A stretch of DNA of 62,295 bases. Origin: a virus. Where the stretch lies: positions 1 to 62,295 of the IMG/VR virus record IMGVR_UViG_3300034093_000922. One strand, given 5' to 3'. Under the pieces are notes generated by a model. The model searched no databases. It was not told the origin of the DNA and worked only from the letters and a program-made list of their open reading frames with translations. The position numbers and the translations under genes were made by a program. Shown here piece after piece: positions 1 to 62,295 of this stretch; position 1 is the first letter of the stretch; each line of letters opens with the position of its first letter.

Positions 1-2532
1 TGTTATTTTATCTATAGTAGTTGACTGATCAGGTTTTGATATTTCGTAGACTGTAGAATAAGACTGACCATAGCCAAAACGATCGCTAGACTCTTCAATA
101 ATGCCATCTATAGCAATAGTGCCATCTAATCTTCTTCTTGGTGATGCTCTAAAGTTAATTAAAGGAGCTGGAGGAGCAGTAAGGGGATTATCAATATCTG
201 TATAGGCAGTAGGCTCATAATTTATAAAGGTATCAGAATCTACGTATATATTAGAGATATATTCTACAGCAGAAATAGTAAAAGATTCTTCTTCTGCCTC
301 TCTACTTATACTTGTTACTTTAAATAGCTTTCCAGATTTGTTAGAATAGTAATTACCTACATTCTCAAACTGCCCTAAGCTCCATAAATCTCCTGCCCTA
401 GGAGCTATATTAGCAGTTAGACCATTAGATACTGTAAGCATACTTTTAGTAGTAGGATCAAATCTAGCAATTACTTTTACATTAGCGGTATCATACCCAG
501 AGTCTACATTACCTGTGTTAAATAGGCCATAAGTGGTGTTACTAAGTAAGAATACATCCATCTGATCACTATCAGCGCGTATAACTCTTAGGGCAATAGG
601 GTAGGTATTAGAAGTAAATACTGTATTACTCAGCCCAGGAACAGTAAAGTGCTCCAAGGTTACATTAGTGTCAGTAACACTGTTAATAGCTGTATTTGCT
701 ATAACTTTACCACCGTAACCATAAGCTATGCCAGTACCTTGACTTGCTACAGCAATTACATCTCCAGGACTTAGATGCATAGCCTCTGTACCAGTACTAA
801 ATGTAACAGTTCTTCTAATATATTTAGTAGAGGCTATTTGATATTGTGCAGCTCTTATAGCTTGGCTTCTTCTAGTAACACCCATCAATTCTAAACTAGC
901 AATGTTATCTATTGTAGAAACATCCGTTCCATCATTAGCATCAGCACTATCAATACGTACTACTTCTCTTTTAAAGTGATTTGACGGCTCAATATAACTA
1001 ATATCTACACCAGTTATAGTATCACTTTCTTTAGCTCCCGATATCTGAAAACTACCATCTTTAATAGTAGCTTCATTAAATAACATTACAGGGAATTCAT
1101 CGGGCATATCTATAGCTAAACTTAACTTGCCTCCAGAATATATAACAGCTGCTCTAATAGAAGCTGCCAAAGAGTTTAGTAAGTCCATGGTCTGACTTTG
1201 CTCAGATATAGATATATCAGTTATAAATCTTCTTTCAGCTACTACTGTACCTTTGCTTAGTCCAACTTGATTTTCTCGTATGCTAGTAAACTGCCCTCTA
1301 GGTTTATTTCTAAAAGAACCGTCAGCTAGACCACTAACACCTTTAAATGCTCCAGTAGTAGCATCGCAAGCATCAGCGTACTGAGCTATTTGATAAAATC
1401 TAAACTTATCTATATTATTTTCTGCAATGCCTAGACCATAAGTATTATTAGTAAGTATATCATATATGATCCATGCAGGATTTTGTGTCCAAGAATATAC
1501 AAAAGTACCATCCCAAGTACCTACATATATTTGTGGATTAGCAGTTGTAAGTACAGTGCCTGTACCTGACTTCTGTAATCTATAACCTGTAGTGGTTAAT
1601 GTACTAGCTGGTATTTCTATTTCTCTCCAGTCTATCTCTCCGGTTGATAAGATAGGCTGATTATAGTTACTAGGTACTTTTACAAGCAATCCTTTTACTA
1701 AAGAGGTAAAACTAGGTACGCCACCTGTATACTGATTTTCAGCTTTTATAGCGTATCCTATAACAGCAGTACGAGGATATGCTTGTCTAGAATTTTCGAT
1801 TTCATCCCAACCGATTAAGCCTACATTGTCTACTTTTTTAGAGCTATCGCTATCCAGTGAACTTTTCTCTACTGTAAATCTATAACCATCTGCTGATTTA
1901 TACTGCTCAGGTATAAGCAGTTTGATATTGAACTTAAAGGCAGTAGTGGTTTTACCTGTAATAGTTTTACTAGTGCTTGCAATTAAGGTTATACCTAATC
2001 TGTCAAATATTTTTACAGATACAGATACGGTATGCGGCTTAGTATCACCATCGTTTTCTAGAATCTGTAAACCTGATATTTGAAATTTAAAAGATATCGC
2101 GTCCCAATCAGATTGGCTAGTTTCTTGTAAGGTTATAGCACTTTTTGGTATACCTGCTACATTGCCATATTTTAAATCTACTATATTAGCAAAAGTTTGA
2201 GGAGTAATTATAGCTTCTCCAAAAACAGGCATAGGATTTTGTGTAGTAGTGCCTGTAGTAAAATTATATATAAACTTATCTGTATTAGCGTTACCATCTC
2301 CGTCTAAATTTATAAGATCATCAACACTACTATCTTGAATTTGTATATCTTGTGCTCCATTAGGATTTATTCTATATAAAGGGCCTTCTCCTAGTCCAAC
2401 TGTTACAAATAATATATCTGTAGAAAATAAACTATTTGGAGATTCCTTTGGAGTGTGTTGACGACCTTTAGATCCTACAATTCTAGGAACTAAACTATTT
2501 GCGTGTTGAATATACTGTTTAACTATAGCCAT
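1..2532 (-). CDS. J: Tail tip attachment protein (lambda gpJ-like), partial
   Basis: Incomplete at the window edge: the frame is open from the ATG at 2532 to base 1, giving about 844 N-terminal residues. The N-terminus (MAIVKQYIQH..., then a stretch with GLGEGPLYRI near residue 50) is typical of the central tail fibre/host-specificity proteins that follow gpI in lambda-like tails. The rest is beta-rich with repeated fibronectin-like character. It would form the tail tip hub below the gpL ring and contact the host receptor. The start overlaps the stop of the gpI gene (TAATG), so translation is coupled. Family assignment comes mainly from position and N-terminal pattern. Confidence 0.85.
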   Translation of the reverse strand, partial: MAIVKQYIQHANSLVPRIVGSKGRQHTPKESPNSLFSTDILFVTVGLGEGPLYRINPNGAQDIQIQDSSVDDLINLDGDGNANTDKFIYNFTTGTTTQNPMPVFGEAIITPQTFANIVDLKYGNVAGIPKSAITLQETSQSDWDAISFKFQISGLQILENDGDTKPHTVSVSVKIFDRLGITLIASTSKTITGKTTTAFKFNIKLLIPEQYKSADGYRFTVEKSSLDSDSSKKVDNVGLIGWDEIENSRQAYPRTAVIGYAIKAENQYTGGVPSFTSLVKGLLVKVPSNYNQPILSTGEIDWREIEIPASTLTTTGYRLQKSGTGTVLTTANPQIYVGTWDGTFVYSWTQNPAWIIYDILTNNTYGLGIAENNIDKFRFYQIAQYADACDATTGAFKGVSGLADGSFRNKPRGQFTSIRENQVGLSKGTVVAERRFITDISISEQSQTMDLLNSLAASIRAAVIYSGGKLSLAIDMPDEFPVMLFNEATIKDGSFQISGAKESDTITGVDISYIEPSNHFKREVVRIDSADANDGTDVSTIDNIASLELMGVTRRSQAIRAAQYQIASTKYIRRTVTFSTGTEAMHLSPGDVIAVASQGTGIAYGYGGKVIANTAINSVTDTNVTLEHFTVPGLSNTVFTSNTYPIALRVIRADSDQMDVFLLSNTTYGLFNTGNVDSGYDTANVKVIARFDPTTKSMLTVSNGLTANIAPRAGDLWSLGQFENVGNYYSNKSGKLFKVTSISREAEEESFTISAVEYISNIYVDSDTFINYEPTAYTDIDNPLTAPPAPLINFRASPRRRLDGTIAIDGIIEESSDRFGYGQSYSTVYEISKPDQSTTIDKIT

Positions 2533-3245
2533 TAAAATTTATCCCTTACCTTAATTAGATCATTTTTTCCGTGCTGTGTTGAATCTACATAACCACTTAA
2601 AAACTGCCCAGAAACTCTAGGCATACCATAGTGTAAGGGGATAGGGGTACCGCTACTGGTTGAGTTTGTTAAAGATTCAAAAGCTCCATTCTCACGTACA
2701 GCTTCAGGCTCATTCACTGAAGGCTGTCTTTGGAATGCTCTAGTTAATACGCTCAAACCCACGCTAGTAACAAGATTTTGAGCAAAAGCAGGTAATGCTT
2801 TAAAAGCGCTAAAAACACTACCAAAGATTCCTTGGCTACCAAGAGCTGCACCAGCTTGGCCAGCCGCTCCTCCAGCCACAGATCCAGCGGCTAAACTAAA
2901 ACCCCCAGTGACAATAGCTAATCCTACAACTGCTAGAATAGCAAAAATACCACCTCTTTTACCTCCGCCACCAATAATTGCTGGTACCAGGTATATGACG
3001 TCACCTTCTCTAGCTTTAGTCATGAATAGATCATCATTAGATAGTATAGTTAAATCTTTATTTAAAAAAACATAACCTTCGTTATTAGTACCAGTAAGTT
3101 CTTGTTCCGTTAAATAACCTATAAATTTAGGGTGCATAGAGTTAATATAAAATAACACGTCTGCATAGCTAGTTATATCTACAGCATAACTAGACTGATT
3201 AAAAAATTTATTAAAGGCTGAGTGAACTTTAAGAGTTGTTAACAA
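2532..3245 (-). CDS. I: Tail assembly protein (lambda gpI-like)
   Basis: A beta-grasp-like N-terminal half ending in REGDVIYLVPAIIGGGG is followed by a Gly/Ala-rich hydrophobic stretch (about residues 95-150) and a conserved C-terminus with PLHYGMPRVSG, the layout of lambda gpI, which helps build the tail tip before J joins. An open frame extends to 3269, but a TTG at 3245 is placed 6 bases after AAGGAAG and is the better start (237 residues). It overlaps the end of the JAMM gene by 17 bases and abuts J. The function in gpI proteins is assembly; no catalytic motif is visible. Confidence 0.8.
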   Translation of the reverse strand: MLTTLKVHSAFNKFFNQSSYAVDITSYADVLFYINSMHPKFIGYLTEQELTGTNNEGYVFLNKDLTILSNDDLFMTKAREGDVIYLVPAIIGGGGKRGGIFAILAVVGLAIVTGGFSLAAGSVAGGAAGQAGAALGSQGIFGSVFSAFKALPAFAQNLVTSVGLSVLTRAFQRQPSVNEPEAVRENGAFESLTNSTSSGTPIPLHYGMPRVSGQFLSGYVDSTQHGKNDLIKVRDKF

Positions 3246-3606
3246 GATGTGCTTCCTTAAACGTATCAAATTTTAGTGCGTCTATGTTACTATCATACCA
3301 GTATATAAAAAATTTATTATTAAAACCTACTAAAAATTTATACTCATTAAATGCCGCACTTACTTTGTCTTCTGAGCTAGGTATAGGATTATCAGAGCCT
3401 GGGTGGGAATGGAATATGCCCCATATGTTACCATCATACTGTACTAAAGCAGCTGGATCTAAAAAAAATGTAATATTTGGATTATTACTTAAATTCTTAC
3501 AAGGAATATATAAAAAATCTTTAGTTATTATACCTACTGCTTCTCTAGGATAGTAAGATAGTGCATGATTATTCATATCTTCTTTTAGCTTTGTAAAGTT
3601 TTCCAT
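3229..3606 (-). CDS. JAMM/MPN metalloprotease-like tail tip protein (N-terminal half of gpK)
   Basis: 125 residues with a JAMM zinc-protease motif: an upstream Glu in PREAVGII, then HSHPGSDNPIPSSED, giving the E...HxH...S...D signature. In lambda this domain is the N-terminal half of gpK, joined to an NlpC/P60 domain. Here the two are encoded separately, with the NlpC/P60 genes directly upstream. The likely role is processing or trimming during tail tip assembly, or cell-wall access at infection. GGGGG lies about 8 bases before the ATG. The gene overlaps its upstream neighbour by 22 bases and gpI downstream by 17, typical of coupled tail genes. Confidence 0.85.
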   Translation of the reverse strand: MENFTKLKEDMNNHALSYYPREAVGIITKDFLYIPCKNLSNNPNITFFLDPAALVQYDGNIWGIFHSHPGSDNPIPSSEDKVSAAFNEYKFLVGFNNKFFIYWYDSNIDALKFDTFKEAHLVNNS

Positions 3607-4034
3607 CTGTATACCCCCACAGTATATTGTTTATAGTAAGTTCCATAAGGAGCTATCCAGCTTTTATGTTTTAGCATAGTCTGTAGCATTTTATTACGAG
3701 CAACATATAGAGCACAGTGATTAGCTACATGAGTAGAGCCTAAGCTCATAACTATGATATCGTATAGCTTAGGTTCACTTACTTTTACCCACCCTAAGCT
3801 AGGATCATTGGCAGCTTTTAATATAAATTGATCATGAGTTTTAGCGTACCAATCATCATCTACGATATTACAGTAATCAGATGCAAAATAAGGTATATCT
3901 ATATCTAGTTCTTGTTTGTATACGTACTTACATAAGTTAAAGCAGTCGATGCCTTCTATAGGATCGTAACCTAAATGTTTATAAGGTAGCCCTGTATATT
4001 TATCATACCAATTGCTCATGTCTATATATAGCAT
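3585..4034 (-). CDS. NlpC/P60-like peptidase, second copy
   Basis: 149 residues with a papain-like NlpC/P60 layout: a catalytic Cys in GIDCFNLCKYVYK near residue 30 and a His in THVANHCALYVARN, followed by a conserved tail (TVGVYRWK). It resembles its upstream neighbour in spacing and in the Cys/His blocks but is diverged in sequence. Such domains cleave peptidoglycan stem peptides and in lambda form the C-terminal half of gpK. Start alternatives are ATG at 4034 or 4019, neither with a good ribosome-binding site; reading is likely coupled to the overlapping upstream gene. Confidence 0.75.
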   Translation of the reverse strand: MLYIDMSNWYDKYTGLPYKHLGYDPIEGIDCFNLCKYVYKQELDIDIPYFASDYCNIVDDDWYAKTHDQFILKAANDPSLGWVKVSEPKLYDIIVMSLGSTHVANHCALYVARNKMLQTMLKHKSWIAPYGTYYKQYTVGVYRWKTLQS

Positions 4035-4392
4035 ATATGTAATCTATCCAATAAGTAGATAAACTATCTATACGCGATGCTCCCCCGTGCTCTACGTGTA
4101 GTAATCTATTAGGTGCTAAATAAATACCAAAATGTATTATTAACTTTGTCTTTCTTGACTTAAATGCTATTACATCATAATTTTTAAGCTCTGTCAAGTT
4201 AACTTTTACAGAATACCTTAACGCCCATTGATCTATGTATTCTGTAGTAAAGGTCTTTATCCAACTTATATCATAAGGATATGTCGGTAGACTAAACTCT
4301 AAATTTAGTTGATTTTTATAAAAGTGCTTAACTAAGGTTATGCAATCAAAAGTACCATATTCATGTTGTACGCCTAAATATTGTTGTACCAA
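4003..4392 (-). CDS. NlpC/P60-like peptidase, first copy
   Basis: 129 residues. A Cys in GTFDCITLVKHF and a His in LIIHFGIYLAPNRLLHVE fit the NlpC/P60 Cys-His pair, and a C-terminal IYAIYRHE strand closes the fold. It has a TTG start at 4392 with GGAG 9 bases upstream, overlapping the end of the radical SAM gene by 19 bases. Together with the next gene it supplies two tandem peptidoglycan peptidase-like domains where lambda gpK has one, presumably at the tail tip for local cell-wall opening. Confidence 0.75.
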   Translation of the reverse strand: MVQQYLGVQHEYGTFDCITLVKHFYKNQLNLEFSLPTYPYDISWIKTFTTEYIDQWALRYSVKVNLTELKNYDVIAFKSRKTKLIIHFGIYLAPNRLLHVEHGGASRIDSLSTYWIDYIYAIYRHEQLV

Positions 4393-5582
4393 GATGTGTA
4401 CTCCGGAAAGGTAGCAATAAAAGACTCATTTCTAGATAAGTCTAACTTATCATTAAACTGTTTAAACTCTTTAAGAAGATGCGAATCATCACTAGAGTTC
4501 ATATATAATATCCAGCTATTAATATTATGAATCTCGGAAGGGTCAAGTATGCTTATATATTTAGTTAGGAAACTAGTATATAATTCTGTAAGTTTAGCTT
4601 TAACATCTAATGGTAGACATGTTATAGACTGAGATTCTGGATTTATCTGTATAGTTCCATTTAAATATACATTACGTTTTTTGCACCATAGTATTAAATT
4701 AGGCATAGATGTTATGCTATATATATTAATTACAGCTCCTATAGTACTAATATGCTTTGAAAACTTATTATAATTATCTTCAAACTTTGACCAAACTAAG
4801 CCACTTCGTACATACTCTGCTTTTTTTCCGTAACCATCTACACTAGGCGATAGCTCTACGTTTTTAAAATTAGACCAGATAGCCTCTAGATCATATTTTT
4901 TATATTTTGAGTAACTTAAATTAGTGTTATAGCTTAGATTTATATTACTTGCAAGGTTACGATCTATTAAGAATTCTAACAGCTTATAGTGCCCATCTTG
5001 AACTATCGGCTCTCCACCGCCAAAATATACATCTTGTATACTAGAAGCTATATCAGGTAAACTATCCCAAAAAATAACGTTATTAGTATAATTATCTATA
5101 GCTTTATATTTTTTATAGGGATACTCTTTATACCAACTAGTAGAAGAAGCAGGTCCACACATTCTGCATTTAAAGTTGCATAGATTACCAAAACGTATGT
5201 CTAAGTATATAGGTTTATTTTTTATACTACCATCTGTAACTGTATAATCTTGTACGAAGGCATATTTAGAATACTTGGTGTTGTTACTCTGCCTGCTACT
5301 AGTAGCTCCGGCTTTTTCTTTATCATAGCAAGCTTGTTTACATTCTGTAGGTATCTCACCTTGTAAAAAACTATTTCTTACTGACTTATAATTATCATTA
5401 TTCCACACATCAAGTAAAGCTTGATCTGACGTACCTAATACTTTAGTACCACTCATGTATTCTGAGAAACAACAAAGCTTATAGTCACCTTCTATACTTC
5501 CAAACATATGAATCCAAGGTAATATGCAACCTTTAACTTTATTGTTTTGGGACTGTTCTTCCTGATGCAGGGAAACCTCCAA
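4374..5582 (-). CDS. Radical SAM enzyme embedded in the tail tip operon
   Basis: About 402 residues. The radical SAM cluster motif CxxxCxxC is seen as CNFKCRMC (C135, C139, C142), preceded by a strand (YLDIRFGNL) and followed by a GGGEPI-type glycine motif near residue 190 (VYFGGGEP), which binds AdoMet. Extra Cys at 19, 37, 38, 81 and 85 suggest a second, twitch-like cluster region. Such enzymes perform AdoMet radical chemistry, often modifying peptides; the substrate here is unknown. It overlaps the 3' end of gpL by 44 bases. The start is uncertain: TTG at 5582, or a CTG at 5570 preceded by GGAGG. Its place between L and K is unusual. Confidence 0.85.
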   Translation of the reverse strand: MEVSLHQEEQSQNNKVKGCILPWIHMFGSIEGDYKLCCFSEYMSGTKVLGTSDQALLDVWNNDNYKSVRNSFLQGEIPTECKQACYDKEKAGATSSRQSNNTKYSKYAFVQDYTVTDGSIKNKPIYLDIRFGNLCNFKCRMCGPASSTSWYKEYPYKKYKAIDNYTNNVIFWDSLPDIASSIQDVYFGGGEPIVQDGHYKLLEFLIDRNLASNINLSYNTNLSYSKYKKYDLEAIWSNFKNVELSPSVDGYGKKAEYVRSGLVWSKFEDNYNKFSKHISTIGAVINIYSITSMPNLILWCKKRNVYLNGTIQINPESQSITCLPLDVKAKLTELYTSFLTKYISILDPSEIHNINSWILYMNSSDDSHLLKEFKQFNDKLDLSRNESFIATFPEYTSWYNNI

Positions 5583-7110
5583 AATGTACTTGGTTATTTC
5601 TAAGAGTACAGGCAGCTAAAGACTTAGCACATACATCTCCAGCAGAATCAGCGGCAATCTGATTATTTGCAGCAATTGGATTATTATTTGATGTTAGACT
5701 AGTGCCAGGGATGGCTATACCTCCTGGTCCAGGATATTGACACTCTTCTCCTTTATACTTCCATTGACAAGTATTTTTATAGTATTTCCTCTTAGGAGTA
5801 ACTATTTTAAAGTACTGTAGCCAAGAAACTAAGCCAAAACTAGCTATATGATCATTTAAACTTTCTAACTGATTTATTTTAAATTTATCTTGTACATAGC
5901 TTTCAGTATCAGCTTTTTTATTAACTATGTATATAGGACTACCTGCTGCGGTAGCGTCGCCTAGTGGATTAGTTAAAAATAGTAGTCTATTTTCTTCTAT
6001 TGCCTGAATAGTAGCTTGTATAGTATTACCACTTGTTATTACATTATCACCTACTCTATATGGCACAGCGTTATATACTTCAATCACGTTAGAAGTAATA
6101 AAACGCGCAGTACTATATTCAGGCCAATAATCTAAGAAGTTAGCAAAAGTAGTTTTAATCTCTACTACAGCCCCAAGTAAGTCTCTAGTATCTTGTTTTT
6201 GTGCCTGCCATGTGCCATTAACTACAGCAGTTTGAGTTTTTGTAAAGCTAGCATTAGCTGTGCCATAAATACCTACTACATCACCACTATAAGCAAGACC
6301 GTTAGCACGGGCTCTAGTTAAAGACTTATATGCTTCGCTACTTGGAACTCCTACATCAGCAGGATTAGCATTAACCGTTCGGGGGTCAATACCGTGAACT
6401 TGCTCATTATTTACTATAGCTATAACAGAGTTTGAAGTATTATTACCAACTAAGAAAGGATCTTCTACTAAAGCAGATATAAGATTATCTACGTTAAAAA
6501 CGGTAAGACTCAGCTCATTAATTTTACCATCAGAGTTAATATCAAATCCTGATAGATTTACAGGAAAAGGTATATAACTTACATTATCATATATTACATT
6601 ATAAGATAAATCAGATACATAGTCACTAACTACTTCAGCAAAGCGAACAGGAAAGTCTACAGGCCAAGCTCTGCCTTCACCTTGTCCAGTAGGATTGCCG
6701 TTCTCATTAGGAGGGTACCACTCACCAGGATAGTATATAGAATAAAGTCTAACTATAGGATTTTGTGTAAATGCGTTTTTCTCAGCTATAAAGTTACTAG
6801 GAGCTGTGCTAACTATAGTAGCTATAGCTGTAGTAACATTTCCAGACATTACGTTAGATACAAAGGTGTTAGCCTGAGTAAGCATACCTAGGCTAGTTCC
6901 AGATATAACTATAGAATTGGAGTGTATAACTTCTGAAGAACTAAATTGTTGTAGAATGTTACTTAGTTTTACTTTAAGAGTATTAGCGGTAGTATTTACA
7001 TTAGCAATAACAGCTACGGTAGCAGTAGTATTACCAACAATAAAGTTAGAGGTTGCAAAACTAGCTGCATTAGAAACAGTTAGTATAACATCGTAGTTGC
7101 GAGCAGTCAT
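5539..7110 (-). CDS. L: Minor tail tip protein with Fe-S cluster motif (lambda gpL-like)
   Basis: 523 residues, about twice lambda gpL, because of a long N-terminal extension. The C-terminus carries the gpL cysteine signature: CQWKYKGEECQYPG, then DVCAKSLAACTLR and the FGGFP block. In lambda L these Cys bind a 4Fe-4S cluster at the tail tip hub. Residues around 190-205 contain DINSDGKINE, a dockerin/EF-hand-like calcium loop. Start ATG 7110 abuts the gpM-like gene. The extension may interact with the LamG-bearing neighbour. Family call is confident from the Cys pattern and lambda-like order. Confidence 0.85.
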   Translation of the reverse strand: MTARNYDVILTVSNAASFATSNFIVGNTTATVAVIANVNTTANTLKVKLSNILQQFSSSEVIHSNSIVISGTSLGMLTQANTFVSNVMSGNVTTAIATIVSTAPSNFIAEKNAFTQNPIVRLYSIYYPGEWYPPNENGNPTGQGEGRAWPVDFPVRFAEVVSDYVSDLSYNVIYDNVSYIPFPVNLSGFDINSDGKINELSLTVFNVDNLISALVEDPFLVGNNTSNSVIAIVNNEQVHGIDPRTVNANPADVGVPSSEAYKSLTRARANGLAYSGDVVGIYGTANASFTKTQTAVVNGTWQAQKQDTRDLLGAVVEIKTTFANFLDYWPEYSTARFITSNVIEVYNAVPYRVGDNVITSGNTIQATIQAIEENRLLFLTNPLGDATAAGSPIYIVNKKADTESYVQDKFKINQLESLNDHIASFGLVSWLQYFKIVTPKRKYYKNTCQWKYKGEECQYPGPGGIAIPGTSLTSNNNPIAANNQIAADSAGDVCAKSLAACTLRNNQVHFGGFPASGRTVPKQ

Positions 7111-8708
7111 TAATCAAAAACCTCTTTTAAGCTAAATTTTACGTCATAAAAGTTATCTGTTAAAGCAGTTCCTACAGATAAAACCTGTGTTATTTGTAGC
7201 TCTTTATCAAATCTTACAGTTATTGTACCAGCTTCGTTGATATGTGACAAGTCAAATGTAAAAGCTTCGAACTCTCCGCTTCTGGCAGCATAGAAGTTTT
7301 CTATAGCTGTTTTTTCTACTCCACTTACATTAGTATACTGCAAACTATAATCTCTTTTAGATCTTCTTGATTTTAGCCGTCTTTTTTCATACCCAGCCTG
7401 AGAAGTAAATGTATTTACATCATACTTTCTGCTAGAGCTGATACCTCTGTCTGGTTTTCTGTCAGCCATAGAGGTAAATCTATCAGTAGTAGTTACTGCA
7501 GAGTCAAAAACTCTGATACTTAGCGTATCTGTAGGATCTATTGATCCTAAAGGGGCAGCACTAGTAACTGTTTGTGGCACAGTACCCACTGTTATAGGTT
7601 GTATTGTTGCAGAATTATATCTGTTACTAGTAGCAAAGCGTGTAAAGTCTACATTACCCTTAAAATATTGGCTGATAGTATTAGCTCTACCTATTTCTAT
7701 AGGACCGGCAGTGGTAGCACTAGTAGAAAAGCTGCCTACTTTTACTCTAACATTATTTACATACAGTCCGATAACAGCAGAATTAATATCATAACTAACG
7801 GCTACGTGATAGTTAGATCCTCCATTAGCGTTTCCTCCATATAACTCTGTAATAGAACCTCCAGAGTTAACTATGAATCCTACATTAGAGTTAGCTCCTA
7901 CTAGGCGTAGAATATAGTAGTCATTGCTATCTTGATATCTAGAAAATAGAGTTTGATTAGAAGCCATGGTAGTGCCAGTAGCAGGTCTGAAGTGAGTATC
8001 TATAGTAAACTGCTGACTATGTATGTTAAAGCTATCACTAGAAGGAGCTGTTAAATAGTTACTACCACTAAATACTGCTTCATAGATACCTATAGCATTG
8101 GAAGTGGTAACAGAGCCTACGTTAGTTATTGTAGTAGCAGAAGGGCTAGAATCAGTAAAGTTACCAGTATAGTTAAGTAGTAACTTAGCAGCAGCATTAT
8201 CAGCTATATCTATTCCCTGAGAGCCTAAAAGCGCTGATGGATAAGTAAAGTTATCTGCACTTTGATATACTCCTGATAGAAATACCATAAAATCAGAAGC
8301 TGAAGATACTGAAACTCCTTCAGGAAGTGCAAAGCTTTGTGTATGAGAGTTAATAGAATAGGCATTACCATTAACTATGTTAACGTAGCTATTAGAGTAC
8401 TCTACACTGCGAGCAGTAGAAAACGTTCTTGTAGTTCTATAGCGAGCAGGTATAGCTACAGTTCTCAGCGTTAGCTGAGAAGCTTGAGGAGCTGTAAGAA
8501 AAGATACGGTAACTCCACTATTAGATATATCATAACTAGTGGTAGACTGAACTATACCATCTACAATAGCTACTACTTCACCTCTATTATCGACAGAAGT
8601 AGGAAGATTAAAGTCTACAACTGCACCAGTACTGCTATATATAACTTCAGTTACGGTTGAAAAAGCTGTTACGGGTGCTGTTGCTTGGCTTGGGTATGAT
8701 GCTGTCAT
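7110..8708 (-). CDS. Minor tail protein (gpM/Dit-like C-terminus) with LamG-like domain
   Basis: 532 residues in a mosaic. Residues about 1-160 are two beta-rich repeats (each with a GVTVSF or GIYQS type pattern). Residues about 170-370 form a LamG/concanavalin-like jellyroll (FTIDTHFRPATG, YHVAVSYDINSAVIGLYVNN, FKGNVDFTRFA). Residues about 415-532 resemble lambda gpM (RRSKRDYSLQY, KTAIENFYAARSGEFEAFTF). The gpM part sits between tape measure and gpL; the lectin-like insert could bind surface glycans. It is coupled to both neighbours (1-base overlap with L, 1-base gap after the tape measure). Confidence 0.75.
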   Translation of the reverse strand: MTASYPSQATAPVTAFSTVTEVIYSSTGAVVDFNLPTSVDNRGEVVAIVDGIVQSTTSYDISNSGVTVSFLTAPQASQLTLRTVAIPARYRTTRTFSTARSVEYSNSYVNIVNGNAYSINSHTQSFALPEGVSVSSASDFMVFLSGVYQSADNFTYPSALLGSQGIDIADNAAAKLLLNYTGNFTDSSPSATTITNVGSVTTSNAIGIYEAVFSGSNYLTAPSSDSFNIHSQQFTIDTHFRPATGTTMASNQTLFSRYQDSNDYYILRLVGANSNVGFIVNSGGSITELYGGNANGGSNYHVAVSYDINSAVIGLYVNNVRVKVGSFSTSATTAGPIEIGRANTISQYFKGNVDFTRFATSNRYNSATIQPITVGTVPQTVTSAAPLGSIDPTDTLSIRVFDSAVTTTDRFTSMADRKPDRGISSSRKYDVNTFTSQAGYEKRRLKSRRSKRDYSLQYTNVSGVEKTAIENFYAARSGEFEAFTFDLSHINEAGTITVRFDKELQITQVLSVGTALTDNFYDVKFSLKEVFD

Positions 8709-8709
8709 T

Positions 8710-11700
8710 TTAACTTCCTGCTCTCATTGATCTACGAATCGGTCCATTGTTGCTAAGATCTCTAGTAATGATGTCAATAACAAACTTTTCTCCATCAAAT
8801 CTAGGCTTTGATGCAGTAGCATCCTGCGGAGTTCCTTCGTTTTTAATATTAACTACCACATTTCCTCCAACAGCTCCACCAGCGTTCATAGCTTGTAGTG
8901 CTGGGGTACCTATAGCACTAGCTGCTTGTTTACGTAGTACAAACTCGCCTGGCTCTAGCATAGCTGGTACACGATCTCGTAAAGAATTTACGCCGCCGCC
9001 TTGAGCCATGTGATGTACTGTTCCGCCACTAGCAAATAGGCTGCCAATTCCGCTGGCTATACTGCCTATAATTCCACCACCGCCGCTACCAATAGAACTA
9101 AGTATGTTAACAATTATGTTACCTAAACTAGAGAATATAGACGTTCCAATTCCGCCTAATCCTTTTAAGGCTCCAGCGAATATACCCTCTTGTCCAAATA
9201 CCCCACCTATTAGATTGGATACAAAGCCACCTTGTCCAAATATACCACTAAAGGTATTCTTTATACTATCTAAAGTTCTAGCAAAGAATCCATTACCTTC
9301 TTTTGCTACTGCTAGAATTGGATTTTCTCCTGCACTTTGTGCAGTAGTAGTTAGTAGAGCTCCATCTATAACCTTAGCGTTATCAGCGCCTTTTTGTTCT
9401 TTGCCGCCACCAAATAAGCCAGATACGGTATCTGTTACAAAGTTAGCTATCGGCTCGGCTATAGCTTTTTGAAAGAATGTTTCTTGAATTGATTTAAATA
9501 TATTATAGAAGGCATCTTGGATCTTCTCGCCAAAAGTTCTAATATCATTAGTGGTATCAAAGAAAGAAGCATTTAAGTCAACTAGAGCTTGAGTAACACT
9601 AGATCTAATAGTCTCTTTAACAGCATTCATAGTATTCTTCATAATATCTAACTCATAGTTAAGATCAGAAGTTTTTCCTGAAAGTTGAAATAAGCTGTTT
9701 TCAAAGTTGGCTTGTAGCTCAAGCAGCTCATACAGTCTCCCACCACCTTCTGATCCTGCTTGCGCTTCAGCACGCTTAATTTCTAGGTCTAATAGTTTTT
9801 TAGCGTTTCGAAGTTGTTCTATAGCAGCAATCTGGGCAGTATAAGCCCCCTCTTTTTGAGCAGCTCTTAGTTTTGCAGTGTCTACTAGGTTAGCTTGTAA
9901 TCCAGCTATTTCTGCTTGTTTATTTATTATATCTAAATCTGCTATAATTCGTAGCTGACCTATCTGTTTGTTAAATATGTCGTCTTGTAGCCCTTTAGAT
10001 TCTTTTGCTGCTGCTAAAGTAGCAGTAATATCTGTAATTATAGTTGCAGGAAGATCTTTAGCAGTCTTTTCTATAACAGCTTTAGCAACAGGATTTCCGG
10101 CCACACCTAGTAGCTCTGCTATAACAGTAGCAAAAAGAGAGATGCCATTACTAAAAGCTGCTGTAGACTCAGCAAAGGTTTTATAGCCTTCTAACTGTGC
10201 TACAAGAGCGCTATTATCTTGATTAGCTATAGCCTTAGCAGCCTCTATTTTTTGTATCTCTAGATCGCGTGTTTGTCTTAAAATATCTAGTTCTCTTACA
10301 GATTTATCTATATCTGCTTGTATTTTTCTCTCTATATTAGCAGATTCCTGATCAAATAACCTTTGTTGCTCAACAAATGCACCGATTTTAAACTCTATTT
10401 CTTTATCTATAGCTGCTGTTTGTCTTGCTACGCTATCTTTTTGTGCTTCTAGAGCAGCTTTAGCGTTACTTCCCTGAGCATTAATAGCAGCTTTTTGATT
10501 ATTATAATTATCAGTTAGAACTTTACGCTCTAACTCTATAAGCTCACGGCGTTTAGCAATTACATCACCGCTAGTTGCTCCAGGAGTACGCTGAAGTTCT
10601 AATAGCTCACGCTCGCCTCTCAGTAGTATGCCTTGATTAATTACAGCCTGTAAAGATGCTTTAGCTGCCGCAGCATTATAGCTACCTTTTATAAGTCCTA
10701 TCTGTGCTTCTGTATCAAGTATTTGATTAGTATTGTTTAATCTCTGTAACTCTAAGTCATTAGACGTTCTAGTATTACTTAGCTGAACATTGCTTAATTC
10801 TAAGCCTTTATCAGCGCGGGCAATACTATTTTTAGAAACTGTATCAACATTTCTAGCCTGTGCTATGCTAATAGCTAAGGCGTTTTGCGCACTAAGTAAC
10901 TTATTTTCTTGCTCTAGCGCAGCCTTCTTCTTAGTCTCTGCCTCAAGTATTTGTAAAGTTGTATCATAATTTTCTAGTAATAAGCCTACTTGAGCTTTTT
11001 GTGCGGTAACACCTGCTTCTATTAGCTTAAGCTCAGTAGCCTGATTTGTAGATGCTTGTCCAGAATCAGAAGCTCCGCCACTACCACGGCGTAGGTTCTC
11101 TTCTAGTCTTTTTCCTGTATCAATAACAGATCTTAGATACTCCTGCTGGTTACCTTTTAGCTGTTCTGCATTTTTTGCTAGTTTCCCCGTTACGCTTATC
11201 AAGCCTGTAAAAGCTGCAGTATCTACCTTGCCTAATGCCCCACTAAAAGCTTTTTGTATACCGTCAAGCACTTTCTCCGCTGTTTGAAGTTCTCTTAAGT
11301 TCTTACTCAGCTCTTGTAATCTATTACTTACTTTTGCTATTTCAGCAGCAGTACCTTTCCCTGAAGTCTGTAATTCTTTTAGTGTTGCAGATGCGCCAGA
11401 TACTTGTGCTGCAAGCTTTTCAGAGCTTGTGGCGCCAGCCTCAAAAGCAGCTTCCCCGTCTGAAAGAGTTTTATTTAACAATACAGTATTGATAACAAAT
11501 AGTTTTTCTTCTTCTGTTAATTTTTCAAAATTAATTTGTCCATCAATACCTTCTAACTCTTCACCTAAAAAGGTTATTTGCTTAACTGCAGAAGCAGTTA
11601 CACCACTTGCAGTACGCAAAGTGTCACTAAGTATTTTAATAGAATCAGCAGATTTAGGATCGGTAAGGACGCGTACTATATCCCCAGCAGGTATGCCGCT

Positions 11701-13740
11701 AGCTCGTTCTAAAGCTCCGGCTACACCTTCTAAGCCACTAGCATAGTTTTCATTAGTAGCTACTATAGTTTCAAGTTCTAAACGCTCTCTTGTTTTAGCA
11801 TTTATAAATTCGTAATCAGGCTTAGCAGCAAGTCTTTCTGCTGTAATCTGTCCTTCTATTATTGCTATTTCTTCATTTAATAATAAAGTTTTTAGTAGAT
11901 TCTCACGTATAATACCGTAACTTTCAGGAGATACTGTGTTTCTTTGAGCCTGAATACCTAAGTTAAGAGCTCTAAACTCTTGGCTTATTCCCCCCTCTAT
12001 TTCTTCACCTGATCTAGTTTTGGGCCCGCCCGTGCTAAGGGTCTTCTGCGCAATTTTAGCACGAAAAGCGTATTGAGCATTTATTTTTACAAGCCTATCT
12101 GACACTCCTTCTAGATACTTCTCATCAGCTCCTGCAAGTTTTAGAGAAGCAGTAAGACCAGCTCCACCAGCAGCCTCTGCTAATCCTAGAAAACCAGTTC
12201 TTAAATCAGCTGTTTGCTGATTTATCTTGCTAAAGTACCCAGTAATTTCGGATAAAATATCTACATCAAATAAAGTACCAACTAGTTGTGCTACAGTAAT
12301 AACTGTGAAGATTATACCAAGAGAAGCATTAAGAATGTTCATACCTACACTTAACGCTGTTACAGCTCCTCTAGCTACCCCAGCAGCCGCGCTAAATCCT
12401 CTAGTAGCGAGTGTAGCATTCTTTGTTGCAGCAGCGTAGCTAGCTAGTATTAGAGTTGCGTCTCGTGCAGCTAAGCTATCAGCTTTTCGTGCTATTGTTA
12501 GGGCCTTTAACGCTGCTTTAAGAGCTTTTTCATCAGCAGTTCTCATTGCGCCTAAAGGAGCTCCACCAGCCAGAAAATTTTGTCTAGCTAGAGCAGCAGC
12601 AGAAATCTGTGATTTACTTAGAATCTGTCTGTTCTTTCCTTGATCATCAGGAGCTGTTTGAGCAAAAGACCCTGAGCCAAGAGTTTTTTTACCAGCAGCA
12701 TCAGTAGTATAACCAGCTACTAGACCGCCACGTTCTTTTACGCTTCTATTAAAATCGTCAGAGGCTGTAGTTATCTCACCAAAAGTACCCTTCATCTTCT
12801 CAGCTTGAGCAGCTAAGCCAGTAGCGAAATTACTCATATTAGTTAGGCCGCTCTTAGCAAAATCTCCTATTATACTAATACCTTTACCAAATACTAAAGC
12901 TAATATACCACCAAATAACAGTAAAGTATTACCTGCGTCATTTTTAAAGAAGTTTACGAACGGTCCTAACACTCCACCTACAAATTGTAAGAACTCAGTA
13001 CCTAAATTAGATACTTGAACACGTAGTTGTTCTAGAGATTTTTGTGCAGAAGCGGACGTGGTATCAATTGCGCTAAATTTGCGCTCACCTTCAGCGATAA
13101 CGGCATTAACGAATGCCTGACGTCTTTCAAACTGAGTAAGATTGTTTTCAGATACGTTTAACGCTTGAGCATAAGCTCTAACAGCGGGATCAATACGAGT
13201 AAAGATACCAAGTTCGTCTAAAAGTTCAGGCTCTAGCTTAGCAGAACCTCTAATAACTCTTTGTAGAGAATCAGTAAAATCACGACCAAGAGCTCTAGAA
13301 GCTCCTAGTGCTACACTGGTTAATCTTTCAATTTGTTGAGTATTAAAACCAGCAGCAAGCGCTATGTTAGCGTTTTGTGCTGTCTCAGCTACTGTTAGCT
13401 GACCTTGTGAAATTTGTTGAAGAGATGCAATTATTCTTGGACCACTCTGTCCAATTTCTAGAGCTAGAGCAGAAGTACCTTTTACAATTGTTTCAGCTTG
13501 AGCAGCTTGTGATAGAGCAGTATACGCAGCTTCAAGAGCGAAGATAGTAGCAGCAGCACCGGCATAGGCAGCTACTAAACCACCTAAGCCTTGAGATTGT
13601 GCAGCAAATTGACGACCAGCACTAGCAGTACCTTGTCCAAGACGGGTCTGTGCTTTTGTTACTCCAGCTGTTTCCGCTGCTACAGCGGCGGCTCCCTCAG
13701 AAGTAAATACCGTCTTGATAATGTTCTTAATAATGCTCAA
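8710..13740 (-). CDS. H: Tape measure protein
   Basis: 1676 residues, the longest gene here. The N-terminus has Ala/Gly-rich helices (residues 25-75), hydrophobic segments near 270-290 and 460-490, then about 700 residues of long charged coiled coil. The C-terminus carries ASGGTVHHMAQGGG and EPGEFVLRKQAASAIG, a pattern common in siphovirus tape measures. It sets tail length and may form a channel at DNA ejection. At about 0.15 nm per residue it predicts a tail of roughly 250 nm (inference). The gene follows the GT frame directly, as in lambda. Confidence 0.95.
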   Translation of the reverse strand: MSIIKNIIKTVFTSEGAAAVAAETAGVTKAQTRLGQGTASAGRQFAAQSQGLGGLVAAYAGAAATIFALEAAYTALSQAAQAETIVKGTSALALEIGQSGPRIIASLQQISQGQLTVAETAQNANIALAAGFNTQQIERLTSVALGASRALGRDFTDSLQRVIRGSAKLEPELLDELGIFTRIDPAVRAYAQALNVSENNLTQFERRQAFVNAVIAEGERKFSAIDTTSASAQKSLEQLRVQVSNLGTEFLQFVGGVLGPFVNFFKNDAGNTLLLFGGILALVFGKGISIIGDFAKSGLTNMSNFATGLAAQAEKMKGTFGEITTASDDFNRSVKERGGLVAGYTTDAAGKKTLGSGSFAQTAPDDQGKNRQILSKSQISAAALARQNFLAGGAPLGAMRTADEKALKAALKALTIARKADSLAARDATLILASYAAATKNATLATRGFSAAAGVARGAVTALSVGMNILNASLGIIFTVITVAQLVGTLFDVDILSEITGYFSKINQQTADLRTGFLGLAEAAGGAGLTASLKLAGADEKYLEGVSDRLVKINAQYAFRAKIAQKTLSTGGPKTRSGEEIEGGISQEFRALNLGIQAQRNTVSPESYGIIRENLLKTLLLNEEIAIIEGQITAERLAAKPDYEFINAKTRERLELETIVATNENYASGLEGVAGALERASGIPAGDIVRVLTDPKSADSIKILSDTLRTASGVTASAVKQITFLGEELEGIDGQINFEKLTEEEKLFVINTVLLNKTLSDGEAAFEAGATSSEKLAAQVSGASATLKELQTSGKGTAAEIAKVSNRLQELSKNLRELQTAEKVLDGIQKAFSGALGKVDTAAFTGLISVTGKLAKNAEQLKGNQQEYLRSVIDTGKRLEENLRRGSGGASDSGQASTNQATELKLIEAGVTAQKAQVGLLLENYDTTLQILEAETKKKAALEQENKLLSAQNALAISIAQARNVDTVSKNSIARADKGLELSNVQLSNTRTSNDLELQRLNNTNQILDTEAQIGLIKGSYNAAAAKASLQAVINQGILLRGERELLELQRTPGATSGDVIAKRRELIELERKVLTDNYNNQKAAINAQGSNAKAALEAQKDSVARQTAAIDKEIEFKIGAFVEQQRLFDQESANIERKIQADIDKSVRELDILRQTRDLEIQKIEAAKAIANQDNSALVAQLEGYKTFAESTAAFSNGISLFATVIAELLGVAGNPVAKAVIEKTAKDLPATIITDITATLAAAKESKGLQDDIFNKQIGQLRIIADLDIINKQAEIAGLQANLVDTAKLRAAQKEGAYTAQIAAIEQLRNAKKLLDLEIKRAEAQAGSEGGGRLYELLELQANFENSLFQLSGKTSDLNYELDIMKNTMNAVKETIRSSVTQALVDLNASFFDTTNDIRTFGEKIQDAFYNIFKSIQETFFQKAIAEPIANFVTDTVSGLFGGGKEQKGADNAKVIDGALLTTTAQSAGENPILAVAKEGNGFFARTLDSIKNTFSGIFGQGGFVSNLIGGVFGQEGIFAGALKGLGGIGTSIFSSLGNIIVNILSSIGSGGGGIIGSIASGIGSLFASGGTVHHMAQGGGVNSLRDRVPAMLEPGEFVLRKQAASAIGTPALQAMNAGGAVGGNVVVNIKNEGTPQDATASKPRFDGEKFVIDIITRDLSNNGPIRRSMRAGS

Positions 13741-14537
13741 TTATCTTGCTCTCTTTGCTTTGCTTAAAGATTCTTGTTCTTTTTGCTTTTGCGTATAGTG
13801 TTTATCTAATTCTTGTTCTGCTTGTTTTAGCAATTCAAAAACTACTCTACGATCATCGATTTCGTATATATCCATAATCGCAGATAAACCACTATAATCT
13901 TTGCCCATCCAAGAACCGCTCATGCCTTCCCAGTTATCTGGTAGAGCATTTAGTAGTACTAAAGCTTGTTGAACTTCTAAAGATAGAGTAGATGGGTCAA
14001 TAGGCATTTGATCTTCATCAGGTTCCCAACCCATCTGCTCGCACATTAGTAGATATTGATCTATGTCTACTCCACCTCCGTTAAAAGTACTACGGAGGTA
14101 GTCTATTAGTTTTTTGAGTCTGTCTCTGTTTTTGTTTTAGAGAACTGTTCAAAGTCGTTCATAGTATCTGTAACAAACTGGTCAAAGATTGTAGAATTTT
14201 TTAATAATTCTAATGCTTCTTCATCACTATAATCAATATTTTCATTGGGGTCCATAGAAGAAATGTCAACAGGTAACAATAGTGGTAGGTGCTTTACTTT
14301 TAAGCCCCTCCAACCTGCAATAGCTTTCTCAGCATATGCTTCAAGAAACTTAGCACTATCAACTTCTTCTTCACGCTGACGAGTTCTTTTATTGAACTTA
14401 AACGTTAAACTAGATGTTCTGACCTTTTGTAGATCTTCTCTAGTCAAAAAGCGTAGATTCACCTCAAAATCTTCAATTTCTGGGAATGGAACCCAGGTTG
14501 ACGATTCTTTAGCGATCATATTTTTAATTTTACTCAT
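13741..14537 (-). CDS. GT: Tail assembly chaperone, -1 frameshift product (gpGT-like)
   Basis: If the ribosome slips -1 on the heptamer at 14109-14115, the G frame joins an open frame ending at 13741, giving 265 residues: 143 of G, 21 linking residues and 101 that read MCEQMGWEPDEDQ onward. The downstream frame has no good ribosome-binding site of its own and lies between G and the tape measure exactly where lambda T does. GT-type proteins bind the tape measure and recruit tube subunits. The fusion is inferred from the slippery site, stem-loop and frame; its yield is unknown. Confidence 0.85.
14074..14115 (-). promoter_or_regulatory. Programmed -1 ribosomal frameshift signal
   Basis: Read on the minus strand: heptamer A AAA AAC (14115 to 14109) in the correct phase of the G frame, a 9-base spacer that includes the G stop, then a perfect 8-bp stem ACCTCCGT/ACGGAGGT (14099-14092 with 14081-14074) around a 10-base loop. 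Heptamer plus stem at 5-9 bases is the canonical layout for tail chaperone frameshifts. Confidence 0.9.
14106..14537 (-). CDS. G: Tail assembly chaperone (gpG-like)
   Basis: 143 residues, acidic and helical, ending in KTKTETDSKN. By position between tube protein and tape measure it is the counterpart of lambda gpG, made in excess over GT and lost from the finished tail. The last sense codons AAA AAC are part of the slippery heptamer, so the stop at 14106 is bypassed by ribosomes that shift. A 137-bp untranslated leader with strong predicted structure separates it from the tube gene. Confidence 0.8.
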   Translation of the reverse strand: MSKIKNMIAKESSTWVPFPEIEDFEVNLRFLTREDLQKVRTSSLTFKFNKRTRQREEEVDSAKFLEAYAEKAIAGWRGLKVKHLPLLLPVDISSMDPNENIDYSDEEALELLKNSTIFDQFVTDTMNDFEQFSKTKTETDSKN

Positions 14538-14558
14538 GATTTTCCCTCATTTAAATGT

Positions 14559-14654
14559 GAGTGTCTATCTGCATATCTGCGTTCTAAGGTGAGGGGGAAC
14601 CTTGATTTGCAAGCGGATAGACACTCTCTGGTTAATAGACAATGTTCCCCCTCA
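14559..14654 (-). other. Interleaved inverted repeats, candidate RNA pseudoknot
   Basis: Two perfect 11-bp pairings interlock: GAGTGTCTATC 14559-14569 with GATAGACACTC 14616-14626, and TGAGGGGGAAC 14590-14600 with GTTCCCCCTCA 14644-14654. The order A-B-A'-B' is that of an H-type pseudoknot with joining loops of 15-20 bases. It fills the space between the tube stop and the G start. No U-run follows, so it is not a simple intrinsic terminator; it could protect the tube mRNA 3' end or limit read-through. Confidence 0.6.
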
Positions 14655-14674
14655 GAAACACTTTAGTTTAGTTA

Positions 14675-15946
14675 TTAAGACTTAGCAGCGAATATTTTAA
14701 CTTCACCACCATCACCTTTAGTAGCTGCAGGCTCTTGAGCAACAAAGTTAACACTTAAAGAAATAACATCTTCAATTGCTAGTACTGGGAACTCAAACTG
14801 ACAAGCATCTAGTTGGAAGGCTACATAAGGTGCAGTAGCTCCACCAATGATAAGATTAGCATTAGAAGTAGCTGAAGAAGTAGTTCTAGAATCGTTAGCA
14901 ATATTACGTAGGAACTGTGCTGACTCAGTGTCTCCAGCGCGAAGATACATAGTAGCTGAGCCTGTTACAGCGCGAGTACCAGTAAATTGGCCGATAGGTG
15001 AATTAAGTGAACCTAGTTGTTCTGGAGTTAGATACGTCATATTGTTGTTGTAGTCAAAGCTAAGAGCTGTAACTGGGAACACATATTTAACGTCAGTACC
15101 AGCAGCAGTAGGTTTATGATGGAATTCTATAGAGCTAAGACGGTTTTTAATAAACGAATTAGTTGCTACAGTTCCGGCTACGTTCATAGTGTTAAAAGGA
15201 TGATATGCAGCAGCAACACTTAAAGCACTTGCGTTAGAGTTAGCAAGAACAGAAGAACCACTATTAAGTACCCCACCAAATACTGATATAGCATTATCAC
15301 GCGGTGTACCAGTAAGTTCAGTTAGTATAGTACCCATGCCACTCCAAGTTGTGGTAGCAATTTCTTCAATACCAGCGTCAACAGCAGCGCCGTTAACAGT
15401 AGCAGCTTGAACCTGATAAATAACGTTATCAAGTTTAAAATAAAGGTGGTTTTCACTAGCTGTTGAGAAGTTTGTACGAGAAGAGTGAGACCCTGTTCCG
15501 GCTGCAACGTTAGTTGTAACAAGTTTACCACCTGTAGACCATACTGATTGATCAGCTGTACCAGAAGTTGGTTTAGTATTTGATATCAAAGACTGCCACA
15601 TAAACCAGTCAGCTACAGGTTTAGCATTACCAGAGGCATTTGTTCCAGCACCAGTACCGTTAGCGGCTGCGCCAGTAACAACACCTGTAGGTCTTAGGTA
15701 TACTTGTAGATTCCATTCAACAGGGTTGATTGCTGTATTGAATCTTTGTTGTGAGCGATCAGGAGTAGTACCAGATTCTAGACTGGTAATATCTTGAGTA
15801 GCGGCAGATGAAGACACAGCAAAACCAGCAAGCACTTCAAGCTTCCATGTGTTTTGTGGCGTCATAGCGGTAACTGCTGCCCCTCCGTTTAAGTCAACGG
15901 AAGAGAAGAATACCTCGGAATTTCTTTGTAAATTAAGAGATGCCAT
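14675..15946 (-). CDS. Major tail tube protein
   Basis: 423 residues, beta-rich, Ser/Thr/Ala-rich, beginning MASLNLQRNSEVFFSS. Position between the tail terminator and the G/GT chaperones identifies it as the tube subunit. It has a strong ribosome-binding site (AAGGAGAAATAAAT before ATG 15946) and a structured RNA after its stop, both fitting a protein made in many copies. The length exceeds lambda gpV (246), which leaves room for an added decoration domain, but I do not recognise one. Confidence 0.8.
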   Translation of the reverse strand: MASLNLQRNSEVFFSSVDLNGGAAVTAMTPQNTWKLEVLAGFAVSSSAATQDITSLESGTTPDRSQQRFNTAINPVEWNLQVYLRPTGVVTGAAANGTGAGTNASGNAKPVADWFMWQSLISNTKPTSGTADQSVWSTGGKLVTTNVAAGTGSHSSRTNFSTASENHLYFKLDNVIYQVQAATVNGAAVDAGIEEIATTTWSGMGTILTELTGTPRDNAISVFGGVLNSGSSVLANSNASALSVAAAYHPFNTMNVAGTVATNSFIKNRLSSIEFHHKPTAAGTDVKYVFPVTALSFDYNNNMTYLTPEQLGSLNSPIGQFTGTRAVTGSATMYLRAGDTESAQFLRNIANDSRTTSSATSNANLIIGGATAPYVAFQLDACQFEFPVLAIEDVISLSVNFVAQEPAATKGDGGEVKIFAAKS

Positions 15947-15958
15947 ATTTATTTCTCC

Positions 15959-16414
15959 TTAGTTTTCTAGTCTATAGACTATTGATAATTCAATTTCTGC
16001 TAAACCATAAGGTAAAGCTAATCCCTCATCAGTAATAATATTATCTATTGTTATATCTAATATACCCTTATCAGGATTATCGCCAAGTGCGTATATGATA
16101 TGTTCAACATCTTGAACTAAATCATCAGATAGTGTTTGTGAATTATCTTCTCCATATACGTATGCTCTTATAATAACGTCTAACGTAGCTTCCGTCAAAT
16201 TTTCAGATTGAAAATCTCGAATTTCGGTTCCAGCAGAAACGTAGAGCGATGGAAAGTCATTAACTTCGTCTAAGAATCTAATTTTACGAAATACATTATC
16301 AAATACGTTAGTTGCAAAGGTATAGGAGTTATCATAGGGCGATACTCCACCGTCTATTTCTTTTAATCTAGTTACAATAAACTGAACTATTTCAGTTCTT
16401 CTATTTACAGGCAT
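15959..16414 (-). CDS. Tail terminator-like protein, copy 1
   Basis: 151 residues with a pattern shared by two further genes (34089-34487 and 34496-34897): EVNDFPSLYVSAGTE near residue 50, RAYVYGEDN, DLVQDVEHIIYAL, TDEGLALPYGLAEIEL. Position between connector genes and the tube gene is where tail terminator (gpU-like) or neck proteins lie; these cap the tube and join it to the head. The three copies are clear paralogs, so this one is taken as the canonical member. Assigned by position and size, not by a known motif. Confidence 0.6.
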   Translation of the reverse strand: MPVNRRTEIVQFIVTRLKEIDGGVSPYDNSYTFATNVFDNVFRKIRFLDEVNDFPSLYVSAGTEIRDFQSENLTEATLDVIIRAYVYGEDNSQTLSDDLVQDVEHIIYALGDNPDKGILDITIDNIITDEGLALPYGLAEIELSIVYRLEN

Positions 16415-16417
16415 AGA

Positions 16418-17728
16418 TTACATCCTTTGTATATTAAATTGTCTTGCATAAGCTTGTTGTGCTACTTCTCTTATACTACGAACTATCTGTTGTTCTGGAT
16501 TATAACCATAAGCCTGTAAGTGACTATAAAGAGGCAGATAATAAAACTTTAATAAGTTAGCTCTATAATTTGGGACTACTCTTATGCTCTCTCTAAATCT
16601 TCCAGATCTCTCGACTAAATTAGGTCGTCTAGCTGCTCCGCTTTTTCTCATAGTTTTTTTAAGCAGATTCTGTACTAGTGCTGTCCACTGTATACTAGAC
16701 AGAAATCCTTGTGTCTTAACAGGCTGAGCTTTAGTTTGTTTAGGTTTACTAATTTTTACTGTGCCACGAGATATAATAGCCGATCCTGCTATATAAGCTA
16801 ATGCATGTGTAAAACCATTATCTTGTAAAAACTTTTCTACTTCTTTTTGGGTAATGCCAGATGGTAGCGTAGTCAGCTCTGATAAAGCTTTGAGTATAGT
16901 TATTCCTAGTGATCCATTTAGTTCTTTTATTACTACCCTGTTCATATCATTTAAAGCTTTAGTAATAGTACCCGCTGTAAAATATAAGTTTAAATTAATA
17001 TTAGTGTCAGTAGCCTTTTTTGGTAAAGTTACTTGTATTCTCATTTTTCCTGCTATAACACTTTTTTCTATGTCTTTCCAAGAAAACTTAATAGTTCTAT
17101 TTTGTAGCACTCCTCGAAATTGCACAGGTATATCAATAGCATTAGCTTTAATTGTTAGGGTATTTTTAATAGACTTAGCTGCTATGCTCCTACCGTTAAG
17201 TATGGCTAGTAGCTTAATAGAATTGCCTACATTAGCTTTTAAGTCATTATAAATTTTAGTAGTTAGCGCCTCTTTATACTGCGGTATAGGGATACCAGAT
17301 TTAGTGTCAAAACCTGTTAGTAACTTTCGTCTACCCGTATTTAGTACTATACCCTTACCGCCAGCTAATCCTACATCGCCTGTTCTAACTACTCCCGTAT
17401 CTGTTTCTTCAGTAGATACTAGTTTTTGTTCTCTAAGTACTGCTTCTCCATCAATATTTAAAAAAAAGTCAGGATAAAAACCACCTTCACCTGCCTTAAT
17501 TTGTCCACCACCTAGCTCAGCAACAATAGCTAACTCTATCTGTGAGTTAAGCCTATTAGCTAAAGATCTGAGCACAGAGCTATATTTAGTATCGACCCAA
17601 GATGCCCTAAATAACTGCTGAGAAGTTTTAAGAGCTTTAGCTAGAGATAAAGAATCGTTAGAAGCTACTTTTATTCTACCGTCAGAAGAGGTTGTTTTAG
17701 AAGTTATTTTAGTCTTAACAGCTACCAT
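16418..17728 (-). CDS. Putative neck/head-tail joining protein
   Basis: 436 residues, basic. The C-terminal third (RRPNLVERSGRFRESIRVVPNYR, cited in part; then LYSHLQAYGYNPEQQIV) resembles the HK97 gp10-like neck family in having a short basic motif before a final amphipathic helix, while the N-terminal two thirds are unknown and rich in Lys, Thr and beta strands. It abuts the connector gene (1-base overlap) and is 3 bases before the tail terminator gene. No enzymatic motif is visible. The role is inferred from position. Confidence 0.5.
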   Translation of the reverse strand: MVAVKTKITSKTTSSDGRIKVASNDSLSLAKALKTSQQLFRASWVDTKYSSVLRSLANRLNSQIELAIVAELGGGQIKAGEGGFYPDFFLNIDGEAVLREQKLVSTEETDTGVVRTGDVGLAGGKGIVLNTGRRKLLTGFDTKSGIPIPQYKEALTTKIYNDLKANVGNSIKLLAILNGRSIAAKSIKNTLTIKANAIDIPVQFRGVLQNRTIKFSWKDIEKSVIAGKMRIQVTLPKKATDTNINLNLYFTAGTITKALNDMNRVVIKELNGSLGITILKALSELTTLPSGITQKEVEKFLQDNGFTHALAYIAGSAIISRGTVKISKPKQTKAQPVKTQGFLSSIQWTALVQNLLKKTMRKSGAARRPNLVERSGRFRESIRVVPNYRANLLKFYYLPLYSHLQAYGYNPEQQIVRSIREVAQQAYARQFNIQRM

Positions 17729-19053
17729 TACATAATGATCCTATACATATCTAGTATGCGTCTAATATGTGGAGGAAAACTTCCAGCTAGCGGATATTTA
17801 TCGCCGCTTTCACCCTCAAAGGTAAAACCTTTTTTGTCTTGGTCTTGTTTATATAATAGCTTGATAAAGTCTAGTGTAGCCATCTGAATATCAAGAGGTA
17901 CTGTATTATTTTCATAACCAGCACGATAAGATACACGTACTCCACTAGGATATCCTTGGAAAGCAGCTGGCCCAGCTAATGTCATGGCTGGATAGTTTCT
18001 TTTTATACCGCCCTTAACTGACCCAGCTAGATTTTCTCTCATTATTTCGCCGTGATCTCTACTGAATGTATAGTCGCTTACTGCGCCATGTACATCGTAT
18101 ACGTTTTTAGCTCCCTGCTTGCCATCAAAGTGTAATAGCAACACAGTATCATCATCAGGTCTAAAACGATTAGTAGGAGGAGTAAAATTAGCCGTATATC
18201 TAGCCTTATTGCTTACACGAAGCTCATCTATATAACCTTTAAACGTAGTACCGATTTCCACATTAGATGTAAAAGTTAAATTAGATACGCTATAACTAGC
18301 ATTTGCTATAGTATTACCATTATAGTGTAAGTATAACTTTTCATCATCTAGCTTACGTGAAATAGCTACGTGAGCCCACTTACGTTTAGTAAATTGCTGA
18401 GCTTCAATAGAAGTATTAGCTCCGCGTACTACAGTAGCAGCACCACTAATATTAGACTCAAAAGCTAATCCATATTGATTAGCCATGCTGAATTTCATAT
18501 AGTTACTTGCATCAGTATTAATTGCGAATATTACATTATTCTGTATGGTAGCTTCGTCAATTCTTACAAAAGCCTCAATTGTAAAATCGCCTTCATACAT
18601 TTTCATAGTTTCAGGAACTGTAGTAGCTACTAAATAGTCTGAAGTGCCTAAGTCTAAACTAGATACTCCAAAGTTTTTAATTCTAGTAGTAAGCTGACCA
18701 TTACCTACAAATCCAAAGCTAAACTGATCGGTAATTTTATTTACAGGAGTACCTATAGTGGTACAATCATTAAGCATTTGATGCTCAATTCCATTAAATT
18801 CTGTTACTTGATATACGTTATTTAACGGTAGTCTACTCGTAAATACAGAGGACTTACCGCCGTCAAAAATCTCTACATAGTCATTCGCAAGTAACTCATG
18901 ACCTATATAATGTTCAATTACGCCAGTAGCGTAGGATATGATATTTGATAATCTAGCATTTTGGGTATTACTAGATATGCTAAGATAATCCTTGACCTGA
19001 GCTAAGTTAACATATGTATATTTACCTAAATCTTCTTCAAATTTCTCTGTCAT
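17728..19053 (-). CDS. Head-tail connector (gp6-like) with inserted LamG-like domain
   Basis: 441 residues. Residues 1-90 (YVNLAQVKDYLSIS, ATGVIEHYIGHEL) are the helical start of HK97 gp6-type connectors, and the last 75 residues (VPLDIQMATLDFIKLLYKQ, GDKYPLAGSFPPHIRRILD) complete that fold. Between them, about residues 125-310, sits a LamG/concanavalin jellyroll (GDFTIEAFVRIDE, WAHVAISRKL, FKGYIDELRVSNKARY, DDDTVLLLHFDG). Such an insert would project from the neck. A strong terminator hairpin lies just before the gene. Confidence 0.7.
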   Translation of the reverse strand: MTEKFEEDLGKYTYVNLAQVKDYLSISSNTQNARLSNIISYATGVIEHYIGHELLANDYVEIFDGGKSSVFTSRLPLNNVYQVTEFNGIEHQMLNDCTTIGTPVNKITDQFSFGFVGNGQLTTRIKNFGVSSLDLGTSDYLVATTVPETMKMYEGDFTIEAFVRIDEATIQNNVIFAINTDASNYMKFSMANQYGLAFESNISGAATVVRGANTSIEAQQFTKRKWAHVAISRKLDDEKLYLHYNGNTIANASYSVSNLTFTSNVEIGTTFKGYIDELRVSNKARYTANFTPPTNRFRPDDDTVLLLHFDGKQGAKNVYDVHGAVSDYTFSRDHGEIMRENLAGSVKGGIKRNYPAMTLAGPAAFQGYPSGVRVSYRAGYENNTVPLDIQMATLDFIKLLYKQDQDKKGFTFEGESGDKYPLAGSFPPHIRRILDMYRIIM

Positions 19054-19070
19054 AGTTTCCTACCTTATCA

Positions 19071-19102
19071 TTAAATAAGGGGAGGCGTGTGACCGCCTCC
19101 CC
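19071..19102 (-). terminator. Intrinsic terminator after the capsid gene
   Basis: On the minus strand a perfect 9-bp stem GGGGAGGCG/CGCCTCCCC (19102-19094 with 19087-19079) with a 6-base loop is followed by TTATTTAA. It lies between capsid stop 19131 and connector start 19053, so it would lower downstream expression relative to capsid. Confidence 0.8.
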
Positions 19103-19130
19103 CTGTAGCCTTAACGATGTTAAGTCTAAA

Positions 19131-20504
19131 TTAACCTGCGTTAACGTTAACAGCGTAAGCGTATTTAGCAGAGCTAAGAGCCGCATCAGCAACAGTTGTA
19201 AGAGCTTTGAAGTCAAAACGAGTTGACATATACATAGCTGTTACTTGTTGACGTGGTTCGTACTCAGATTCAATTTCAATACCACGACGTTCTGCGATCA
19301 TAAATCCTGGCTTGTACAGTAGAGTACCTAGAGCGTTAGCAGTTGTACCAACGTTGTCAAGGAATTCAGAAACTACGATTGGAATACCGTAGACAGCGCC
19401 AACAGAACCGGTTAGGTAAGTAGCGTTTGGTCCAAATTTATCAACAGTTTGGAAATCTGAAGTAGTAACTAGGTTGTTATAGCCTTGGATAGATGTAACA
19501 TAAACTAGATCATTTCCTAGTTGTAGGCCATATTTACCCATAGCAGTACGAGCAGCTGCGATATCTGAAGGATCAGCTTTATCGTTTGCTGAACCAGTTG
19601 ATACTGATAGAGAAGCTGATTGAGCTAGCTTAGTAACACCAGTAATAACAGAGGCATAACCGTTAGCAGCACCTACTGTGATAGCATTTGTTGGTGAAGC
19701 TGTAAAGCCTGTTAGAGCGCCTGTACCACGAAGAATAGACTTATCAATAGCGCGAGCTAGACGACGAGTCGCAGCAGCACGTAGGAAATCTAGTAGTGGT
19801 AGAACTGTATCTTCTTCTTCGTCTTTGGCTAGGTGAGTTGTAGCCATAAACTTATGTGGAGTAAAGTCTACAGAAGAGATAGTGTTTTGATTAGAAGTTG
19901 GAACGTTTGTGATGTCACCAATACCGGTAGAGTATGTACCAGATTTGAACATTGCAACATCGCCGTCTGTATCTTCATCAGCAACTGGTACGCGGAATGT
20001 CTTAGCGTCTACTGCTAGACGGTTGAACATAGGAGCAATAACTAGTTGTTGTTCCATTTCTGTGTAGATGTTGGAAGAGAAGTTAGCTAGGAACTGATCT
20101 ACAGTAGTGACAGCCTTCATACGTGAACCGAATTTTGTATCAAATACATCACGCTTGTTTAGCATTTTAGAAAGAAGAACGGCATTAGCCATTTCTTTCT
20201 CAGAGAATTGAGCCCCACGGCTTTGATTCTCTTGATATAGCATTTTGGTTGACTGTAATGCTTTGATTTCATCTTTGTACTTTGAAATCTCGAATTGCAG
20301 CTCTTTAAGCTCTGCTTGTTCTGCATATGAGGCACCACCGCGTAGGTCTTGTGCATCAGCGTTTTTAATAAGTGCTTCACCAGTTTTTTCAACCAGATTT
20401 GCAACTCTAGGATCAGAAACAGTATTAACTGTTTTTCTGTTTTCGACTTGTACAGATTTAGTTGCTTCTGTAAGGTCGATTGTTTCTACGACTTGTTCAG
20501 CCAT
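19131..20504 (-). CDS. Major capsid protein from internal start
   Basis: In-frame internal ATG at 20504 (MAEQVVETIDL) preceded by AAAGGAGAACGACACC, one of the best ribosome-binding sites in the virion operon. It would give a 457-residue protein: about 100 residues of acidic/coiled-coil delta domain and an HK97-fold shell domain. This would supply capsid in excess over protease-fused copies, as the geometry of a shell requires. It is a second product of the same frame; its existence is inferred from the signal. Confidence 0.7.
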   Translation of the reverse strand: MAEQVVETIDLTEATKSVQVENRKTVNTVSDPRVANLVEKTGEALIKNADAQDLRGGASYAEQAELKELQFEISKYKDEIKALQSTKMLYQENQSRGAQFSEKEMANAVLLSKMLNKRDVFDTKFGSRMKAVTTVDQFLANFSSNIYTEMEQQLVIAPMFNRLAVDAKTFRVPVADEDTDGDVAMFKSGTYSTGIGDITNVPTSNQNTISSVDFTPHKFMATTHLAKDEEEDTVLPLLDFLRAAATRRLARAIDKSILRGTGALTGFTASPTNAITVGAANGYASVITGVTKLAQSASLSVSTGSANDKADPSDIAAARTAMGKYGLQLGNDLVYVTSIQGYNNLVTTSDFQTVDKFGPNATYLTGSVGAVYGIPIVVSEFLDNVGTTANALGTLLYKPGFMIAERRGIEIESEYEPRQQVTAMYMSTRFDFKALTTVADAALSSAKYAYAVNVNAG

Positions 20505-21839
20505 GGTGTCGTTCTCCTTTGTTGAATCTTCGTGAAGCTCTTTGTTTACAATAGCGTCTTCACTAGTATTGTTTTTGTTAGTTTTAGTGACTTGGGAAAT
20601 TTCTTCTGCATTCACATTAAGTACATTATCACAATCTTTACCTTCTGCGTCAATCTCTAAAAATTTAAATATTGGGCTTTGGGCAGTTGCAAGTTTCAGG
20701 ACCTTATACATTTTTTCTTTATAATTTACTAGGTCCCCATTTTGAAGTTCTGCTGTGTCTGCAGATAACAAGCTAACGAAGGGTATTACCTCGTTCGGGT
20801 CACGAGCTTGGAATTCTTCTTCGTCGTCTTTTTCAGCGTCTATTGTTGAAGCTGTATCAGCAGATTTAGTTTCTACTTCATCTGAAATGGCAATAGTTTC
20901 TATAGTAGTATTAATAGTTTTTTCTGAAAGTTCTTCAGAAATAACTTCTACCTCAAAACTAGCTTTTTCAGCTGTTAGTTCAGGAGCATCCACTGTAGCA
21001 GCTTTAGTCTCCTCAACTATATCTTGTTTTGATGTATTCATTGCTTCCTCCTCTGTCGGAGATAACGGTCTTTGGTTAGTTAAAAGACCTTCCTCCATAT
21101 CATGAATTGGCACGCCTACCATGGTAATACTGTGAGAATGCCCTTCAGCTTCTAATAATATACCGTTGACAATTTTATGAGCGTGATTCGTCATATGCGA
21201 AGCGTAAGTTGTTACACCGTTTCCGTTTTCATCAACTTCTACAGTATGATAGTGACCAGAAGCCATATCAGTAATACCAGCTTTAATTCTACGCATTGCT
21301 TTTTGATCATCTTGATCAATTTCTTTAAATTCTTTTACGAATTTACTATAGTCATCCGATGAGTCGAAACTTTTACGGATACTAAATAGAGAATCTTGAT
21401 TGCAAGGAACACTTACAATAGAGATTTCTAGTAATTCTACTTCTGTAATAGTCATAGAATCATCACTGCGATTATACTTACCGTCTTTTACACGAAAACC
21501 AACACTAAAGCTTTTAAGGGCTCCATCTTTAATCAGTGTATGAATTCCGTGATTTGTTTCAGCAGCATCGCTAACTGCACCTTCTACGTAAATACCTTTT
21601 TTATCAACTATTATTTTTTCAATACGCCCGATTGGGCAATCATGTTTATGTTGATATAGCATTACTGGATTTTTTCTATAGTTCTCTACGCCTTTAGCCC
21701 ATGCTTCAGCGGTGACAACGTCACCAGAACGGTCTTTAGTAATAGTATTAGCATATCCAGCAATTTTTAAAGACTTAGAGCCTTTTGAAAAGGATTTAGC
21801 TTCGAAGGAGCTGTTTAAATAAAATGTTTTATCTGTCAT
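19131..21839 (-). CDS. Prohead protease-major capsid fusion (HK97 type)
   Basis: 902 residues. Residues 20-155 are an HK97-family prohead protease: His in MLYQHKHDCPIGR (H64/H66), Ser in ALKSFSVGFR (S110/S112), acidic ELLEISIVSVP. Residues 185-250 are His-rich (HMTNHAHK, EGHSHS). Residues 260-445 are acidic linker, 490-560 a coiled coil like a delta/scaffold domain, and about 570-902 the HK97-fold capsid protein. The frame is continuous, but an internal ATG at 20504 has a strong ribosome-binding site. The start overlaps the portal stop (ATGA). Confidence 0.9.
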   Translation of the reverse strand: MTDKTFYLNSSFEAKSFSKGSKSLKIAGYANTITKDRSGDVVTAEAWAKGVENYRKNPVMLYQHKHDCPIGRIEKIIVDKKGIYVEGAVSDAAETNHGIHTLIKDGALKSFSVGFRVKDGKYNRSDDSMTITEVELLEISIVSVPCNQDSLFSIRKSFDSSDDYSKFVKEFKEIDQDDQKAMRRIKAGITDMASGHYHTVEVDENGNGVTTYASHMTNHAHKIVNGILLEAEGHSHSITMVGVPIHDMEEGLLTNQRPLSPTEEEAMNTSKQDIVEETKAATVDAPELTAEKASFEVEVISEELSEKTINTTIETIAISDEVETKSADTASTIDAEKDDEEEFQARDPNEVIPFVSLLSADTAELQNGDLVNYKEKMYKVLKLATAQSPIFKFLEIDAEGKDCDNVLNVNAEEISQVTKTNKNNTSEDAIVNKELHEDSTKENDTMAEQVVETIDLTEATKSVQVENRKTVNTVSDPRVANLVEKTGEALIKNADAQDLRGGASYAEQAELKELQFEISKYKDEIKALQSTKMLYQENQSRGAQFSEKEMANAVLLSKMLNKRDVFDTKFGSRMKAVTTVDQFLANFSSNIYTEMEQQLVIAPMFNRLAVDAKTFRVPVADEDTDGDVAMFKSGTYSTGIGDITNVPTSNQNTISSVDFTPHKFMATTHLAKDEEEDTVLPLLDFLRAAATRRLARAIDKSILRGTGALTGFTASPTNAITVGAANGYASVITGVTKLAQSASLSVSTGSANDKADPSDIAAARTAMGKYGLQLGNDLVYVTSIQGYNNLVTTSDFQTVDKFGPNATYLTGSVGAVYGIPIVVSEFLDNVGTTANALGTLLYKPGFMIAERRGIEIESEYEPRQQVTAMYMSTRFDFKALTTVADAALSSAKYAYAVNVNAG

Positions 21840-23089
21840 TGAGCACTTCCTTGATCGCTAGTAGCAGTAGGGTCTACTGGTCTACCACCTTGGGAGGCAT
21901 CAGTAGCACTACCCGTAATATTTTGTGGTATTCTTATAGTATCATTTCCATCAAGTTTTGCAAATCTTAATCCTTCACGAGCTTCATTCGGGGTTATAAT
22001 TCCCGTGTTTACCAGAGTAGAGTAGTATAAAGCCTGAGTTCTGTTGTCAGGTTGCAAAGCAGGCACGGAAAGATTATCAGGTCTAATAGTAACACCAGCA
22101 TTAAAGAAATGAGAGAATGCACTACAAAACTGATTTAGCATAGGTAATACAGTGTGTAAATAAAATAACTTTTGATTAGCATCAATATTTGCATTATTAC
22201 CAGATTTAAGTAGTACGTAAGGTACTCCTAAAGCTTTAGACATATCTTGTTGTATACGTTCTATAGAGTCTTCAAAGTCTAACTGATCAAAATTAACAGT
22301 AGAAAACTTATCAATCTTTAAACCACCATCAAGTATAGCAGGATTTCTAGCGCCATCAAATATAGTAGTGTAGGTAGATCTCCAGGCTTCTAGTAGACGT
22401 TCTTTTACTCTTTTGGATAGTATATTATCAGTAGTAAGAACAAATCCTGGTACAGCATTATTCTTAAAGAACTGTCTTTGAAAGTTTATCATATAGTAGT
22501 AAAGCTCGATTAATCTAATAATAGATTTAATCTTAGAAACTCCTCTAAATATAGAAGATTCATTCTCTGCCATTACGTGAATAATCTCATTAGCCTCAAA
22601 GCGAATAGCTGAAGACTTGCGAGTTTGCTTACCATAACCAAATAAGTCAGAACTACGCTGATTAGATACTAAATAGTTATAGTGTGATACAAAAGTTTTT
22701 GGATCAGGAACTATTTCAACATCGTTAGCTGGTAGTAAGTATAGGTCATTACCATCATAATAGAAGAAAGCATTACCATCTAGGTAGAAATCTAAAAATG
22801 CGCGTCTAAATAGACGTACTCTATCTTCAAAAGGATTGGGTTTAACATTAAGTAGTTTATTTACTTTTTTTGCCGGACCTGCGCCTTCAACTATGAACGG
22901 AATCTCTGCACAAGCATTGATTACTAAATCAATAGCTCTATGGACTATCTCAATCTCTCTATAAGCTTGCTCGTATTCTACAATAGTTTCTGGGCTTGCA
23001 TATGGCTCTAGAGACGCAATAGACGCCTGAGCTGGATTCAGCTTTTCTGATAACCATTGTCTCCACTGAGGTGTTTCTTTAATTGCCAT
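21836..23089 (-). CDS. Portal protein (HK97 family)
   Basis: 417 residues. Characteristic blocks: an N-terminal WRQWLSEKLNPAQ helix, EIVHRAIDLVINACAEIPF, PNPFEDRVRLFRRAFLDFYLDGNAFFY, and IERIQQDMSKALGVPYVLL with a C-terminal NEAREGL. It forms the dodecameric DNA gate at the capsid vertex. The order TerL, portal, protease/capsid is the standard HK97 one, interrupted here by the HNH and glycosyltransferase-like genes. The gene overlaps HNH by 11 bases and the protease gene by 4 (ATGA). Confidence 0.93.
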   Translation of the reverse strand: MAIKETPQWRQWLSEKLNPAQASIASLEPYASPETIVEYEQAYREIEIVHRAIDLVINACAEIPFIVEGAGPAKKVNKLLNVKPNPFEDRVRLFRRAFLDFYLDGNAFFYYDGNDLYLLPANDVEIVPDPKTFVSHYNYLVSNQRSSDLFGYGKQTRKSSAIRFEANEIIHVMAENESSIFRGVSKIKSIIRLIELYYYMINFQRQFFKNNAVPGFVLTTDNILSKRVKERLLEAWRSTYTTIFDGARNPAILDGGLKIDKFSTVNFDQLDFEDSIERIQQDMSKALGVPYVLLKSGNNANIDANQKLFYLHTVLPMLNQFCSAFSHFFNAGVTIRPDNLSVPALQPDNRTQALYYSTLVNTGIITPNEAREGLRFAKLDGNDTIRIPQNITGSATDASQGGRPVDPTATSDQGSAQ

Positions 23090-23456
23090 TTTTCGCCTTC
23101 TGAGTTTCTAACCAGTTCCTAATCTTAGATACTAAATGGTTAGAGTACTTTTGTCCATATAAATTATGTAACTGTTTGTGGTGCTTATCACACAGTGTGA
23201 ATAGATTATCATTATCTAAATCTTCTTTGCAATCTTCTGCAAAGGTTACTCTTAGTTGTTTAATAACATCGACATCTTGAATATCTCTGATCTTATTAAC
23301 AGTGCACCATTTTTCAAATAACTGACTTACGCTATATAAGTGATGTAATTCTAGTTTTTCTGTAGAACCACAGATATAACACATATCGCGTATTTTATAG
23401 TCTTTTTTAATATAATCTCTTATATATTTTACTGGAAATCTTTTTAGTGTATTCAT
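23079..23456 (-). CDS. HNH endonuclease
   Basis: 125 residues from ATG 23456, which overlaps the stop of the upstream gene (ATGA); a longer frame would need a TTG at 23483. It has the HNH layout: CYICGS zinc Cys pair, LELHHLYSV with the general-base His, then LFTLCDKHHKQLH with the second Cys and metal His. HNH enzymes next to terminase/portal can assist DNA packaging; alternatively this is a free-standing homing nuclease. Position between TerL and portal favours the packaging role, but the intervening gene makes this less sure. Confidence 0.85.
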   Translation of the reverse strand: MNTLKRFPVKYIRDYIKKDYKIRDMCYICGSTEKLELHHLYSVSQLFEKWCTVNKIRDIQDVDVIKQLRVTFAEDCKEDLDNDNLFTLCDKHHKQLHNLYGQKYSNHLVSKIRNWLETQKAKNGN

Positions 23457-24115
23457 GTTAATACATTTTTGGAATCTGTCCAACCTATATTTTTAAAGTT
23501 TTGTAAAACATTCCACCTCTTTACGAAATGAGTGGAGTCTTTATTTAAGCCTACATCTCCTTCTGGTAAATTTAATATATTTCCAGAAACAGTACTTAAC
23601 TTATTAATATTACACTTATTTCGGACCAAGTAGCTAACAATAATGTCATCTCCACGCTCTGGATACCCTATTTTTACTAAATCATCTTTTATGCTATCAA
23701 GAGCGGATTGCTTTATTAGAACTGCTGATCCTACTAAAAAATCTACAGCAGCGTCTACGCACCAGTGATCTATTAAAGTAGAGTAACTAGTAGCTTTATC
23801 TACATTAGACTTACCATATATACCAACCATAGGCTCATTCTTCTTATACATGCGCTTTATAGTATCAATAGAAGGTAGTAAGTCATCGTCTAATACCAGT
23901 TTATACGGTTCTGGATATTCGTAACAACGTAGCCAACGCTCCATACACTTATAGTTTGTATCGTTATTTATAACATCAATATCTCCGCCAAGCACAGGAA
24001 AATGTTCAGATGGATTATTATTTATAACGGTAATAGGGAACTTATCTTTATAGGCTGATATTATCTTATGTACATTATCTGGCCTTTTATAGTTTAAGAT
24101 AACTACTCTAAGCAT
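23453..24115 (-). CDS. Glycosyltransferase-like protein (GT-A/family 2 type)
   Basis: 220 residues. The N-terminus RVVILNYKRPDNVHKI is the nucleotide-sugar-binding start of family 2-type enzymes, and YKLVLDDDLLP near residue 75-85 is a metal-binding DxD motif. FLVGSAVLIKQSAL and GDDIIVSYLV fit the later acceptor region. It might modify phage DNA, a virion protein or the host surface; the sequence does not decide. It overlaps TerL by 8 bases and HNH by 4, an odd location inside the packaging genes and so probably an acquired gene. Confidence 0.7.
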   Translation of the reverse strand: MLRVVILNYKRPDNVHKIISAYKDKFPITVINNNPSEHFPVLGGDIDVINNDTNYKCMERWLRCYEYPEPYKLVLDDDLLPSIDTIKRMYKKNEPMVGIYGKSNVDKATSYSTLIDHWCVDAAVDFLVGSAVLIKQSALDSIKDDLVKIGYPERGDDIIVSYLVRNKCNINKLSTVSGNILNLPEGDVGLNKDSTHFVKRWNVLQNFKNIGWTDSKNVLT

Positions 24116-25349
24116 ATATGCTCATACCACTCATTTTATGATGTGTATATATACCATATCTAACAGCGTCGCAAGGGTGAGAAGCCCAATTATGTACAGG
24201 TTTAGGTATTTCAGTATTCTGATTCCAAGAATAAGCGGACATAGCTCCAAATGTGTGAGAAGCACCCTCGGTATCAAAAAATATCTTATCATTCTCTAGC
24301 AAAGACTGTAAGAATGTTATACCATCATTAACAGATTTAATAGCATTCTCACAGTAGATATCAAAATCATAAGCAAAATCAGCTTTTACCTGCTGTGCGG
24401 CAGAGTCAATGTATATAGTTTCTATTCCCCATTGATCTATCTTTTCTTTTATAACCTTAGCTAGCTCTGAGGTGGTAGATTCTTTAGATACATACTCGTC
24501 TAGTATATAGTATTTTTCGTCAGAACAGCCAATAACTACAAATACGTTCTCATCTCTATAACCAACGTCTAGTCCTGCTATTACTTCAGAGTAACTTTGG
24601 TCAGCACAGTCTATTATATGCTTTTCTTCACTTATAGCATCAAATATCTGTGACTCAGTAGTAGTCCATTCGCACTCATATTCTTGTAAATATAGTGCCT
24701 TAGTCATAGCTTTACGAGCTTCTTCTACGTCTTTCTCAGATAATAGAGGGTTAGCTCTCCAGCTAAACTTAGCTGAGCCCCAGTCTTCAAACTCAGGATC
24801 ATCCCCGCGTAAGAAGTAATCGTATAAGTAGTTACCTTTACCACGTGGTGTAGAAATCCATAAGCATCTAGAATCTTTGAAAGTAGATAGCGCAGGTCTA
24901 AGGTCTCTAGTAAAGTATTCATCGTTAGGAATAATTGCAGCTTCGTCTACGATTAGTAGATTAGCAGCACGACCAACTAATGAGTCACGGTTATTAGCAG
25001 ATAGTAGTCTAAATATAGAACCGTTTATAAGCTTAACAACTTTATCTTTTTGGTTAAATTTTTCAACTTCAATATCCATTTGTCTAATTAAATCAGTAAC
25101 ATAATCCCAGATAATAGAAGAAAGAGAGAAGTTAGGAGCAACAACCATTACCTGTTGTCCAGGCTCTAGTAGTTTAGCAAAAGCTAGAATAGCAGCTCCG
25201 TAAGACTTACCAGTACGACGACCAGCAATATGTACAAAGAAGCGATGCTCATTAAGACCGTCAATCATAGCCTTTTGAGACTCATTAAACTCTACAGGTC
25301 TTGGAAGTTTTTCTAGCAGTTTATCAATCGGAAGTCTAAAAAAGCTCAT
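24108..25349 (-). CDS. terL: Terminase large subunit
   Basis: 413 residues from ATG 25349 (ATGA overlap with the holin-like gene); an upstream extension to 25415 is not supported. Walker A GRRTGKS (43-49), Walker B LLIVDEAA (131-138), coupling motif WISTPRG, and the RNase H-like nuclease acidic residues in AGLDVGYRDE (D261), TIYIDSAAQQ and HPCDAVRYGI. It cuts concatemers and pumps DNA through the portal. All motifs are intact. Confidence 0.97.
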   Translation of the reverse strand: MSFFRLPIDKLLEKLPRPVEFNESQKAMIDGLNEHRFFVHIAGRRTGKSYGAAILAFAKLLEPGQQVMVVAPNFSLSSIIWDYVTDLIRQMDIEVEKFNQKDKVVKLINGSIFRLLSANNRDSLVGRAANLLIVDEAAIIPNDEYFTRDLRPALSTFKDSRCLWISTPRGKGNYLYDYFLRGDDPEFEDWGSAKFSWRANPLLSEKDVEEARKAMTKALYLQEYECEWTTTESQIFDAISEEKHIIDCADQSYSEVIAGLDVGYRDENVFVVIGCSDEKYYILDEYVSKESTTSELAKVIKEKIDQWGIETIYIDSAAQQVKADFAYDFDIYCENAIKSVNDGITFLQSLLENDKIFFDTEGASHTFGAMSAYSWNQNTEIPKPVHNWASHPCDAVRYGIYTHHKMSGMSIYA

Positions 25350-25648
25350 TTTGTAAAATAATCTGATACCATTAAAAAGTAGCCTGTTATGGCGGCTACT
25401 GCACCTCCTACCCATAATAGGGTAGCAATAGAAGTTCTGCCTCGAGTAGCTAGCTCTTGAAGAGTAGCTATAGCGCTGTGAAGCTGAGACATGTTGGTGG
25501 ACATATCTTCTAAGGTTTGAGAAATGTGTTTATAGCGCTCTTCGCACACAGCTTCGTGAGAAGAAATTTCAGTGCTATTACTAGTAGTTCTATCGTGTAA
25601 TCTGTCTAGCTCTGAACGAATTTGATCTAGTTCTCTAATCTCTGCCAT
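25346..25648 (-). CDS. Holin-like/XhlA-like coiled-coil membrane protein
   Basis: 100 residues from ATG 25648. An N-terminal coiled coil (ELDQIRSELDRLHDR; HISQTLEDMSTNMSQL) is followed by one C-terminal membrane helix (SIATLLWVGGAVAAITGYFLM) and a short tail. This layout matches XhlA/DUF1515-type proteins found next to lysis genes in alphaproteobacterial phages, so a holin or holin partner is possible. The lysin-like SleB gene is 13 kb away on the other strand, so the assignment stays tentative. Its end overlaps the TerL start. Confidence 0.5.
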   Translation of the reverse strand: MAEIRELDQIRSELDRLHDRTTSNSTEISSHEAVCEERYKHISQTLEDMSTNMSQLHSAIATLQELATRGRTSIATLLWVGGAVAAITGYFLMVSDYFTK

Positions 25649-25652
25649 AGCA

Positions 25653-26633
25653 TTACAACTTAATAATGAAGTTTGTAACTTCATAAGGTAAGACGATAGT
25701 AGTTGTGTGATTTGCTACAGTTAGTGCTGGAATGGTTAGTGCTGGAATAGAAAGTCCCGGTATAGTGTGAGTATGCGAGGCAGTGTTCATAGTAGGTATA
25801 GTAAGTGCTGGAATGGTAAGAGCAGGAACAGTAAGAGCAGGGATGGTAAGAGCAGGAACAGTAAGAGCAGGAACTGTAAGAGCAGGAACTGTAAGAGCAG
25901 GGATGGTATGAGTGTGACCAGCAGTATTAACAGAATTTACTACAGTAGCTAGTGAGGAGTCTTTTGCAGAAGCAGCAACGCTCGCAGTACCCACTGTGAT
26001 AGTTTGAGTAGTAGAACCAGTAGTACCTGTACCAGTATTACCTGTACCAGTATTACTTGCAACAGTAGCACCTGCAACAGTAGAACTTGCACCAGTAGTA
26101 CCTGTACCAGTATTACTTGCAACAGTAGTATAAGTAGCTGCTGGAATAACTGCTACTGTTCCACCACTAGTTCCTGTACCCGTAGTACTTGTACCTGTAT
26201 TAGAAGCAGCAGTTAGTACACCTGTGATGTTAGAAGAAGTGATAGTGCCACTTGCGGCAGCAGCTGTACCTGTAGCACCTAGAGTAGCATTATTAGTGCC
26301 TTTACCTAGAGTAAGGCGATCACGCATTTCAGGAAGGTTAAAAGTTGTAGTACCATCACCAACTCCAAACCCAGTACCGATAACAGCAAATAGCCTAGCA
26401 TAAGTTGTACGAGAAACGGCAGTAGCATCGCAAAGTAACCACCCAGCAGGAGCAGTAGCTCCACCATAGGCTACTATAGTACCTGCAGGAATAACTTCAT
26501 AACCACCAGCAGTAGATCCATCGTGAATTCTAAGGTTTTTAGAACTTGTATCAATAGAGATCTCACCAGCAGCTCCAGTAAATGAATTATTCTGTGCTGT
26601 TGTACCTCTTCTAAATTGTAGCTGTGTAGCCAT
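25653..26633 (-). CDS. Tail collar fibre with low-complexity repeats
   Basis: 326 residues. Residues 1-50 (LQFRRGTTAQNN, GAAGEISIDT) resemble a fibre N-terminal attachment module; residues 55-115 are a phage tail collar domain (VAYGGATAPAGWLLCDATAVSR, quoted in part; FNLPEMRDRLTLGKG). A Gly/Thr-rich middle (TGTGTTG units) leads to about 15 PALTV/PALTI pentapeptide repeats and a short His-containing end (HTHTIPGL). The 15-bp DNA repeats make slippage likely, which could vary fibre length. Confidence 0.8.
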   Translation of the reverse strand: MATQLQFRRGTTAQNNSFTGAAGEISIDTSSKNLRIHDGSTAGGYEVIPAGTIVAYGGATAPAGWLLCDATAVSRTTYARLFAVIGTGFGVGDGTTTFNLPEMRDRLTLGKGTNNATLGATGTAAAASGTITSSNITGVLTAASNTGTSTTGTGTSGGTVAVIPAATYTTVASNTGTGTTGASSTVAGATVASNTGTGNTGTGTTGSTTQTITVGTASVAASAKDSSLATVVNSVNTAGHTHTIPALTVPALTVPALTVPALTIPALTVPALTIPALTIPTMNTASHTHTIPGLSIPALTIPALTVANHTTTIVLPYEVTNFIIKL

Positions 26634-26658
26634 TATTTACTCCTTAAAATTTATTAGT

Positions 26659-26850
26659 TTACGTAAGTGCGCCAAGGTCAAAAGTACCACCGACAGTAAG
26701 ATTGTTTCCTACTACTACAGTACCGCCTACTTGCACATTACCTGTACTTGTACCATTGCCAACAGTTACTGTGGCATTAGACTCAACTTTAAATTTATTG
26801 GTTGCATCTAGGCCGAGGCCGCCCATATATGCTGAAACTTTTTGTGTCAT
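26659..26850 (-). CDS. Small fibre-like protein
   Basis: 63 residues: LDATNKFKVESNATVTVGN leads into VQVGGTVVVGNNLTVGGTFDLGALT. The start is like that of the two coiled-coil fibre genes nearby (KFKVKSGI) and its C-terminal DLGALT matches the C-terminus of the next gene (DLGVLT). It looks like a minimal fibre made of just the two end modules with the coiled coil missing, either a natural small subunit or a deletion relic. Confidence 0.6.
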   Translation of the reverse strand: MTQKVSAYMGGLGLDATNKFKVESNATVTVGNGTSTGNVQVGGTVVVGNNLTVGGTFDLGALT

Positions 26851-26891
26851 GTCATTCCTTATACCATGTTAAAATTTAGTAGTCAACTTAT

Positions 26892-27596
26892 TTATGTAAG
26901 AACACCTAGATCGATAGATCCTACTATAATTAGTGTATTTGATGTATTTGTGCCTATTGTTACGTTCCCGCTTACCACTACATTTCTATTAAAAGTGGTA
27001 GTAACCCCAGTAAAAGCTGTAGTGCCATTAGTTATATTAGTTACGTTACTTTGTACTGTATTAATATTAGTAACAGCCGTAGCCACGTTACTTTGTACTG
27101 AGTTTACGTTAGCAGCTATAGTATTTACAGATGTAGTAAGGCTTGTTAAATTACTTTGTACTAAGTTAATAGAAGCTGCAGTAGCAACGGAAGACCAGAA
27201 TATTCCATTAGCATTAGAAGTAAGAACCTGACCAGACGTACCTACAGACCCATTAGCATATATAGCACCTGTTATACCTACAGCACCATTAACATATAGC
27301 TTAACGTTACTAGGATTAGTTGCAGAACCGATCAACACATTGCCAAATGTTTCTGCTAACCTAACATCGCCTGTATCGTACACTTCTATAGATGGTACGC
27401 CGGAAATATCATTAACAGCAAATATAGTACCAGTCATAGTATCAGCTATAGAAAATAGCTGACCAGACGAACCACTGAACGATAGCACGTTAGACTGTAA
27501 ATAACTAATCTGCAGATTAGAATTTACTGTTTTATTATTAAACGTTATGTTAGCAGTAGTTATACCGCTTTTTACTTTAAAGAATTTTTCTGACAT
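26892..27596 (-). CDS. Coiled-coil tail fibre
   Basis: 234 residues. N-terminus FFKVKSGITTANI is shared with the 637-residue fibre. Residues 65-115 have a beta-structured module (GNVLIGSATNPSNVKLYVNG), followed by about 60 residues of heptad repeats (SVQSNV, SLTTSVNTIAANV) and a short end module finishing SIDLGVLT. A trimeric fibre is likely. It lies in a run of fibre genes between TerL and the promoter-proximal structural genes. Confidence 0.65.
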   Translation of the reverse strand: MSEKFFKVKSGITTANITFNNKTVNSNLQISYLQSNVLSFSGSSGQLFSIADTMTGTIFAVNDISGVPSIEVYDTGDVRLAETFGNVLIGSATNPSNVKLYVNGAVGITGAIYANGSVGTSGQVLTSNANGIFWSSVATAASINLVQSNLTSLTTSVNTIAANVNSVQSNVATAVTNINTVQSNVTNITNGTTAFTGVTTTFNRNVVVSGNVTIGTNTSNTLIIVGSIDLGVLT

Positions 27597-27628
27597 GGTT
27601 CACTTTCCCCATATGTATAGATTTTTAT

Positions 27629-27883
27629 TTATAGTTCTTCTATTGATGAAGTCCATTCTAGAGAAGAAAGAAGTTCTAAAATTTCACCATAAGAGTATTC
27701 TTGGCTTTTGTTTGCTATAGTAGAAATGCTTGAGGGCATATCACCTTCATATTTTATAAAAGTTTTAGTACCATCTACGCTGTAACGACAGGTTTCAGCA
27801 CTTGTTTCTAACACCTGTGTAAAGTCTACATTTGCAATTTCTGCAGCTGGTATTATTATATATTTTCTATCTTCAAATGCCAT
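27629..27883 (-). CDS. Small protein of the fibre cluster, function unknown
   Basis: 84 residues from ATG 27883, which is 5 bases after AAGGAG; the frame upstream to 27904 lacks a signal. The sequence (KYIIIPAAEIANVDF, DGTKTFIKYEGDMPSS, YSYGEILELLSSLEW) is acidic, without cysteine or membrane segments. It overlaps the end of the LamG gene by 11 bases. Similar short proteins accompany fibre genes in marine phages, so a chaperone or fibre accessory role is possible but unproven. Confidence 0.6.
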   Translation of the reverse strand: MAFEDRKYIIIPAAEIANVDFTQVLETSAETCRYSVDGTKTFIKYEGDMPSSISTIANKSQEYSYGEILELLSSLEWTSSIEEL

Positions 27884-28595
27884 ATCGGCTCCTTGTTGCT
27901 TCAAAATTTTGTGTAATTTCTAACGCAGTTAGAGCACGGTTGTATATTTTAAATATTGAAGCACCTCCTAGAATTGCTTGCTCTGGTCTTGACGTGGGAT
28001 CACCATCATATGGATATAAACTCATTAACGTAAGAGAAATATTTAAATCACCGGAAGATGGTGCGTCTGAAATTTCACTATGATTCGTATATCCAATAGA
28101 TAATACACCATTTACATATACAGCTTTCTGCGTTTCATTTGCAATTGCGACAATGTGTTTCCAATTCCCATCTGCGATTGAAGTAAATGAAAGAGAATGA
28201 AATGTGGCAACTTGCGTAATAAAGGCTGATGCTGTTATTCTATAGTTATAATTACCAGAACCATTCCAAGGTTTTGATATAATATTTCCTGCCGTATCTG
28301 ATGTTTTGACCCAACATTCTATTGATAGAATTTTATGACCAGTAGTTCCTACGGGAGCCCACGAGTATTTTCTAGATGTTGATACTATATGTACTCTATC
28401 ATTTGTACCATCAAATACTATAGAACCATTATTTGTACTATCATAAGTTGGGCCATTGGTTAAGGTGCCGTTATTACCTACACCGCTAAGATCGTTCCAA
28501 GCGGTACCTGATCTAGGATACGACCTTTGGTTAGAGGCATCTAAGTGCAGCACTAGTCCATTATTTACTGGTTCAGGGCCTACAAAACAACTCAT
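27873..28595 (-). CDS. LamG/concanavalin-like lectin protein, copy 3
   Basis: 240 residues, a single jellyroll. It shares with its two upstream paralogs the opening GLVLHLDASNQRSYPRSGT, DLSGVGNNGTLTNGP, SIVFDGTNDR and the ending KIYNRALTALEITQNFEATR. The middle (WVKTSDTAGNIISKPWNG; WKHIVAIANETQKAVYVNGV) matches LamG strands. Such domains bind sugars or proteins; here they probably decorate virions and recognise surface glycans. Coupled to copy 2 by ATGA. Confidence 0.8.
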   Translation of the reverse strand: MSCFVGPEPVNNGLVLHLDASNQRSYPRSGTAWNDLSGVGNNGTLTNGPTYDSTNNGSIVFDGTNDRVHIVSTSRKYSWAPVGTTGHKILSIECWVKTSDTAGNIISKPWNGSGNYNYRITASAFITQVATFHSLSFTSIADGNWKHIVAIANETQKAVYVNGVLSIGYTNHSEISDAPSSGDLNISLTLMSLYPYDGDPTSRPEQAILGGASIFKIYNRALTALEITQNFEATRSRYGI

Positions 28596-29266
28596 ACTCC
28601 ATACCTTCCGCGAATAGCTTCAAAATTTTGTTGAATTTCTGCTGCTGATAAAGCTCTATTATAAAGTTGAGCTATTGCTAGGTTTCCAGTAAAATATCTA
28701 GTAGTAACATCATCAAGGGCAAGTTTTATATCGTCTAGAACTGTGCTAGTATGAGATACTGTATTAGTAGCAGTAGTGATTCCGCTTGCTTGGCCTAGAT
28801 AGGCTGTTGCTGCTGTGCTTGTAACAGAAACCGCAACCATACACCATGTCAAATCTGGCACAGTTAATCCACTTGCCCAAGAATAAGTATTACCAGCATC
28901 GTTCCAATGATATCCAAGTTGATTAGATGAATAAAAATTTATTCCAGTAGTATTTAATGTTCCTCTGGAAAGCAAAATACCATCATATGCGTCTTGGCTT
29001 CCGTTTCTTCTTATCCAACATACAAATGTTGCTGCCGTTACTGTGAGGGACCCTAAACACTGAACAAAATCATTAGATCCATCAAATACAATAGAACCCT
29101 TATTAGAGCTACTATAAGTCGGACCATTGGTTAGTGTCCCGTTATTTCCATTACCACTCAAATCACGCCAAGTAGTACCAGATCCAGGATACGACTTTAT
29201 ATTACCTGCATCTAGATTTAGCACAAGTCCTGATCTAACTATGCTAGTTCCATGACTTAGGCTCAT
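28592..29266 (-). CDS. LamG/concanavalin-like lectin protein, copy 2
   Basis: 224 residues with the same frame as copies 1 and 3 (GLVLNLDAGNIKSYPGSGT, DLSGNGNNGTLTNGP, AQLYNRALSAAEIQQNFEAIR). The two ends are nearly identical between copies while the central ligand-side strands (about residues 65-200) differ strongly, which suggests duplication followed by diversification of binding specificity. Overlaps both neighbours by 4 bases. Confidence 0.8.
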   Translation of the reverse strand: MSLSHGTSIVRSGLVLNLDAGNIKSYPGSGTTWRDLSGNGNNGTLTNGPTYSSSNKGSIVFDGSNDFVQCLGSLTVTAATFVCWIRRNGSQDAYDGILLSRGTLNTTGINFYSSNQLGYHWNDAGNTYSWASGLTVPDLTWCMVAVSVTSTAATAYLGQASGITTATNTVSHTSTVLDDIKLALDDVTTRYFTGNLAIAQLYNRALSAAEIQQNFEAIRGRYGV

Positions 29267-29982
29267 ATTCCATACCTTCCACGAGTAGCTTCAAAGTTCT
29301 GACTAATCTCTAACGCAGTTAGAGCACGATTGTACTGTGTTATATTTGAAAAATTTCCATTCATATAACCCACAAAACTTGCATTTGCCGGGGCACCGCC
29401 TATATGTAGTGTTCCAGCAGTCATACTTGTTGAAATATTACCGGAAGCTAATAATACACCATTGAGATACATTTTCTGTGAAGATGCTCCGTCCCTTAGT
29501 ACAACGACATTATGCCACTGTTGAATTGGCATATTAATACCAGATACAGTACACGTTCCAGTTGCATCCCCTCCGTATCTACCCAATGTCATAGCATACG
29601 GCGGACCCGCAGTTGCCCCAGAGGTGGTCAAAGTCAATTCATAAGTACCCACTGCATTACCAGAAAAAATTATAGCGCCCTTCACACTGCCGCCATAATC
29701 ACCATTAATATTTGCACTTAGATACATCCAAACACTAATTGTAAATAAGTTAGTGCCTGATGGCAAAGGGCTTGCTGTCATATAATCATTTGAACCATCA
29801 AATACTATTGCACCGTTATTACTAGAACTGTATGTTGGCCCATTAGTTAAAGTACCGTTGTTACCAACACCGCTCAAATCACGCCAAGCAGTTCCAGACC
29901 CTGGATAAGACTTTGGGTTAGCTGCATCTAAATGCAACACTAACCCTGATCTAACTATGCTAGTATTGTATACAATTGCCAT
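29263..29982 (-). CDS. LamG/concanavalin-like lectin protein, copy 1
   Basis: 239 residues. First of three tandem paralogs; opening GLVLHLDAANPKSYPGSGT and ending NRALTALEISQNFEATR. The centre carries FTISVWMYLSANINGDYGG, WHNVVVLRDGASSQKMYLNG and ASGNISTSMTAGTLHIGGAP, typical LamG strands. It abuts the coiled-coil fibre gene by a single shared base (stop/start), so lectins and fibre are probably made together and may assemble on one appendage. Confidence 0.8.
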   Translation of the reverse strand: MAIVYNTSIVRSGLVLHLDAANPKSYPGSGTAWRDLSGVGNNGTLTNGPTYSSSNNGAIVFDGSNDYMTASPLPSGTNLFTISVWMYLSANINGDYGGSVKGAIIFSGNAVGTYELTLTTSGATAGPPYAMTLGRYGGDATGTCTVSGINMPIQQWHNVVVLRDGASSQKMYLNGVLLASGNISTSMTAGTLHIGGAPANASFVGYMNGNFSNITQYNRALTALEISQNFEATRGRYGI

Positions 29983-31895
29983 TACTGAATTATATATTGA
30001 GCTGAAACTGTGATCTTTTTATTCGCACTACCGCCTGTAGATACTACAGTAACAACAGAACTTCCATCTATAGCAGCAGTAAAGCCAGTAAGATCATTAT
30101 TGTTAGTACTCAACATAGCATACTCTGTAAAGTCTACTACGGTTCCGTTATGAACTATTAACATTTTAGATAACTGATACTGAGAATTGGTAACATCTTG
30201 TACTAGAAGTGTCAGATCAACACCACGATATGTAGCACCTGGGAAGGTAAAGATTGTTGTAGCACCTGTACCTACGGAAGAAGTAGCATTTGAACCTATC
30301 TGTAGCTGTGTATTAAGGATTGCACGAGGAGCAGAGATATTACCAGTAAAGGCTGTAGCACCGCTTATAATGCTAGCTACGTTGGAAGCTACTGAATCTA
30401 CGTTAGCTTTAATGGTATTAACTGACGTAGTAAGGGTTGTAACGTTACTCTGTACTGAGTTTACATTAGCAGCTATAGTGTTAACTGAAGTAGTAAGGGT
30501 TGTAACGTTACCTTGTACTGAGTTTACGTTAGCTAGTATAGTATTGGTAGATGTAGTAAGGCTTGTAACGTTTGACTGTACTGAGTTTACATTAGCGGCT
30601 ATGGTGTTAACTGACGTAGTAAGCGTTGTAACGTTACTTTGTACTGTATTAATATTAGTAACAGCTGTAGCTACGTTACTTTGTACTGAGTTTACGTTAG
30701 ATCGTATAGTATTTACAGACGTGGTAAGAGAAGTAACATTTGATTGTACTGAATCTACGTTAGCTTTAATACCGTTAACACCTGTTTGTAATAGCGCTAT
30801 ATCTACTCCATCTATTAAACCATCCGCAGTTATGTTATTGAAATGAACATTAGCATAAGCAGCTACAGTAAAGTCAGTTACAGCATTACTAGCTGCATCA
30901 TTAGTGTAAAATGAAGCAAATTCTTTTGTACTTTCGTCAAAACCTATAAACACATTACCGCTAGTACCGCGACTAATATATATACCAGTATCAAAAGTTG
31001 CAGCTGCAGCGCCATTAGAAAGAGTAATTACACGATCTTTTAATACTGTATCAGTAGTCAGTATTGTTGAGGTAGCACCGCCTACTACTAGATTACCGCT
31101 AACAGTTAAGTCGCGGTTCATAGTTATGTTACCAGTAAAAGCAGTAGTGCCATTAGTTATATTAACTACGTTACTCTGTACTGAATCTACGTTAGCCTTA
31201 ATAGTATTTACTGAAGTGGTAAGCGTTGTAACGTTACCTTGTACTGAGTTTACGTTAGCAGCTATAGTATTAACTGATGTAGTAAGCGTTGTAACGTTAG
31301 ACTGTACTGTATTGATATTAGTAACAGCCGTAGCCACGTTACTCTGTACTGAGTCTACGTTAGCCTTAATAGTATTTACTGACGTAGTTAAAGAAGTTAC
31401 ATTACCCTGCACTGAGTCTACGTTAGCTTTGATCGTATTTATAGACGTAGTAAGTGTTGTAACGTTACCTTGTACTGAGTTTACGTTAGCAGCTATAGTG
31501 TTTACAGACGTAGTAAGGCTTGTAACGTTAGACTGTACTGTATTAATATTAGTAACAGCAGTAGCCACGTTACTTTGTACTGAGTTTACATTAGATCGTA
31601 TAGTATTTACTGACGTAGTAAGCGTTGTAACATTAGATTGTACAGTATTGATGTTAGTAACAGCCGTAGCCACGTTACTTTGTACTGAATCTACGTTAGC
31701 TTTGATAGTATTTACCGAGGTGGTAAGAGAAGTAACATTTGATTGTACTGAGTTTACGATTGAAGCAAAAGCAACTGTAGATCCTCCTACAGATAAGGTA
31801 TTAGCTGTTGCATCAAAAATAAAACCACCGTTACTAGAAGTGATATTACCGCTAGCTATAATGCCGTTTTTGACTTTGAAATCTTTTTGAGTCAT
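29982..31895 (-). CDS. Long coiled-coil tail fibre
   Basis: 637 residues. N-terminus KDFKVKNGIIASGNI is shared with the 26892-27596 fibre. About 400 residues are heptads arranged as 21-residue units (SVQSNVTSLTTSVNTI type), in two blocks separated by a globular insert (about residues 255-365, VGGATSTILTTDTVLKDRV). The final about 105 residues (LLVQDVTNSQYQLSKMLIVH, EYAMLSTNNN) are homologous to the C-terminus of the next gene. The 63-bp near-repeats could recombine and change fibre length. Confidence 0.75.
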   Translation of the reverse strand: MTQKDFKVKNGIIASGNITSSNGGFIFDATANTLSVGGSTVAFASIVNSVQSNVTSLTTSVNTIKANVDSVQSNVATAVTNINTVQSNVTTLTTSVNTIRSNVNSVQSNVATAVTNINTVQSNVTSLTTSVNTIAANVNSVQGNVTTLTTSINTIKANVDSVQGNVTSLTTSVNTIKANVDSVQSNVATAVTNINTVQSNVTTLTTSVNTIAANVNSVQGNVTTLTTSVNTIKANVDSVQSNVVNITNGTTAFTGNITMNRDLTVSGNLVVGGATSTILTTDTVLKDRVITLSNGAAAATFDTGIYISRGTSGNVFIGFDESTKEFASFYTNDAASNAVTDFTVAAYANVHFNNITADGLIDGVDIALLQTGVNGIKANVDSVQSNVTSLTTSVNTIRSNVNSVQSNVATAVTNINTVQSNVTTLTTSVNTIAANVNSVQSNVTSLTTSTNTILANVNSVQGNVTTLTTSVNTIAANVNSVQSNVTTLTTSVNTIKANVDSVASNVASIISGATAFTGNISAPRAILNTQLQIGSNATSSVGTGATTIFTFPGATYRGVDLTLLVQDVTNSQYQLSKMLIVHNGTVVDFTEYAMLSTNNNDLTGFTAAIDGSSVVTVVSTGGSANKKITVSAQYIIQ

Positions 31896-31905
31896 TACTC
31901 ACTCC

Positions 31906-32745
31906 TTAGTTTATTGTTTTAAATACGTTAATTATATTATCTGAGCTAACTGCTGTAGCAAACAATTGTATATTGTCTCCTACTATGCTAGCTTCGTATG
32001 CAGCTATTGGATTAGTACTTGTATATATCATAGCATATTCTACTGTTTTAATGTCAGCTGTGTCTTGTACTAATAATAACTCAGAAGACTGATATTGTCC
32101 ATAAGTTAAATCTTCAACATTAATCAAAAGCTTAGCAAAATGTACATTAGCTTTAGCTTCTGAGAAAATTACAGCTCCAACAGAACTTACATTACTTATA
32201 GTAGCTCCTTGTAAAACAAATCTAGCAGTATTAAAGTAGCTTTTAGAGTTTACCTCGTTAATAGCAGATACTAAATTAGACTTATTTGCAGTAGTTAGAG
32301 TAGCTAGGTTACCTACAGAGGAGCTTAAGCTACCTACATTAGTTTGCACAGTATTTACTTGCTGCTGTGTAGCATAGTTAGTAGTTATATAAGCGTTAGT
32401 ATTAGAGATGCTACCAACTAGCACAGTATAAGTTGAGTAGTCGTTAGCAAGAGCTGAGAAGTAAGTAGCAGATACGTTAGCTTTAGTATCTAAATTAATA
32501 TTAGCTTGAGTAGCATAAGCTATAATGTTAGATTCAGCTGAGTTAACATTAGATTGCGTATTATTAATAGCAGCATTGAGTGTAGTATAAGTTATATAGT
32601 CATTAGCATCTGCATAGTTACGTAGGCTTACAATGGTAACTTTTTTAGTCGAGTCTGCGCTAACGTCGACAATAGGTAGTACATCAGTACCAGCTATGTC
32701 AACTGCGGCTAGCTCGACTAGCTCTGTAATTTTTACGTTTGCCAT
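31906..32745 (-). CDS. Tail fibre with shared C-terminal domain
   Basis: 279 residues. N-terminal KITELVELAAVDIAGTDVLP is a common attachment module in marine phage fibres; a helical middle (NNTQSNVNSAESNIIAY; QQVNTVQTNVGSLSSSVGNL) precedes a C-terminal domain (LLINVEDLTYGQYQSSELLL, EYAMIYTSTN) matching the end of the 637-residue fibre. GGAG lies 8 bases before ATG 32745, and a long stem-loop occupies its leader. Confidence 0.7.
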   Translation of the reverse strand: MANVKITELVELAAVDIAGTDVLPIVDVSADSTKKVTIVSLRNYADANDYITYTTLNAAINNTQSNVNSAESNIIAYATQANINLDTKANVSATYFSALANDYSTYTVLVGSISNTNAYITTNYATQQQVNTVQTNVGSLSSSVGNLATLTTANKSNLVSAINEVNSKSYFNTARFVLQGATISNVSSVGAVIFSEAKANVHFAKLLINVEDLTYGQYQSSELLLVQDTADIKTVEYAMIYTSTNPIAAYEASIVGDNIQLFATAVSSDNIINVFKTIN

Positions 32746-32759
32746 TAGTAAGCTCCAAT

Positions 32760-32812
32760 AAATCTATTTTTTATATTGTGTCATTTGTGTAACACAATGT
32801 CAAAATAGATTT
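32760..32812 (-). other. Long stem-loop in the leader of the fibre gene
   Basis: AAATCTATTTT (32760-32770) pairs with AAAATAGATTT (32802-32812), and inside it ATTGTGT (32775-32781) pairs with ACACAAT (32792-32798), giving an 18-bp interrupted hairpin. It lies just upstream of the fibre ribosome-binding site. No U-run follows on the minus strand, so an RNA-processing or read-through control element is more likely than a terminator. Confidence 0.5.
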
Positions 32813-32881
32813 TTCAATATTTGTTATTACGGTTAGAGGTTATAAAGTAGTTTTACTAATAGACTAGTCTTGTCGATGAGT

Positions 32882-32992
32882 TTAGACTACTAGGTTAAAA
32901 CCGTCTTGAGTTATAATAGCCTCTCCAAGCTGAGTTACCATGTAGTTTAAGTTATCTGGCGGAGTATTTAAATACTGCTTAATAGCGGCCAT
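32882..32992 (-). CDS. Small ORF, function unknown
   Basis: 36 residues (MAAIKQYLNTPPDNLNY start, ends DGFNLVV). It starts at 32992 and fills an otherwise empty 280-bp gap in a region where genes are packed. The N-terminus MAAIKQYL resembles that of gpJ (MAIVKQYI), which may be chance or a shared short tag. The ribosome-binding site is weak (AGG 14 bases away), so the call is tentative. Confidence 0.4.
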   Translation of the reverse strand: MAAIKQYLNTPPDNLNYMVTQLGEAIITQDGFNLVV

Positions 32993-33026
32993 AGACAAGA
33001 CTAGCCTAGAAATACTCAACCTCACT

Positions 33027-33368
33027 TTAGTTGCGCTCGCTTATGTATAGAGTTCCAGAAGTGGTAGCACCAATAGCTGAGATGAACTTTGATGTTTCTG
33101 ACGATATAAGCTGAGATCCAAGAGCTACGTCGTATATGAACCCTTGAGGAACAAAATGTGAGTTAGTAGTATTAGCTACAACCGTATCATTACCAACCTC
33201 AATATAGCAGTCTGCAGTAGCGTATAGAGTTATAACACGAATAGAGTCAGCAAAGCGGTTACTGAGTGAAGCGGTGCTAGCGTTGAATGTAATCTTAGAC
33301 CCACCAGCAGGACGAAGTCCTAAAACCGGAATAGGCTCGTTTGCGTCATCACGTGGTTGTTTGCTCAT
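33027..33368 (-). CDS. Small beta-rich structural protein
   Basis: 113 residues, beta-rich (VITLYATADCYIEVGND, GTLYISERN) with a proline-rich start (EPIPVLGLRPAGGS). Size, composition and placement among structural genes suggest a head decoration or adaptor, but I do not recognise a family. The leader GAGGATATACA before ATG 33368 is a strong ribosome-binding site also used by an early gene (58960). Confidence 0.55.
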   Translation of the reverse strand: MSKQPRDDANEPIPVLGLRPAGGSKITFNASTASLSNRFADSIRVITLYATADCYIEVGNDTVVANTTNSHFVPQGFIYDVALGSQLISSETSKFISAIGATTSGTLYISERN

Positions 33369-33419
33369 TGTATATCCTCAATCTCGTGCGAAGCACGCCT
33401 CGAATTTTTTAACGTAAAG

Positions 33420-33869
33420 TTATTCAAGTAAATCACGCATCAGTCTATCGTAGTTGTTAACTTGAATTGCTACTGCAGGGCCTTTTTCTGTAGGTCTTAG
33501 CCTATCTTCAACGTCATGTAGATGTTTCATCCAATCAAGTAGATCCTTTTTCGAATATATGCCAGTCTCCATAGCTTCTTCAAGCTTTTGATCAATAACC
33601 TGGTTAATAAGGTTGATGCGCTTTACTCGATTAAGATATCCTTGCGTAGCAAACACTGAATCAACATAGTTTTTAACTTCTTTTTTATCTAGTGCGGACG
33701 TGACACGATCTGTTGATATGCCATACTCATCTGCAATAGTCTCAATGTCTTTACCGCTTAAATAATCATTAGCAATGGCCAGAATCACTGGGTCAAGCGG
33801 TGAAGTTTGAAGAGTGCGGTTTAGAGCTTCAACAGTAGTGGTCGGGCTCATAATCTCTTGTTTAGCCAT
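33420..33869 (-). CDS. terS: Terminase small subunit
   Basis: 149 residues. Residues 25-65 form a helix-turn-helix (LAIANDYLSGKDIETIADEYGIS; quoted in part; STDRVTSALDKKEVKNYVD), followed by the helical ring region (RVKRINLINQVIDQKLEEA) and a DLLDWMKHLHDVEDRLRP block typical of small terminase subunits in marine phages. It would recognise the packaging site and feed TerL. It lies 8 kb from terL within the same operon, an unusual separation. AAAGGAAATATA precedes the ATG. Confidence 0.75.
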   Translation of the reverse strand: MAKQEIMSPTTTVEALNRTLQTSPLDPVILAIANDYLSGKDIETIADEYGISTDRVTSALDKKEVKNYVDSVFATQGYLNRVKRINLINQVIDQKLEEAMETGIYSKKDLLDWMKHLHDVEDRLRPTEKGPAVAIQVNNYDRLMRDLLE

Positions 33870-33881
33870 TATATTTCCTTT

Positions 33882-34034
33882 TTATCCGTGTTCAAATCTA
33901 GAGAGAGATGCAGGAATGTTATTCTTCCAGACGCGATAAGCTGCCCAATAAGCGGATCTATCGTTAGTAGACGTAGCCAGCTGTTCGTGTATCTTTATCT
34001 GTTTAATGTAGTGAGCTAATTCATCTGCATTCAT
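33882..34034 (-). CDS. Small hypothetical protein
   Basis: 50 residues (MNADELAHYIKQIKIHEQ, ending SLSRFEHG), helical and His/Trp-containing. An in-frame TTG at 34085 would add 17 residues (ILHANLPWYINGNSDK) and would sit right after the upstream stop, so the start is undecided. Located between TerS and two tail-terminator paralogs; similar short helical proteins often precede TerS in marine phages. No function assigned. Confidence 0.5.
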   Translation of the reverse strand: MNADELAHYIKQIKIHEQLATSTNDRSAYWAAYRVWKNNIPASLSRFEHG

Positions 34035-34088
34035 CTTATCACTGTTCCCGTTGATATACCAAGGTAGATTTGCATGCAATATCAAATC

Positions 34089-34487
34089 CTACGTCACTTC
34101 GTATGTTAGTTCGATGAGTAGATCAGCTATGCCATACGGTTCCATAACTCCTTCATCCGTTCTTATAGAGGATACTCTCATTTGAACTACGTTCAAAGTA
34201 GTGTGAGAGGCTCTAAACTGATCGACTACGTCTTCAATGCTTCTAGCTAAATCCTCAGCAGCAGTCATAGCATCTACTCCATCGTCATAAGTGTATCCAC
34301 GTAGTTGGATTAGCGTAGTAGCCCAGCGAAGGCCAGCACCAAAGTGTGTTCTAGACTCTGTGCCTGGAGTGAAACATATAGTAGGCCAGTCATTTATTTC
34401 ATCTATAGTTTTAAGGACGGACGAAGTGGTAGCGATGGTGCTAAGATCTGCTCGAAGCTGTGCAACAATATCAGTGCGACGACTCAT
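34089..34487 (-). CDS. Tail terminator-like protein, copy 3
   Basis: 132 residues. Aligns by eye with the canonical copy at 15959-16414: EINDWPTICFTPGTE, RGYTYDDGVDAM, DLARSIEDVVDQF and TDEGVMEPYGIADLLIEL. Placed 18 kb away from the tail genes near the operon promoter. It may be an alternative terminator, a neck component or a subunit of another ring. AGGAG lies before ATG 34487. Confidence 0.55.
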   Translation of the reverse strand: MSRRTDIVAQLRADLSTIATTSSVLKTIDEINDWPTICFTPGTESRTHFGAGLRWATTLIQLRGYTYDDGVDAMTAAEDLARSIEDVVDQFRASHTTLNVVQMRVSSIRTDEGVMEPYGIADLLIELTYEVT

Positions 34488-34495
34488 GATTTCTC

Positions 34496-34897
34496 CTAAT
34501 CATTATACAGTATAGCGAGGTTAAGATCTACAACTCCGTAGGGGGTGAAAAGTCCTTCATCTGTGTGCAGTTCAGTAACTTGTGCGCTTTGAATATTTAG
34601 TGCACGATGTGCAGCAGCGAACCGTTCGATCGCACGCTCAATCAGATAGCACACGCGTTCTGACTCGGCAATAGAATCATCGTCGCTCCATACATAGGCT
34701 CGCACGCTAACAAAATAGCTTTTAAGCTTAGCCCCCGCTCCGTAGTGATTGATGACGAGCTTACCGCTATGGTTCCACACGTTGATAGCTGGAAAGTCAT
34801 TAACGTCTTCAATATACGGACGAGGAGTAGCGGCTATGCCGGTCTCGCTAGTTAACCAAGCCTCCATAGCGTCTCTTATTTGGGTAGGTTTGACCAT
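34496..34897 (-). CDS. Tail terminator-like protein, copy 2
   Basis: 133 residues with the same blocks: DVNDFPAINVWNHSGK, RAYVWSDDDSIAES, LIERAIERFAAAH, TDEGLFTPYGVVDLNLAIL. Adjacent to copy 3 (8-base gap) and overlapping the upstream gene by 22 bases. Higher GC than the copy at 16 kb, so a separate acquisition is as likely as an internal duplication. Confidence 0.55.
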   Translation of the reverse strand: MVKPTQIRDAMEAWLTSETGIAATPRPYIEDVNDFPAINVWNHSGKLVINHYGAGAKLKSYFVSVRAYVWSDDDSIAESERVCYLIERAIERFAAAHRALNIQSAQVTELHTDEGLFTPYGVVDLNLAILYND

Positions 34898-35298
34898 ATA
34901 GCATCTACCAATCTATCACGAGTTTTGTACTTATCAACTAACGTAGACCACAGCTGCTTAGCTGCTGGTGAGGCTCGTCTTGCCTTGAAGCCATACCAGC
35001 GAATAATAAACTTAGCTACTTGACGATCTGTGACAATTAAAAAATTATCGTCCAGCCACTGCCTAGCTGATTCAATTGTTGGTAGATCGTCACATACCAC
35101 ATCGCTGTAGAACGTATCGGTAGGCTCATAGTTAGGATGGATAATAGACATTCCAGGTAAACACTGCTTACCATGTATATCAATAGGAATACCTGAATCA
35201 TCGTATGCACAGGGTGGTAGGCCTGGCCAAAAGTAGTTTCCTGACTCATCCTCGTCAGAGGAGCAGTTCCATACCAAGGGGCCATATCTGTATTTCAT
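34876..35298 (-). CDS. First gene of the virion operon, function unknown
   Basis: 140 residues from ATG 35298, 6-7 bases after GAGG; longer frames to 35334 contain weaker starts. The N-terminus has several Trp/Cys (YGPLVWNCSSDEDESG, PPCAYDD), then a basic helical C-terminus (KFIIRWYGFKARRASPAAKQ). It is the gene closest to the strong promoter at 35358-35386, 60 bases upstream, so it should be highly transcribed. I do not recognise a family. Confidence 0.65.
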   Translation of the reverse strand: MKYRYGPLVWNCSSDEDESGNYFWPGLPPCAYDDSGIPIDIHGKQCLPGMSIIHPNYEPTDTFYSDVVCDDLPTIESARQWLDDNFLIVTDRQVAKFIIRWYGFKARRASPAAKQLWSTLVDKYKTRDRLVDAIWSNLPK

Positions 35299-35357
35299 AT
35301 TTTTCCTCATAAATAATTTTTGAATTTTATTCAAAAGCGTGATTAAAACTTAAGTCT

Positions 35358-35386
35358 AGTATAGAGTTCCTTTTAAAGGGTGTCAA
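35358..35386 (-). promoter_or_regulatory. Strong sigma70 promoter of the virion operon
   Basis: On the minus strand TTGACA (35386-35381), a 17-base spacer and TATACT (35363-35358): both hexamers are at or near consensus. The spacer contains the near-palindrome CCTTTTAAAGG, a possible operator. All genes from 35.3 kb leftward could be read from here. Confidence 0.75.
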
Positions 35387-35483
35387 GATTTCTCCTCAGA
35401 ATTTGCAAATTTACCTGATATAGGCCGTGAACAGGTGCGCTGTGATATTTTTGCAACACTAGTCGTCTTAACCGCCCCACCCC

Positions 35484-35520
35484 CGCGCAAGATTATTGCG
35501 CGCAAGATTATTGCGCGCAA
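35484..35520. repeat. 15-bp GC-rich direct repeats downstream of the HNH gene
   Basis: CGCGCAAGATTATTG occurs at 35484 and 35499 with a partial third copy at 35514. Each contains the small inverted repeat GCGCAA/TTGCGC, so the RNA forms alternative hairpins just after the HNH stop; a transcription end is possible. Confidence 0.5.
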
Positions 35521-35537
35521 CCTGTAGGGGTCACCCC

Positions 35538-35852
35538 TCAGAGGGGGCGATATCCTTTCGATATTTTCACAGCGCCAAGATATTTTGCCCAACGGGCGCG
35601 GCGGCTTTGGATCATTGCAGGGCTTTCGGTATATTCTGCAAAGGCAAGGAAGGTAACCGATACCGCGCCTTGCTTGCGGTTGCAATTGCCGCAAAGGCGA
35701 ACAAAATTTTCTGCTACCATAGCGCCGCCCTTAGACTCTGCAACGATATGGCCGCACTCGTCAGCATCCCAAGTGCCGCAAGCGGCGCAGCAGGTATGGC
35801 GGGCGAAAACCGCGTTACGGATGGCAGCGGGGATGCGGGCTTTTTTGGTCAT
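35538..35852 (-). CDS. HNH endonuclease, GC-rich
   Basis: 104 residues. TCCAACGT-type Cys pair (CCAACG), DECGHIVAESKGG with the HNH His, NFVRLCGNCNRKQGA with the Asn and second Cys pair: a complete zinc-bound HNH fold. AGGAG is 6 bases before ATG 35852. Its base composition is clearly more GC-rich than the virion genes, so it is probably a recent arrival, either a homing nuclease or an anti-competitor nuclease. The GTTC array lies directly upstream and may control it. Confidence 0.85.
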   Translation of the reverse strand: MTKKARIPAAIRNAVFARHTCCAACGTWDADECGHIVAESKGGAMVAENFVRLCGNCNRKQGAVSVTFLAFAEYTESPAMIQSRRARWAKYLGAVKISKGYRPL

Positions 35853-35959
35853 GGCGTTCTCCTATGGGCTTGCTTGCCCTATGACTAACATTCGCACGAA
35901 TCGCGGTAGGGGTCAAGCGATAAATGCAAATAAATCGCATTATTTTTCACTTTTTTTTC

Positions 35960-36082
35960 GTTCACGTTTTGTTCCTGATTCGTTCACGTTTTGTTCTACG
36001 TTCACGATTCGTTCCCGTTTTGTTCACGTTTTGTTCCTGATTCGTTCTGCATAGGGGAACAAACAGGGAACAAAGGATGAAC
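35960..36082. repeat. Phased GTTC/GAAC array (LexA-box-like)
   Basis: GTTC begins at 35960, 35971, 35982, 35993, 36000, 36011, 36022, 36033 and 36044, and GAAC at 36057, 36068 and 36079. All steps are 11 bp except the 7-bp step to 36000 and the 13-bp step to the GAAC set. This makes seven overlapping GTTC-N7-GTTC and two GAAC-N7-GAAC boxes, the form bound by alphaproteobacterial LexA. Longer 22-bp units (GTTCACGTTTTGTTC plus CTGATTC) repeat inside it. It separates leftward HNH from the rightward cassette region. An iteron origin is the main alternative. Confidence 0.8.
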
Positions 36083-36134
36083 GTAATATTATTGCGCAGA
36101 ATGATCAATCTTCGCAATAAAATTATGCATTATG

Positions 36135-36166
36135 TTGTGGTGCGTCACGGCGTGGCGTGCTATAAA
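36135..36166 (+). promoter_or_regulatory. Candidate promoter of the first rightward gene
   Basis: TATAAA at 36161-36166 sits 53 bases before ATG 36219, like the other cassette promoters, but the -35 is poor (TTGTGG at a 20-base spacer, or nothing good at 17). Confidence 0.35.
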
Positions 36167-36218
36167 TATTACATAGGGAAGGCAAGACGCCAAGCCCATC
36201 GCCTGAAAGGCTACTACC

Positions 36219-36458
36219 ATGACCAACTTTGCAACCCACTATATCGTTCGCCAAACCGAAAAAGCTATCGGTGTTGTAACCCTGCCCGCTATGGGTGCGA
36301 AAAAGCTGTTGTGGGTTCCACGCGCTAAGATTGAGTCGATGAACGAAATTGATACCTATTCGCCTTTGTTCGAAATTGCAGGCGAAAAATTTCGCCGTCA
36401 ATCTATCCCTGTAAATCTGCAAGTGAATGCAGAATGGCTTGCAAAGGTGCAAGCCTAA
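36219..36458 (+). CDS. Hypothetical protein, first gene of the cassette region
   Basis: 79 residues (ATHYIVRQTEKAIGVVTLPA; KKLLWVPRAKIESMN). Mixed alpha/beta, slightly basic, no recognised motif. AAAGG lies 9 bases before the ATG. It is the gene nearest to the GTTC array and shares a transcript with the next three small genes, since no promoter or hairpin separates them. Confidence 0.65.
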   Translation: MTNFATHYIVRQTEKAIGVVTLPAMGAKKLLWVPRAKIESMNEIDTYSPLFEIAGEKFRRQSIPVNLQVNAEWLAKVQA

Positions 36459-36517
36459 CGCCTAGGGGCTGGATCCTGCTAGTTATAGTTTGAAATGCAA
36501 AACCGAAAGAGAAAAAA

Positions 36518-36724
36518 ATGAAACAAAGTGAAGCGACCGCCCTTGCCAATGCAATGTTTGCCCAATGGGATTTGTTAGATTTCGAACATCGTTGCATAAA
36601 CGCCAAACAGTTTTGTGACTCGTTTGCAGAAATTCAAGATCTGCTATCTGCTAGTCAATATCTTAAGGTGCAGTCGTTTTATGACGATGCGCTGGAATAC
36701 TATCTGCCCAAGCTTTGGGCTTAA
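36518..36724 (+). CDS. Small helical acidic protein
   Basis: 68 residues, almost wholly helical (KQSEATALANAMFAQWDLL; SAEIQ-type amphipathic helix; SQYLKVQSFYDDALEYYLPK). No family recognised. A purine-rich leader (GAAAGAGAAAAAA) precedes the ATG. Likely cotranscribed with the preceding gene and the two membrane micropeptides after it. Confidence 0.6.
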   Translation: MKQSEATALANAMFAQWDLLDFEHRCINAKQFCDSFAEIQDLLSASQYLKVQSFYDDALEYYLPKLWA

Positions 36725-36738
36725 AATAGGAGGACCTA

Positions 36739-36807
36739 ATGCTTATAATAGTTGTAATCTTTATAGCATATCTAGCGGTTCTTTTCTTTGTTGACCCGTT
36801 TAACTAA
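36739..36807 (+). CDS. Membrane micropeptide 1
   Basis: 22 residues, MLIIVVIFIAYLAVLFFVD then PFN, a single membrane helix with no room for anything else. AGGAGG lies 5 bases before the ATG, as strong a site as any here, which is why I accept so short a frame. Followed 28 bases later by a second peptide of the same type. Such peptides often tune a membrane protein or act in lysis timing. Confidence 0.6.
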   Translation: MLIIVVIFIAYLAVLFFVDPFN

Positions 36808-36835
36808 TAACATCCTCAAATAAGGAATGACTAAA

Positions 36836-36895
36836 ATGATGTGGGTAATTGGTATCGTAATATGTGGTGCTATTATTTGGGCTGTGCCTCGGTGA
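36836..36895 (+). CDS. Membrane micropeptide 2
   Basis: 19 residues (MMWVIGIVICGAIIWAVPR): a short hydrophobic helix ending in Arg. AAGGA is 9 bases before ATG 36836; an earlier in-frame ATG at 36827 is too close to that site. Directly after its stop begins inverted-repeat module IR1. Confidence 0.5.
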   Translation: MMWVIGIVICGAIIWAVPR

Positions 36896-36910
36896 TAGAA
36901 AACCCTTTGT

Positions 36911-36960
36911 AATCAATAGGTTAGGAGGGGTCGCGCCTCGGTAGCTAACTCATTGATATT
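36911..36960. repeat. Intergenic inverted-repeat module IR1
   Basis: Left arm AATCAATAGGTTAG (36911-36924), GC-rich centre with GGTCGCGCC, right arm CTAACTCATTGATATT (36945-36960). Promoter hexamers follow 17 bases later. Confidence 0.75.
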
Positions 36961-36977
36961 GCAGGCAAACATAGTGC

Positions 36978-37006
36978 TTGCAACGCACAACTAATCGGGT
37001 TATAAA
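36978..37006 (+). promoter_or_regulatory. Cassette promoter 2
   Basis: TTGCAA, 17 bases, TATAAA. The spacer end CTAATCGGGT is identical in the next promoter (37294). Serves the gene at 37034. Confidence 0.75.
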
Positions 37007-37033
37007 GATTGTAACGAAGCACAGGAGAATACA

Positions 37034-37297
37034 ATGCACATCGAAGATCTTACCGCTGAGATTGAATGCACATTCCGCGAAATTCCTTTGGAATATATTC
37101 CTGCACGTATCGCAGAGCTTGAAGGGTTTCGTAACTGTTATGCAAAGCAAATCACGCGCTATCGTGAAAGACTAGCAGCAGGAAAAAAGATAGCTCGTCA
37201 TGAATTGCGTTGTCTGCGTCTAAACCCATTGTCTATTCGTCGCTTGAATCTTATCATTCGTGCGCTGCGCGAAGGATATGCGTATAGAACAGCTTGA
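37034..37297 (+). CDS. Basic hypothetical protein
   Basis: 87 residues, strongly basic in its second half (KQITRYRERLAAGKKIARHE; LRLNPLSIRRLNLIIRALRE), predicted helical throughout. A nucleic-acid-binding or host-factor-binding role is plausible but unproven. CAGGAG stands before the ATG. One promoter upstream, and the stop overlaps the -35 of the next promoter, showing how tightly the units are packed. Confidence 0.65.
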   Translation: MHIEDLTAEIECTFREIPLEYIPARIAELEGFRNCYAKQITRYRERLAAGKKIARHELRCLRLNPLSIRRLNLIIRALREGYAYRTA

Positions 37298-37322
37298 CAC
37301 GCCAAGCTAATCGGGTTATAAA
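37294..37322 (+). promoter_or_regulatory. Cassette promoter 3
   Basis: TTGACA, 17 bases, TATAAA: consensus -35. It has no inverted-repeat module of its own and begins inside the stop codon region of the preceding gene. Confidence 0.75.
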
Positions 37323-37349
37323 GAATCATAGCAAAACAAGGAGAGACTA

Positions 37350-37532
37350 ATGCAAAACTATGACGCCGTTCAATTCGCCTCTATCCAGCGCAGCCATGCA
37401 TATCTGCGCAAAAAAGAGTATAAGGCCCGTGTTGACCGCGATAATCGGCACGATCTTATTCTGACTCTTCTTGTGCTTGCTATGGTTGCCCTGTCAGTTA
37501 TCGGCTTGGTTGCCTCTGTCCTCAATCTATAA
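37350..37532 (+). CDS. Small membrane protein
   Basis: 60 residues: a charged N-terminal half (YLRKKEYKARVDRDNRHD) and one C-terminal membrane helix (LILTLLVLAMVALSVIGLVA). Topology would leave the basic part in the cytoplasm. AAGGAGAG precedes the ATG. The lysin gene is 0.7 kb downstream on the same strand, so a spanin or holin helper is conceivable; nothing in the sequence proves this. Confidence 0.6.
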   Translation: MQNYDAVQFASIQRSHAYLRKKEYKARVDRDNRHDLILTLLVLAMVALSVIGLVASVLNL

Positions 37533-37540
37533 AGAAACAG

Positions 37541-37562
37541 GGTGTGACATATTTGTCACACC
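37541..37562. other. Hairpin after the membrane protein gene
   Basis: GGTGTGACA/TGTCACACC, 9 bp with a 4-base loop, no U-run. Marks the end of the transcription unit before IR2. Confidence 0.55.
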
Positions 37563-37612
37563 TAGCGCCAGCTGGAACAAACAGTGAACAGGATGGGCCC
37601 TGAAATATCGTG

Positions 37613-37668
37613 TGTTATCATACACTTAGCGCGTGAAGCGCCCCGCCTTCCAAGCTATTGATATCATT
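37613..37668. repeat. Intergenic inverted-repeat module IR2
   Basis: Left arm TGTTATCATACACTTAG, centre with GCGCCCCGCC, right arm AAGCTATTGATATCATTG. Promoter hexamers follow 16 bases later. Confidence 0.65.
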
Positions 37669-37683
37669 GAATAAACTTAGCTA

Positions 37684-37712
37684 TTGCATCTAGGTTAAAC
37701 TTGGGCTATTGT
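37684..37712 (+). promoter_or_regulatory. Cassette promoter 4
   Basis: TTGCAT, 17 bases, TATTGT. Weaker -10 than its siblings. Serves the HAD and SleB genes. Confidence 0.6.
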
Positions 37713-37738
37713 AAATCATCAGGTAAGGAAAAAAGACC

Positions 37739-38212
37739 ATGAAAAGAATCGTTATATTTGATCTTGATGAAACTATCATCAACTCTGCCCACCGCACGCC
37801 TAACCGCGCTGACGGAACACTTGATCTTGATAAGTATTTTCAACTCAAAAATCGCGATTCTATCATGAAGGATAGCTTGCTACCTTTGGCTGACGTGTTC
37901 AAATCTTTAGATCGTAAAGAAAACTATGTAGTGATCTGCACGGCAAGAGCAATGGATCAGAACGATTACGATTTTCTTGAAGTTAATGGTTTAACGGCGC
38001 ATAACATAATGTGTCGGCCACTTGACGGCTCAGAAAATAAAATCCCTGACGCTGATTTGAAAGCTAGGAAAATTTCCAGATTGCGGAATCTTCGTCAATT
38101 CCGTAATCTACCTGTAATAATGTTTGATGATGCAAAACCTGTGATTGCTAAAATGCGTTCTATCGGTGTTGCTTGTATGAATGCGATAACTGTAAATCGT
38201 AAATTAGCATAA
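37739..38212 (+). CDS. HAD-family phosphatase, copy 1
   Basis: 157 residues. HAD motif I is FDLDETI (residues 6-12, nucleophile D7 and D9), motif II Thr lies in VICTAR, and motif IV acidic residues in IMFDDAK. The layout without a cap domain is like the 3'-phosphatase domains of phage polynucleotide kinase or nucleotidases. Substrate unknown. A paralog lies at 41216-41671. Cotranscribed with the SleB lysin gene, which starts 11 bases after its stop. Confidence 0.75.
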   Translation: MKRIVIFDLDETIINSAHRTPNRADGTLDLDKYFQLKNRDSIMKDSLLPLADVFKSLDRKENYVVICTARAMDQNDYDFLEVNGLTAHNIMCRPLDGSENKIPDADLKARKISRLRNLRQFRNLPVIMFDDAKPVIAKMRSIGVACMNAITVNRKLA

Positions 38213-38223
38213 AAGGTAATAAA

Positions 38224-38733
38224 ATGAAGTATGGAGTCGAAAGATTAAGTTGGGCGTTAAATAGTTTTTTTATAGTTGCAGTTCTAACTTTTGGAATTAA
38301 TAACTATTCTGATGTTTTAGCGCAAGACTTGTTGGATAAAATTAGCGATATTGATCGCCATTGCTTGCATCAAAATGTATATTTTGAAGCGGGAAATCAG
38401 AGTATAAAAGGAAAAGTAGGGGTTGCTTGGGTTACTCTTAACAGAGTAAGAAGCCAAGAATTTCCTAATACAATTTGCGAAGTGGTATGGCAGGACAAGC
38501 AATTTTCTTGGACTCAAGATGGCAAGCCTGATGAGCCCGCAGAAAATGATGCAGATCGCCGTGCTTGGGAAGATGCGGGGCTAATCTCAGAAATCGTGCT
38601 TTTTGAATGGCTAAAAGGCAGCAATGGGCCTGTCGCGGGTGCTACGTATTATCATGCTGATTATGTAAATCCTGATTGGGCTAAAGAGAAAAAATGGCTG
38701 GGCATAATTGATGATCACATTTTCTATAAGTAA
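38224..38733 (+). CDS. SleB-type cell wall hydrolase, likely endolysin
   Basis: 169 residues. An N-terminal membrane segment (FFIVAVLTFGI, residues 16-30) acts as signal or anchor; the rest is a Hydrolase_2/SleB domain: VYFEAGNQSIKGKVGVAWV with the catalytic Glu, VTLNRVRS, QFSWTQDG and ATYYHADYVNPDWAK. It cleaves the glycan strand of peptidoglycan. Usual lysin of alphaproteobacterial phages. It is expressed from the cassette region, not the virion operon. Confidence 0.85.
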   Translation: MKYGVERLSWALNSFFIVAVLTFGINNYSDVLAQDLLDKISDIDRHCLHQNVYFEAGNQSIKGKVGVAWVTLNRVRSQEFPNTICEVVWQDKQFSWTQDGKPDEPAENDADRRAWEDAGLISEIVLFEWLKGSNGPVAGATYYHADYVNPDWAKEKKWLGIIDDHIFYK

Positions 38734-38784
38734 TTCAATGAGTTAAGGGGTGGGCCGCCCAGCGCCGTAACTGCTTGAAAACAC
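38732..38784. repeat. Intergenic inverted-repeat module IR3
   Basis: Left arm AATTCAATGAGTTAAG, centre GGTGGGCCGCCCAGCGCC, right arm GTAACTGCTTGAAAACA. Starts at the lysin stop codon. Confidence 0.65.
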
Positions 38785-38800
38785 ACACTTTTATTTGCTA

Positions 38801-38829
38801 TTGCATAGCACAACGAATCACGCTATAAA
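38801..38829 (+). promoter_or_regulatory. Cassette promoter 5
   Basis: TTGCAT, 17 bases, TATAAA. Spacer AGCACAACGAATC is close to that of promoters 6 and 10. Confidence 0.75.
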
Positions 38830-38865
38830 GATAATATGGAAACGGACAACATAGGAGAGTCCAAA

Positions 38866-39213
38866 ATGGCTAAAAAAATCAAAGCTGCCCAGAAAAATAA
38901 AACTAACCCGTTTACTCTGCTTTATAAGGACAAAGAAACTGGGGAAATCTTCACTCATCAGTTTCTTCATCACGAAGAAGAAGTTTATGGCGAAGAATTG
39001 AGCCAATTTTTGCTGCTTCCAGCTACAGAATCTTGGCTGGAGATGTGGAAAGGGCCAGTGCCCCGCAAGCAGGTAAAAGCGCTTGCAAAGCATTTGGAAG
39101 TGATAGCCGTAGTATATGGCCACACAAGCATCGAAACTCCTTGCGAAAAGGGAAGTGAATGGAATCCCAAGCTTGACATTTTTGGTAAACCTAATCTGCG
39201 ATTGGTACACTAA
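38866..39213 (+). CDS. Hypothetical protein
   Basis: 115 residues from ATG 38866, after AGGAGAG; an upstream ATG at 38836 has no signal. Lys-rich N-terminus (AKKIKAAQKNKTNPF), then a mixed region with LPATESWLEMWKGPVPRKQV and HTSIETPCEKGSEWNPK. No family recognised. The leader (CGGACAACATAGGAGAGTCC) is nearly identical to that of the HTH gene at 40628, evidence of cassette duplication. Confidence 0.6.
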   Translation: MAKKIKAAQKNKTNPFTLLYKDKETGEIFTHQFLHHEEEVYGEELSQFLLLPATESWLEMWKGPVPRKQVKALAKHLEVIAVVYGHTSIETPCEKGSEWNPKLDIFGKPNLRLVH

Positions 39214-39245
39214 AAAAAACCTAGCTAACCAATTGGTTAGCTAGG
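39212..39245 (-). terminator. Intrinsic terminator facing left, within IR4
   Basis: CCTAGCTAACC/GGTTAGCTAGG (11 bp, loop AATT) is preceded by eight A on the plus strand, so only the minus-strand RNA has stem plus U8. Confidence 0.65.
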
Positions 39246-39277
39246 GCAGCGCCCCGCCCGCTAACCCCTTGAAACTA
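39220..39277. repeat. Intergenic inverted-repeat module IR4
   Basis: Left arm CCAATTGGTTAG, centre GGGCAGCGCCCCGCCC, right arm GCTAACCCCTTGAAACTA. Promoter 6 follows. Confidence 0.7.
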
Positions 39278-39293
39278 CACGCTTTTATTGTTG

Positions 39294-39322
39294 TTGACGT
39301 GGCCCAACGAATACTCTATAAA
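39294..39322 (+). promoter_or_regulatory. Cassette promoter 6
   Basis: TTGACG, 17 bases, TATAAA. Serves the exonuclease, the short HTH and the Cys-rich gene. Confidence 0.75.
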
Positions 39323-39357
39323 GATCATAAGGAAACGCAGACAAAGGAAAAACTGCA

Positions 39358-40068
39358 ATGGCTCATAAATCCACACTTTTCATGGTCACAGATATTGAAA
39401 CCACGCTACGCAAGCGCATTGCGTTCGATATTGCATGGCGCACAATTGATCGTAAGGGCAAGGTTTATGCCGAAGGCTCGTATGTAATCCGCGAAGCATT
39501 CAACCTAGACGTTCCTTTTTTCGCTACAAAGCTAGGTCATTATTTTGATGATGCCTATGCAAAGCGAATTGTTCCCGCTAGCATTTTAGAGGTTCGCACG
39601 GAATATAATAAGCAAATTGCAGACTTTCAAGATGCGGGCCATCGCGTTATTCCCTGCGCTTATAATGCTGCATTTGATTTTAAGTATATGCCAGAAACAT
39701 TGCAGCAGCTTACGGGCAATTCTAATGCGCGTTGGTTAGATCGCAAGGTTGAATTGATGGACATTTGGGCTTATTGGGGCGCAAGCGTTCCTAAAAACTA
39801 CAAAGCTAATGCAAGCAAATCTGGCAACTATTATTCCACAAGCGCCGAAAGTGCTTTCCGCTTTGAGTTTAACCAAGCCGATTTTGTTGAGCGTCATATT
39901 GCTTGGCACGATTGCGTTATTGAAGGCGATATTTTGCAAAAAGCCCTTGCTCGCCGTAAGGCTTTGCATACTGTTCAAAGCCCCAAGCAATTTGCTGGCG
40001 CTATCTGGAAATCTATTAATACCCGTCTGGGTATTACTGGCAATCAATCTTTAGTTGTGGGGGCATAA
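39358..40068 (+). CDS. DnaQ-like 3'-5' exonuclease (DEDD family)
   Basis: 236 residues. Exo I DxE in MVTDIETT (residues 9-16), Exo II in AYNAAFDFKYM with the catalytic Asp, and Exo III acidic residue in AWHDCVIEGDIL. The spacing fits RNase H-fold exonucleases (proofreading subunits, exonuclease X, RNase T). It may act in DNA repair or turnover of host nucleic acids. A strong AAAGGAAAAACTGCA leader precedes the ATG. Its stop abuts the start of the next gene. Confidence 0.8.
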   Translation: MAHKSTLFMVTDIETTLRKRIAFDIAWRTIDRKGKVYAEGSYVIREAFNLDVPFFATKLGHYFDDAYAKRIVPASILEVRTEYNKQIADFQDAGHRVIPCAYNAAFDFKYMPETLQQLTGNSNARWLDRKVELMDIWAYWGASVPKNYKANASKSGNYYSTSAESAFRFEFNQADFVERHIAWHDCVIEGDILQKALARRKALHTVQSPKQFAGAIWKSINTRLGITGNQSLVVGA

Positions 40069-40275
40069 ATGCAAGAGATCTGGAAAGCTTGGCCGCAATG
40101 GCTAACAGATGCGGCCATTGCAGCCTATCGCGCGGGTGAAACGCCAGAAGCAATAGGCGCGGTTCTAAAACGCCGCCCTGCGGTTGTCCGCTCTAAGCTA
40201 GTGCGGGAAGGGGTATATATATCAAAAACCGCTGCACGCAAAATTTATGTAGCCGAATCAGCTGAGGGGTTCTAG
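40069..40275 (+). CDS. Short HTH paralog without C-terminal domain
   Basis: 68 residues. WLTDAAIAAYRAGETPEAIG and VVRSKLVREGVYIS match the helix-turn-helix half of the paralogs at 40628, 43857 and 45884, including the invariant RSKLVREGVY. The C-terminal GPTKKE...GATKE half is replaced by an unrelated short tail, so it may act as a competitor or an antagonist. Starts directly after the exonuclease stop. Confidence 0.7.
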   Translation: MQEIWKAWPQWLTDAAIAAYRAGETPEAIGAVLKRRPAVVRSKLVREGVYISKTAARKIYVAESAEGF

Positions 40276-40276
40276 G

Positions 40277-40462
40277 ATGAAAAAAACTCTAACGAAAACA
40301 GGCACTTGCAGGCATTGCACGATAAATTGCTATGCTGAAAGCAAAGGCAATCCCACAATATGGCCTTGCGGTGTTGAGGGTTGCCCCTATCCTACCGCGC
40401 AAATTATTCAATTTCCTCAATCGTTTACGGGGTCAAGCCTGCTACAAATCGTAGGGAACTGA
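40277..40462 (+). CDS. Cys-rich small protein
   Basis: 61 residues with CRHCTINCYAES and WPCGVEGCPYP: five Cys and one His in the first 38 residues, consistent with one zinc knuckle. No family recognised. Cotranscribed with the exonuclease and short HTH. Ends at the A-run of the next hairpin. Confidence 0.6.
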   Translation: MKKTLTKTGTCRHCTINCYAESKGNPTIWPCGVEGCPYPTAQIIQFPQSFTGSSLLQIVGN

Positions 40463-40493
40463 AAAAACCCTGCAAGTTCAAGGACTTGCAGGG
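40462..40493 (-). terminator. Intrinsic terminator facing left, within IR5
   Basis: CCCTGCAAGT/ACTTGCAGGG (10 bp, 6-base loop) with an A-run on its left, so the U-tract belongs to minus-strand RNA. Confidence 0.65.
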
Positions 40494-40525
40494 GGCGGCG
40501 CCCCGCCTCCTAACTGCTTGATTTT
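40468..40525. repeat. Intergenic inverted-repeat module IR5
   Basis: Hairpin arm with TTCAAGGACTTGCAGG, centre GGCGGCGCCCCGCC, right arm CTAACTGCTTGATTTT. Confidence 0.65.
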
Positions 40526-40562
40526 GCAGGGAATAAATCGTGCATCTGACGTGATTTTGTTC

Positions 40563-40591
40563 TTGCTATTTGCCGAATCATCGCGTATATA
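40563..40591 (+). promoter_or_regulatory. Cassette promoter 7
   Basis: TTGCTA, 17 bases, TATATA (a TATAAT lies 4 bases further on). Serves the HTH gene at 40628. Confidence 0.6.
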
Positions 40592-40627
40592 TAATACATA
40601 GAAACGGACAACATAGGAGAGTCCAAC

Positions 40628-40942
40628 ATGGCTGCTGAGAAAAAAGTAAACTACACTGAAGCACAGACTGTCGCAATGATCGCTAACTATCAAGCGGGTC
40701 AATCGGTCGAGGACATTGCAGACGCAATGGGCAAGGCTGTTCGGTCGGTTCGGTCGAAGCTGGTTCGGGAAGGCGTGTATGTCGCCGCTGAAAAGGCTGC
40801 AAAGTCGAAGCGTGAGGAAGGCCCCACGAAAAAGGAAATGCTGCAAGAGCTGGAAACTCTCGCCACCTTTCCCGTTGAAGGCTTCATGGGTGCAACTAAA
40901 GAGTCGATTCAAGCTCTTATTTCGCATCTAAAGACCGCTTAA
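40628..40942 (+). CDS. HTH/HeH-type putative regulator, paralog A
   Basis: 104 residues in two parts. Residues 8-52 form a helix-turn-helix (YTEAQTVAMIANYQAGQSVE; DIADAMGKAVRSVRSKLV), with REGVYVA at the end. Residues 62-104 (GPTKKEMLQELETL; VEGFMGATKESIQALI) look like a HeH/SAP-type helix-extended loop-helix, another DNA-binding fold. A role as transcription factor for the repeated cassette promoters is inferred. AGGAGAG before the ATG. Confidence 0.75.
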   Translation: MAAEKKVNYTEAQTVAMIANYQAGQSVEDIADAMGKAVRSVRSKLVREGVYVAAEKAAKSKREEGPTKKEMLQELETLATFPVEGFMGATKESIQALISHLKTA

Positions 40943-40948
40943 AGAATA

Positions 40949-40972
40949 AGCTAGGCGTGAAAGCGCCTAGCT
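40949..40972. other. Hairpin after HTH paralog A
   Basis: AGCTAGGCG/CGCCTAGCT, 9 bp with loop TGAAAG, 6 bases after the stop. No U-run. Confidence 0.6.
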
Positions 40973-40977
40973 ACTAT

Positions 40978-41067
40978 GGCCCGCGCTTGGTGCTACCCGT
41001 TTAGATAGCTGGCGCTATCTTGACAACCTCGCCAGAGGGGGGATGCGGTTCGATTCCGCAGCAGGCC
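40978..41067 (+). other. tRNA-like element (T-arm plus acceptor)
   Basis: A perfect T-arm TGCGG-TTCGATT-CCGCA (41044-41060) is followed by GCAGGCC, which pairs 6 of 7 with GGCCCGC at 40978-40984. The 90-base span is class II tRNA length. The expected D-arm and 7-base anticodon loop cannot be folded; instead there is a hairpin AGATAGC/GCTATCT with a 4-base loop and CCTC/GAGG. No CCA is encoded. A decayed tRNA, tRNA mimic or remnant of an attachment site are all possible. Confidence 0.4.
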
Positions 41068-41081
41068 TTTCATCCTTGAAA

Positions 41082-41142
41082 AAGTGATTGATTTCAGTCA
41101 CTTAGAGGGGGCCGCGCCCCACCTCGTAACTACTTGATTCTA
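41082..41142. repeat. Intergenic inverted-repeat module IR6
   Basis: Left arm TGATTTCAGTCACTTAG, centre GGGGGCCGCGCCCC, right arm CGTAACTACTTGATTCTA. Confidence 0.65.
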
Positions 41143-41158
41143 AACGAAAACTTAGCTA

Positions 41159-41187
41159 TTGACTTGTTGGATCTATCGGCGTATAAA
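41159..41187 (+). promoter_or_regulatory. Cassette promoter 8
   Basis: TTGACT, 17 bases, TATAAA. Serves the second HAD gene. Confidence 0.75.
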
Positions 41188-41215
41188 TAGACAGGAAATA
41201 GAAAAGGAACTAACC

Positions 41216-41671
41216 ATGATTACTAACATCTCAATCTTCGATATGGACGGAACTATCATCGATAGTTCGCATCGCCAAGTCACTTTGCCAGATGGAACTC
41301 TGGACCTATCGGCTTGGATCGAAAATTGCTCTCCTGAAATGATCTTTCAAGATAAGGTCTTGCCTCTGGCTCAACAGATCCGCAAGCGTCAAAAAGCTGG
41401 CGATTATGTTTTGATTTGCACGGCTCGCGTTATGCGCCATGCAGATTATGAGTTTTTGATGGATAACGGGATTTGCCCCGATAAAATCATTTCTCGCCCT
41501 ATGGGTAATAATGAGCCAGACGGCCAGCTTAAAGCCAAGCAATTGTCTAAGCTGTTCAATCTAAAGCAATTCAAACGCGCTTCAAAAATAATGTTTGACG
41601 ATGCGGCTTCTGTTCGGACCGCTCTGCGTAAGATTGGAATTGCGGTTCTTCACCCTCGAAAAGTTCATTGA
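41216..41671 (+). CDS. HAD-family phosphatase, copy 2
   Basis: 151 residues from ATG 41216. Motif I FDMDGTI (nucleophile D8, D10), motif II Thr in LICTAR, motif IV IMFDDAA; the whole order matches the 37739 gene (SSHRQ versus NSAHR after motif I, DGTLDLS versus DGTLDLD). The two are about as diverged as separate acquisitions. Substrate unknown. The leader has AAAAGGAACTAACC before the ATG. Confidence 0.75.
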   Translation: MITNISIFDMDGTIIDSSHRQVTLPDGTLDLSAWIENCSPEMIFQDKVLPLAQQIRKRQKAGDYVLICTARVMRHADYEFLMDNGICPDKIISRPMGNNEPDGQLKAKQLSKLFNLKQFKRASKIMFDDAASVRTALRKIGIAVLHPRKVH

Positions 41672-41721
41672 TTTCAATGGCTTAAGAGGGGGCCGCCCCG
41701 GCTGCTAACTCATTGATAACA
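41665..41721. repeat. Intergenic inverted-repeat module IR7
   Basis: Left arm TTGATTTCAATGGCTTAAG, centre GGGGGCCGCCCCGG, right arm GCTAACTCATTGATAACA. Confidence 0.75.
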
Positions 41722-41737
41722 CGCAATAAAATACTTC

Positions 41738-41767
41738 TTGCACTGTTCTATATTTTTGCGCTATAGT
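41738..41767 (+). promoter_or_regulatory. Cassette promoter 9
   Basis: TTGCAC, 18 bases, TATAGT. The only clear member with an 18-base spacer. Confidence 0.55.
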
Positions 41768-41791
41768 TAATCATCAAAAGGAGAAATAGAA

Positions 41792-42019
41792 ATGGAAGCA
41801 CCTCATGTATACGTTGTCCACTACCAAGGCAGGGACGTTGAATGCTACGGCACGTTGGAAGAAGATAGCAATTTCAGCGTTGTCTGCGATGATGAATCTG
41901 ATGATGATGTTTGGACTGATGGCGATCCTGATAACGAATCATTTACCACTTGGGAAGATGTAGTAGCTTGTCTGCAAATGCACTTTGACTCAGACATTCA
42001 AGAAATCTCGGCTTGCTAA
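41792..42019 (+). CDS. Acidic hypothetical protein
   Basis: 75 residues, very acidic (VVCDDESDDDVWTDGDPDNE). A beta start (PHVYVVHYQGRDVECYG) and a helical end. DNA mimicry is one possible use of such acidity, as in some phage anti-defence proteins, but nothing specific supports it. AAAAGGAG before the ATG. Confidence 0.6.
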   Translation: MEAPHVYVVHYQGRDVECYGTLEEDSNFSVVCDDESDDDVWTDGDPDNESFTTWEDVVACLQMHFDSDIQEISAC

Positions 42020-42024
42020 GAAAA

Positions 42025-42053
42025 CCCCTTGTAACTCATTGAATTACAAGGGG
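42025..42053 (-). terminator. Hairpin with left-facing U-tract, within IR8
   Basis: CCCCTTGTAA/TTACAAGGGG (10 bp) with loop CTCATTGAA, itself a copy of the right-arm core, preceded by AAAA. Confidence 0.6.
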
Positions 42054-42084
42054 TGGCGCCCCTACCCCTAAGCCACTGATAACA
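42025..42084. repeat. Intergenic inverted-repeat module IR8
   Basis: Left arm with ATTACAAGGGG, centre TGGCGCCCC, right arm CCTAAGCCACTGATAACA. Promoter 10 follows. Confidence 0.65.
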
Positions 42085-42100
42085 CACAATAAAATAGCTC

Positions 42101-42129
42101 TTGCAATCCACAGCGAATCGGCGTATAAA
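42101..42129 (+). promoter_or_regulatory. Cassette promoter 10
   Basis: TTGCAA, 17 bases, TATAAA. Serves three overlapping small genes. Confidence 0.75.
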
Positions 42130-42153
42130 GAATCATCATCAAAGGAGATACAG

Positions 42154-42321
42154 ATGAAAGCTAAAGAAGCCATTGCCAAGATTGAAGAAATCATGACTCT
42201 GGTATATGATGGATATGGTGAGCCTATGCACCCTTTTGAGCGTGTGAGCATGATTAACACTGTGATCCGCCGCTACAAAAAAAGCCTGCTGAAAAAGGAA
42301 AGCCAAGATGCGCCTTCGTGA
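42154..42321 (+). CDS. Small helical protein
   Basis: 55 residues (KAKEAIAKIEEIMTLVYDG; ERVSMINTVIRRYKKSLL). Amphipathic helices with a basic end. AAAGGAGATACAG precedes the ATG, 25 bases after the promoter. Overlaps the next gene by 14 bases, which supports both frames. Confidence 0.65.
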   Translation: MKAKEAIAKIEEIMTLVYDGYGEPMHPFERVSMINTVIRRYKKSLLKKESQDAPS

Positions 42322-42535
42322 GGGCGCATGGTATGCAACACAACGGGGCCGAGTCGTTGGCCCTGTTATGCGAATGAATCACGCCGTCACCGAATCCTTC
42401 TGGTTTGAAGATTACTTTGAAACTGGAATTTGGAATCGTTTCGGCTGGTGTCACCCTGAAACAAAAACAGGGTATAGTTATGGAAACTTGGTGCAAGAGG
42501 TAGAGGAGCCAGCACATGAAACAAATTTGGTGTGA
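42308..42535 (+). CDS. Hypothetical protein
   Basis: 75 residues, aromatic-rich (REGAWYATQRGRVVGPVMRM; SFWFEDYFETGIWNRFGW). The start resembles small beta-domain phage proteins that carry GxWYxTRDG-type openings. AAGGAAAG lies 8 bases before the ATG. Overlaps its neighbours on both sides. Confidence 0.6.
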   Translation: MRLREGAWYATQRGRVVGPVMRMNHAVTESFWFEDYFETGIWNRFGWCHPETKTGYSYGNLVQEVEEPAHETNLV

Positions 42536-42716
42536 ATGGGATATCGGGCAGGAACGCTTGGTTTTTCGCAATGACGACGCGGCAATGCGATGGATTCGCA
42601 ATAACCCGCTTCTACAAGAAGATGCTGAGGAAGATGCGGTTGACATTGAGACGTATATCCAAGACCTGTTCGATGGAGGAGAGCTAGATTTTATTGACCT
42701 CGAAGTTATCGAATAA
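42516..42716 (+). CDS. Acidic hypothetical protein
   Basis: 66 residues with two acidic stretches (LLQEDAEEDAVDIETYIQDL; FDGGELDFIDLEVIE). GAGGAG lies 7 bases before the ATG. Third gene of the promoter 10 unit. No family recognised. Confidence 0.6.
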   Translation: MKQIWCEWDIGQERLVFRNDDAAMRWIRNNPLLQEDAEEDAVDIETYIQDLFDGGELDFIDLEVIE

Positions 42717-42717
42717 A

Positions 42718-42768
42718 AACAAGGGGTTAGCAGCCCCGGCGTCCCGATCGCTAACTCATTGATATTAC
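42718..42768. repeat. Intergenic inverted-repeat module IR9
   Basis: Left arm AACAAGGGGTTAG, centre CCCCGGCGTCCCG, right arm CTAACTCATTGATATTAC. Confidence 0.75.
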
Positions 42769-42783
42769 GGAGTAATTTAGTGC

Positions 42784-42812
42784 TTGCAACGTCCCACGAA
42801 CTGTTCTATAAA
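42784..42812 (+). promoter_or_regulatory. Cassette promoter 11
   Basis: TTGCAA, 17 bases, TATAAA, preceded by AGTGC as in promoter 2. Confidence 0.75.
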
Positions 42813-42835
42813 GACTTATCAAGAAAGGAAATCAT

Positions 42836-42952
42836 ATGGAACTGAACGAATACATCGACTACCTGAATAGCCTGTTCATTCAGGAAGTGCTGGACTTCGA
42901 CTATTATGTCGAGGGCAAGCGTTCAACTGTTGACTCACTCACAATTCTCTGA
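42836..42952 (+). CDS. Acidic micro-ORF
   Basis: 38 residues (MELNEYIDYLNSLFIQEVLD). Placed 24 bases after promoter 11 with AAAGGAAATCAT before the ATG, and followed 11 bases later by the next gene, so it is the leader gene of its unit. No function assigned. Confidence 0.55.
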   Translation: MELNEYIDYLNSLFIQEVLDFDYYVEGKRSTVDSLTIL

Positions 42953-42963
42953 AAGGGAAAGAT

Positions 42964-43197
42964 ATGACCACCTACACTGTAATCTGGCGTGATACTGGCG
43001 ATGAATTTATGTTCACTGACGTATCTTTAGAGGGTAACCCTAACGGAATGTCAACTTATGACTGGATCGAACTAGCAAGCGCGATTGAGTATATCGACTT
43101 TGCTACCGATGAATACGAAGAAATTATGAAAGGCCTGCGTAATACAGGCTATGATTTATTGGCTGTTGTTGTCGGCCCTCTCACTCATGTAATCTGA
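42964..43197 (+). CDS. Hypothetical protein
   Basis: 77 residues. TYTVIWRDTGDEFMFTDVSL and ELASAIEYIDFATDEYEEI indicate a small alpha/beta fold; an LAVVVGPLTHVI strand ends it. Similar short acidic proteins are frequent in phage early regions. AAGGGAAAG before the ATG. Confidence 0.6.
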   Translation: MTTYTVIWRDTGDEFMFTDVSLEGNPNGMSTYDWIELASAIEYIDFATDEYEEIMKGLRNTGYDLLAVVVGPLTHVI

Positions 43198-43209
43198 AAG
43201 GAAAATAAA

Positions 43210-43434
43210 ATGTATGTTCTGCTTTATACCAATGCCGAAGCCCATCCTTGCTATGTTCAGGGAACATTGGCCGAAATCAACGCTCATATCCGCAGCGAAT
43301 GCGAATGCGGAAACATTGATCGCGAAGATTGGGAATTCTCTGGGCCGTTTGAGTTTCTTTGCATTGAAGATGGTAAGCTAACGCCAGTCAATTCATGGGA
43401 AATGACTAATATTCCTCAATTTTGGGTGAACTGA
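43210..43434 (+). CDS. Hypothetical protein
   Basis: 74 residues (YVLLYTNAEAHPCYVQGTLA; IRSECECGNIDREDWEFSGP). It has three Cys, acidic, and an alpha/beta pattern like its upstream neighbour. AAAGGAAAATAAA before the ATG. Confidence 0.6.
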   Translation: MYVLLYTNAEAHPCYVQGTLAEINAHIRSECECGNIDREDWEFSGPFEFLCIEDGKLTPVNSWEMTNIPQFWVN

Positions 43435-43435
43435 A

Positions 43436-43681
43436 ATGCTGATCTGTTACTTTATCGCAAACGTTCTAATGATTTCAGATGGCACAATAGCTAACCCCTT
43501 GACTTCGTTGCAGAATATCCAGCTGCAACGGAGTTGGGGCGATAGCCTAGGCCTATCAGCGCGCACAACCGGCGGAAATATTGTATACTATACTCTAGAT
43601 CCGATCGACACAAATTTAACTGTCGACGAGATTTTATTGCGCTGCGAAGAATCAGCATTTGACCCTGTATTTCATCCATGA
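43436..43681 (+). CDS. Doubtful ORF covering a half-module
   Basis: 81 residues starting 2 bases after the previous stop. Its early part contains CTAACCCCTTGACTTCGTTG (43490-43509), a copy of the right-arm motif normally found between genes, so the frame may be a coincidence over a degraded intergenic module. The later part (YYTLDPIDTNLTVDEILLRC) does look protein-like. The ribosome-binding site is weak. Confidence 0.4.
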   Translation: MLICYFIANVLMISDGTIANPLTSLQNIQLQRSWGDSLGLSARTTGGNIVYYTLDPIDTNLTVDEILLRCEESAFDPVFHP

Positions 43682-43735
43682 TAACAAGGGGTTAGGACCC
43701 CCGGCGCCCCGGCTGCTAAGTGCTTGATATCGTTG
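43681..43735. repeat. Intergenic inverted-repeat module IR10
   Basis: Left arm ATAACAAGGGGTTAG, centre CCCCCGGCGCCCCGG, right arm GCTAAGTGCTTGATATCGTT; a second right arm follows at 43748-43770. Confidence 0.75.
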
Positions 43736-43747
43736 GATAATCTAATT

Positions 43748-43770
43748 TGTAACCCATTGATATCATTCAC
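43748..43770. repeat. Extra right-arm copy (IR11 half-site)
   Basis: TGTAACCCATTGATATCATT followed by CAC, with no facing left arm; 33 bp downstream of the IR10 right arm. Confidence 0.65.
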
Positions 43771-43790
43771 TATTAAAACTCACTTTTCTG

Positions 43791-43819
43791 TTGCAACCCT
43801 GTTTCTGTCATGCTATACA
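43791..43819 (+). promoter_or_regulatory. Cassette promoter 12
   Basis: TTGCAA, 17 bases, TATACA. Serves HTH paralog B. Confidence 0.7.
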
Positions 43820-43856
43820 TAATCATCAGAAACGAACAACCCAAAAGGAGATTTTC

Positions 43857-44168
43857 ATGGCTGTTCAAAAATCCGCGAACTACACTGCCGAGTTGACCGC
43901 TGCTATCGTTGACCAATACACCTCTGGTCAAGGTGTCGAAGCTATTGCCGAGGCTATCGGCAAAAGCGTTCGTTCGGTCCGCTCCAAACTCGTCCGCGAG
44001 GGCGTTTATGTGGCGGCTGAAAAGCCCAAAGGTGCGGCCCGTGAGTTGGGTCCGACCAAAAAAGAACTTTTGATTGAGTTGGAAGCGTTGGTTTCCTACC
44101 CCGTCGAAGGTTTGATGGGTGCGACCAAAGAAGCCATTGCGGCTTTGATCGCTAACGCAAAAAACTAA
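43857..44168 (+). CDS. HTH/HeH-type putative regulator, paralog B
   Basis: 103 residues from ATG 43857 after AAAAGGAG. HTH half: YTAELTAAIVDQYTSGQGVE, AIAEAIGKSVRSVRSKLV; HeH-like half: LGPTKKELLIELEALV, VEGLMGATKEAIAALI. About two thirds identical to paralog A by eye. Followed by a textbook terminator, so it forms a monocistronic unit. Confidence 0.75.
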   Translation: MAVQKSANYTAELTAAIVDQYTSGQGVEAIAEAIGKSVRSVRSKLVREGVYVAAEKPKGAARELGPTKKELLIELEALVSYPVEGLMGATKEAIAALIANAKN

Positions 44169-44188
44169 GCTTATCAACAGCTTAGGTA

Positions 44189-44219
44189 AAAGGCCCTGCT
44201 TCGGCAGGGCCTTTTTTTA
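44189..44219 (+). terminator. Intrinsic terminator of HTH paralog B
   Basis: AAGGCCCTGC-TTCG-GCAGGGCCTT, a 10-bp stem with a UUCG tetraloop and a run of seven T. Confidence 0.92.
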
Positions 44220-44243
44220 TATGTCAAGGCCTAAAAAACTGAG

Positions 44244-44298
44244 CAATATCAAGGACTTACGGGTGGGGGCGCTCCATCGTCTAATGTATTGATAACAC
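44244..44298. repeat. Intergenic inverted-repeat module IR12
   Basis: Left arm AATATCAAGGACTTAC, centre GGTGGGGGCGCTCC, right arm CTAATGTATTGATAACAC. Confidence 0.65.
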
Positions 44299-44313
44299 AA
44301 AGAAACTTTTACG

Positions 44314-44342
44314 TTGCTTGATGGTGTTTGGCGTGCTAGTAT
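44314..44342 (+). promoter_or_regulatory. Cassette promoter 13
   Basis: TTGCTT, 17 bases, TAGTAT. Weaker match, but at the conserved distance from the gene at 44374. Confidence 0.5.
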
Positions 44343-44373
44343 TAAGAGTAACCTAGAAAACAGGAGAACTAAA

Positions 44374-44901
44374 ATGCCTAACTGGTGCGATAACACACTG
44401 TATATCGAAAGCGATAAAGAAACTATTGCTCATATTGTAGAAGCAATTGAACAAGGTAAGATGCTACACTTTATGAATCCAATGCCTGAAGATAAGGCAG
44501 AAGATTGGTATAGCTGGCGGGTTGATAATTGGGGAACCAAATGGGAAGTTGAAGCTCATATTGACAGCGAGCATGATGAAACCAGCGTAAGCATTTGGTT
44601 TGACTCTGCTTGGGCACCTCCTACTGGCGCATACGATAGCTTTTACAATCGAATGAATGAACTAAATCGTCCTATCGAGATTAGAGCGGAGTATATCGAA
44701 TGGGGTGGAATGTTTTGCGGGGAATGGGTTAACGGGTCAGATGAATGCTGGATAATTCCTGACAATGTAGAAGAAGCTAAAGGCAACATACCTGAAGAAA
44801 TTCTAGAGCATTTTAACATTCTAGAAACTCTAGAGTGCTGTGCAGAGAATGAAGATAAAACTGAAAAAGAAAAGGAAGTAGATCATGCAGATGACGTATG
44901 A
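44374..44901 (+). CDS. YubB/DUF1281-type ferredoxin-fold protein
   Basis: 175 residues from ATG 44374 (CAGGAG upstream); a longer frame from 44314 is not supported. It opens MPNWCDNTLYIESD, has WRVDNWGTKWEVEAHID and SIWFDSAWAPPTGAYDSF, all hallmarks of this widespread phage/plasmid family with a ferredoxin-like fold. Molecular role unknown. The last 40 residues are very acidic. Overlaps the next gene by 17 bases. Confidence 0.8.
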   Translation: MPNWCDNTLYIESDKETIAHIVEAIEQGKMLHFMNPMPEDKAEDWYSWRVDNWGTKWEVEAHIDSEHDETSVSIWFDSAWAPPTGAYDSFYNRMNELNRPIEIRAEYIEWGGMFCGEWVNGSDECWIIPDNVEEAKGNIPEEILEHFNILETLECCAENEDKTEKEKEVDHADDV

Positions 44902-45055
44902 AGCTTGGATGGCTGCTGTAAACGCTATTCTGCTTAGAGACTATGAACTAAGCACAGAATATCTGCCAGATTGGCCTAGTCATGATAACTGGAGCGATGG
45001 TGTAAGCCCTGAAGAAGGGGCTGAAGTCTGCCTAGAAGAATCAGAAATGTTTTAG
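44885..45055 (+). CDS. Acidic small protein
   Basis: 56 residues (QMTYEAWMAAVNAILLRDYE; LPDWPSHDNWSDGVSPEEGA). AAGGAAG lies 9 bases before the ATG. The EAWMAAV...YEL...LPDW...YxDGVSP pattern recurs in small phage proteins, like the one encoded at 46191. Second gene of the promoter 13 unit. Confidence 0.65.
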   Translation: MQMTYEAWMAAVNAILLRDYELSTEYLPDWPSHDNWSDGVSPEEGAEVCLEESEMF

Positions 45056-45060
45056 GAAAA

Positions 45061-45127
45061 TGCAGCGTAATCAATGGGTTACGCTGCACAGCGCCCAGGC
45101 TGCTAAGCTATTGAAATCGTTCAGTTG
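45061..45127. repeat. Intergenic inverted-repeat module IR13
   Basis: Hairpin TGCAGCGTAA/TTACGCTGCA whose right half holds the left arm TAATCAATGGGTTAC; centre CAGCGCCCAGG; right arm GCTAAGCTATTGAAATCG. Confidence 0.7.
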
Positions 45128-45300
45128 TTCCTACTGTTAACTCATTGATTTTACTTGCAAATGCTGTGCTTGCTAAGCTATTGAAATCATTCATCTATTG
45201 CTGCTGTTAACCCGTTGAAAATGCACAATATTCCCTCTCAATGCTACCACTCACATTCACTTTACATCTGCTTGCTAACTCATTGATTTCATTCAACTTT
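45099..45300. repeat. Array of right-arm half-sites
   Basis: Five copies of the TAANNNNTTGA core lie at about 45102, 45137, 45173, 45207 and 45275, that is 34-36 bp apart with one place skipped. GCTAAGCTATTGAAATC, GTTAACTCATTGATTTT and GCTAACTCATTGATTTC are examples. No gene or promoter follows directly. It may be a multi-site operator or an origin. Confidence 0.6.
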
Positions 45301-45559
45301 TTCTGCTAGCAATGCTGCAGCATTGCGCCAGTGCAAAACAGAAGTACAAAGTTGATGTCGGGCTGCCACGCTAAGCAATAGCTAAATTGATTTTTATGCA
45401 GCTTTGCTGTGCAAAGCACCAGTACAAAGTAGAAATTTGAAGTACAAAGGCGATCTGCTACGTTTGACCACATCTAAATGGCAGTAAGTGCTCCGCTGCG
45501 CCAGTGCAAAATAGAAACGTTTTTTTGAAGAGTGTGGCGGCAATGCTGCCGCACCTATG
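45301..45559. other. Non-coding stretch with CCAGTGCAAAA elements
   Basis: No convincing gene. It holds related copies of GCCAGTGCAAAACAGAAG at 45328, a variant ACCAGTACAAAGTAGAA at 45415 and GCCAGTGCAAAATAGAA at 45497; one more lies at 46497. AGTACAAAG follows two of them. Dispersed protein-binding sites or decayed copies of one element are the likely readings. Confidence 0.5.
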
Positions 45560-45673
45560 TTCCCGATCGGGAACATTTAGCCAAAATATCCCAACAACTG
45601 CTTATTTGTTACCGATCGGGAACATTTAGCCAAAATATCCCAACAACTGCTTATTTGTTACCGATCGGGAACA
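45560..45673. repeat. 49-bp tandem repeat with palindrome
   Basis: Two identical 49-bp units (45563-45611, 45612-45660) and a partial third (45661-45673). Each begins CCGATCGGGAACA and ends CTTATTTGTTA. The first is flanked to give a perfect 16-bp palindrome GTTCCCGATCGGGAAC at 45560-45575. Looks like an operator or partition-type array. The rest up to 45829 holds no gene. Confidence 0.75.
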
Positions 45674-45829
45674 CAAGCCTCCGTCGCCAATCAGTCGAGG
45701 TGCCCTGCGCCAGTATGATAGTGGAATTTTGGGGGTTTGTCAAGCGTAAAGTGGCGGCAGGTTGTGTTTTGAGATGAGCCTATGTGTAAAATGACGTGCT
45801 AGCGTCAAGCAGCTACGTCAAAATAGAGT

Positions 45830-45858
45830 TTGCATATCAGCTTGTTATCAGCTATATT
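45830..45858 (+). promoter_or_regulatory. Cassette promoter 14
   Basis: TTGCAT, 17 bases, TATATT, followed by the same AATCATCA start region seen in promoters 9, 10 and 12. Confidence 0.65.
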
Positions 45859-45883
45859 GAATCATCAACAAAGGAGAATCAGC

Positions 45884-46177
45884 ATGGCCGAGAACTACAC
45901 AGCAGAACAAACTAAGATGTTAATTGATGCCTACGCTACTGGCATGACAGTAGAAGAACTGGCTAGCCAGCTGGACAAGCCTATTCGGTCTGTCCGCAGC
46001 AAGCTGGTGCGTGAGGGCGTGTACGTTGCACAGCCTCGCAACAAAGCAGCTAAGATTGAAGGTCCTAGCAAGAAAGAACTGCTTCGCGAGCTAGAGACAC
46101 ACGGGTATACCGTAGATGGTCTCGAAGGAGCTACCAAAGAAGCTATCGCTCGTATCATCAGTGTAGTAGCAAACTGA
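45884..46177 (+). CDS. HTH/HeH-type putative regulator, paralog C
   Basis: 97 residues from ATG 45884 after AAAGGAG. HTH half: YTAEQTKMLIDAYATGMTVE, LASQLDKPIRSVRSKLV; HeH-like half: GPSKKELLRELETHG, VDGLEGATKEAIARI. The closest in layout to paralogs A and B. Lies next to the 49-bp palindromic repeats, a possible autoregulatory site. Confidence 0.75.
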   Translation: MAENYTAEQTKMLIDAYATGMTVEELASQLDKPIRSVRSKLVREGVYVAQPRNKAAKIEGPSKKELLRELETHGYTVDGLEGATKEAIARIISVVAN

Positions 46178-46190
46178 CAAGGAGTAACTG

Positions 46191-46343
46191 ATGGATCGCA
46201 CTGAACATGAATACCAATCATGGTTGACGTATCGCGCAGAGTCTGCAGCCTGCGGGTATGAGTACGTATCTTTTGCAGAGTATTCAGGTATGAATACTCA
46301 GCCTGACTACGAATTCGATCTAGATGAGGTAGAAGATAACTAA
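46191..46343 (+). CDS. Small acidic protein
   Basis: 50 residues (DRTEHEYQSWLTYRAESAAC; PDYEFDLDEVEDN end). AAGGAG lies 7 bases before the ATG. Cotranscribed with HTH paralog C and closed off by a UUCG terminator 30 bases downstream. No family recognised. Confidence 0.6.
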   Translation: MDRTEHEYQSWLTYRAESAACGYEYVSFAEYSGMNTQPDYEFDLDEVEDN

Positions 46344-46372
46344 TACCTATTGAACTGAGTTCAACTAACCTT

Positions 46373-46399
46373 AACAGCTGCTTCGGCAGCTGTTTTTTT
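46373..46399 (+). terminator. Intrinsic terminator ending the rightward region
   Basis: ACAGCTGC-TTCG-GCAGCTGT with seven T; same UUCG design as the terminator at 44189. Confidence 0.92.
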
Positions 46400-47278
46400 A
46401 TATGCGGAGATTACGAGTGCTATTCTCCGCATGATTTGCGGAGATTAACCTACCGATTCTCCGCACGCAGTCGATTCCAGCTGTGCCTAATCTGGCACCA
46501 GTGCAAAACAGAAGTACAAATTTGATTTACGTGGCTTGTAACTAGTAAGTATGTAAATGTAGTTGCTATAGCTTGTTTTTGGGTCTAGCCCCTCCCCACC
46601 CTGGTATTATATCATAGAACAACACCAATTAGCAAGGCTACAGTAGTCGAACTACGTTCGACAGCTGGATTTAGCAGTAAAATTGTGTGGTAGAGCATGC
46701 ATTCACAAGTTATTCTTCATTAAATGCCAAGAATTGACAATAAAACTTAAAATATGTGGTTTTTCGGAGAAAAACAACGTTAATGTGAATTATTATGGAT
46801 ATTGTGGCGGCACAAATAACAAAAAACAGCTGGACCATTGCTCTGGTCGGCAGCTGTTAGCGAACTACGTTCGCAAATTGATGAACAATGTTATGATGGT
46901 TAGTAGGCAAGGCAGTCACTACGTGACTACCCTGCATAAAGCACAGACGCTCCGCGCCTTGTGAAGTTAATCTAATAAGACTAACTAAGTCTCTCTCTCC
47001 GAGAGAACGGCTAAGATAAGCTATGGAACAGGGCTGAGCCAGCTTAGACACAGCTATGATCCAGCCGTGTGATCGCTGTCACAAAAAAAATACGCTGTGT
47101 GATATATTGGACGAGCTATATCAAACCCTGTAGATAAATAATAGCATGCATTGGTAAGATTTAACAATAGAAAAAGCTCAGCAATTGATTTTTTATTTAA
47201 TATTAGATGTAAATCGATGAGTCTAGGTTCGTTGTATGTATGAATTCATCTGCTTTAATTTAGAGTTTGAAACAACAT
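46400..47278. other. Hairpin-rich non-coding region between converging units
   Basis: No convincing gene (a 93-codon frame at 46683 has no ribosome-binding site and crosses hairpins). It contains a CCAGTGCAAAACAGAAG element (46497), triloop hairpins GTCGAAC-TAC-GTTCGAC (46646-46662), GCGAAC-TAC-GTTCGC (46860-46874), AGTCAC-TAC-GTGACT (46914-46928) and the left-facing terminator at 46819-46858. The rest to 47278 shows only A/T-rich sequence. Confidence 0.55.
46819..46858 (-). terminator. Candidate terminator of the right-hand leftward operon
   Basis: AACAGCTG (46825-46832) pairs with CAGCTGTT (46851-46858), inner ACC with GGT; on the minus strand the stem is followed by a U-run (plus-strand A-run 46821-46826). 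Confidence 0.65.
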
Positions 47279-47902
47279 TTACTCTAATTTTATAAGAGCG
47301 CGATGCTCCGCTAGAGTTTTACACTGTTTTCTAAACCACCAAGTAGAGGAGCTGTGTTTATAGTTCTTGCATGTATCTTCTACTGCTTGTTTCACTTCGT
47401 GCCAGTCTAAATCGTCTCCACTCATAATCCCACCTAGTTTAAGTTTAGGATACCAAGCATTAATATCATCTACTACATCTTGGTATGAGTGAGAAGCATC
47501 AATCATAATAAACGAGATTGATCTATCCTTATATATCTTGGCAGCTTCGATCGATTTAGCCTTTACACAATTAACTACATCTGCAACCTGAGCTGCTTCA
47601 ATATTATGTTTAAAAGCAGCTAGAAAGTCTCCGCCGTGATCTTCTATAACTTTAGCATGAGGAGCGTCACTCACCTCGCTTATTTCAAATAGATCTATAG
47701 CATCGAACCTGATCAGCTTACCACTAGAACGAATAAGCGCTCCCATACCAGCAGCACTCTGGCCTAGAAAACTGCCAACTTCTACAAATACAGCTCCGTC
47801 TTCTGCGTTATTAACTACATCTCTATAAAATTCTAGAAATCGTGAGTATCCAAAAATAGCATGACCGTTAAAGCTAATATACTGTCCTGGAGCATCACTC
47901 AT
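47279..47902 (-). CDS. Class I SAM-dependent methyltransferase
   Basis: 207 residues from ATG 47902, which has GGAG 9 bases upstream (ATGs at 47911 and 47908 are too close). VFVEVGSFLGQSA is the AdoMet-binding motif I, FDAIDLF motif II, and SFIMIDASHSYQDVVDDINA with KLGGIMSGDDL the later strands, typical of the Methyltransf_24 group. Substrate unknown; that group often acts on small molecules or sugars. Last gene of the leftward operon. Confidence 0.8.
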   Translation of the reverse strand: MSDAPGQYISFNGHAIFGYSRFLEFYRDVVNNAEDGAVFVEVGSFLGQSAAGMGALIRSSGKLIRFDAIDLFEISEVSDAPHAKVIEDHGGDFLAAFKHNIEAAQVADVVNCVKAKSIEAAKIYKDRSISFIMIDASHSYQDVVDDINAWYPKLKLGGIMSGDDLDWHEVKQAVEDTCKNYKHSSSTWWFRKQCKTLAEHRALIKLE

Positions 47903-48152
47903 CGTCATCATCTCCGTAGAACACTTGTGCCATTACTGATGCTTTGGCACACTCTAGTAGCCAAACGATATTCTTAGCATCGCTGTTGCTATAGTCTATA
48001 TACTGAAGTCCGTCTGGAGTAGTGCCAATAATAAGCACATCTACAGTCTTGCCTATAGCACGATTTAGTACTACATCTGCGTCTACATTGTCTGTAACGT
48101 TTTGTAGTCGTATAGATTGGTTAAATGCAATAATATTATTACTTTGTGTCAT
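47895..48152 (-). CDS. Hypothetical protein
   Basis: 85 residues (NNIIAFNQSIRLQNVTDNVD; GKTVDVLIIGTTPDGLQYID), ending in an acidic DDDDE tail that overlaps the methyltransferase start. The LIIGTTPDG strand-loop suggests a small alpha/beta domain. Overlaps the SGNH gene by ATGA. AAGGATATAAA precedes the ATG. Confidence 0.65.
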   Translation of the reverse strand: MTQSNNIIAFNQSIRLQNVTDNVDADVVLNRAIGKTVDVLIIGTTPDGLQYIDYSNSDAKNIVWLLECAKASVMAQVFYGDDDDE

Positions 48153-48739
48153 TTTATATCCTTAGTAAATATATAGTATAGCTCATCAGCTAACTGTTCG
48201 TTTTGTTGTTTAGTGAAGTGGTTTGCAACTTCATCGTCTGAGTAATTCCCAGGAACTGTTCGCAGACTATTTAGAGGACCTAGTTGATGAGCAATGCCTG
48301 ATGTCCAATCATACCAGTTATGAAAACTATTAAGATGTATGCACTTATGTTTGTACTTAGACAGAACTGCATTATCAAACCAATAGCAGTCTCTTTGAAA
48401 TCTTTCAATAGCATATTCTGTATCGTGTAGATATTTATAGTATAAATCAGCTACAGCATAGATGCGTAGCTCTTTTTTATATCTATCAGCACGAGCCATA
48501 TTTATAGGGTACTTTGGATGCCACAATCGATGAGGCTCTGTCCAACAAAAAACTGTATAGTCTGCTGTATCAACAAAAGACTGAATAGCATTTTCATGAG
48601 CTGTTCCGCTTTTACCAAGACCTATAATTTTAGCATCAAGCTGTTTAGCGAGTAGAGTGGTCCAAGCTACGTCAGGATAATCTCCTACAGTCCCACCTGT
48701 TTTACAAAACGAATCTCCGCAGTAGTTTATTGTTTTCAT
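48149..48739 (-). CDS. SGNH/GDSL-like hydrolase
   Basis: 196 residues. Block I YCGDSFCKTGG (GDS with Ser nucleophile, residues 7-13), block II Gly in GLGKSGTAHENAI, block III around FCWTEPHR, block V Asp/His in YSDDEVANHFT. The set supports an esterase/acyl hydrolase fold. Together with the neighbouring methyltransferase it could modify surface sugars or lipids. Coupled by ATGA to both neighbours. Confidence 0.65.
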   Translation of the reverse strand: MKTINYCGDSFCKTGGTVGDYPDVAWTTLLAKQLDAKIIGLGKSGTAHENAIQSFVDTADYTVFCWTEPHRLWHPKYPINMARADRYKKELRIYAVADLYYKYLHDTEYAIERFQRDCYWFDNAVLSKYKHKCIHLNSFHNWYDWTSGIAHQLGPLNSLRTVPGNYSDDEVANHFTKQQNEQLADELYYIFTKDIK

Positions 48740-48864
48740 CTCGTCTTCATTCCATAAGGCCAGACACCTTCAGCTTTCCAATGCTTATTGTTATAATAGC
48801 AGCTAAGTAGACATAGCATAGGTGAGTAACCTTGATGCCTTAGTACTTTATACCAACTAATCAT
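48736..48864 (-). CDS. Small protein, function unknown
   Basis: 42 residues (MISWYKVLRHQGYSPMLCLL; NNKHWKAEGVWPYGMKTR). ATG 48864 overlaps the upstream stop and its own stop overlaps the SGNH start, both as ATGA, which is the main support for so short a frame. WYKVLRHQGYSPxxCLLSCYYNNKHW is a conserved-looking pattern, aromatic and Cys-containing. Confidence 0.6.
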   Translation of the reverse strand: MISWYKVLRHQGYSPMLCLLSCYYNNKHWKAEGVWPYGMKTR

Positions 48865-49172
48865 TTAACTATTTTCCAATTACGAATAGTTTCAATCTTC
48901 TTCTGTTCAGTCCAGTGAGCAAGATAGTCATTATCAGCATCAAACTTACTAAGCATCTGCTCTTCAGTATAAATCTCTGCATCAATAATATTTTCACCAA
49001 TCCAGTGTTGCGAGAATTCTTCTACTTCGCCACAGGTAACGCAATCGTTAGCCCACTCAATCTCACGGCCTTCGACAGGAACCTCAGTGTTTAGCTTTTG
49101 CAGCTCATCAACAGGAATGCAGTAACGCATACGTTGAGACGAGATAGCAGTCACGATTACATATTTGGTCAT
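48861..49172 (-). CDS. Hypothetical protein
   Basis: 103 residues. TKYVIVTAISSQRMRYCIPV begins like the gene at 56128 (TKYVIRSMSTTN), suggesting a shared small-protein family. Two Cys in CVTCGEVEEFS and an acidic middle. No known domain. ATGA overlap with the 42-residue gene. Confidence 0.6.
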   Translation of the reverse strand: MTKYVIVTAISSQRMRYCIPVDELQKLNTEVPVEGREIEWANDCVTCGEVEEFSQHWIGENIIDAEIYTEEQMLSKFDADNDYLAHWTEQKKIETIRNWKIVK

Positions 49173-49173
49173 A

Positions 49174-49446
49174 TCAATACTCCGGTCCCGATGTTTTGTT
49201 TGTACTTGTATATATAGCCAGCACTGCGAGAGCAGCGCGAATGGCTCGACCTACCACTACATTAAAAGATACGTCCTTTCCCGCTGCATCCTCGGCGGCA
49301 TCAACCATCGCATCAAACACAGGACCACGTTCATTCAGTATAGTCTCGAGTGCGGCTATTCCCGCCTTGTCGAGTTTGGCTTCGGCGACCAAAGCACGAT
49401 TAGCCCATTCTTCTTTAGTAGCGGCTTCAATTCGGTAGTCACTCAT
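49174..49446 (-). CDS. Early-type coiled-coil protein
   Basis: 90 residues, Ala-rich helical (EEWANRALVAEAKLDKAGIA; IRAALAVLAIYTSTN). Shares the AEAKLDKA-type helix with the genes at 49633 and 49875. Higher GC than surrounding early genes. ATGA overlap with the next upstream gene. Confidence 0.55.
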   Translation of the reverse strand: MSDYRIEAATKEEWANRALVAEAKLDKAGIAALETILNERGPVFDAMVDAAEDAAGKDVSFNVVVGRAIRAALAVLAIYTSTNKTSGPEY

Positions 49447-49643
49447 GGCTCATACAACTCCTCTTTGTTAGCGTCCCACACCGCTTCAAACTCCCTTTGC
49501 AATTTTCCTAGTTCAGCCCACGTTGATGCACCTGTTGGTCGCCAGTGCTCACACATTGTGCCGATCCAGTTTGTTCGAATGCACTTGCAGGGCTGGTGGC
49601 GACAAACCCCATAATGCTCGTCTAAATATGCCTTAAGGTTCAG
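49443..49643 (-). CDS. Cys/His-containing small protein, start uncertain
   Basis: The frame after the upstream stop reads LNLKAYLDEHYGVCRHQPC, then CKCIRTNWIGTMCEHW and GKLQREFEAVWDANKEE. The Cys/His spacing could bind zinc. There is no ATG near the start; a CTG at 49643 lies 8 bases after AAGGAG. The open frame runs to 49742 but that part overlaps the upstream gene. Real if CTG or a missed start is used. Confidence 0.45.
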   Translation of the reverse strand: MNLKAYLDEHYGVCRHQPCKCIRTNWIGTMCEHWRPTGASTWAELGKLQREFEAVWDANKEELYEP

Positions 49644-49878
49644 GTGTTTGCTCCTTCCCTTTGCCGAAAAAGTCCACCGCCTTGGCGAGTTTGGCTTCGA
49701 TTGTGTTGATGTGATCAACAAGCACTCGGTCTGACTTTGCATAGGCAGCGCAGTATCTCTCCAACTGTTTGATGCGGTCGGCGGCTTCTCTGAACAGTAA
49801 GTTATCTAACAAGTCTTGTTCTGTCACCCAAAGTCTTTGTGATCTATCTCGCAGTCGATAGTGCAGATCGTCACTCAT
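49633..49878 (-). CDS. Early-type coiled-coil protein
   Basis: 81 residues: SDDLHYRLRDRSQRLWVTEQ, then REAADRIKQLERYCAAYAKS and INTIEAKLAKAVDFFGKG. The pattern of an acidic start, an ELER-type helix and an AKLAKAV helix is common in small phage proteins with unknown role. ATGA overlap with the upstream gene. Confidence 0.6.
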   Translation of the reverse strand: MSDDLHYRLRDRSQRLWVTEQDLLDNLLFREAADRIKQLERYCAAYAKSDRVLVDHINTIEAKLAKAVDFFGKGKEQTPEP

Positions 49879-50294
49879 TCCCCGCCCTCCAGTTCAGCCA
49901 GCACGGTGCTGGCAATTCGTGCTTCGGCGTTTTGCGTCCAGCCTTGATCCCAAGAAAAGTGTTTGTGATCCGCAATCTTACGCAGCCCTGCCATCGCCTT
50001 GGCAAGTTTGGCTTCGGCTTTCATGCGTTTACCAACTTGATCCCTCGCAAGAGTAATCATGGCTGAGTGTCCATCAATATCGATAGACGATAAACCAGCT
50101 AGACCTTCCGCCATCTTGCGTTTGCTACGTTCTTCATCCCGCTCACGCTCCAACTGTTCGATGTAGTCGAGGACTTGTTTTGCTGATAGTGTATCGTCTG
50201 TTGGGCAGTTGGGCCAGTTTTCCCAAAAAGTTTCATCTCCCAGCCCAGCATCAACCCACGATTGGCAAACCCGCTTGATCAGATCATCACTCAT
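49875..50294 (-). CDS. Early-type coiled-coil protein
   Basis: 139 residues from ATG 50294 (GGAG 8 bases upstream). Blocks: YIEQLERERDEERSKRKMAE, MKAEAKLAKAMAGLRKIADH and a C-terminal TVLAELEGGE. The LAELE end also occurs at 55829 (VLAELEKQ) and resembles 56848 (VLADMKEN), so these are likely distant paralogs. Function unknown. Confidence 0.65.
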   Translation of the reverse strand: MSDDLIKRVCQSWVDAGLGDETFWENWPNCPTDDTLSAKQVLDYIEQLERERDEERSKRKMAEGLAGLSSIDIDGHSAMITLARDQVGKRMKAEAKLAKAMAGLRKIADHKHFSWDQGWTQNAEARIASTVLAELEGGE

Positions 50295-50305
50295 TTTTTT
50301 CTCCA

Positions 50306-51121
50306 TTACATAAATCCCCACTCAATGTCAGATTCGTGATAGTTACTCTTAGCCAGATTTTCAGCAGCAGGTAAGTACTGAAGATTATTTAGTACATGAA
50401 ACCCACAAACATACTTGCCTTTAAGCGGTACTATATGGTCTACATGATAACCTTCAGGGCAATTCTTATAAAAATCAATAGTAGCTTGTGTATCAGCCCA
50501 GATAGGTATTGCTTGCTCTTTACGACGAATACGTAATGTAGCCCTAGCCAATTTATCAGGAAACTGACACTCTTTACACTGTGAATGCGCGTATTCTTTA
50601 CTAGTGTAGAAGTTATCTAAACTTTTTACTAAAGAACAAGCATTACAATAGTGCCAATTTTTTTTATTCAGTAACCAGTTGAAGTTTTTACTATTTGCTG
50701 GTTTATCAGGAAATACTTTACAGATAAATCTAGCACCTGTTTTATTACAAGAAAATCCTAGATTAGTAGGTACATTACCTAGTAAGGACATAGCTACTAG
50801 TAGCTTCTGCTTATCTATATTTTTTCTATTTGTAGGTATTTTATAGCCAAACTCGGTAAAACAAATATCTAGGGCTTCATATAGTGTATAAGTATTTCCA
50901 GCTGTTTCGTGCTTTATAACTTTTGTAAAACCTGCTTTTTGACAAGCAACTCCCCAAGAACCGAATCTACGTTTAATAGTGGATAGTCCTGGGTAGCCAT
51001 TGTTTACTGTAGAGAAGTCGGATAATTTAGGATACCCGTTATTATTACTAGCTGACTGTTGCAAGTAACTTACTAGCTCTTCATCAGTAAATGAGTATTG
51101 AAATCTGTTTATTTTATTCAT
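50306..51121 (-). CDS. HNH homing-type endonuclease
   Basis: 271 residues. The N-terminal 100 residues hold two short DNA-binding-like repeats ([33 protein letters not shown]), then a zinc knuckle CNAC...CKEC, and a C-terminal [40 protein letters not shown]. Such free-standing nucleases spread by cutting alleles without them. The start codon is sequestered in a perfect 12-bp hairpin. Confidence 0.85.
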
Positions 51122-51152
51122 AGTATGCTCCCTATATAAAGAGCATACTATG
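51119..51152 (-). promoter_or_regulatory. Hairpin sequestering the HNH start
   Basis: On the minus strand CATAGTATGCTC (51152-51141), a 10-base loop and GAGCATACTATG (51130-51119): a perfect 12-bp stem whose 3' arm contains both the ATG and most of the GGAG ribosome-binding site. Confidence 0.8.
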
Positions 51153-51179
51153 AAAGTAACCCCAAGTCAACTAAAATTA

Positions 51180-51998
51180 CTATCCAAACCATTTAGATTC
51201 GCAAATTGGGCCTACACCCCTAGCAATACTAGTTTTATCTGTAAGAGCACGACCACAGCATGCACAATGTCCTGTCTTCTGCCCGTAGCGAATTGCAGCA
51301 TCACGAGGACTTTGTGCAATTACTGATAGTGCAGTTTTGTGCTCATCTGTAGCATCACGGCTAGCAAAGAACTGCTGATCTACAACTTTACCGATATACT
51401 GATCTTCATCAGTCTTAACGTACAGCGCTCCAGCATTAGCTCCAGTTGCAGGGGCAAGGCTGATCTTCAGACCTTCTGCACGGTAGATAGGGCGTTTATA
51501 GCCTTTGTCACGAGCGTGAGCAAACATTGAAACGATTAATCTAAGGTCTACCGATGGAGCCTCAGCTGCACGTTGAGCACGGCGTTCTTCCATGCGAGCA
51601 ACCATACCCTGAATGGCAAGAACCTGCTTCTCGCTCCAAGCACGACCTGCATTGTGCTGTTCTGCTAGTGAAGCTGACAGCTCATTCCAGCTTGCCATAG
51701 CAAACACCTGATCGAAAATCGGAGTAGCTGCATTTAGCGCTTGAGCAGAGGCAATAGCTGCTTGCTTCTTGGTTGCACGCTGGACTCTAGCCTTTTCTAG
51801 CTTACGCGGATCGGTTTTGAAGTACCCTTTACCGCGACAAGCAAAGCAGTTAGTTTTTTCTTGATGAACACGAACGCCAGAGTAGACGCCTGTGCCAGCG
51901 CACTGACCGCAGGGAAACTGCTTTTCAGTAGTTTTCTTAAGCGGAATCGGAGCGGTGTCTTCAACCAAGGTGTCAATAAAGCTGTTCCAGTCACTCAT
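51180..51998 (-). CDS. DnaJ-type zinc finger/DUF6011-like protein
   Basis: 272 residues. Residues 28-60 carry CGQCAGTGVYSG and CFACRGKGYF, the CxxCxGxG pairs of DnaJ-type zinc fingers; a basic helix follows (KLEKARVQRATKKQA). The C-terminus GHCACCGRALTD with GVGPICESKW is a DUF6011-type zinc site. The centre (LKISLAPATGANAGALYVKT) is beta-rich. Often found near replication or recombination genes in phages; role unknown. It has its own promoter. Confidence 0.7.
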   Translation of the reverse strand: MSDWNSFIDTLVEDTAPIPLKKTTEKQFPCGQCAGTGVYSGVRVHQEKTNCFACRGKGYFKTDPRKLEKARVQRATKKQAAIASAQALNAATPIFDQVFAMASWNELSASLAEQHNAGRAWSEKQVLAIQGMVARMEERRAQRAAEAPSVDLRLIVSMFAHARDKGYKRPIYRAEGLKISLAPATGANAGALYVKTDEDQYIGKVVDQQFFASRDATDEHKTALSVIAQSPRDAAIRYGQKTGHCACCGRALTDKTSIARGVGPICESKWFG

Positions 51999-52041
51999 CG
52001 CGCATACCCCTCATCTTTAGTTAAATTCACAATATATTAAT

Positions 52042-52070
52042 AATATATATAATTGAGCAGCAAGAGTCAA
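52042..52070 (-). promoter_or_regulatory. Promoter of the DnaJ-zinc-finger unit
   Basis: On the minus strand TTGACT (52070-52065), 17 bases, TATATT (52047-52042). Confidence 0.65.
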
Positions 52071-52081
52071 CAGTTAAACGT

Positions 52082-52106
52082 AAAAAAAGGCAGCCTAAGC
52101 TGCCTT
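52082..52106 (-). terminator. Intrinsic terminator after the SPFH gene
   Basis: AAGGCAGC/GCTGCCTT, 8 bp with a 4-base loop, followed by seven U on the minus strand. It ends the upstream unit just before the promoter at 52070. Confidence 0.9.
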
Positions 52107-52129
52107 AATCTTCAGTTAGTGTCAGCTCT

Positions 52130-52981
52130 TCACTTCATGTTCATAAACGGAACAGTAGATCCAGGGATCATTGTAGTTGGCAGCTTACCGTCCCACTTTT
52201 CAGCCTGAGTTAGCGCGATTAGACCAGCATTATCACGAAGGGCTTCGCTCTTAGCTTTGATTGCAGCAGCTTCTGCATCGCCCTGAATACGAGTGGCTTC
52301 GGCAGAAGCCTTAGCCTCTGCTAGTTTAGAGTCAGCAGCAGCTTGGGCTTTAATCACAGTAATCTCAGCAGAGATCTTTTCACGTTCAGCGTTCTGCTTA
52401 ACCTTTTGCACTTCTACTTCTGCTTCCATTCGAGCAGCAATAGCGTTTTCATAGCCATCGTCAAAGTCAATGTTTTCAATCTGCACAGACTCAATAATGA
52501 TTGGTCCCTTAACAGCAGTCATCAACTCGTTAGTAGCTTCAGTAACAAGTCGACCTCGCTCATTGATTGCAGTAACAGCAGCAAAACGACCAAACACATT
52601 CTTCACAGCTTGTAGAACCTGACGATCCAGCACACGGTTTACAACTCCTTCTGCTCCGCCATACTCCCCGTAGATAGTCTCAACTTGATCAGCGGGTAGA
52701 CGATAGTTTACAGATACAAACAAAACAGCAGTTTGTTGATCTTTTGAGTAGGCCTGAACAGCCTCATAAGTGCGAGCCTGAGACTGCACACTAATATCAA
52801 CAACAGAATCGATAATAGGCATCTTGAATCCAAGACCAGGCTCGGAAGTGCCTACAACAGCGCCGTTACGCAGCTGTACACCGCGATAACCTTCGTCTAC
52901 AGTATACCATGACCCCCCAAGAACAGTCAGTGCAACAAGACCAGCAACAACAGCGACACTAGTTCCAACGATAGCATTCAT
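52130..52981 (-). CDS. SPFH/prohibitin-like membrane protein
   Basis: 283 residues from ATG 52981, 9 bases after AAGGA (a longer frame to 53017 is less likely). One N-terminal membrane helix (AVVAGLVALTVLGGSWYTV), then the SPFH domain: VDEGYRGVQLRNGAVVG, GLGFKMPIIDSV, YSKDQQTAVLFVSVNYRL, and a coiled coil (AEREKISAEITVIKAQAAAD). Host relatives (HflK/C, prohibitin) control FtsH. In lambda-type systems HflKC influence the lysis/lysogeny choice; the phage copy could compete with or mimic them. Confidence 0.88.
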   Translation of the reverse strand: MNAIVGTSVAVVAGLVALTVLGGSWYTVDEGYRGVQLRNGAVVGTSEPGLGFKMPIIDSVVDISVQSQARTYEAVQAYSKDQQTAVLFVSVNYRLPADQVETIYGEYGGAEGVVNRVLDRQVLQAVKNVFGRFAAVTAINERGRLVTEATNELMTAVKGPIIIESVQIENIDFDDGYENAIAARMEAEVEVQKVKQNAEREKISAEITVIKAQAAADSKLAEAKASAEATRIQGDAEAAAIKAKSEALRDNAGLIALTQAEKWDGKLPTTMIPGSTVPFMNMK

Positions 52982-53063
52982 TCTATTTTTCCTTACATAA
53001 TTTTCATATTGTTTCACAGCAGCGTAATATTCGCCACGAGTATTGTAGTCTCCCCTATGAGGC

Positions 53064-53201
53064 TCATACCTCAGTCTTGTCCTCAGAGTTAGGTTTTGTA
53101 GTATTCATAGGCTTAAAGGTAATGTTTCGCACTACCCAAGAAGCTCCAGCAGCAAAGATTGCAGCAACCACAATCATACCTAACATTGCATAGATAGCCA
53201 T
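53064..53201 (-). CDS. Small membrane protein next to SPFH gene
   Basis: 45 residues: one helix (MIVVAAIFAAGASWVV) and a polar tail (MNTTKPNSEDKTEV). AAGGA lies 9 bases before ATG 53201. Adjacent to and upstream of the SPFH gene, so the pair may form a membrane complex. Confidence 0.65.
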   Translation of the reverse strand: MAIYAMLGMIVVAAIFAAGASWVVRNITFKPMNTTKPNSEDKTEV

Positions 53202-53214
53202 CTTTAATTATCCT

Positions 53215-53754
53215 TTAATCCCAGAGTGCTTCATAGTATTTACCGAACAATCTAAATCCATTGTTCATACGAGTCTGACGATATTTATAGTCATCATCAT
53301 AAGAATAGTCACATTCAGCTTTCCGTTCGAACGCCCAGATCATCTCGTCAAGCACATAAGCCCAACGTTTCTCAATCAAGCTGTCGTGGTCTGGATCGTC
53401 TGTGACGGGATGCTGCAGATTTTCTGGAACATCGTCGTTGTCGACATATGCTGAACCGTGCTTGTGTTCTTTGAGCTTCTTCAACATAGGTGAAATGATA
53501 TGTGCAAGAGTATCATCCATACTCCAAATATCATAGTCATCAATACGGATCTTGATCTTTTGTTCGGGTAACTTATCAAGAATTTTATTGATAGTAGCAT
53601 TGTAAACAGCTAGCAAGAAAGACTCGACCTTCTCTAGAAAACGTTCAAATTTATTGTGATTATTGTGCCAATCACAGTTATACTTACGATTCATATATCT
53701 GTGATGGATTGCGCTAACCCAACGATAACTGTATGGTCCGATGTATACTTTCAT
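53215..53754 (-). CDS. Conserved phage hypothetical protein
   Basis: 179 residues starting MKVYIGPYSYRWVSAIHHRY, with WSMDDTLAHIISPMLKKLKE, then a DDPDHDSLIEKRWAYVLDEM and DDYKYRQTRMNNGFRLFGKY end. This start and the WSMD/RWxYVLDEMIWAFE blocks recur in tailed phages of many types. Function unknown. Overlaps the upstream gene by ATGA. Confidence 0.7.
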   Translation of the reverse strand: MKVYIGPYSYRWVSAIHHRYMNRKYNCDWHNNHNKFERFLEKVESFLLAVYNATINKILDKLPEQKIKIRIDDYDIWSMDDTLAHIISPMLKKLKEHKHGSAYVDNDDVPENLQHPVTDDPDHDSLIEKRWAYVLDEMIWAFERKAECDYSYDDDYKYRQTRMNNGFRLFGKYYEALWD

Positions 53755-54278
53755 TTCGCACTTCCTATATTGCTACTACCGCCAAAATAAGGACCGGTAT
53801 CCCCTACGGAGATTGTACCGGTGATTGTGCCGCTCCATGTATGTACAAAGGTGGGGCACTGTTGGTCAGAGCAAACATAGCCCATTACACCATCTAAACT
53901 AATACCACACTTTGAGCAGCTGCGAATACCTGGCCATGGATTTGGCGTGTACGGTGCTGGCCACGGTTTTGGATAGGTAAACGGATTATCTTTAGTAGGA
54001 TACTTGATGTGAGGAGGAGCGTTTCTGATAGGATAAGGAATGCCTTCAGAAGGCAGCTTAACATCGTTTAGCTTCTTATCATGCTCTACAGCCGTTTCTG
54101 CTTCTTTTTTACCCGCTAGCTCGTTTGCATGTTTAAACCCTGCATTGTATGCAGCAGCCAACCAATCTTTACCAGTTCCACCATCTTCTGAATTTGACAT
54201 CCAGTCTTCAAACCTAGCTCCTCGTGTAGAGAAACCTTCAATCTCATTGTACCATTCATCAAACGTCATTCCATGCAA
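53751..54278 (-). CDS. Protein with proline-rich linker and zinc ribbon
   Basis: 175 residues. An N-terminal TFDEWYNEIEGFSTRGARFE, a helical DWLAAAYNAGFKHANELAG, then a proline-rich linker (YPKPWPAPYTPNPWPG) and a zinc ribbon CSKCGISLDG...YVCSDQQCP near residue 125-150. The zinc ribbon with the preceding proline linker is a recurrent small phage module. The role is unknown. Confidence 0.65.
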   Translation of the reverse strand: MHGMTFDEWYNEIEGFSTRGARFEDWMSNSEDGGTGKDWLAAAYNAGFKHANELAGKKEAETAVEHDKKLNDVKLPSEGIPYPIRNAPPHIKYPTKDNPFTYPKPWPAPYTPNPWPGIRSCSKCGISLDGVMGYVCSDQQCPTFVHTWSGTITGTISVGDTGPYFGGSSNIGSAK

Positions 54279-54439
54279 TTCCCACTAATATATTGTTTGC
54301 CTGCTTCGATGCAGGTAGTGTAGCGGTCTTGGTCTCTGATTTCGTCTTGAGTAATCATATAACCAACCCCAAACAAAAACAAGCCGCATAGTGCCACTAT
54401 TAGAAGCACATCCATATGGTTATCAAGAAGATTTAACAT
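54266..54439 (-). CDS. Small membrane protein
   Basis: 57 residues from ATG 54439 (GGAG 12 bases upstream): MLNLLDNHMDVLLIVALCGL opens, the helix continues FLFGVGYMI, then a charged tail with Cys (QDRYTTCIEAGKQYISGNCM). The frame open to 54535 overlaps another gene and is not used. Two Cys near the C-terminus could form a disulfide if exported. Confidence 0.55.
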   Translation of the reverse strand: MLNLLDNHMDVLLIVALCGLFLFGVGYMITQDEIRDQDRYTTCIEAGKQYISGNCME

Positions 54440-54608
54440 AATACCATTTAACTCCAAAAAAGAATTCCTGCATTTTTCTATTGAACCATTTTGGTTCTCT
54501 ATCTTTAGGCGGTCGATACGCCACTGAACCCGCAAGGTTAGATGGATCGCCGATGAGATAACAGACCCAATCTGAGAGCGGTTGTGGAGTACTTACCTCA
54601 TATTCCAT
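54423..54608 (-). CDS. Small hypothetical protein
   Basis: 61 residues from ATG 54608 after AGAGGG (MEYEVSTPQPLSDWVCYLIG; PPKDREPKWFNRKMQEFFFG). The KWFNRKMQEFFFGVKWYY tail is typical of a small family in phages that has one buried aromatic helix. Overlaps both neighbours by 11-17 bases. Confidence 0.6.
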   Translation of the reverse strand: MEYEVSTPQPLSDWVCYLIGDPSNLAGSVAYRPPKDREPKWFNRKMQEFFFGVKWYYVKSS

Positions 54609-54900
54609 TTTCCCTCTCCCATTTCTCCGCTTTACCCAATAAAAAGATAGCATTAATAATCTTCATTGTTATAGCACTAGGACTTTTATCTGTCGGGTCC
54701 ATAAGAAAATCTAGTGCTTCTCTAGTTTGTTTTCGAAATGTTTTACCTTGCTGTTCTAGCAAGAAGATATAGTACGCTGCTGTTGCTGGAATAAAATCCA
54801 CCATTGAACAATTCATCTTATCAGCTCTAGGTTTAATCTCATTGAGTATAAACTTGGCATATTTGCTATTAGTTCCTGCGTCAATCAAAACGTCAATCAT
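54598..54900 (-). CDS. Hypothetical helical protein
   Basis: 100 residues, helical (SKYAKFILNEIKPRADKMNC; FIPATAAYYIFLLEQQGKTF; SAITMKIINAIFLLGKAEKW). No motif recognised. Overlaps the neighbouring genes by 8-11 bases, typical of the region. Confidence 0.6.
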   Translation of the reverse strand: MIDVLIDAGTNSKYAKFILNEIKPRADKMNCSMVDFIPATAAYYIFLLEQQGKTFRKQTREALDFLMDPTDKSPSAITMKIINAIFLLGKAEKWERENGI

Positions 54901-55318
54901 TGATCACTTCCACAAATTGTCCGTCTTTGACCTTCATAGTCTTGACAGGAACATGTACGTCACCTACAAGCTTAGTATAAGCACGACCACCATCAATCGC
55001 ACAAGCTCCTACAGTTCTATAGTCCCAACGATGCTGCGAGTATTCCCACCCAGCAACGCCTTCAATCATGCTAAAGTCAAGAGCCTCAATACCATCAACA
55101 TTAGTAATCATTACTTGACGTTGCAGATTCTCGTAAATGCCGAAGTAGCGATTGCCGAACTCAGGGTGTGGTGTTGAACGATAGAAGATGTCTGCTGCAT
55201 ATGAAGCCTGCTTATTAGGTGCAGAAGTACAAACATACGTTACAGGAACACCATCCTTTTCAGAATAGAATTCTGCAATTGCTTTGATATCAAGTAATGG
55301 ATGGTGTGCAATGTTCAT
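54893..55318 (-). CDS. Hypothetical protein
   Basis: 141 residues, alpha/beta (IKAIAEFYSEKDGVPVTYVC; RYFGIYENLQRQVMITNVDG; VAGWEYSQHRWDYRTV). It ends in a small beta domain (VHVPVKTMKVKDGQFVEV). No known family. ATGA overlaps with the micropeptide gene upstream. Confidence 0.6.
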   Translation of the reverse strand: MNIAHHPLLDIKAIAEFYSEKDGVPVTYVCTSAPNKQASYAADIFYRSTPHPEFGNRYFGIYENLQRQVMITNVDGIEALDFSMIEGVAGWEYSQHRWDYRTVGACAIDGGRAYTKLVGDVHVPVKTMKVKDGQFVEVIND

Positions 55319-55380
55319 CGTTTCCTCGCTGGGCAGTCGCGCCCTTCATTACAGTTGTGGTTACACGGAGGGCAGGTCAT
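55315..55380 (-). CDS. 21-residue cysteine-rich micropeptide
   Basis: MTCPPCNHNC opens and DCPARKR closes it, with CPPC, C and C in 21 residues. Both ends are ATGA overlaps: its ATG (55380) lies in the upstream stop and its stop in the next start. Cys spacing suggests one metal-binding knuckle. Similar CPPC...C...GRDCPARK peptides appear in phage early regions, to my recollection, usually unannotated. Confidence 0.65.
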   Translation of the reverse strand: MTCPPCNHNCNEGRDCPARKR

Positions 55381-55595
55381 CGTTTCCTCAACTTTTCATA
55401 GATTTCATAACCAGTAGTTCCAGGCAGAGACATTTGAAACCTATCAAGGATAGTTGTAATCTCTTCATAGGTCAACTCTTCAGAAGGCGACCAATCCTTT
55501 TCAGGACCAACAAACCATCCACGACTGGATAGTTCATCAGCAAGATCCTGATCGCTAAACTCGTCTAGATATATTTCTACTGTCATCTGAGCCAT
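55377..55595 (-). CDS. Hypothetical protein
   Basis: 72 residues: MTVEIYLDEFSDQDLADELS, then a C-terminal helical part (PSEELTYEEITTILDRFQMS; GYEIYEKLRKR). The DEFSDxDLADELxxRG pattern is common in small phage proteins. Preceded by a candidate promoter at 55619-55647. Confidence 0.65.
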   Translation of the reverse strand: MAQMTVEIYLDEFSDQDLADELSSRGWFVGPEKDWSPSEELTYEEITTILDRFQMSLPGTTGYEIYEKLRKR

Positions 55596-55618
55596 TATAT
55601 TCTTCCTTTGTTTTTTAT

Positions 55619-55647
55619 AAAATAACAGGTATACAGCTAACTAGCAA
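55619..55647 (-). promoter_or_regulatory. Candidate promoter
   Basis: Minus strand TTGCTA (55647-55642), 17 bases, TATTTT (55624-55619), just before ATG 55595. Confidence 0.4.
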
Positions 55648-55664
55648 GTAGTAACTATAATAAT

Positions 55665-55832
55665 CTAGTTACTAATAAGTATTGTTTTTACTTCAGTTAC
55701 AGTCATGCCTAGCATACCGGCATACGTAAGTATGGTAAGATCAGGATATAGATCGTAGAAATTACGTATATCTTCATGAGTCCAGTTGTCGATATCTTGT
55801 ACATCAGGTTGAGTAGTTATACTATCACTCAT
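55665..55832 (-). CDS. Small protein with HTH-like end
   Basis: 55 residues (TTQPDVQDIDNWTHEDIRNF; LTILTYAGMLGMTVTEVKTI). The LTYAGMLGMTVTEVKTIL end reads like the second half of a helix-turn-helix. GGAG before ATG 55832, which overlaps the upstream stop (ATGA). No family recognised. Confidence 0.6.
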   Translation of the reverse strand: MSDSITTQPDVQDIDNWTHEDIRNFYDLYPDLTILTYAGMLGMTVTEVKTILISN

Positions 55833-56131
55833 TGTTTCTCCAGTTCAGCTAACACAAAACTGCGCTTCCAAGCAGGGTAAGAATCGCCTTCAACGTACCC
55901 ACCATCGTGACCATCTGCAAAACCTTCATGGAATGCTTGTTCCACAAGTTCCGTAACCTTGTCCCGCCTAGCTTCTGCTCTACACTGCTTGATATAGCAG
56001 TCAGCTGCTTCGTTACAGGCTTCTGCATAGTCACGTTCCAACTGCGTAATGCGTTCAGCCATGCAATATTTACGCATTACGCAACCGTAGTGTTGGCAGT
56101 CACATTCAGCCATTACTTGATGAATATTCAT
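55829..56131 (-). CDS. Cys-rich coiled-coil protein
   Basis: 100 residues. A Cys cluster opens it (AECDCQHYGCVMRKYCMAER), then a helix (QLERDYAEACNEAADCYIKQ) and a C-terminal GHDGGYVEGDSYPAW with VLAELEKQ, the ending shared with the gene at 49875. A zinc-binding N-terminus is likely. ATGA overlap with both neighbours. Confidence 0.6.
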   Translation of the reverse strand: MNIHQVMAECDCQHYGCVMRKYCMAERITQLERDYAEACNEAADCYIKQCRAEARRDKVTELVEQAFHEGFADGHDGGYVEGDSYPAWKRSFVLAELEKQ

Positions 56132-56412
56132 TCTTGTAACTCATCTACTTTAGCAGGGCGATGATAGAACTCTTTCCAAACAGGAATAGCATGATTTACA
56201 GGAGCTATGTCCATAGTTCCCTTCTCATCAGCGGGCCAGTGCAGCAACCACTCAGCTTCCGCAGCTTCAATGGTATCAAAAAACATAGTGTTTAGATAAC
56301 TAGACCAGTATGCTGCATTCCTATTTTCTGTACGCATTAGATATACATGATAAGGTACACACCCCTCATTAAGGTTAGTGGTAGACATACTACGTATTAC
56401 GTATTTAGTCAT
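56128..56412 (-). CDS. Hypothetical protein
   Basis: 94 residues from ATG 56412 after GAGGAG; the frame to 56439 is not used. TKYVIRSMSTTNLNEGCVPY resembles the start of the 48861 gene, and FFDTIEAAEAEWLLHWPADE is a recurring phage pattern. Function unknown. Confidence 0.6.
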   Translation of the reverse strand: MTKYVIRSMSTTNLNEGCVPYHVYLMRTENRNAAYWSSYLNTMFFDTIEAAEAEWLLHWPADEKGTMDIAPVNHAIPVWKEFYHRPAKVDELQE

Positions 56413-56605
56413 CAAAGCACTCCTCATTAAACATATCATCTATAATCGCAGCTAGATCATCAAAACTTTGGTAAGTAGTCTCGCCTTTTCTTGCTCTATA
56501 ACCATCAGCAAAGTCAAAACTGAATACCCAGCCTTTATATAGTATCATACCACCGGCAGTCTCAATTTGATTACCGATATAAGCTATCAGCTCACGCTTA
56601 TTCAT
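56405..56605 (-). CDS. Hypothetical protein
   Basis: 66 residues from ATG 56605 (alternatively 56614): MNKRELIAYIGNQIETAGGM, then WVFSFDFADGYRARKGE and a helical acidic end (FDDLAAIIDDMFNEECFDD). The start overlaps the stop of the preceding gene by 8 bases. No family recognised. Confidence 0.55.
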   Translation of the reverse strand: MNKRELIAYIGNQIETAGGMILYKGWVFSFDFADGYRARKGETTYQSFDDLAAIIDDMFNEECFDD

Positions 56606-56846
56606 CCGAAGCATCGTTATAATGTGCAGCAAGCTCACGATAGTCAATCTCGCCCAAAGCACTATTAAGTAGATCGATAATTAAATTTTCATGGTCACTA
56701 CCCCATGTTACTTGCTCTACCATCTCAACTACTAAAGCTTTGATATACTCAGGCGTAATATTAACCAACGACTCGTAGTCTAGAGCAAGGGTATCACCCA
56801 GCCACAAATTTACTAGCCAAGTTTCTTTATTTTTCCAACCGTTCAT
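56598..56846 (-). CDS. DUF7249-like small phage protein
   Basis: 82 residues starting MNGWKNKETWLVNLWLGDTL, a highly recognisable start found in small proteins of very diverse phages. The rest is acidic helical (ALVVEMVEQVTWGSDHENLI; YRELAAHYND). Function unknown. One base follows before the start of the upstream gene's stop. Confidence 0.7.
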   Translation of the reverse strand: MNGWKNKETWLVNLWLGDTLALDYESLVNITPEYIKALVVEMVEQVTWGSDHENLIIDLLNSALGEIDYRELAAHYNDASDE

Positions 56847-56847
56847 A

Positions 56848-57192
56848 TTAATTCTCCTTCATGTCAGCCAGCACAGTGCGGGCTTCCTCAATCGTCATAA
56901 GCTCTCGTGATTCAAACCACTCACCCCTACGAAATGAGTCTTCCTCACCATATTCAATACTGCGCCCACTCTCTAGTACAAGTTCGTCGAGCCTCATTAA
57001 GCAGAATTTCAGATGCTCCAGTGCCTTTTGCGAGTTGGCTTCTGCGGTTTCAGCACGATCATGTAGAGCTTCTATCAAAATATGCGCATCCTCCATCAGT
57101 TGTGAGTGGCGCATGTTGGCGGAACCCACTCTCGCTGTCATCATCAAATCGTCTGAGATTCTTGTCACAGTCTCTGTGCTTGTATCGATCAT
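56848..57192 (-). CDS. Early-type coiled-coil protein
   Basis: 114 residues: HILIEALHDRAETAEANSQK, LEHLKFCLMRLDELVLESGR and a C-terminal TIEEARTVLADMKEN. The layout parallels the genes at 49174-50294. No motif points to a function. Slightly higher GC than its neighbours. Confidence 0.6.
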   Translation of the reverse strand: MIDTSTETVTRISDDLMMTARVGSANMRHSQLMEDAHILIEALHDRAETAEANSQKALEHLKFCLMRLDELVLESGRSIEYGEEDSFRRGEWFESRELMTIEEARTVLADMKEN

Positions 57193-57240
57193 TTCTTTTC
57201 TCCGATTAGGTTTTCAATGTGTGTGTATTGTGAGGTGAAC

Positions 57241-57567
57241 TCATTGTACATACTTGCTTAAATCAGCTCCTGAAGCAGCCATACAAGCTGTGTTAGTTTC
57301 AGTGTATAGCTGTACCATAGTCCAAGTACCAGTAGCTTGATTAGTGTAAAACAGAAGTTTATAATAAGCTAACCCTAATTCTTCTCCGTTAGCCCACTCT
57401 TGCGTACCAGTACCCATCATTGTAGGTATCTCTCCATATCCTTCAATAGTTTTATGCATAGTTTGATAATCTTCACAATATATAGGATTTACATAAAGAT
57501 AAGTAGTTTCTGAGTAAGCTGAGGTAGCAACTAAGCTGATAGCTGCAGCACGTATAATTGTATTCAT
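57241..57567 (-). CDS. Secreted/periplasmic protein
   Basis: 108 residues with a signal peptide (MNTIIRAAAISLVATSAYS, cleavage before ETT). The mature part has Cys in NPIYCEDYQTMH and NTACMAASG, able to form one disulfide, and aromatic beta strands (YYKLLFYTNQATGTWTMVQL). An exported phage protein could block receptors or interfere with competing phages; no family recognised. Divergent from the rightward gene at 57672. Confidence 0.65.
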   Translation of the reverse strand: MNTIIRAAAISLVATSAYSETTYLYVNPIYCEDYQTMHKTIEGYGEIPTMMGTGTQEWANGEELGLAYYKLLFYTNQATGTWTMVQLYTETNTACMAASGADLSKYVQ

Positions 57568-57588
57568 TGCATACCTTTCTAAAGTAGC

Positions 57589-57617
57589 TTGTGTAATTTT
57601 ATTAATTAAGTTATAAT
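57589..57617 (+). promoter_or_regulatory. Promoter of the isolated rightward gene
   Basis: TTGTGT, 17 bases, TATAAT (perfect -10), 55 bases before ATG 57672. Confidence 0.65.
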
Positions 57618-57671
57618 AACATAACTACAACAAAGTAACCACTATGAAGTGAATAAAGAATGGAGCAATGC

Positions 57672-58271
57672 ATGACTGAAGAAGAAGTATGGATGTGTAT
57701 TGACCCACAAGATATGTGGGTTTTAGATAAACTTATTGTAGCTAGAATGTCTGGACATATTGCCGGTCCTATAGGAGTAGATGTAACTAATCCTGGCTGG
57801 TATATAGTACGTCCTGCGGTAAATGCTTTAGGATTAGGAATTGGTGCAGAACGTCACTGGTTAACTGGTAATACAGACACACTAGCTCCAGGACACTTTT
57901 GGTGTGAATGGTTTGATGGTAGACACTTAAGTATAGACTATCACTGGGGTGTACAAACACTTGCAGTTGAAGGGTTTAAGCCTGATACAACATTTACTCG
58001 TTGGACTGATTGGAGACGAGTAGACGACGTAGTACCACTACCAGCAATGCTAACTAAGATAGCAGATAAGTATGAATGGATAAATTGTGAATATATAGGT
58101 GGAAAACTAATAGAAGTTCATCTTCGAAATAACCAAGACTTCGCAGGAAATGTGTATCACTTTATACCAGTATGGGACGGCGATCCCACCGTCCCACCTG
58201 AAGGTTATGAGTACCTAGACTACCCTGATATTCATGGGCGTATAGGAGCGTTTATTCTTCGTCAAGACTAA
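57672..58271 (+). CDS. Isolated rightward gene, conserved phage protein
   Basis: 199 residues from ATG 57672, 6 bases after GGAG (ATG 57660 lies before that site). Blocks: DMWVLDKLIVARMSGHIAGP, GWYIVRPAVNALGLGIGAER, LAPGHFWCEWFDGRHLSIDY and EYIGGKLIEVHLRNNQDFAG. The last block resembles the metal-binding strand of ATP-grasp enzymes, but the full fold is not evident. The only rightward gene in 15 kb, with its own promoter; its end overlaps the convergent gene by 20 bases. Confidence 0.7.
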   Translation: MTEEEVWMCIDPQDMWVLDKLIVARMSGHIAGPIGVDVTNPGWYIVRPAVNALGLGIGAERHWLTGNTDTLAPGHFWCEWFDGRHLSIDYHWGVQTLAVEGFKPDTTFTRWTDWRRVDDVVPLPAMLTKIADKYEWINCEYIGGKLIEVHLRNNQDFAGNVYHFIPVWDGDPTVPPEGYEYLDYPDIHGRIGAFILRQD

Positions 58272-58533
58272 GTGACTCAATATCGTACATATCTTCAAAG
58301 TCAAACGTAGAAATCTGTTCAGCAATTGTTTCACAAATATGCTCAGGGTCATAAGGAATGCCTTCACGAACAATAGGGCTAAACATTCCAATAGGGATCA
58401 TACGGCGTCCAGGACCAGGAGTAAAAAAAGTAAATATATTCTTATTACCATCATAAGCATAACCTATATTTTGTTTAAAAATAGGATCACCAATAATGTT
58501 TTCTAGACTTTGAGCGTTTGTAGGTTCGGTCAT
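58252..58533 (-). CDS. Hypothetical protein
   Basis: 93 residues (EPTNAQSLENIIGDPIFKQN; GRRMIPIGMFSPIVREGIPY), acidic C-terminus (DFEDMYDIESLSLDEE). AAAGGAGACTACATG gives a good start. Its 3' end overlaps the convergent gene by 20 bases, so antisense effects between the two are possible. Confidence 0.6.
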   Translation of the reverse strand: MTEPTNAQSLENIIGDPIFKQNIGYAYDGNKNIFTFFTPGPGRRMIPIGMFSPIVREGIPYDPEHICETIAEQISTFDFEDMYDIESLSLDEE

Positions 58534-58578
58534 GTAGTCTCCTTTATACTTCTTCGTGGTTATTCCGACGAGTAGGTT

Positions 58579-58785
58579 TTAGCCTGTTTGTAGTAATTGT
58601 TTAATTAGCGGCTCGTCATACCATACATCATCAATAGCAGCCTCAATAGCTTGTTGAGGGTCAAGACCCTCAGCCCAATAGCTATACCAAGAAGCGTCTG
58701 GTAGAGAACCAGAGGTTAGCCCGATATTATTATGTAGAATTGTATCGCGGCGACGTTTCCAGATAGCAAAATCCATAGTATTCAT
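58579..58785 (-). CDS. Small phage protein (DUF5419-like)
   Basis: 68 residues: DFAIWKRRRDTILHNNIGLT, then SWYSYWAEGLDPQQAIEAAI. The WYxYWAEGLxPxxAIExAxxD block is seen in many small phage proteins. AAGGAGC precedes the ATG. Function unknown. Confidence 0.6.
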   Translation of the reverse strand: MNTMDFAIWKRRRDTILHNNIGLTSGSLPDASWYSYWAEGLDPQQAIEAAIDDVWYDEPLIKQLLQTG

Positions 58786-58795
58786 TAGCAGCTCC

Positions 58796-58960
58796 TTAAT
58801 GATTGTTAAGAGTTGTATCGATATCTCGGATATCGGTAATGCTAGTTAAGACGCGCCCATCATAAGTAACTTCTAGAATCATATTTTCAAATACGTCTTG
58901 TGGGTCATCGTCATCGTTAATATACACACGGACTTCTAAGTTAATAACTTTACTCTTCAT
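58796..58960 (-). CDS. Small beta-rich protein
   Basis: 54 residues (MKSKVINLEVRVYINDDDDP; ILEVTYDGRVLTSITDIRDI). The leader GAGGATATACA before ATG 58960 is identical to that of the structural gene at 33368. No family recognised. Confidence 0.6.
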   Translation of the reverse strand: MKSKVINLEVRVYINDDDDPQDVFENMILEVTYDGRVLTSITDIRDIDTTLNNH

Positions 58961-59030
58961 TGTATATCCTCGCTCATACTATTGCTATACCTTATAATAA
59001 CATGAAAAAACTAACATAGCAATAGCAATG

Positions 59031-59264
59031 TTAGTTAGCGTAGTACTCACCTGGGTTATCCGGCCAATGTTCTGCAAACACTTCTATGTGTAAAGAACCA
59101 TCTTCTGGTATAAGTTCTGCAGGATATCCTTCGCTAATTAGCCAACGCTTTAAATCAAAGTCTTTACCTAGTGTATGATATTCTTCATGCACAGGTTTAG
59201 GAAACCCATACTTATGCCCATTACGCGGCAATATCATCATTGCTGACACAGTTAATCCTTTCAT
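59031..59264 (-). CDS. Hypothetical protein
   Basis: 77 residues if the ATG at 59264 is used; a GTG at 59249 (6 bases after AAGGA) or the ATGs at 59240/59237 are alternatives. FPKPVHEEYHTLGKDFDLKR and HIEVFAEHWPDNPGEYYA are conserved-looking. Overlaps the preceding gene by 44 bases at the longest start. Confidence 0.55.
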   Translation of the reverse strand: MKGLTVSAMMILPRNGHKYGFPKPVHEEYHTLGKDFDLKRWLISEGYPAELIPEDGSLHIEVFAEHWPDNPGEYYAN

Positions 59265-59805
59265 GTTGCGGATGAAATACTACTTGTATACCTGCAGAAG
59301 AGTATCTCTGACCAGCTACTTCCATAGATTGTGTAGTTTTTAGTAGTCGTTTATTCTCTTCTGGAGTAACTATGGTAGCATAACCATATTTATACATCCA
59401 ATCTACTAGTTGATTAAAGGACCATTGCTCATACATCAACCCCGTCTTAGGTATTAACAGAGGATGTTCATGTTCTACAGTCCAAAAGCGCTTACCATTA
59501 TCAGAACGTACATCACAGATTTGTCGGTGAGTAGGAGGTTTGCCAGCACGAGTAACGGTAAGTAGCTTACTAGCTAGCCAGTATTTGTCCATAGCCTCAT
59601 TAGTCCAACGTAAACACCACTGAATCATAGACTGAGTATTGTTATTGATATTAGTATTTTCACAAGAGATAATATCAGAGGCTCCACGCAAGCAAGCATC
59701 AAGTATGCTTCTACGATACTTATGAATTAGAGAGCTGTTACCAATTTCATAAGCAAGACGTAGATATTCATGAACTTGCTGGTTCCACTCAGACACTTCT
59801 TGCAT
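59221..59805 (-). CDS. Hypothetical protein
   Basis: 194 residues. N-terminal helices (QVHEYLRLAYEIGNSSLIHK), a central region with KPPTHRQICDVRSDNGKRFW and TVEHEHPLLIPKTGLMYEQW, and a helix (NQLVDWMYKYGYATIVTPEE). The TVEHEHPL stretch could bind metal. I do not recognise the family. It lies 10 bases after the oxygenase-like gene. Confidence 0.6.
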   Translation of the reverse strand: MQEVSEWNQQVHEYLRLAYEIGNSSLIHKYRRSILDACLRGASDIISCENTNINNNTQSMIQWCLRWTNEAMDKYWLASKLLTVTRAGKPPTHRQICDVRSDNGKRFWTVEHEHPLLIPKTGLMYEQWSFNQLVDWMYKYGYATIVTPEENKRLLKTTQSMEVAGQRYSSAGIQVVFHPQHERINCVSNDDIAA

Positions 59806-59815
59806 GCTATGTTCC

Positions 59816-60490
59816 TTAAATCTCGCTCTGTTTATTACTTAATCTAGTTTTTAAGTAGTGTTTTGACCAATCTCCATCACTAGCTGGAGTATATATTAGC
59901 CACAGTATTCGTCTATCTTGAGTATAAGCTGTAAGAGGTATCTGATGTAAGTGGTGCCCAGTCATTTCAAACATTTGACCAGCTACTCCACCTACTGAAT
60001 GCCATACTTGTACCTCAGGTAAAATAGATTCAGATAGACTGCCATGATTAGGAAGCATGAAGGAACTAGCTGGAACCCAGCTAGTTAGTACTCGAACAGC
60101 ATTCCCAGGAGTACAATCAGTTAAAAATATACCATATACTGCATAGCGTTTAGGCCCTGCCTCAGCTGCATAGAATATATCTTGATGTATGCTAGAAACC
60201 TGCTTACTTCCAGATGATTCTTGTACTAATCTAGAAGCAAAGAATATAGCTTTTTCTTTGAACATAGCTTCTGCATAGTTACTTACTTTACTAATTAGCC
60301 AAGCATAGTCTATTAGTAAGTGTGTACCATATATACGTCTAGGGATTCCAAGTTCATTATAAGACCAGCAACCAGGTAGTCTTTTGGAGTAGTAACTACT
60401 TTGTGCTAACAGTTCATCATACTGCGTATTTAGCAACGCTACTTCTTCAGTACTTAGCAAGTTATAAATAGGTAGCTTAAACTTATCCAT
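59816..60490 (-). CDS. Possible 2-oxoglutarate/Fe(II) oxygenase-like protein
   Basis: 224 residues. SIHQDIFYAAEAG (residues 100-112) offers HxD, GHHLHQIPLTAYTQDRRILW (residues 175-194) a distal His and an Arg, the iron and 2-oxoglutarate ligands of a cupin-type dioxygenase; the strands between (YAVYGIFLTDCTPGNAVRVL) fit a jellyroll. Many phage members act on nucleotides or proteins. The motif spacing is plausible but not proven. Confidence 0.45.
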   Translation of the reverse strand: MDKFKLPIYNLLSTEEVALLNTQYDELLAQSSYYSKRLPGCWSYNELGIPRRIYGTHLLIDYAWLISKVSNYAEAMFKEKAIFFASRLVQESSGSKQVSSIHQDIFYAAEAGPKRYAVYGIFLTDCTPGNAVRVLTSWVPASSFMLPNHGSLSESILPEVQVWHSVGGVAGQMFEMTGHHLHQIPLTAYTQDRRILWLIYTPASDGDWSKHYLKTRLSNKQSEI

Positions 60491-60654
60491 TAGCTAACTT
60501 TGCGCATGTTAAGTAGTAACTGTTCTTCAGTTATGGAAATTCCCCGTAGTTTACGCATCCACATAGCTTTAGTAACCTTAGATAGCTGGGGATTATTATC
60601 TAGTAATTTAGTGATTGATAAACATCGTTTAAGTTGTAGACTATAATCTATCAT
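60490..60654 (-). CDS. Small basic protein
   Basis: 54 residues (SLQLKRCLSITKLLDNNPQL; VTKAMWMRKLRGISITEEQL). AAGGAGTGACT before ATG 60654 is a strong site. The stop overlaps the next start (TAATG). The basic helical pattern could bind nucleic acid. No family recognised. Confidence 0.6.
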   Translation of the reverse strand: MIDYSLQLKRCLSITKLLDNNPQLSKVTKAMWMRKLRGISITEEQLLLNMRKVS

Positions 60655-60656
60655 AG

Positions 60657-60845
60657 TCACTCCTTATTATTAAAATTGTGTATAGTGCCTTTAATAACGT
60701 ATTTAGCATGTCCAGATGCTACACTCACTTCACAGGTAACAGAAGTTACTCCTACCAGTTGAGTACCGTTGCTAAAGAAGACTCTAGTATCATCGGCATT
60801 CATAAACTTGATTTCTTTTACTGTAACTTTTTCTACTTCAGACAT
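60657..60845 (-). CDS. Hypothetical protein
   Basis: 62 residues (SEVEKVTVKEIKFMNADDTR; QLVGVTSVTCEVSVASGHAK), beta-rich. Overlaps the upstream gene by 8 bases. No family recognised. Confidence 0.6.
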   Translation of the reverse strand: MSEVEKVTVKEIKFMNADDTRVFFSNGTQLVGVTSVTCEVSVASGHAKYVIKGTIHNFNNKE

Positions 60846-61074
60846 TTTTAGTAACCTCTATAAAGTAAGCGCCTTCAGGCTGGTTCATCGCTTGTTGTAA
60901 TTCTTCAAACATTTTAGGAGTTAGGTTAATCAACTCATACTTAGCTCGTCTAGGATTCCACTGTCTAATGTATACCACATCATCATTGATGATTACAGTA
61001 GTATCTTCTAGTTTAGCAGTATCATCTACAATGGTAACTACAAACTCATCATACTCAAATTCTACTGTAAACAT
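60838..61074 (-). CDS. Hypothetical protein
   Basis: 78 residues (FTVEFEYDEFVVTIVDDTAK; VVYIRQWNPRRAKYELINLT). An acidic beta half and a helical end. Similar in flavour to the gene at 58796 but not clearly homologous. Confidence 0.6.
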   Translation of the reverse strand: MFTVEFEYDEFVVTIVDDTAKLEDTTVIINDDVVYIRQWNPRRAKYELINLTPKMFEELQQAMNQPEGAYFIEVTKNV

Positions 61075-61076
61075 TA

Positions 61077-61286
61077 TTAGGAATTACGAATATCTTCACG
61101 ATAGTCATCAATTGCAGATAGAATATCTGACAGAGCGTAAATAGCTTCTTCGTAGCTTACACACTCATCAATAACTTCCGTAATGTCTTCATCAGTCCAA
61201 GACTCTACTAGAATATCCCAGCCATCTTCCTCATAGTGGGCACTAGCATGTTCACGAATTCTTTCAATCCAATTACTGCGACTCAT
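61077..61286 (-). CDS. Small acidic phage protein
   Basis: 69 residues (SNWIERIREHASAHYEEDGW; YEEAIYALSDILSAIDDYRE). The WIERIREHASxxYEEDGWDxLVE pattern is widespread in small phage proteins. AAGGAGAAGTGAT before the ATG. Role unknown. Confidence 0.65.
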   Translation of the reverse strand: MSRSNWIERIREHASAHYEEDGWDILVESWTDEDITEVIDECVSYEEAIYALSDILSAIDDYREDIRNS

Positions 61287-61322
61287 ATCACTTCTCCTTG
61301 TTATCTAAATAATTAATGTGCA

Positions 61323-61505
61323 TTATGCTGCTTGTACTACTTCTGTATTATCCCAAATATTAGCTACTTCTATAGCTGCTGCCTCGCTAACAAATTTCAT
61401 TTGTTCGGTTGTTGCAGTAATAACATTAGTGCTAGTAGCGTCAGAAGCAGTGCTAGTTACGATCTGTTGTACAATATTTCCATCACGTTTAATTAACCAA
61501 TGCAT
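61323..61505 (-). CDS. Small hypothetical protein
   Basis: 60 residues from ATG 61505 after AAAGGATATATC; the frame open to 61562 is not used. HWLIKRDGNIVQQIVTSTAS and a helical Ala-rich end (FVSEAAAIEVANIWDN). First gene after the non-coding stretch with a candidate promoter. Confidence 0.6.
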   Translation of the reverse strand: MHWLIKRDGNIVQQIVTSTASDATSTNVITATTEQMKFVSEAAAIEVANIWDNTEVVQAA

Positions 61506-61579
61506 GATATATCCTTTATTCATGGTATACTTAATATTAACAAAAAAACTACCAGCCAGCAAACTAGTAGTTTAAACAT

Positions 61580-61608
61580 AGTATATAATACGACATAATT
61601 TTTGAACA
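61580..61608 (-). promoter_or_regulatory. Candidate promoter of the leftward unit
   Basis: Minus strand TGTTCA (61608-61603), 17 bases, TATACT (61585-61580). Good -10, poor -35. Confidence 0.3.
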
Positions 61609-61695
61609 GAGTTTCCCACCGGACATACAGCGAAACTACGTTTCAGGATCTATCGGCTAACAACGATAAGCAACTCTGTTGCCCTACGGCTTTTT
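61605..61695. ncRNA. Candidate structured RNA (three-way junction)
   Basis: AACAGAGTT (61605-61613) pairs with AACTCTGTT (61672-61680), enclosing GAAAC-TAC-GTTTC (61632-61644) and TATCG/CGATA (61651-61668). On the plus strand GCCCTACGGC and a TTTTT run follow, like a weak terminator. The space 61563-61847 otherwise holds no gene. Confidence 0.4.
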
Positions 61696-61847
61696 CTCTA
61701 TTGTGTGATTATCGAGTGTATTGAATGATTCATCTGTTGGATATTTGAACAAGCTGTTGACGAGCTGTGTTCAGATTATTAACTATTCGTTTTGTTGTTC
61801 CTTAGAAATATTAGCACGGTTTTACCCAGATAGCAACCCGTCATTTT

Positions 61848-62009
61848 TTAGACTTTGCTAATTAGTCCTGACGTCCAGTTGTACGCTAAACTCTCAGCAT
61901 AGTACTTAGAGCGGTCAATAACAGACCTAGACTCTACTAGCTTACCATCTTCATATAAGTGTACTACGTAGCAGATTTCTTCAACGATACTAGCTGTACG
62001 ATTCTTCAT
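61848..62009 (-). CDS. Small hypothetical protein
   Basis: 53 residues (KNRTASIVEEICYVVHLYED; GKLVESRSVIDRSKYYAESL). ATG 62009 overlaps the upstream stop (ATGA). The pattern of a short beta hairpin and a helix with AESLAYNW is common in phage early proteins. Last gene before a non-coding stretch. Confidence 0.6.
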   Translation of the reverse strand: MKNRTASIVEEICYVVHLYEDGKLVESRSVIDRSKYYAESLAYNWTSGLISKV

Positions 62010-62191
62010 TTTATGATATATCCTTTGATTTCAAATTTTGTTATTTTATAGATAATAACAGGGTAGATAACAGTTAGAAGCGCAGCAATTCCAAAGAATA
62101 TATTATCTGTAGCTGACATAAAAATAGGCACAACAATAACTGCGGTTACAGCTGTGTATATGCCTATAGCGATGATCTTCCAATACAGCAT
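62006..62191 (-). CDS. Small two-helix membrane protein
   Basis: 61 residues with two membrane helices (IIAIGIYTAVTAVIVVPIFM; IFFGIAALLTVIYPVIIYKI) joined by a short loop. Overlaps both neighbours (TAATG upstream, ATGA downstream). A membrane role is certain, the function is not. Confidence 0.65.
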   Translation of the reverse strand: MLYWKIIAIGIYTAVTAVIVVPIFMSATDNIFFGIAALLTVIYPVIIYKITKFEIKGYIIK

Positions 62192-62295
62192 TATTTAGTA
62201 GCAAGCCGATCATAGGCTTCATCAACAGTAATATTGTAGGCAGCACAAGCTAGTGCAAACTTTATACCATAACCTACCATAATCTTCTGTACATC
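62191..62295 (-). CDS. C-terminal end of an upstream gene, partial
   Basis: The last 34 residues of a protein whose start lies outside the window (VQKIMVGYGIKFALACAAYN; TVDEAYDRLATK end). The stop overlaps the start of the membrane protein gene (TAATG), continuing the operon to the right. No family can be assigned. Confidence 0.55.
   Translation of the reverse strand, partial: DVQKIMVGYGIKFALACAAYNITVDEAYDRLATK

Follow-up and report, generated by a model that had tools for sequence, protein, structure and literature searches.

The window, by which we mean the whole 62,295-base stretch of viral DNA analysed here, carries a dense array of GTTCN7GTTC boxes. By sequence, the array type is conserved and specific to phages within the collections that we searched, and its geometry with respect to predicted promoters looks like that of an upstream regulatory site, not of a repressor covering its promoter. 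We hold it to be about an even call that the array is a two-sided upstream regulatory array serving the promoters that point outward from it.

Composition and setting of the array

The array spans positions 35960-36082 and comprises nine GTTC tetramers (starting at 35960, 35971, 35982, 35993, 36000, 36011, 36022, 36033, and 36044) and three GAAC tetramers (36057, 36068, and 36079). Together these make nine GTTCN7GTTC boxes, seven on the plus strand and two on the minus strand. An earlier note on this DNA had described nine GTTC and three GAAC in 123 bp, with seven overlapping boxes and two of inverted sense; both descriptions were confirmed by counting positions in the sequence. The window as a whole holds 12 boxes, including the nine in the array, against 1.08 expected from shuffles (maximum 6), and none of 20,000 first-order Markov simulations of the 366-bp intergenic region exceeded two boxes.

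The tetramers fall into three blocks. GTTC block 1 (35960..35996, plus strand) contains four GTTC at 11-bp steps, forming three overlapping boxes, and GTTC block 2 (36000..36047, plus strand), offset from block 1 by 7 bp, contains five GTTC at 11-bp steps, forming four boxes. The GAAC block (36057..36082, minus strand), preceded by a 13-bp gap, contains three GAAC at 11-bp steps, forming two opposite-sense boxes that face the rightward gene. The 7-bp step (35993 to 36000) is the one interruption of the 11-bp steps, and the same step, with its 3-bp linker, is seen again in the related phages L144 and L148. The helical phasing proposed earlier is broken by the 7-bp step and the 13-bp gap, such that the array is not continuously phased. 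Its basic unit is 11 bp, and 22-bp units are merely one possible parse.

Both ends of the array are marked by further sequence. A T/A tract (35951..35958) separates the array from the predicted leftward promoter, with similar A-tracts at the same position in L140 and L148, and the element GTAATATTATTGCGC (36083..36097, plus strand) adjoins the GAAC block, with related sequence flanking the arrays of L140, L144, and L134. Separately, a 15-bp tandem CGCGCAAGATTATTG at 35484-35520, on the 3' side of the HNH gene, resembles the GCGCAATAATATTAC element flanking the array.

The array occupies much of the 366 bp between two divergent genes, and the earlier note was right to place it at a strand switch. 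To the left lies a gene for a 104-aa HNH protein (35538..35852, minus strand; PF01844 above its cut-off), the first gene of the leftward operon; to the right lies a gene for a 79-aa protein (36219..36458, plus strand), whose relatives are close neighbours of the HNH gene in the majority of related contigs. A consensus scan predicts a leftward sigma-70 promoter for the HNH gene (35887..35916, minus strand; −35 TTGACC, −10 AATGTT, spacer 18), 43 bp beyond the array. For the 79-aa gene, a putative rightward promoter region (36135..36166, plus strand) was read from the sequence, with a −10-like TATAAA at 36161-36166 and no good −35 at 17 bp. An isolated box, GTTCACTGTTTGTTC (37575..37589, minus strand), lies upstream of a polynucleotide-kinase-phosphatase-like gene (37739). 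This box and the single boxes of L133, L144, L148, and L151 are often followed, on the promoter-distal side, by CAGCTGGCGC or a close form. We considered the 79-aa protein as a binder of the array and rejected it, since its model is beta-rich with a C-terminal helix and no evident helix-turn-helix, and its family is found only in the HNH group.

The window's large terminase, encoded more than 10 kb from the array, is nearest to those of T5-like phages of gammaproteobacteria (~40% identity). A search of the bacterial genome collection gave no member of the HNH family, and the window phage is therefore probably not a prophage. The virus record contains no sequence beyond the window. Other features of the genome include a 902-aa protein (19131-21839) that matches both the prohead protease and the major capsid protein of T5-like phages, apparently fused; a 402-aa protein in the virion region (4374-5582) that by eye resembles radical SAM proteins; and a 149-aa protein (33420-33869) with a helix-turn-helix look, possibly a small terminase, which had no Pfam match. 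At 45558-45673 a 49-bp unit is repeated 2.4 times, each copy including the palindrome TTCCCGATCGGGAA or a near variant of it, giving an operator-like look. Four paralogous small proteins (40069-40275, 40628-40942, 43857-44168, and 45884-46177) contain a helix-turn-helix-like stretch; the last is phrog_323, D5-like, and paralogues are also present in the L144 record. Among 19 long records, these D5-like small proteins occur only in the window and the L144 record.

Arrays in related and unrelated phages

We collected relatives of the window through the HNH protein alone; the motif played no part, and the sample is hence free of motif selection. Arrays lie at the same place in L131 and L132 (both window-like), L133, L134/L135, L140, L144, L148 (11 boxes), and L150, and a single box lies nearby in L136, L141-L143, and L151-L154; L137-L139 have no box at the corresponding place. 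The earlier note had named absence from sister phages as grounds for abandoning its reading, and the reverse is seen, with most HNH relatives carrying the array or single boxes. In L134 and L135, the intergenic region upstream of the HNH gene also holds three GAAC plus a long array of 10-bp units, CCTCGATCGG / CCTCGTTCGG.

Beyond these relatives, the pattern GTTCACGNTTTGTTCN7GTTC occurs in 111 viral stretches versus one for the reversed control, a set with locally high redundancy and many related contigs, in which cases and counts are not independent. The same pattern is found in 16 stretches across 257 Gb of bacterial genomes, about chance level by our estimate. Replacing ACG by CTG or TTG gives a variant pattern that occurs in 74 viral stretches. 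From boxes within arrays that were not used in selection, we derived the consensus GTTC-[ACT]-[C>T]-[G>C]-N-TTT-GTTC. Arrays reach 14 boxes, and a contig can hold up to three of them.

The contigs that carry arrays encode large terminases of several families as well as an Sf6-type small terminase. By three marker proteins, their nearest named phages include Pelagibacter phages HTVC027P, HTVC023P, and HTVC106P, Sinorhizobium phage phiM5, and Roseobacter phages. Eight of these nearest relatives were read and have no array, and neither the region nor synthetic arrays had a blastn match among named phages; HTVC106P has one single consensus box, GTTCTTGTTTTGTTC, upstream of its terminase. Three related genomes (L325, L375, and L376) have sites of the array type upstream of a gene that we take to be mraZ-like, not an SOS gene. 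Four Halobacillus genomes (L263, L264, L271, and L274) share a triple GTTC site, GTTCACGATTTGTTCACAAAATGTTC, right behind a gene end. In isolate prophages (L022, L088, and L119), another kind of repeat, GTTCACTTGTTGTTC, falls within a coding frame, and we set it aside. Overall, the recurrence of the array across unrelated environmental phages, together with its rarity in bacterial chromosomes, suggests a shared way of controlling phage genes.

Orientation, promoter distance, and a model for two-sided control

Among 49 arrays with both senses, the GTTC block comes before the GAAC block in 41, after it in 5, and the two are mixed in 3. This order is unchanged by reverse complementation and is therefore a property of the arrays, not of strand choice; with GTTC first, each block faces outward. 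Across all array loci, scanned at a threshold fixed once and without optimisation, the GAAC-facing ends (187) have 45 predicted sigma-70 promoters 30-90 bp out and the opposite ends (186) have 15. All of these promoters are consensus predictions; most lie 30-90 bp from the boxes, a few nearer, and they are preceded by single boxes as well as by arrays.

Within the HNH group, some of whose promoters are themselves related, the end of the box and the −35 are separated by 41-43 bp at seven sites (the window, L133, L135, three in L144, and L148), by 31-34 bp at four others, and by 56 bp at a further three. In many cases, the DNA between box and −35 is dense with A-tracts. The array, its conservation, the orientation rule, and the distances to predicted promoters are direct observations.

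Promoter use, protein binding, the sign of regulation, and the identity of the binder are parts of a model that we infer from these sequences. A DNA-binding protein recognising the 11-bp unit TTTGTTCHYGN would bind side by side along the array, with the GTTC block serving the leftward promoter (the HNH gene followed by the virion operon) and the GAAC block serving the rightward promoter (the 79-aa gene and the small-gene cassette). From ~30-90 bp upstream of the −35, the protein could work as an activator or form a nucleoprotein complex that sets promoter activity, in either case leaving the promoter uncovered. The binder would be supplied by the host.

A host protein is probably the binder, favoured by two results from the phages themselves: no protein family is common to all array phages (the best is shared by at most 7 of 19 long records), and 50 array-phage records contain no LexA- or OmpR-type domain. 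These records are mostly fragments, in which a phage-encoded binder could be missed. Two observations run counter to upstream control. Several of the predicted promoters are perfect TTGACA-N17-TATAAT sequences, which should need no activator, and the promoter distances form no single strict helical series.

A bolder reading, which we consider less likely than not, is that phage-specific TTTGTTCHYGN arrays facing divergent promoters are common to many unrelated, apparently non-integrating environmental phages, and are read by one host protein, either a non-LexA protein or LexA acting as an activator. If one host protein does read the arrays across several unrelated lineages, the array would mark a shared host-control point over virulent phages in lakes and seas. 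If that reader is LexA, the SOS system would be linked to non-integrating phages, possibly with LexA activating.

LexA, other explanations, and known systems

The leading single candidate for the binder is LexA or a protein of LexA-like specificity, although we consider this identification doubtful. As the earlier note had recognised, the core of the array has, in many copies, the alphaproteobacterial LexA operator form GTTCN7GTTC. In 58 alphaproteobacterial genomes, the form with spacer HYSNTTT is enriched (33 matches versus 8 in the control), and its matches adjoin, among others, genes that we read as lexA and imuA-like. Scored with a matrix built from the phage boxes, alphaproteobacterial SOS-gene boxes such as GTTCTTGTTTTGTTC score as high as the phage boxes; among host spacers only SOS forms such as TTGTTTT score well, and in host boxes that precede lexA itself the spacers resemble TAGTTTG. 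Under a lexA-promoter matrix, phage spacers have a median score of −3.6, compared with 8.7 for boxes upstream of lexA and −5.2 for random, and are thus little better than random in their likeness to host lexA boxes.

The box that phages prefer is likewise not enriched at host genes. GTTCACSNTTTGTTC, with 6 matches among 385 alphaproteobacterial genomes, does not exceed its reversed control, the preferred spacer (ACG) being unenriched, and GTTCACGNTTTGTTC has 5 matches in 398 Pseudomonadota genomes, below control. LexA is hence a possible binder whose core specificity fits, while the spacer preferences differ, the phage-preferred box is unenriched in alphaproteobacteria, and the boxes mostly lie 30-90 bp off the predicted promoters. 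No LexA DNA-binding domain was found in the 50 array-phage records. Activation mediated by LexA is on record, according to literature cited by PMC6182141, and our search for work on LexA sites in virulent phages found no paper describing such arrays.

In a classical host LexA operator array, LexA would repress phage transcription until DNA damage, with cooperative binding making a tight switch. The core is the published Caulobacter LexA motif (PMC12700426), a LexA site is predicted at the Dinoroseobacter GTA cluster (PMC6473078), and the HYSNTTT enrichment near lexA and imuA-like genes, the Pelagibacter, Sinorhizobium, and Roseobacter phages among the named relatives of other array phages, and the single box of HTVC106P all agree with this idea. 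We nonetheless judge it unlikely: boxes usually do not overlap predicted promoters, the preferred spacer is unlike that of host boxes, and the absence of the HNH family from bacterial genomes makes a lysogenic switch unlikely.

Upstream control would also fit a host response regulator of the OmpR/PhoB type, an explanation that we regard as quite unlikely. Proteins of this family bind tandem 11-bp direct repeats upstream of the −35, and the array has both an 11-bp tandem unit and that position relative to the predicted −35. However, the motif is unenriched in proteobacterial genomes, and Trans_reg_C (PF00486) is present in 0 of 50 array-phage records, which leaves room for a regulator of host origin; we know of no host motif for such regulators that matches the array.

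It is improbable that the array acts as a sponge, with numerous sites on each of numerous phage genomes drawing off a host protein (LexA or another) and thereby inducing or altering host regulation. Arrays of up to 14 boxes, and up to three arrays per contig, would suit such a role, and the LexA titration put forward earlier could occur. A pure decoy, however, has no need of the orientation and promoter-distance rules that we observe and would leave them unexplained, and isolated single boxes exist.

An origin or a packaging site is less likely. For a replication origin, which we consider very improbable, the array offers tandem repeats in the manner of iterons, A/T tracts and AT-rich sequence on both sides, divergent promoters, and a strand switch. 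The 22-bp iteron origin of the earlier note finds agreement in the repeats and AT-rich flanks and no further: no initiator was recognised among the adjacent proteins scanned, single boxes precede other promoters, GC skew tracks gene direction, and the motif is common to lineages without a shared replication protein. A packaging site read by the small terminase subunit is the least probable of these roles, since the enrichment of arrays within 1 kb of a terminase gene (52% versus 25% for random positions) equally fits the start of a late operon, the identical motif lies beside different terminase families, and the window's own large terminase is distant.

Among known systems, iteron origins share tandem repeats and AT-rich flanks with the array, but the adjacent proteins scanned include no recognised initiator, and the box occurs in single copies before other promoters. 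OmpR/PhoB tandem sites are generally known as 11-bp head-to-tail units upstream of the −35, as here, but their core sequence is different and the 50 array-phage records are without such a protein. The tectivirus GIL01, with dinBox1-3 (PMC6182141), is a phage in which early and late promoters both make use of sites for the LexA of the host; GIL01 differs in having few boxes, a Firmicute host, a temperate lifestyle, and the partner proteins gp7 and gp6. With the alphaproteobacterial LexA operator the array shares a GTTC direct repeat at 11 bp, a spacer that begins with A, C, or T and has G or C at position 3, and, as in many SOS boxes, a T-rich spacer end. The phage array differs in that it comprises many overlapping copies upstream of a predicted promoter instead of over it, and in that spacer position 2 is preferentially C in phages and T or A in host boxes.
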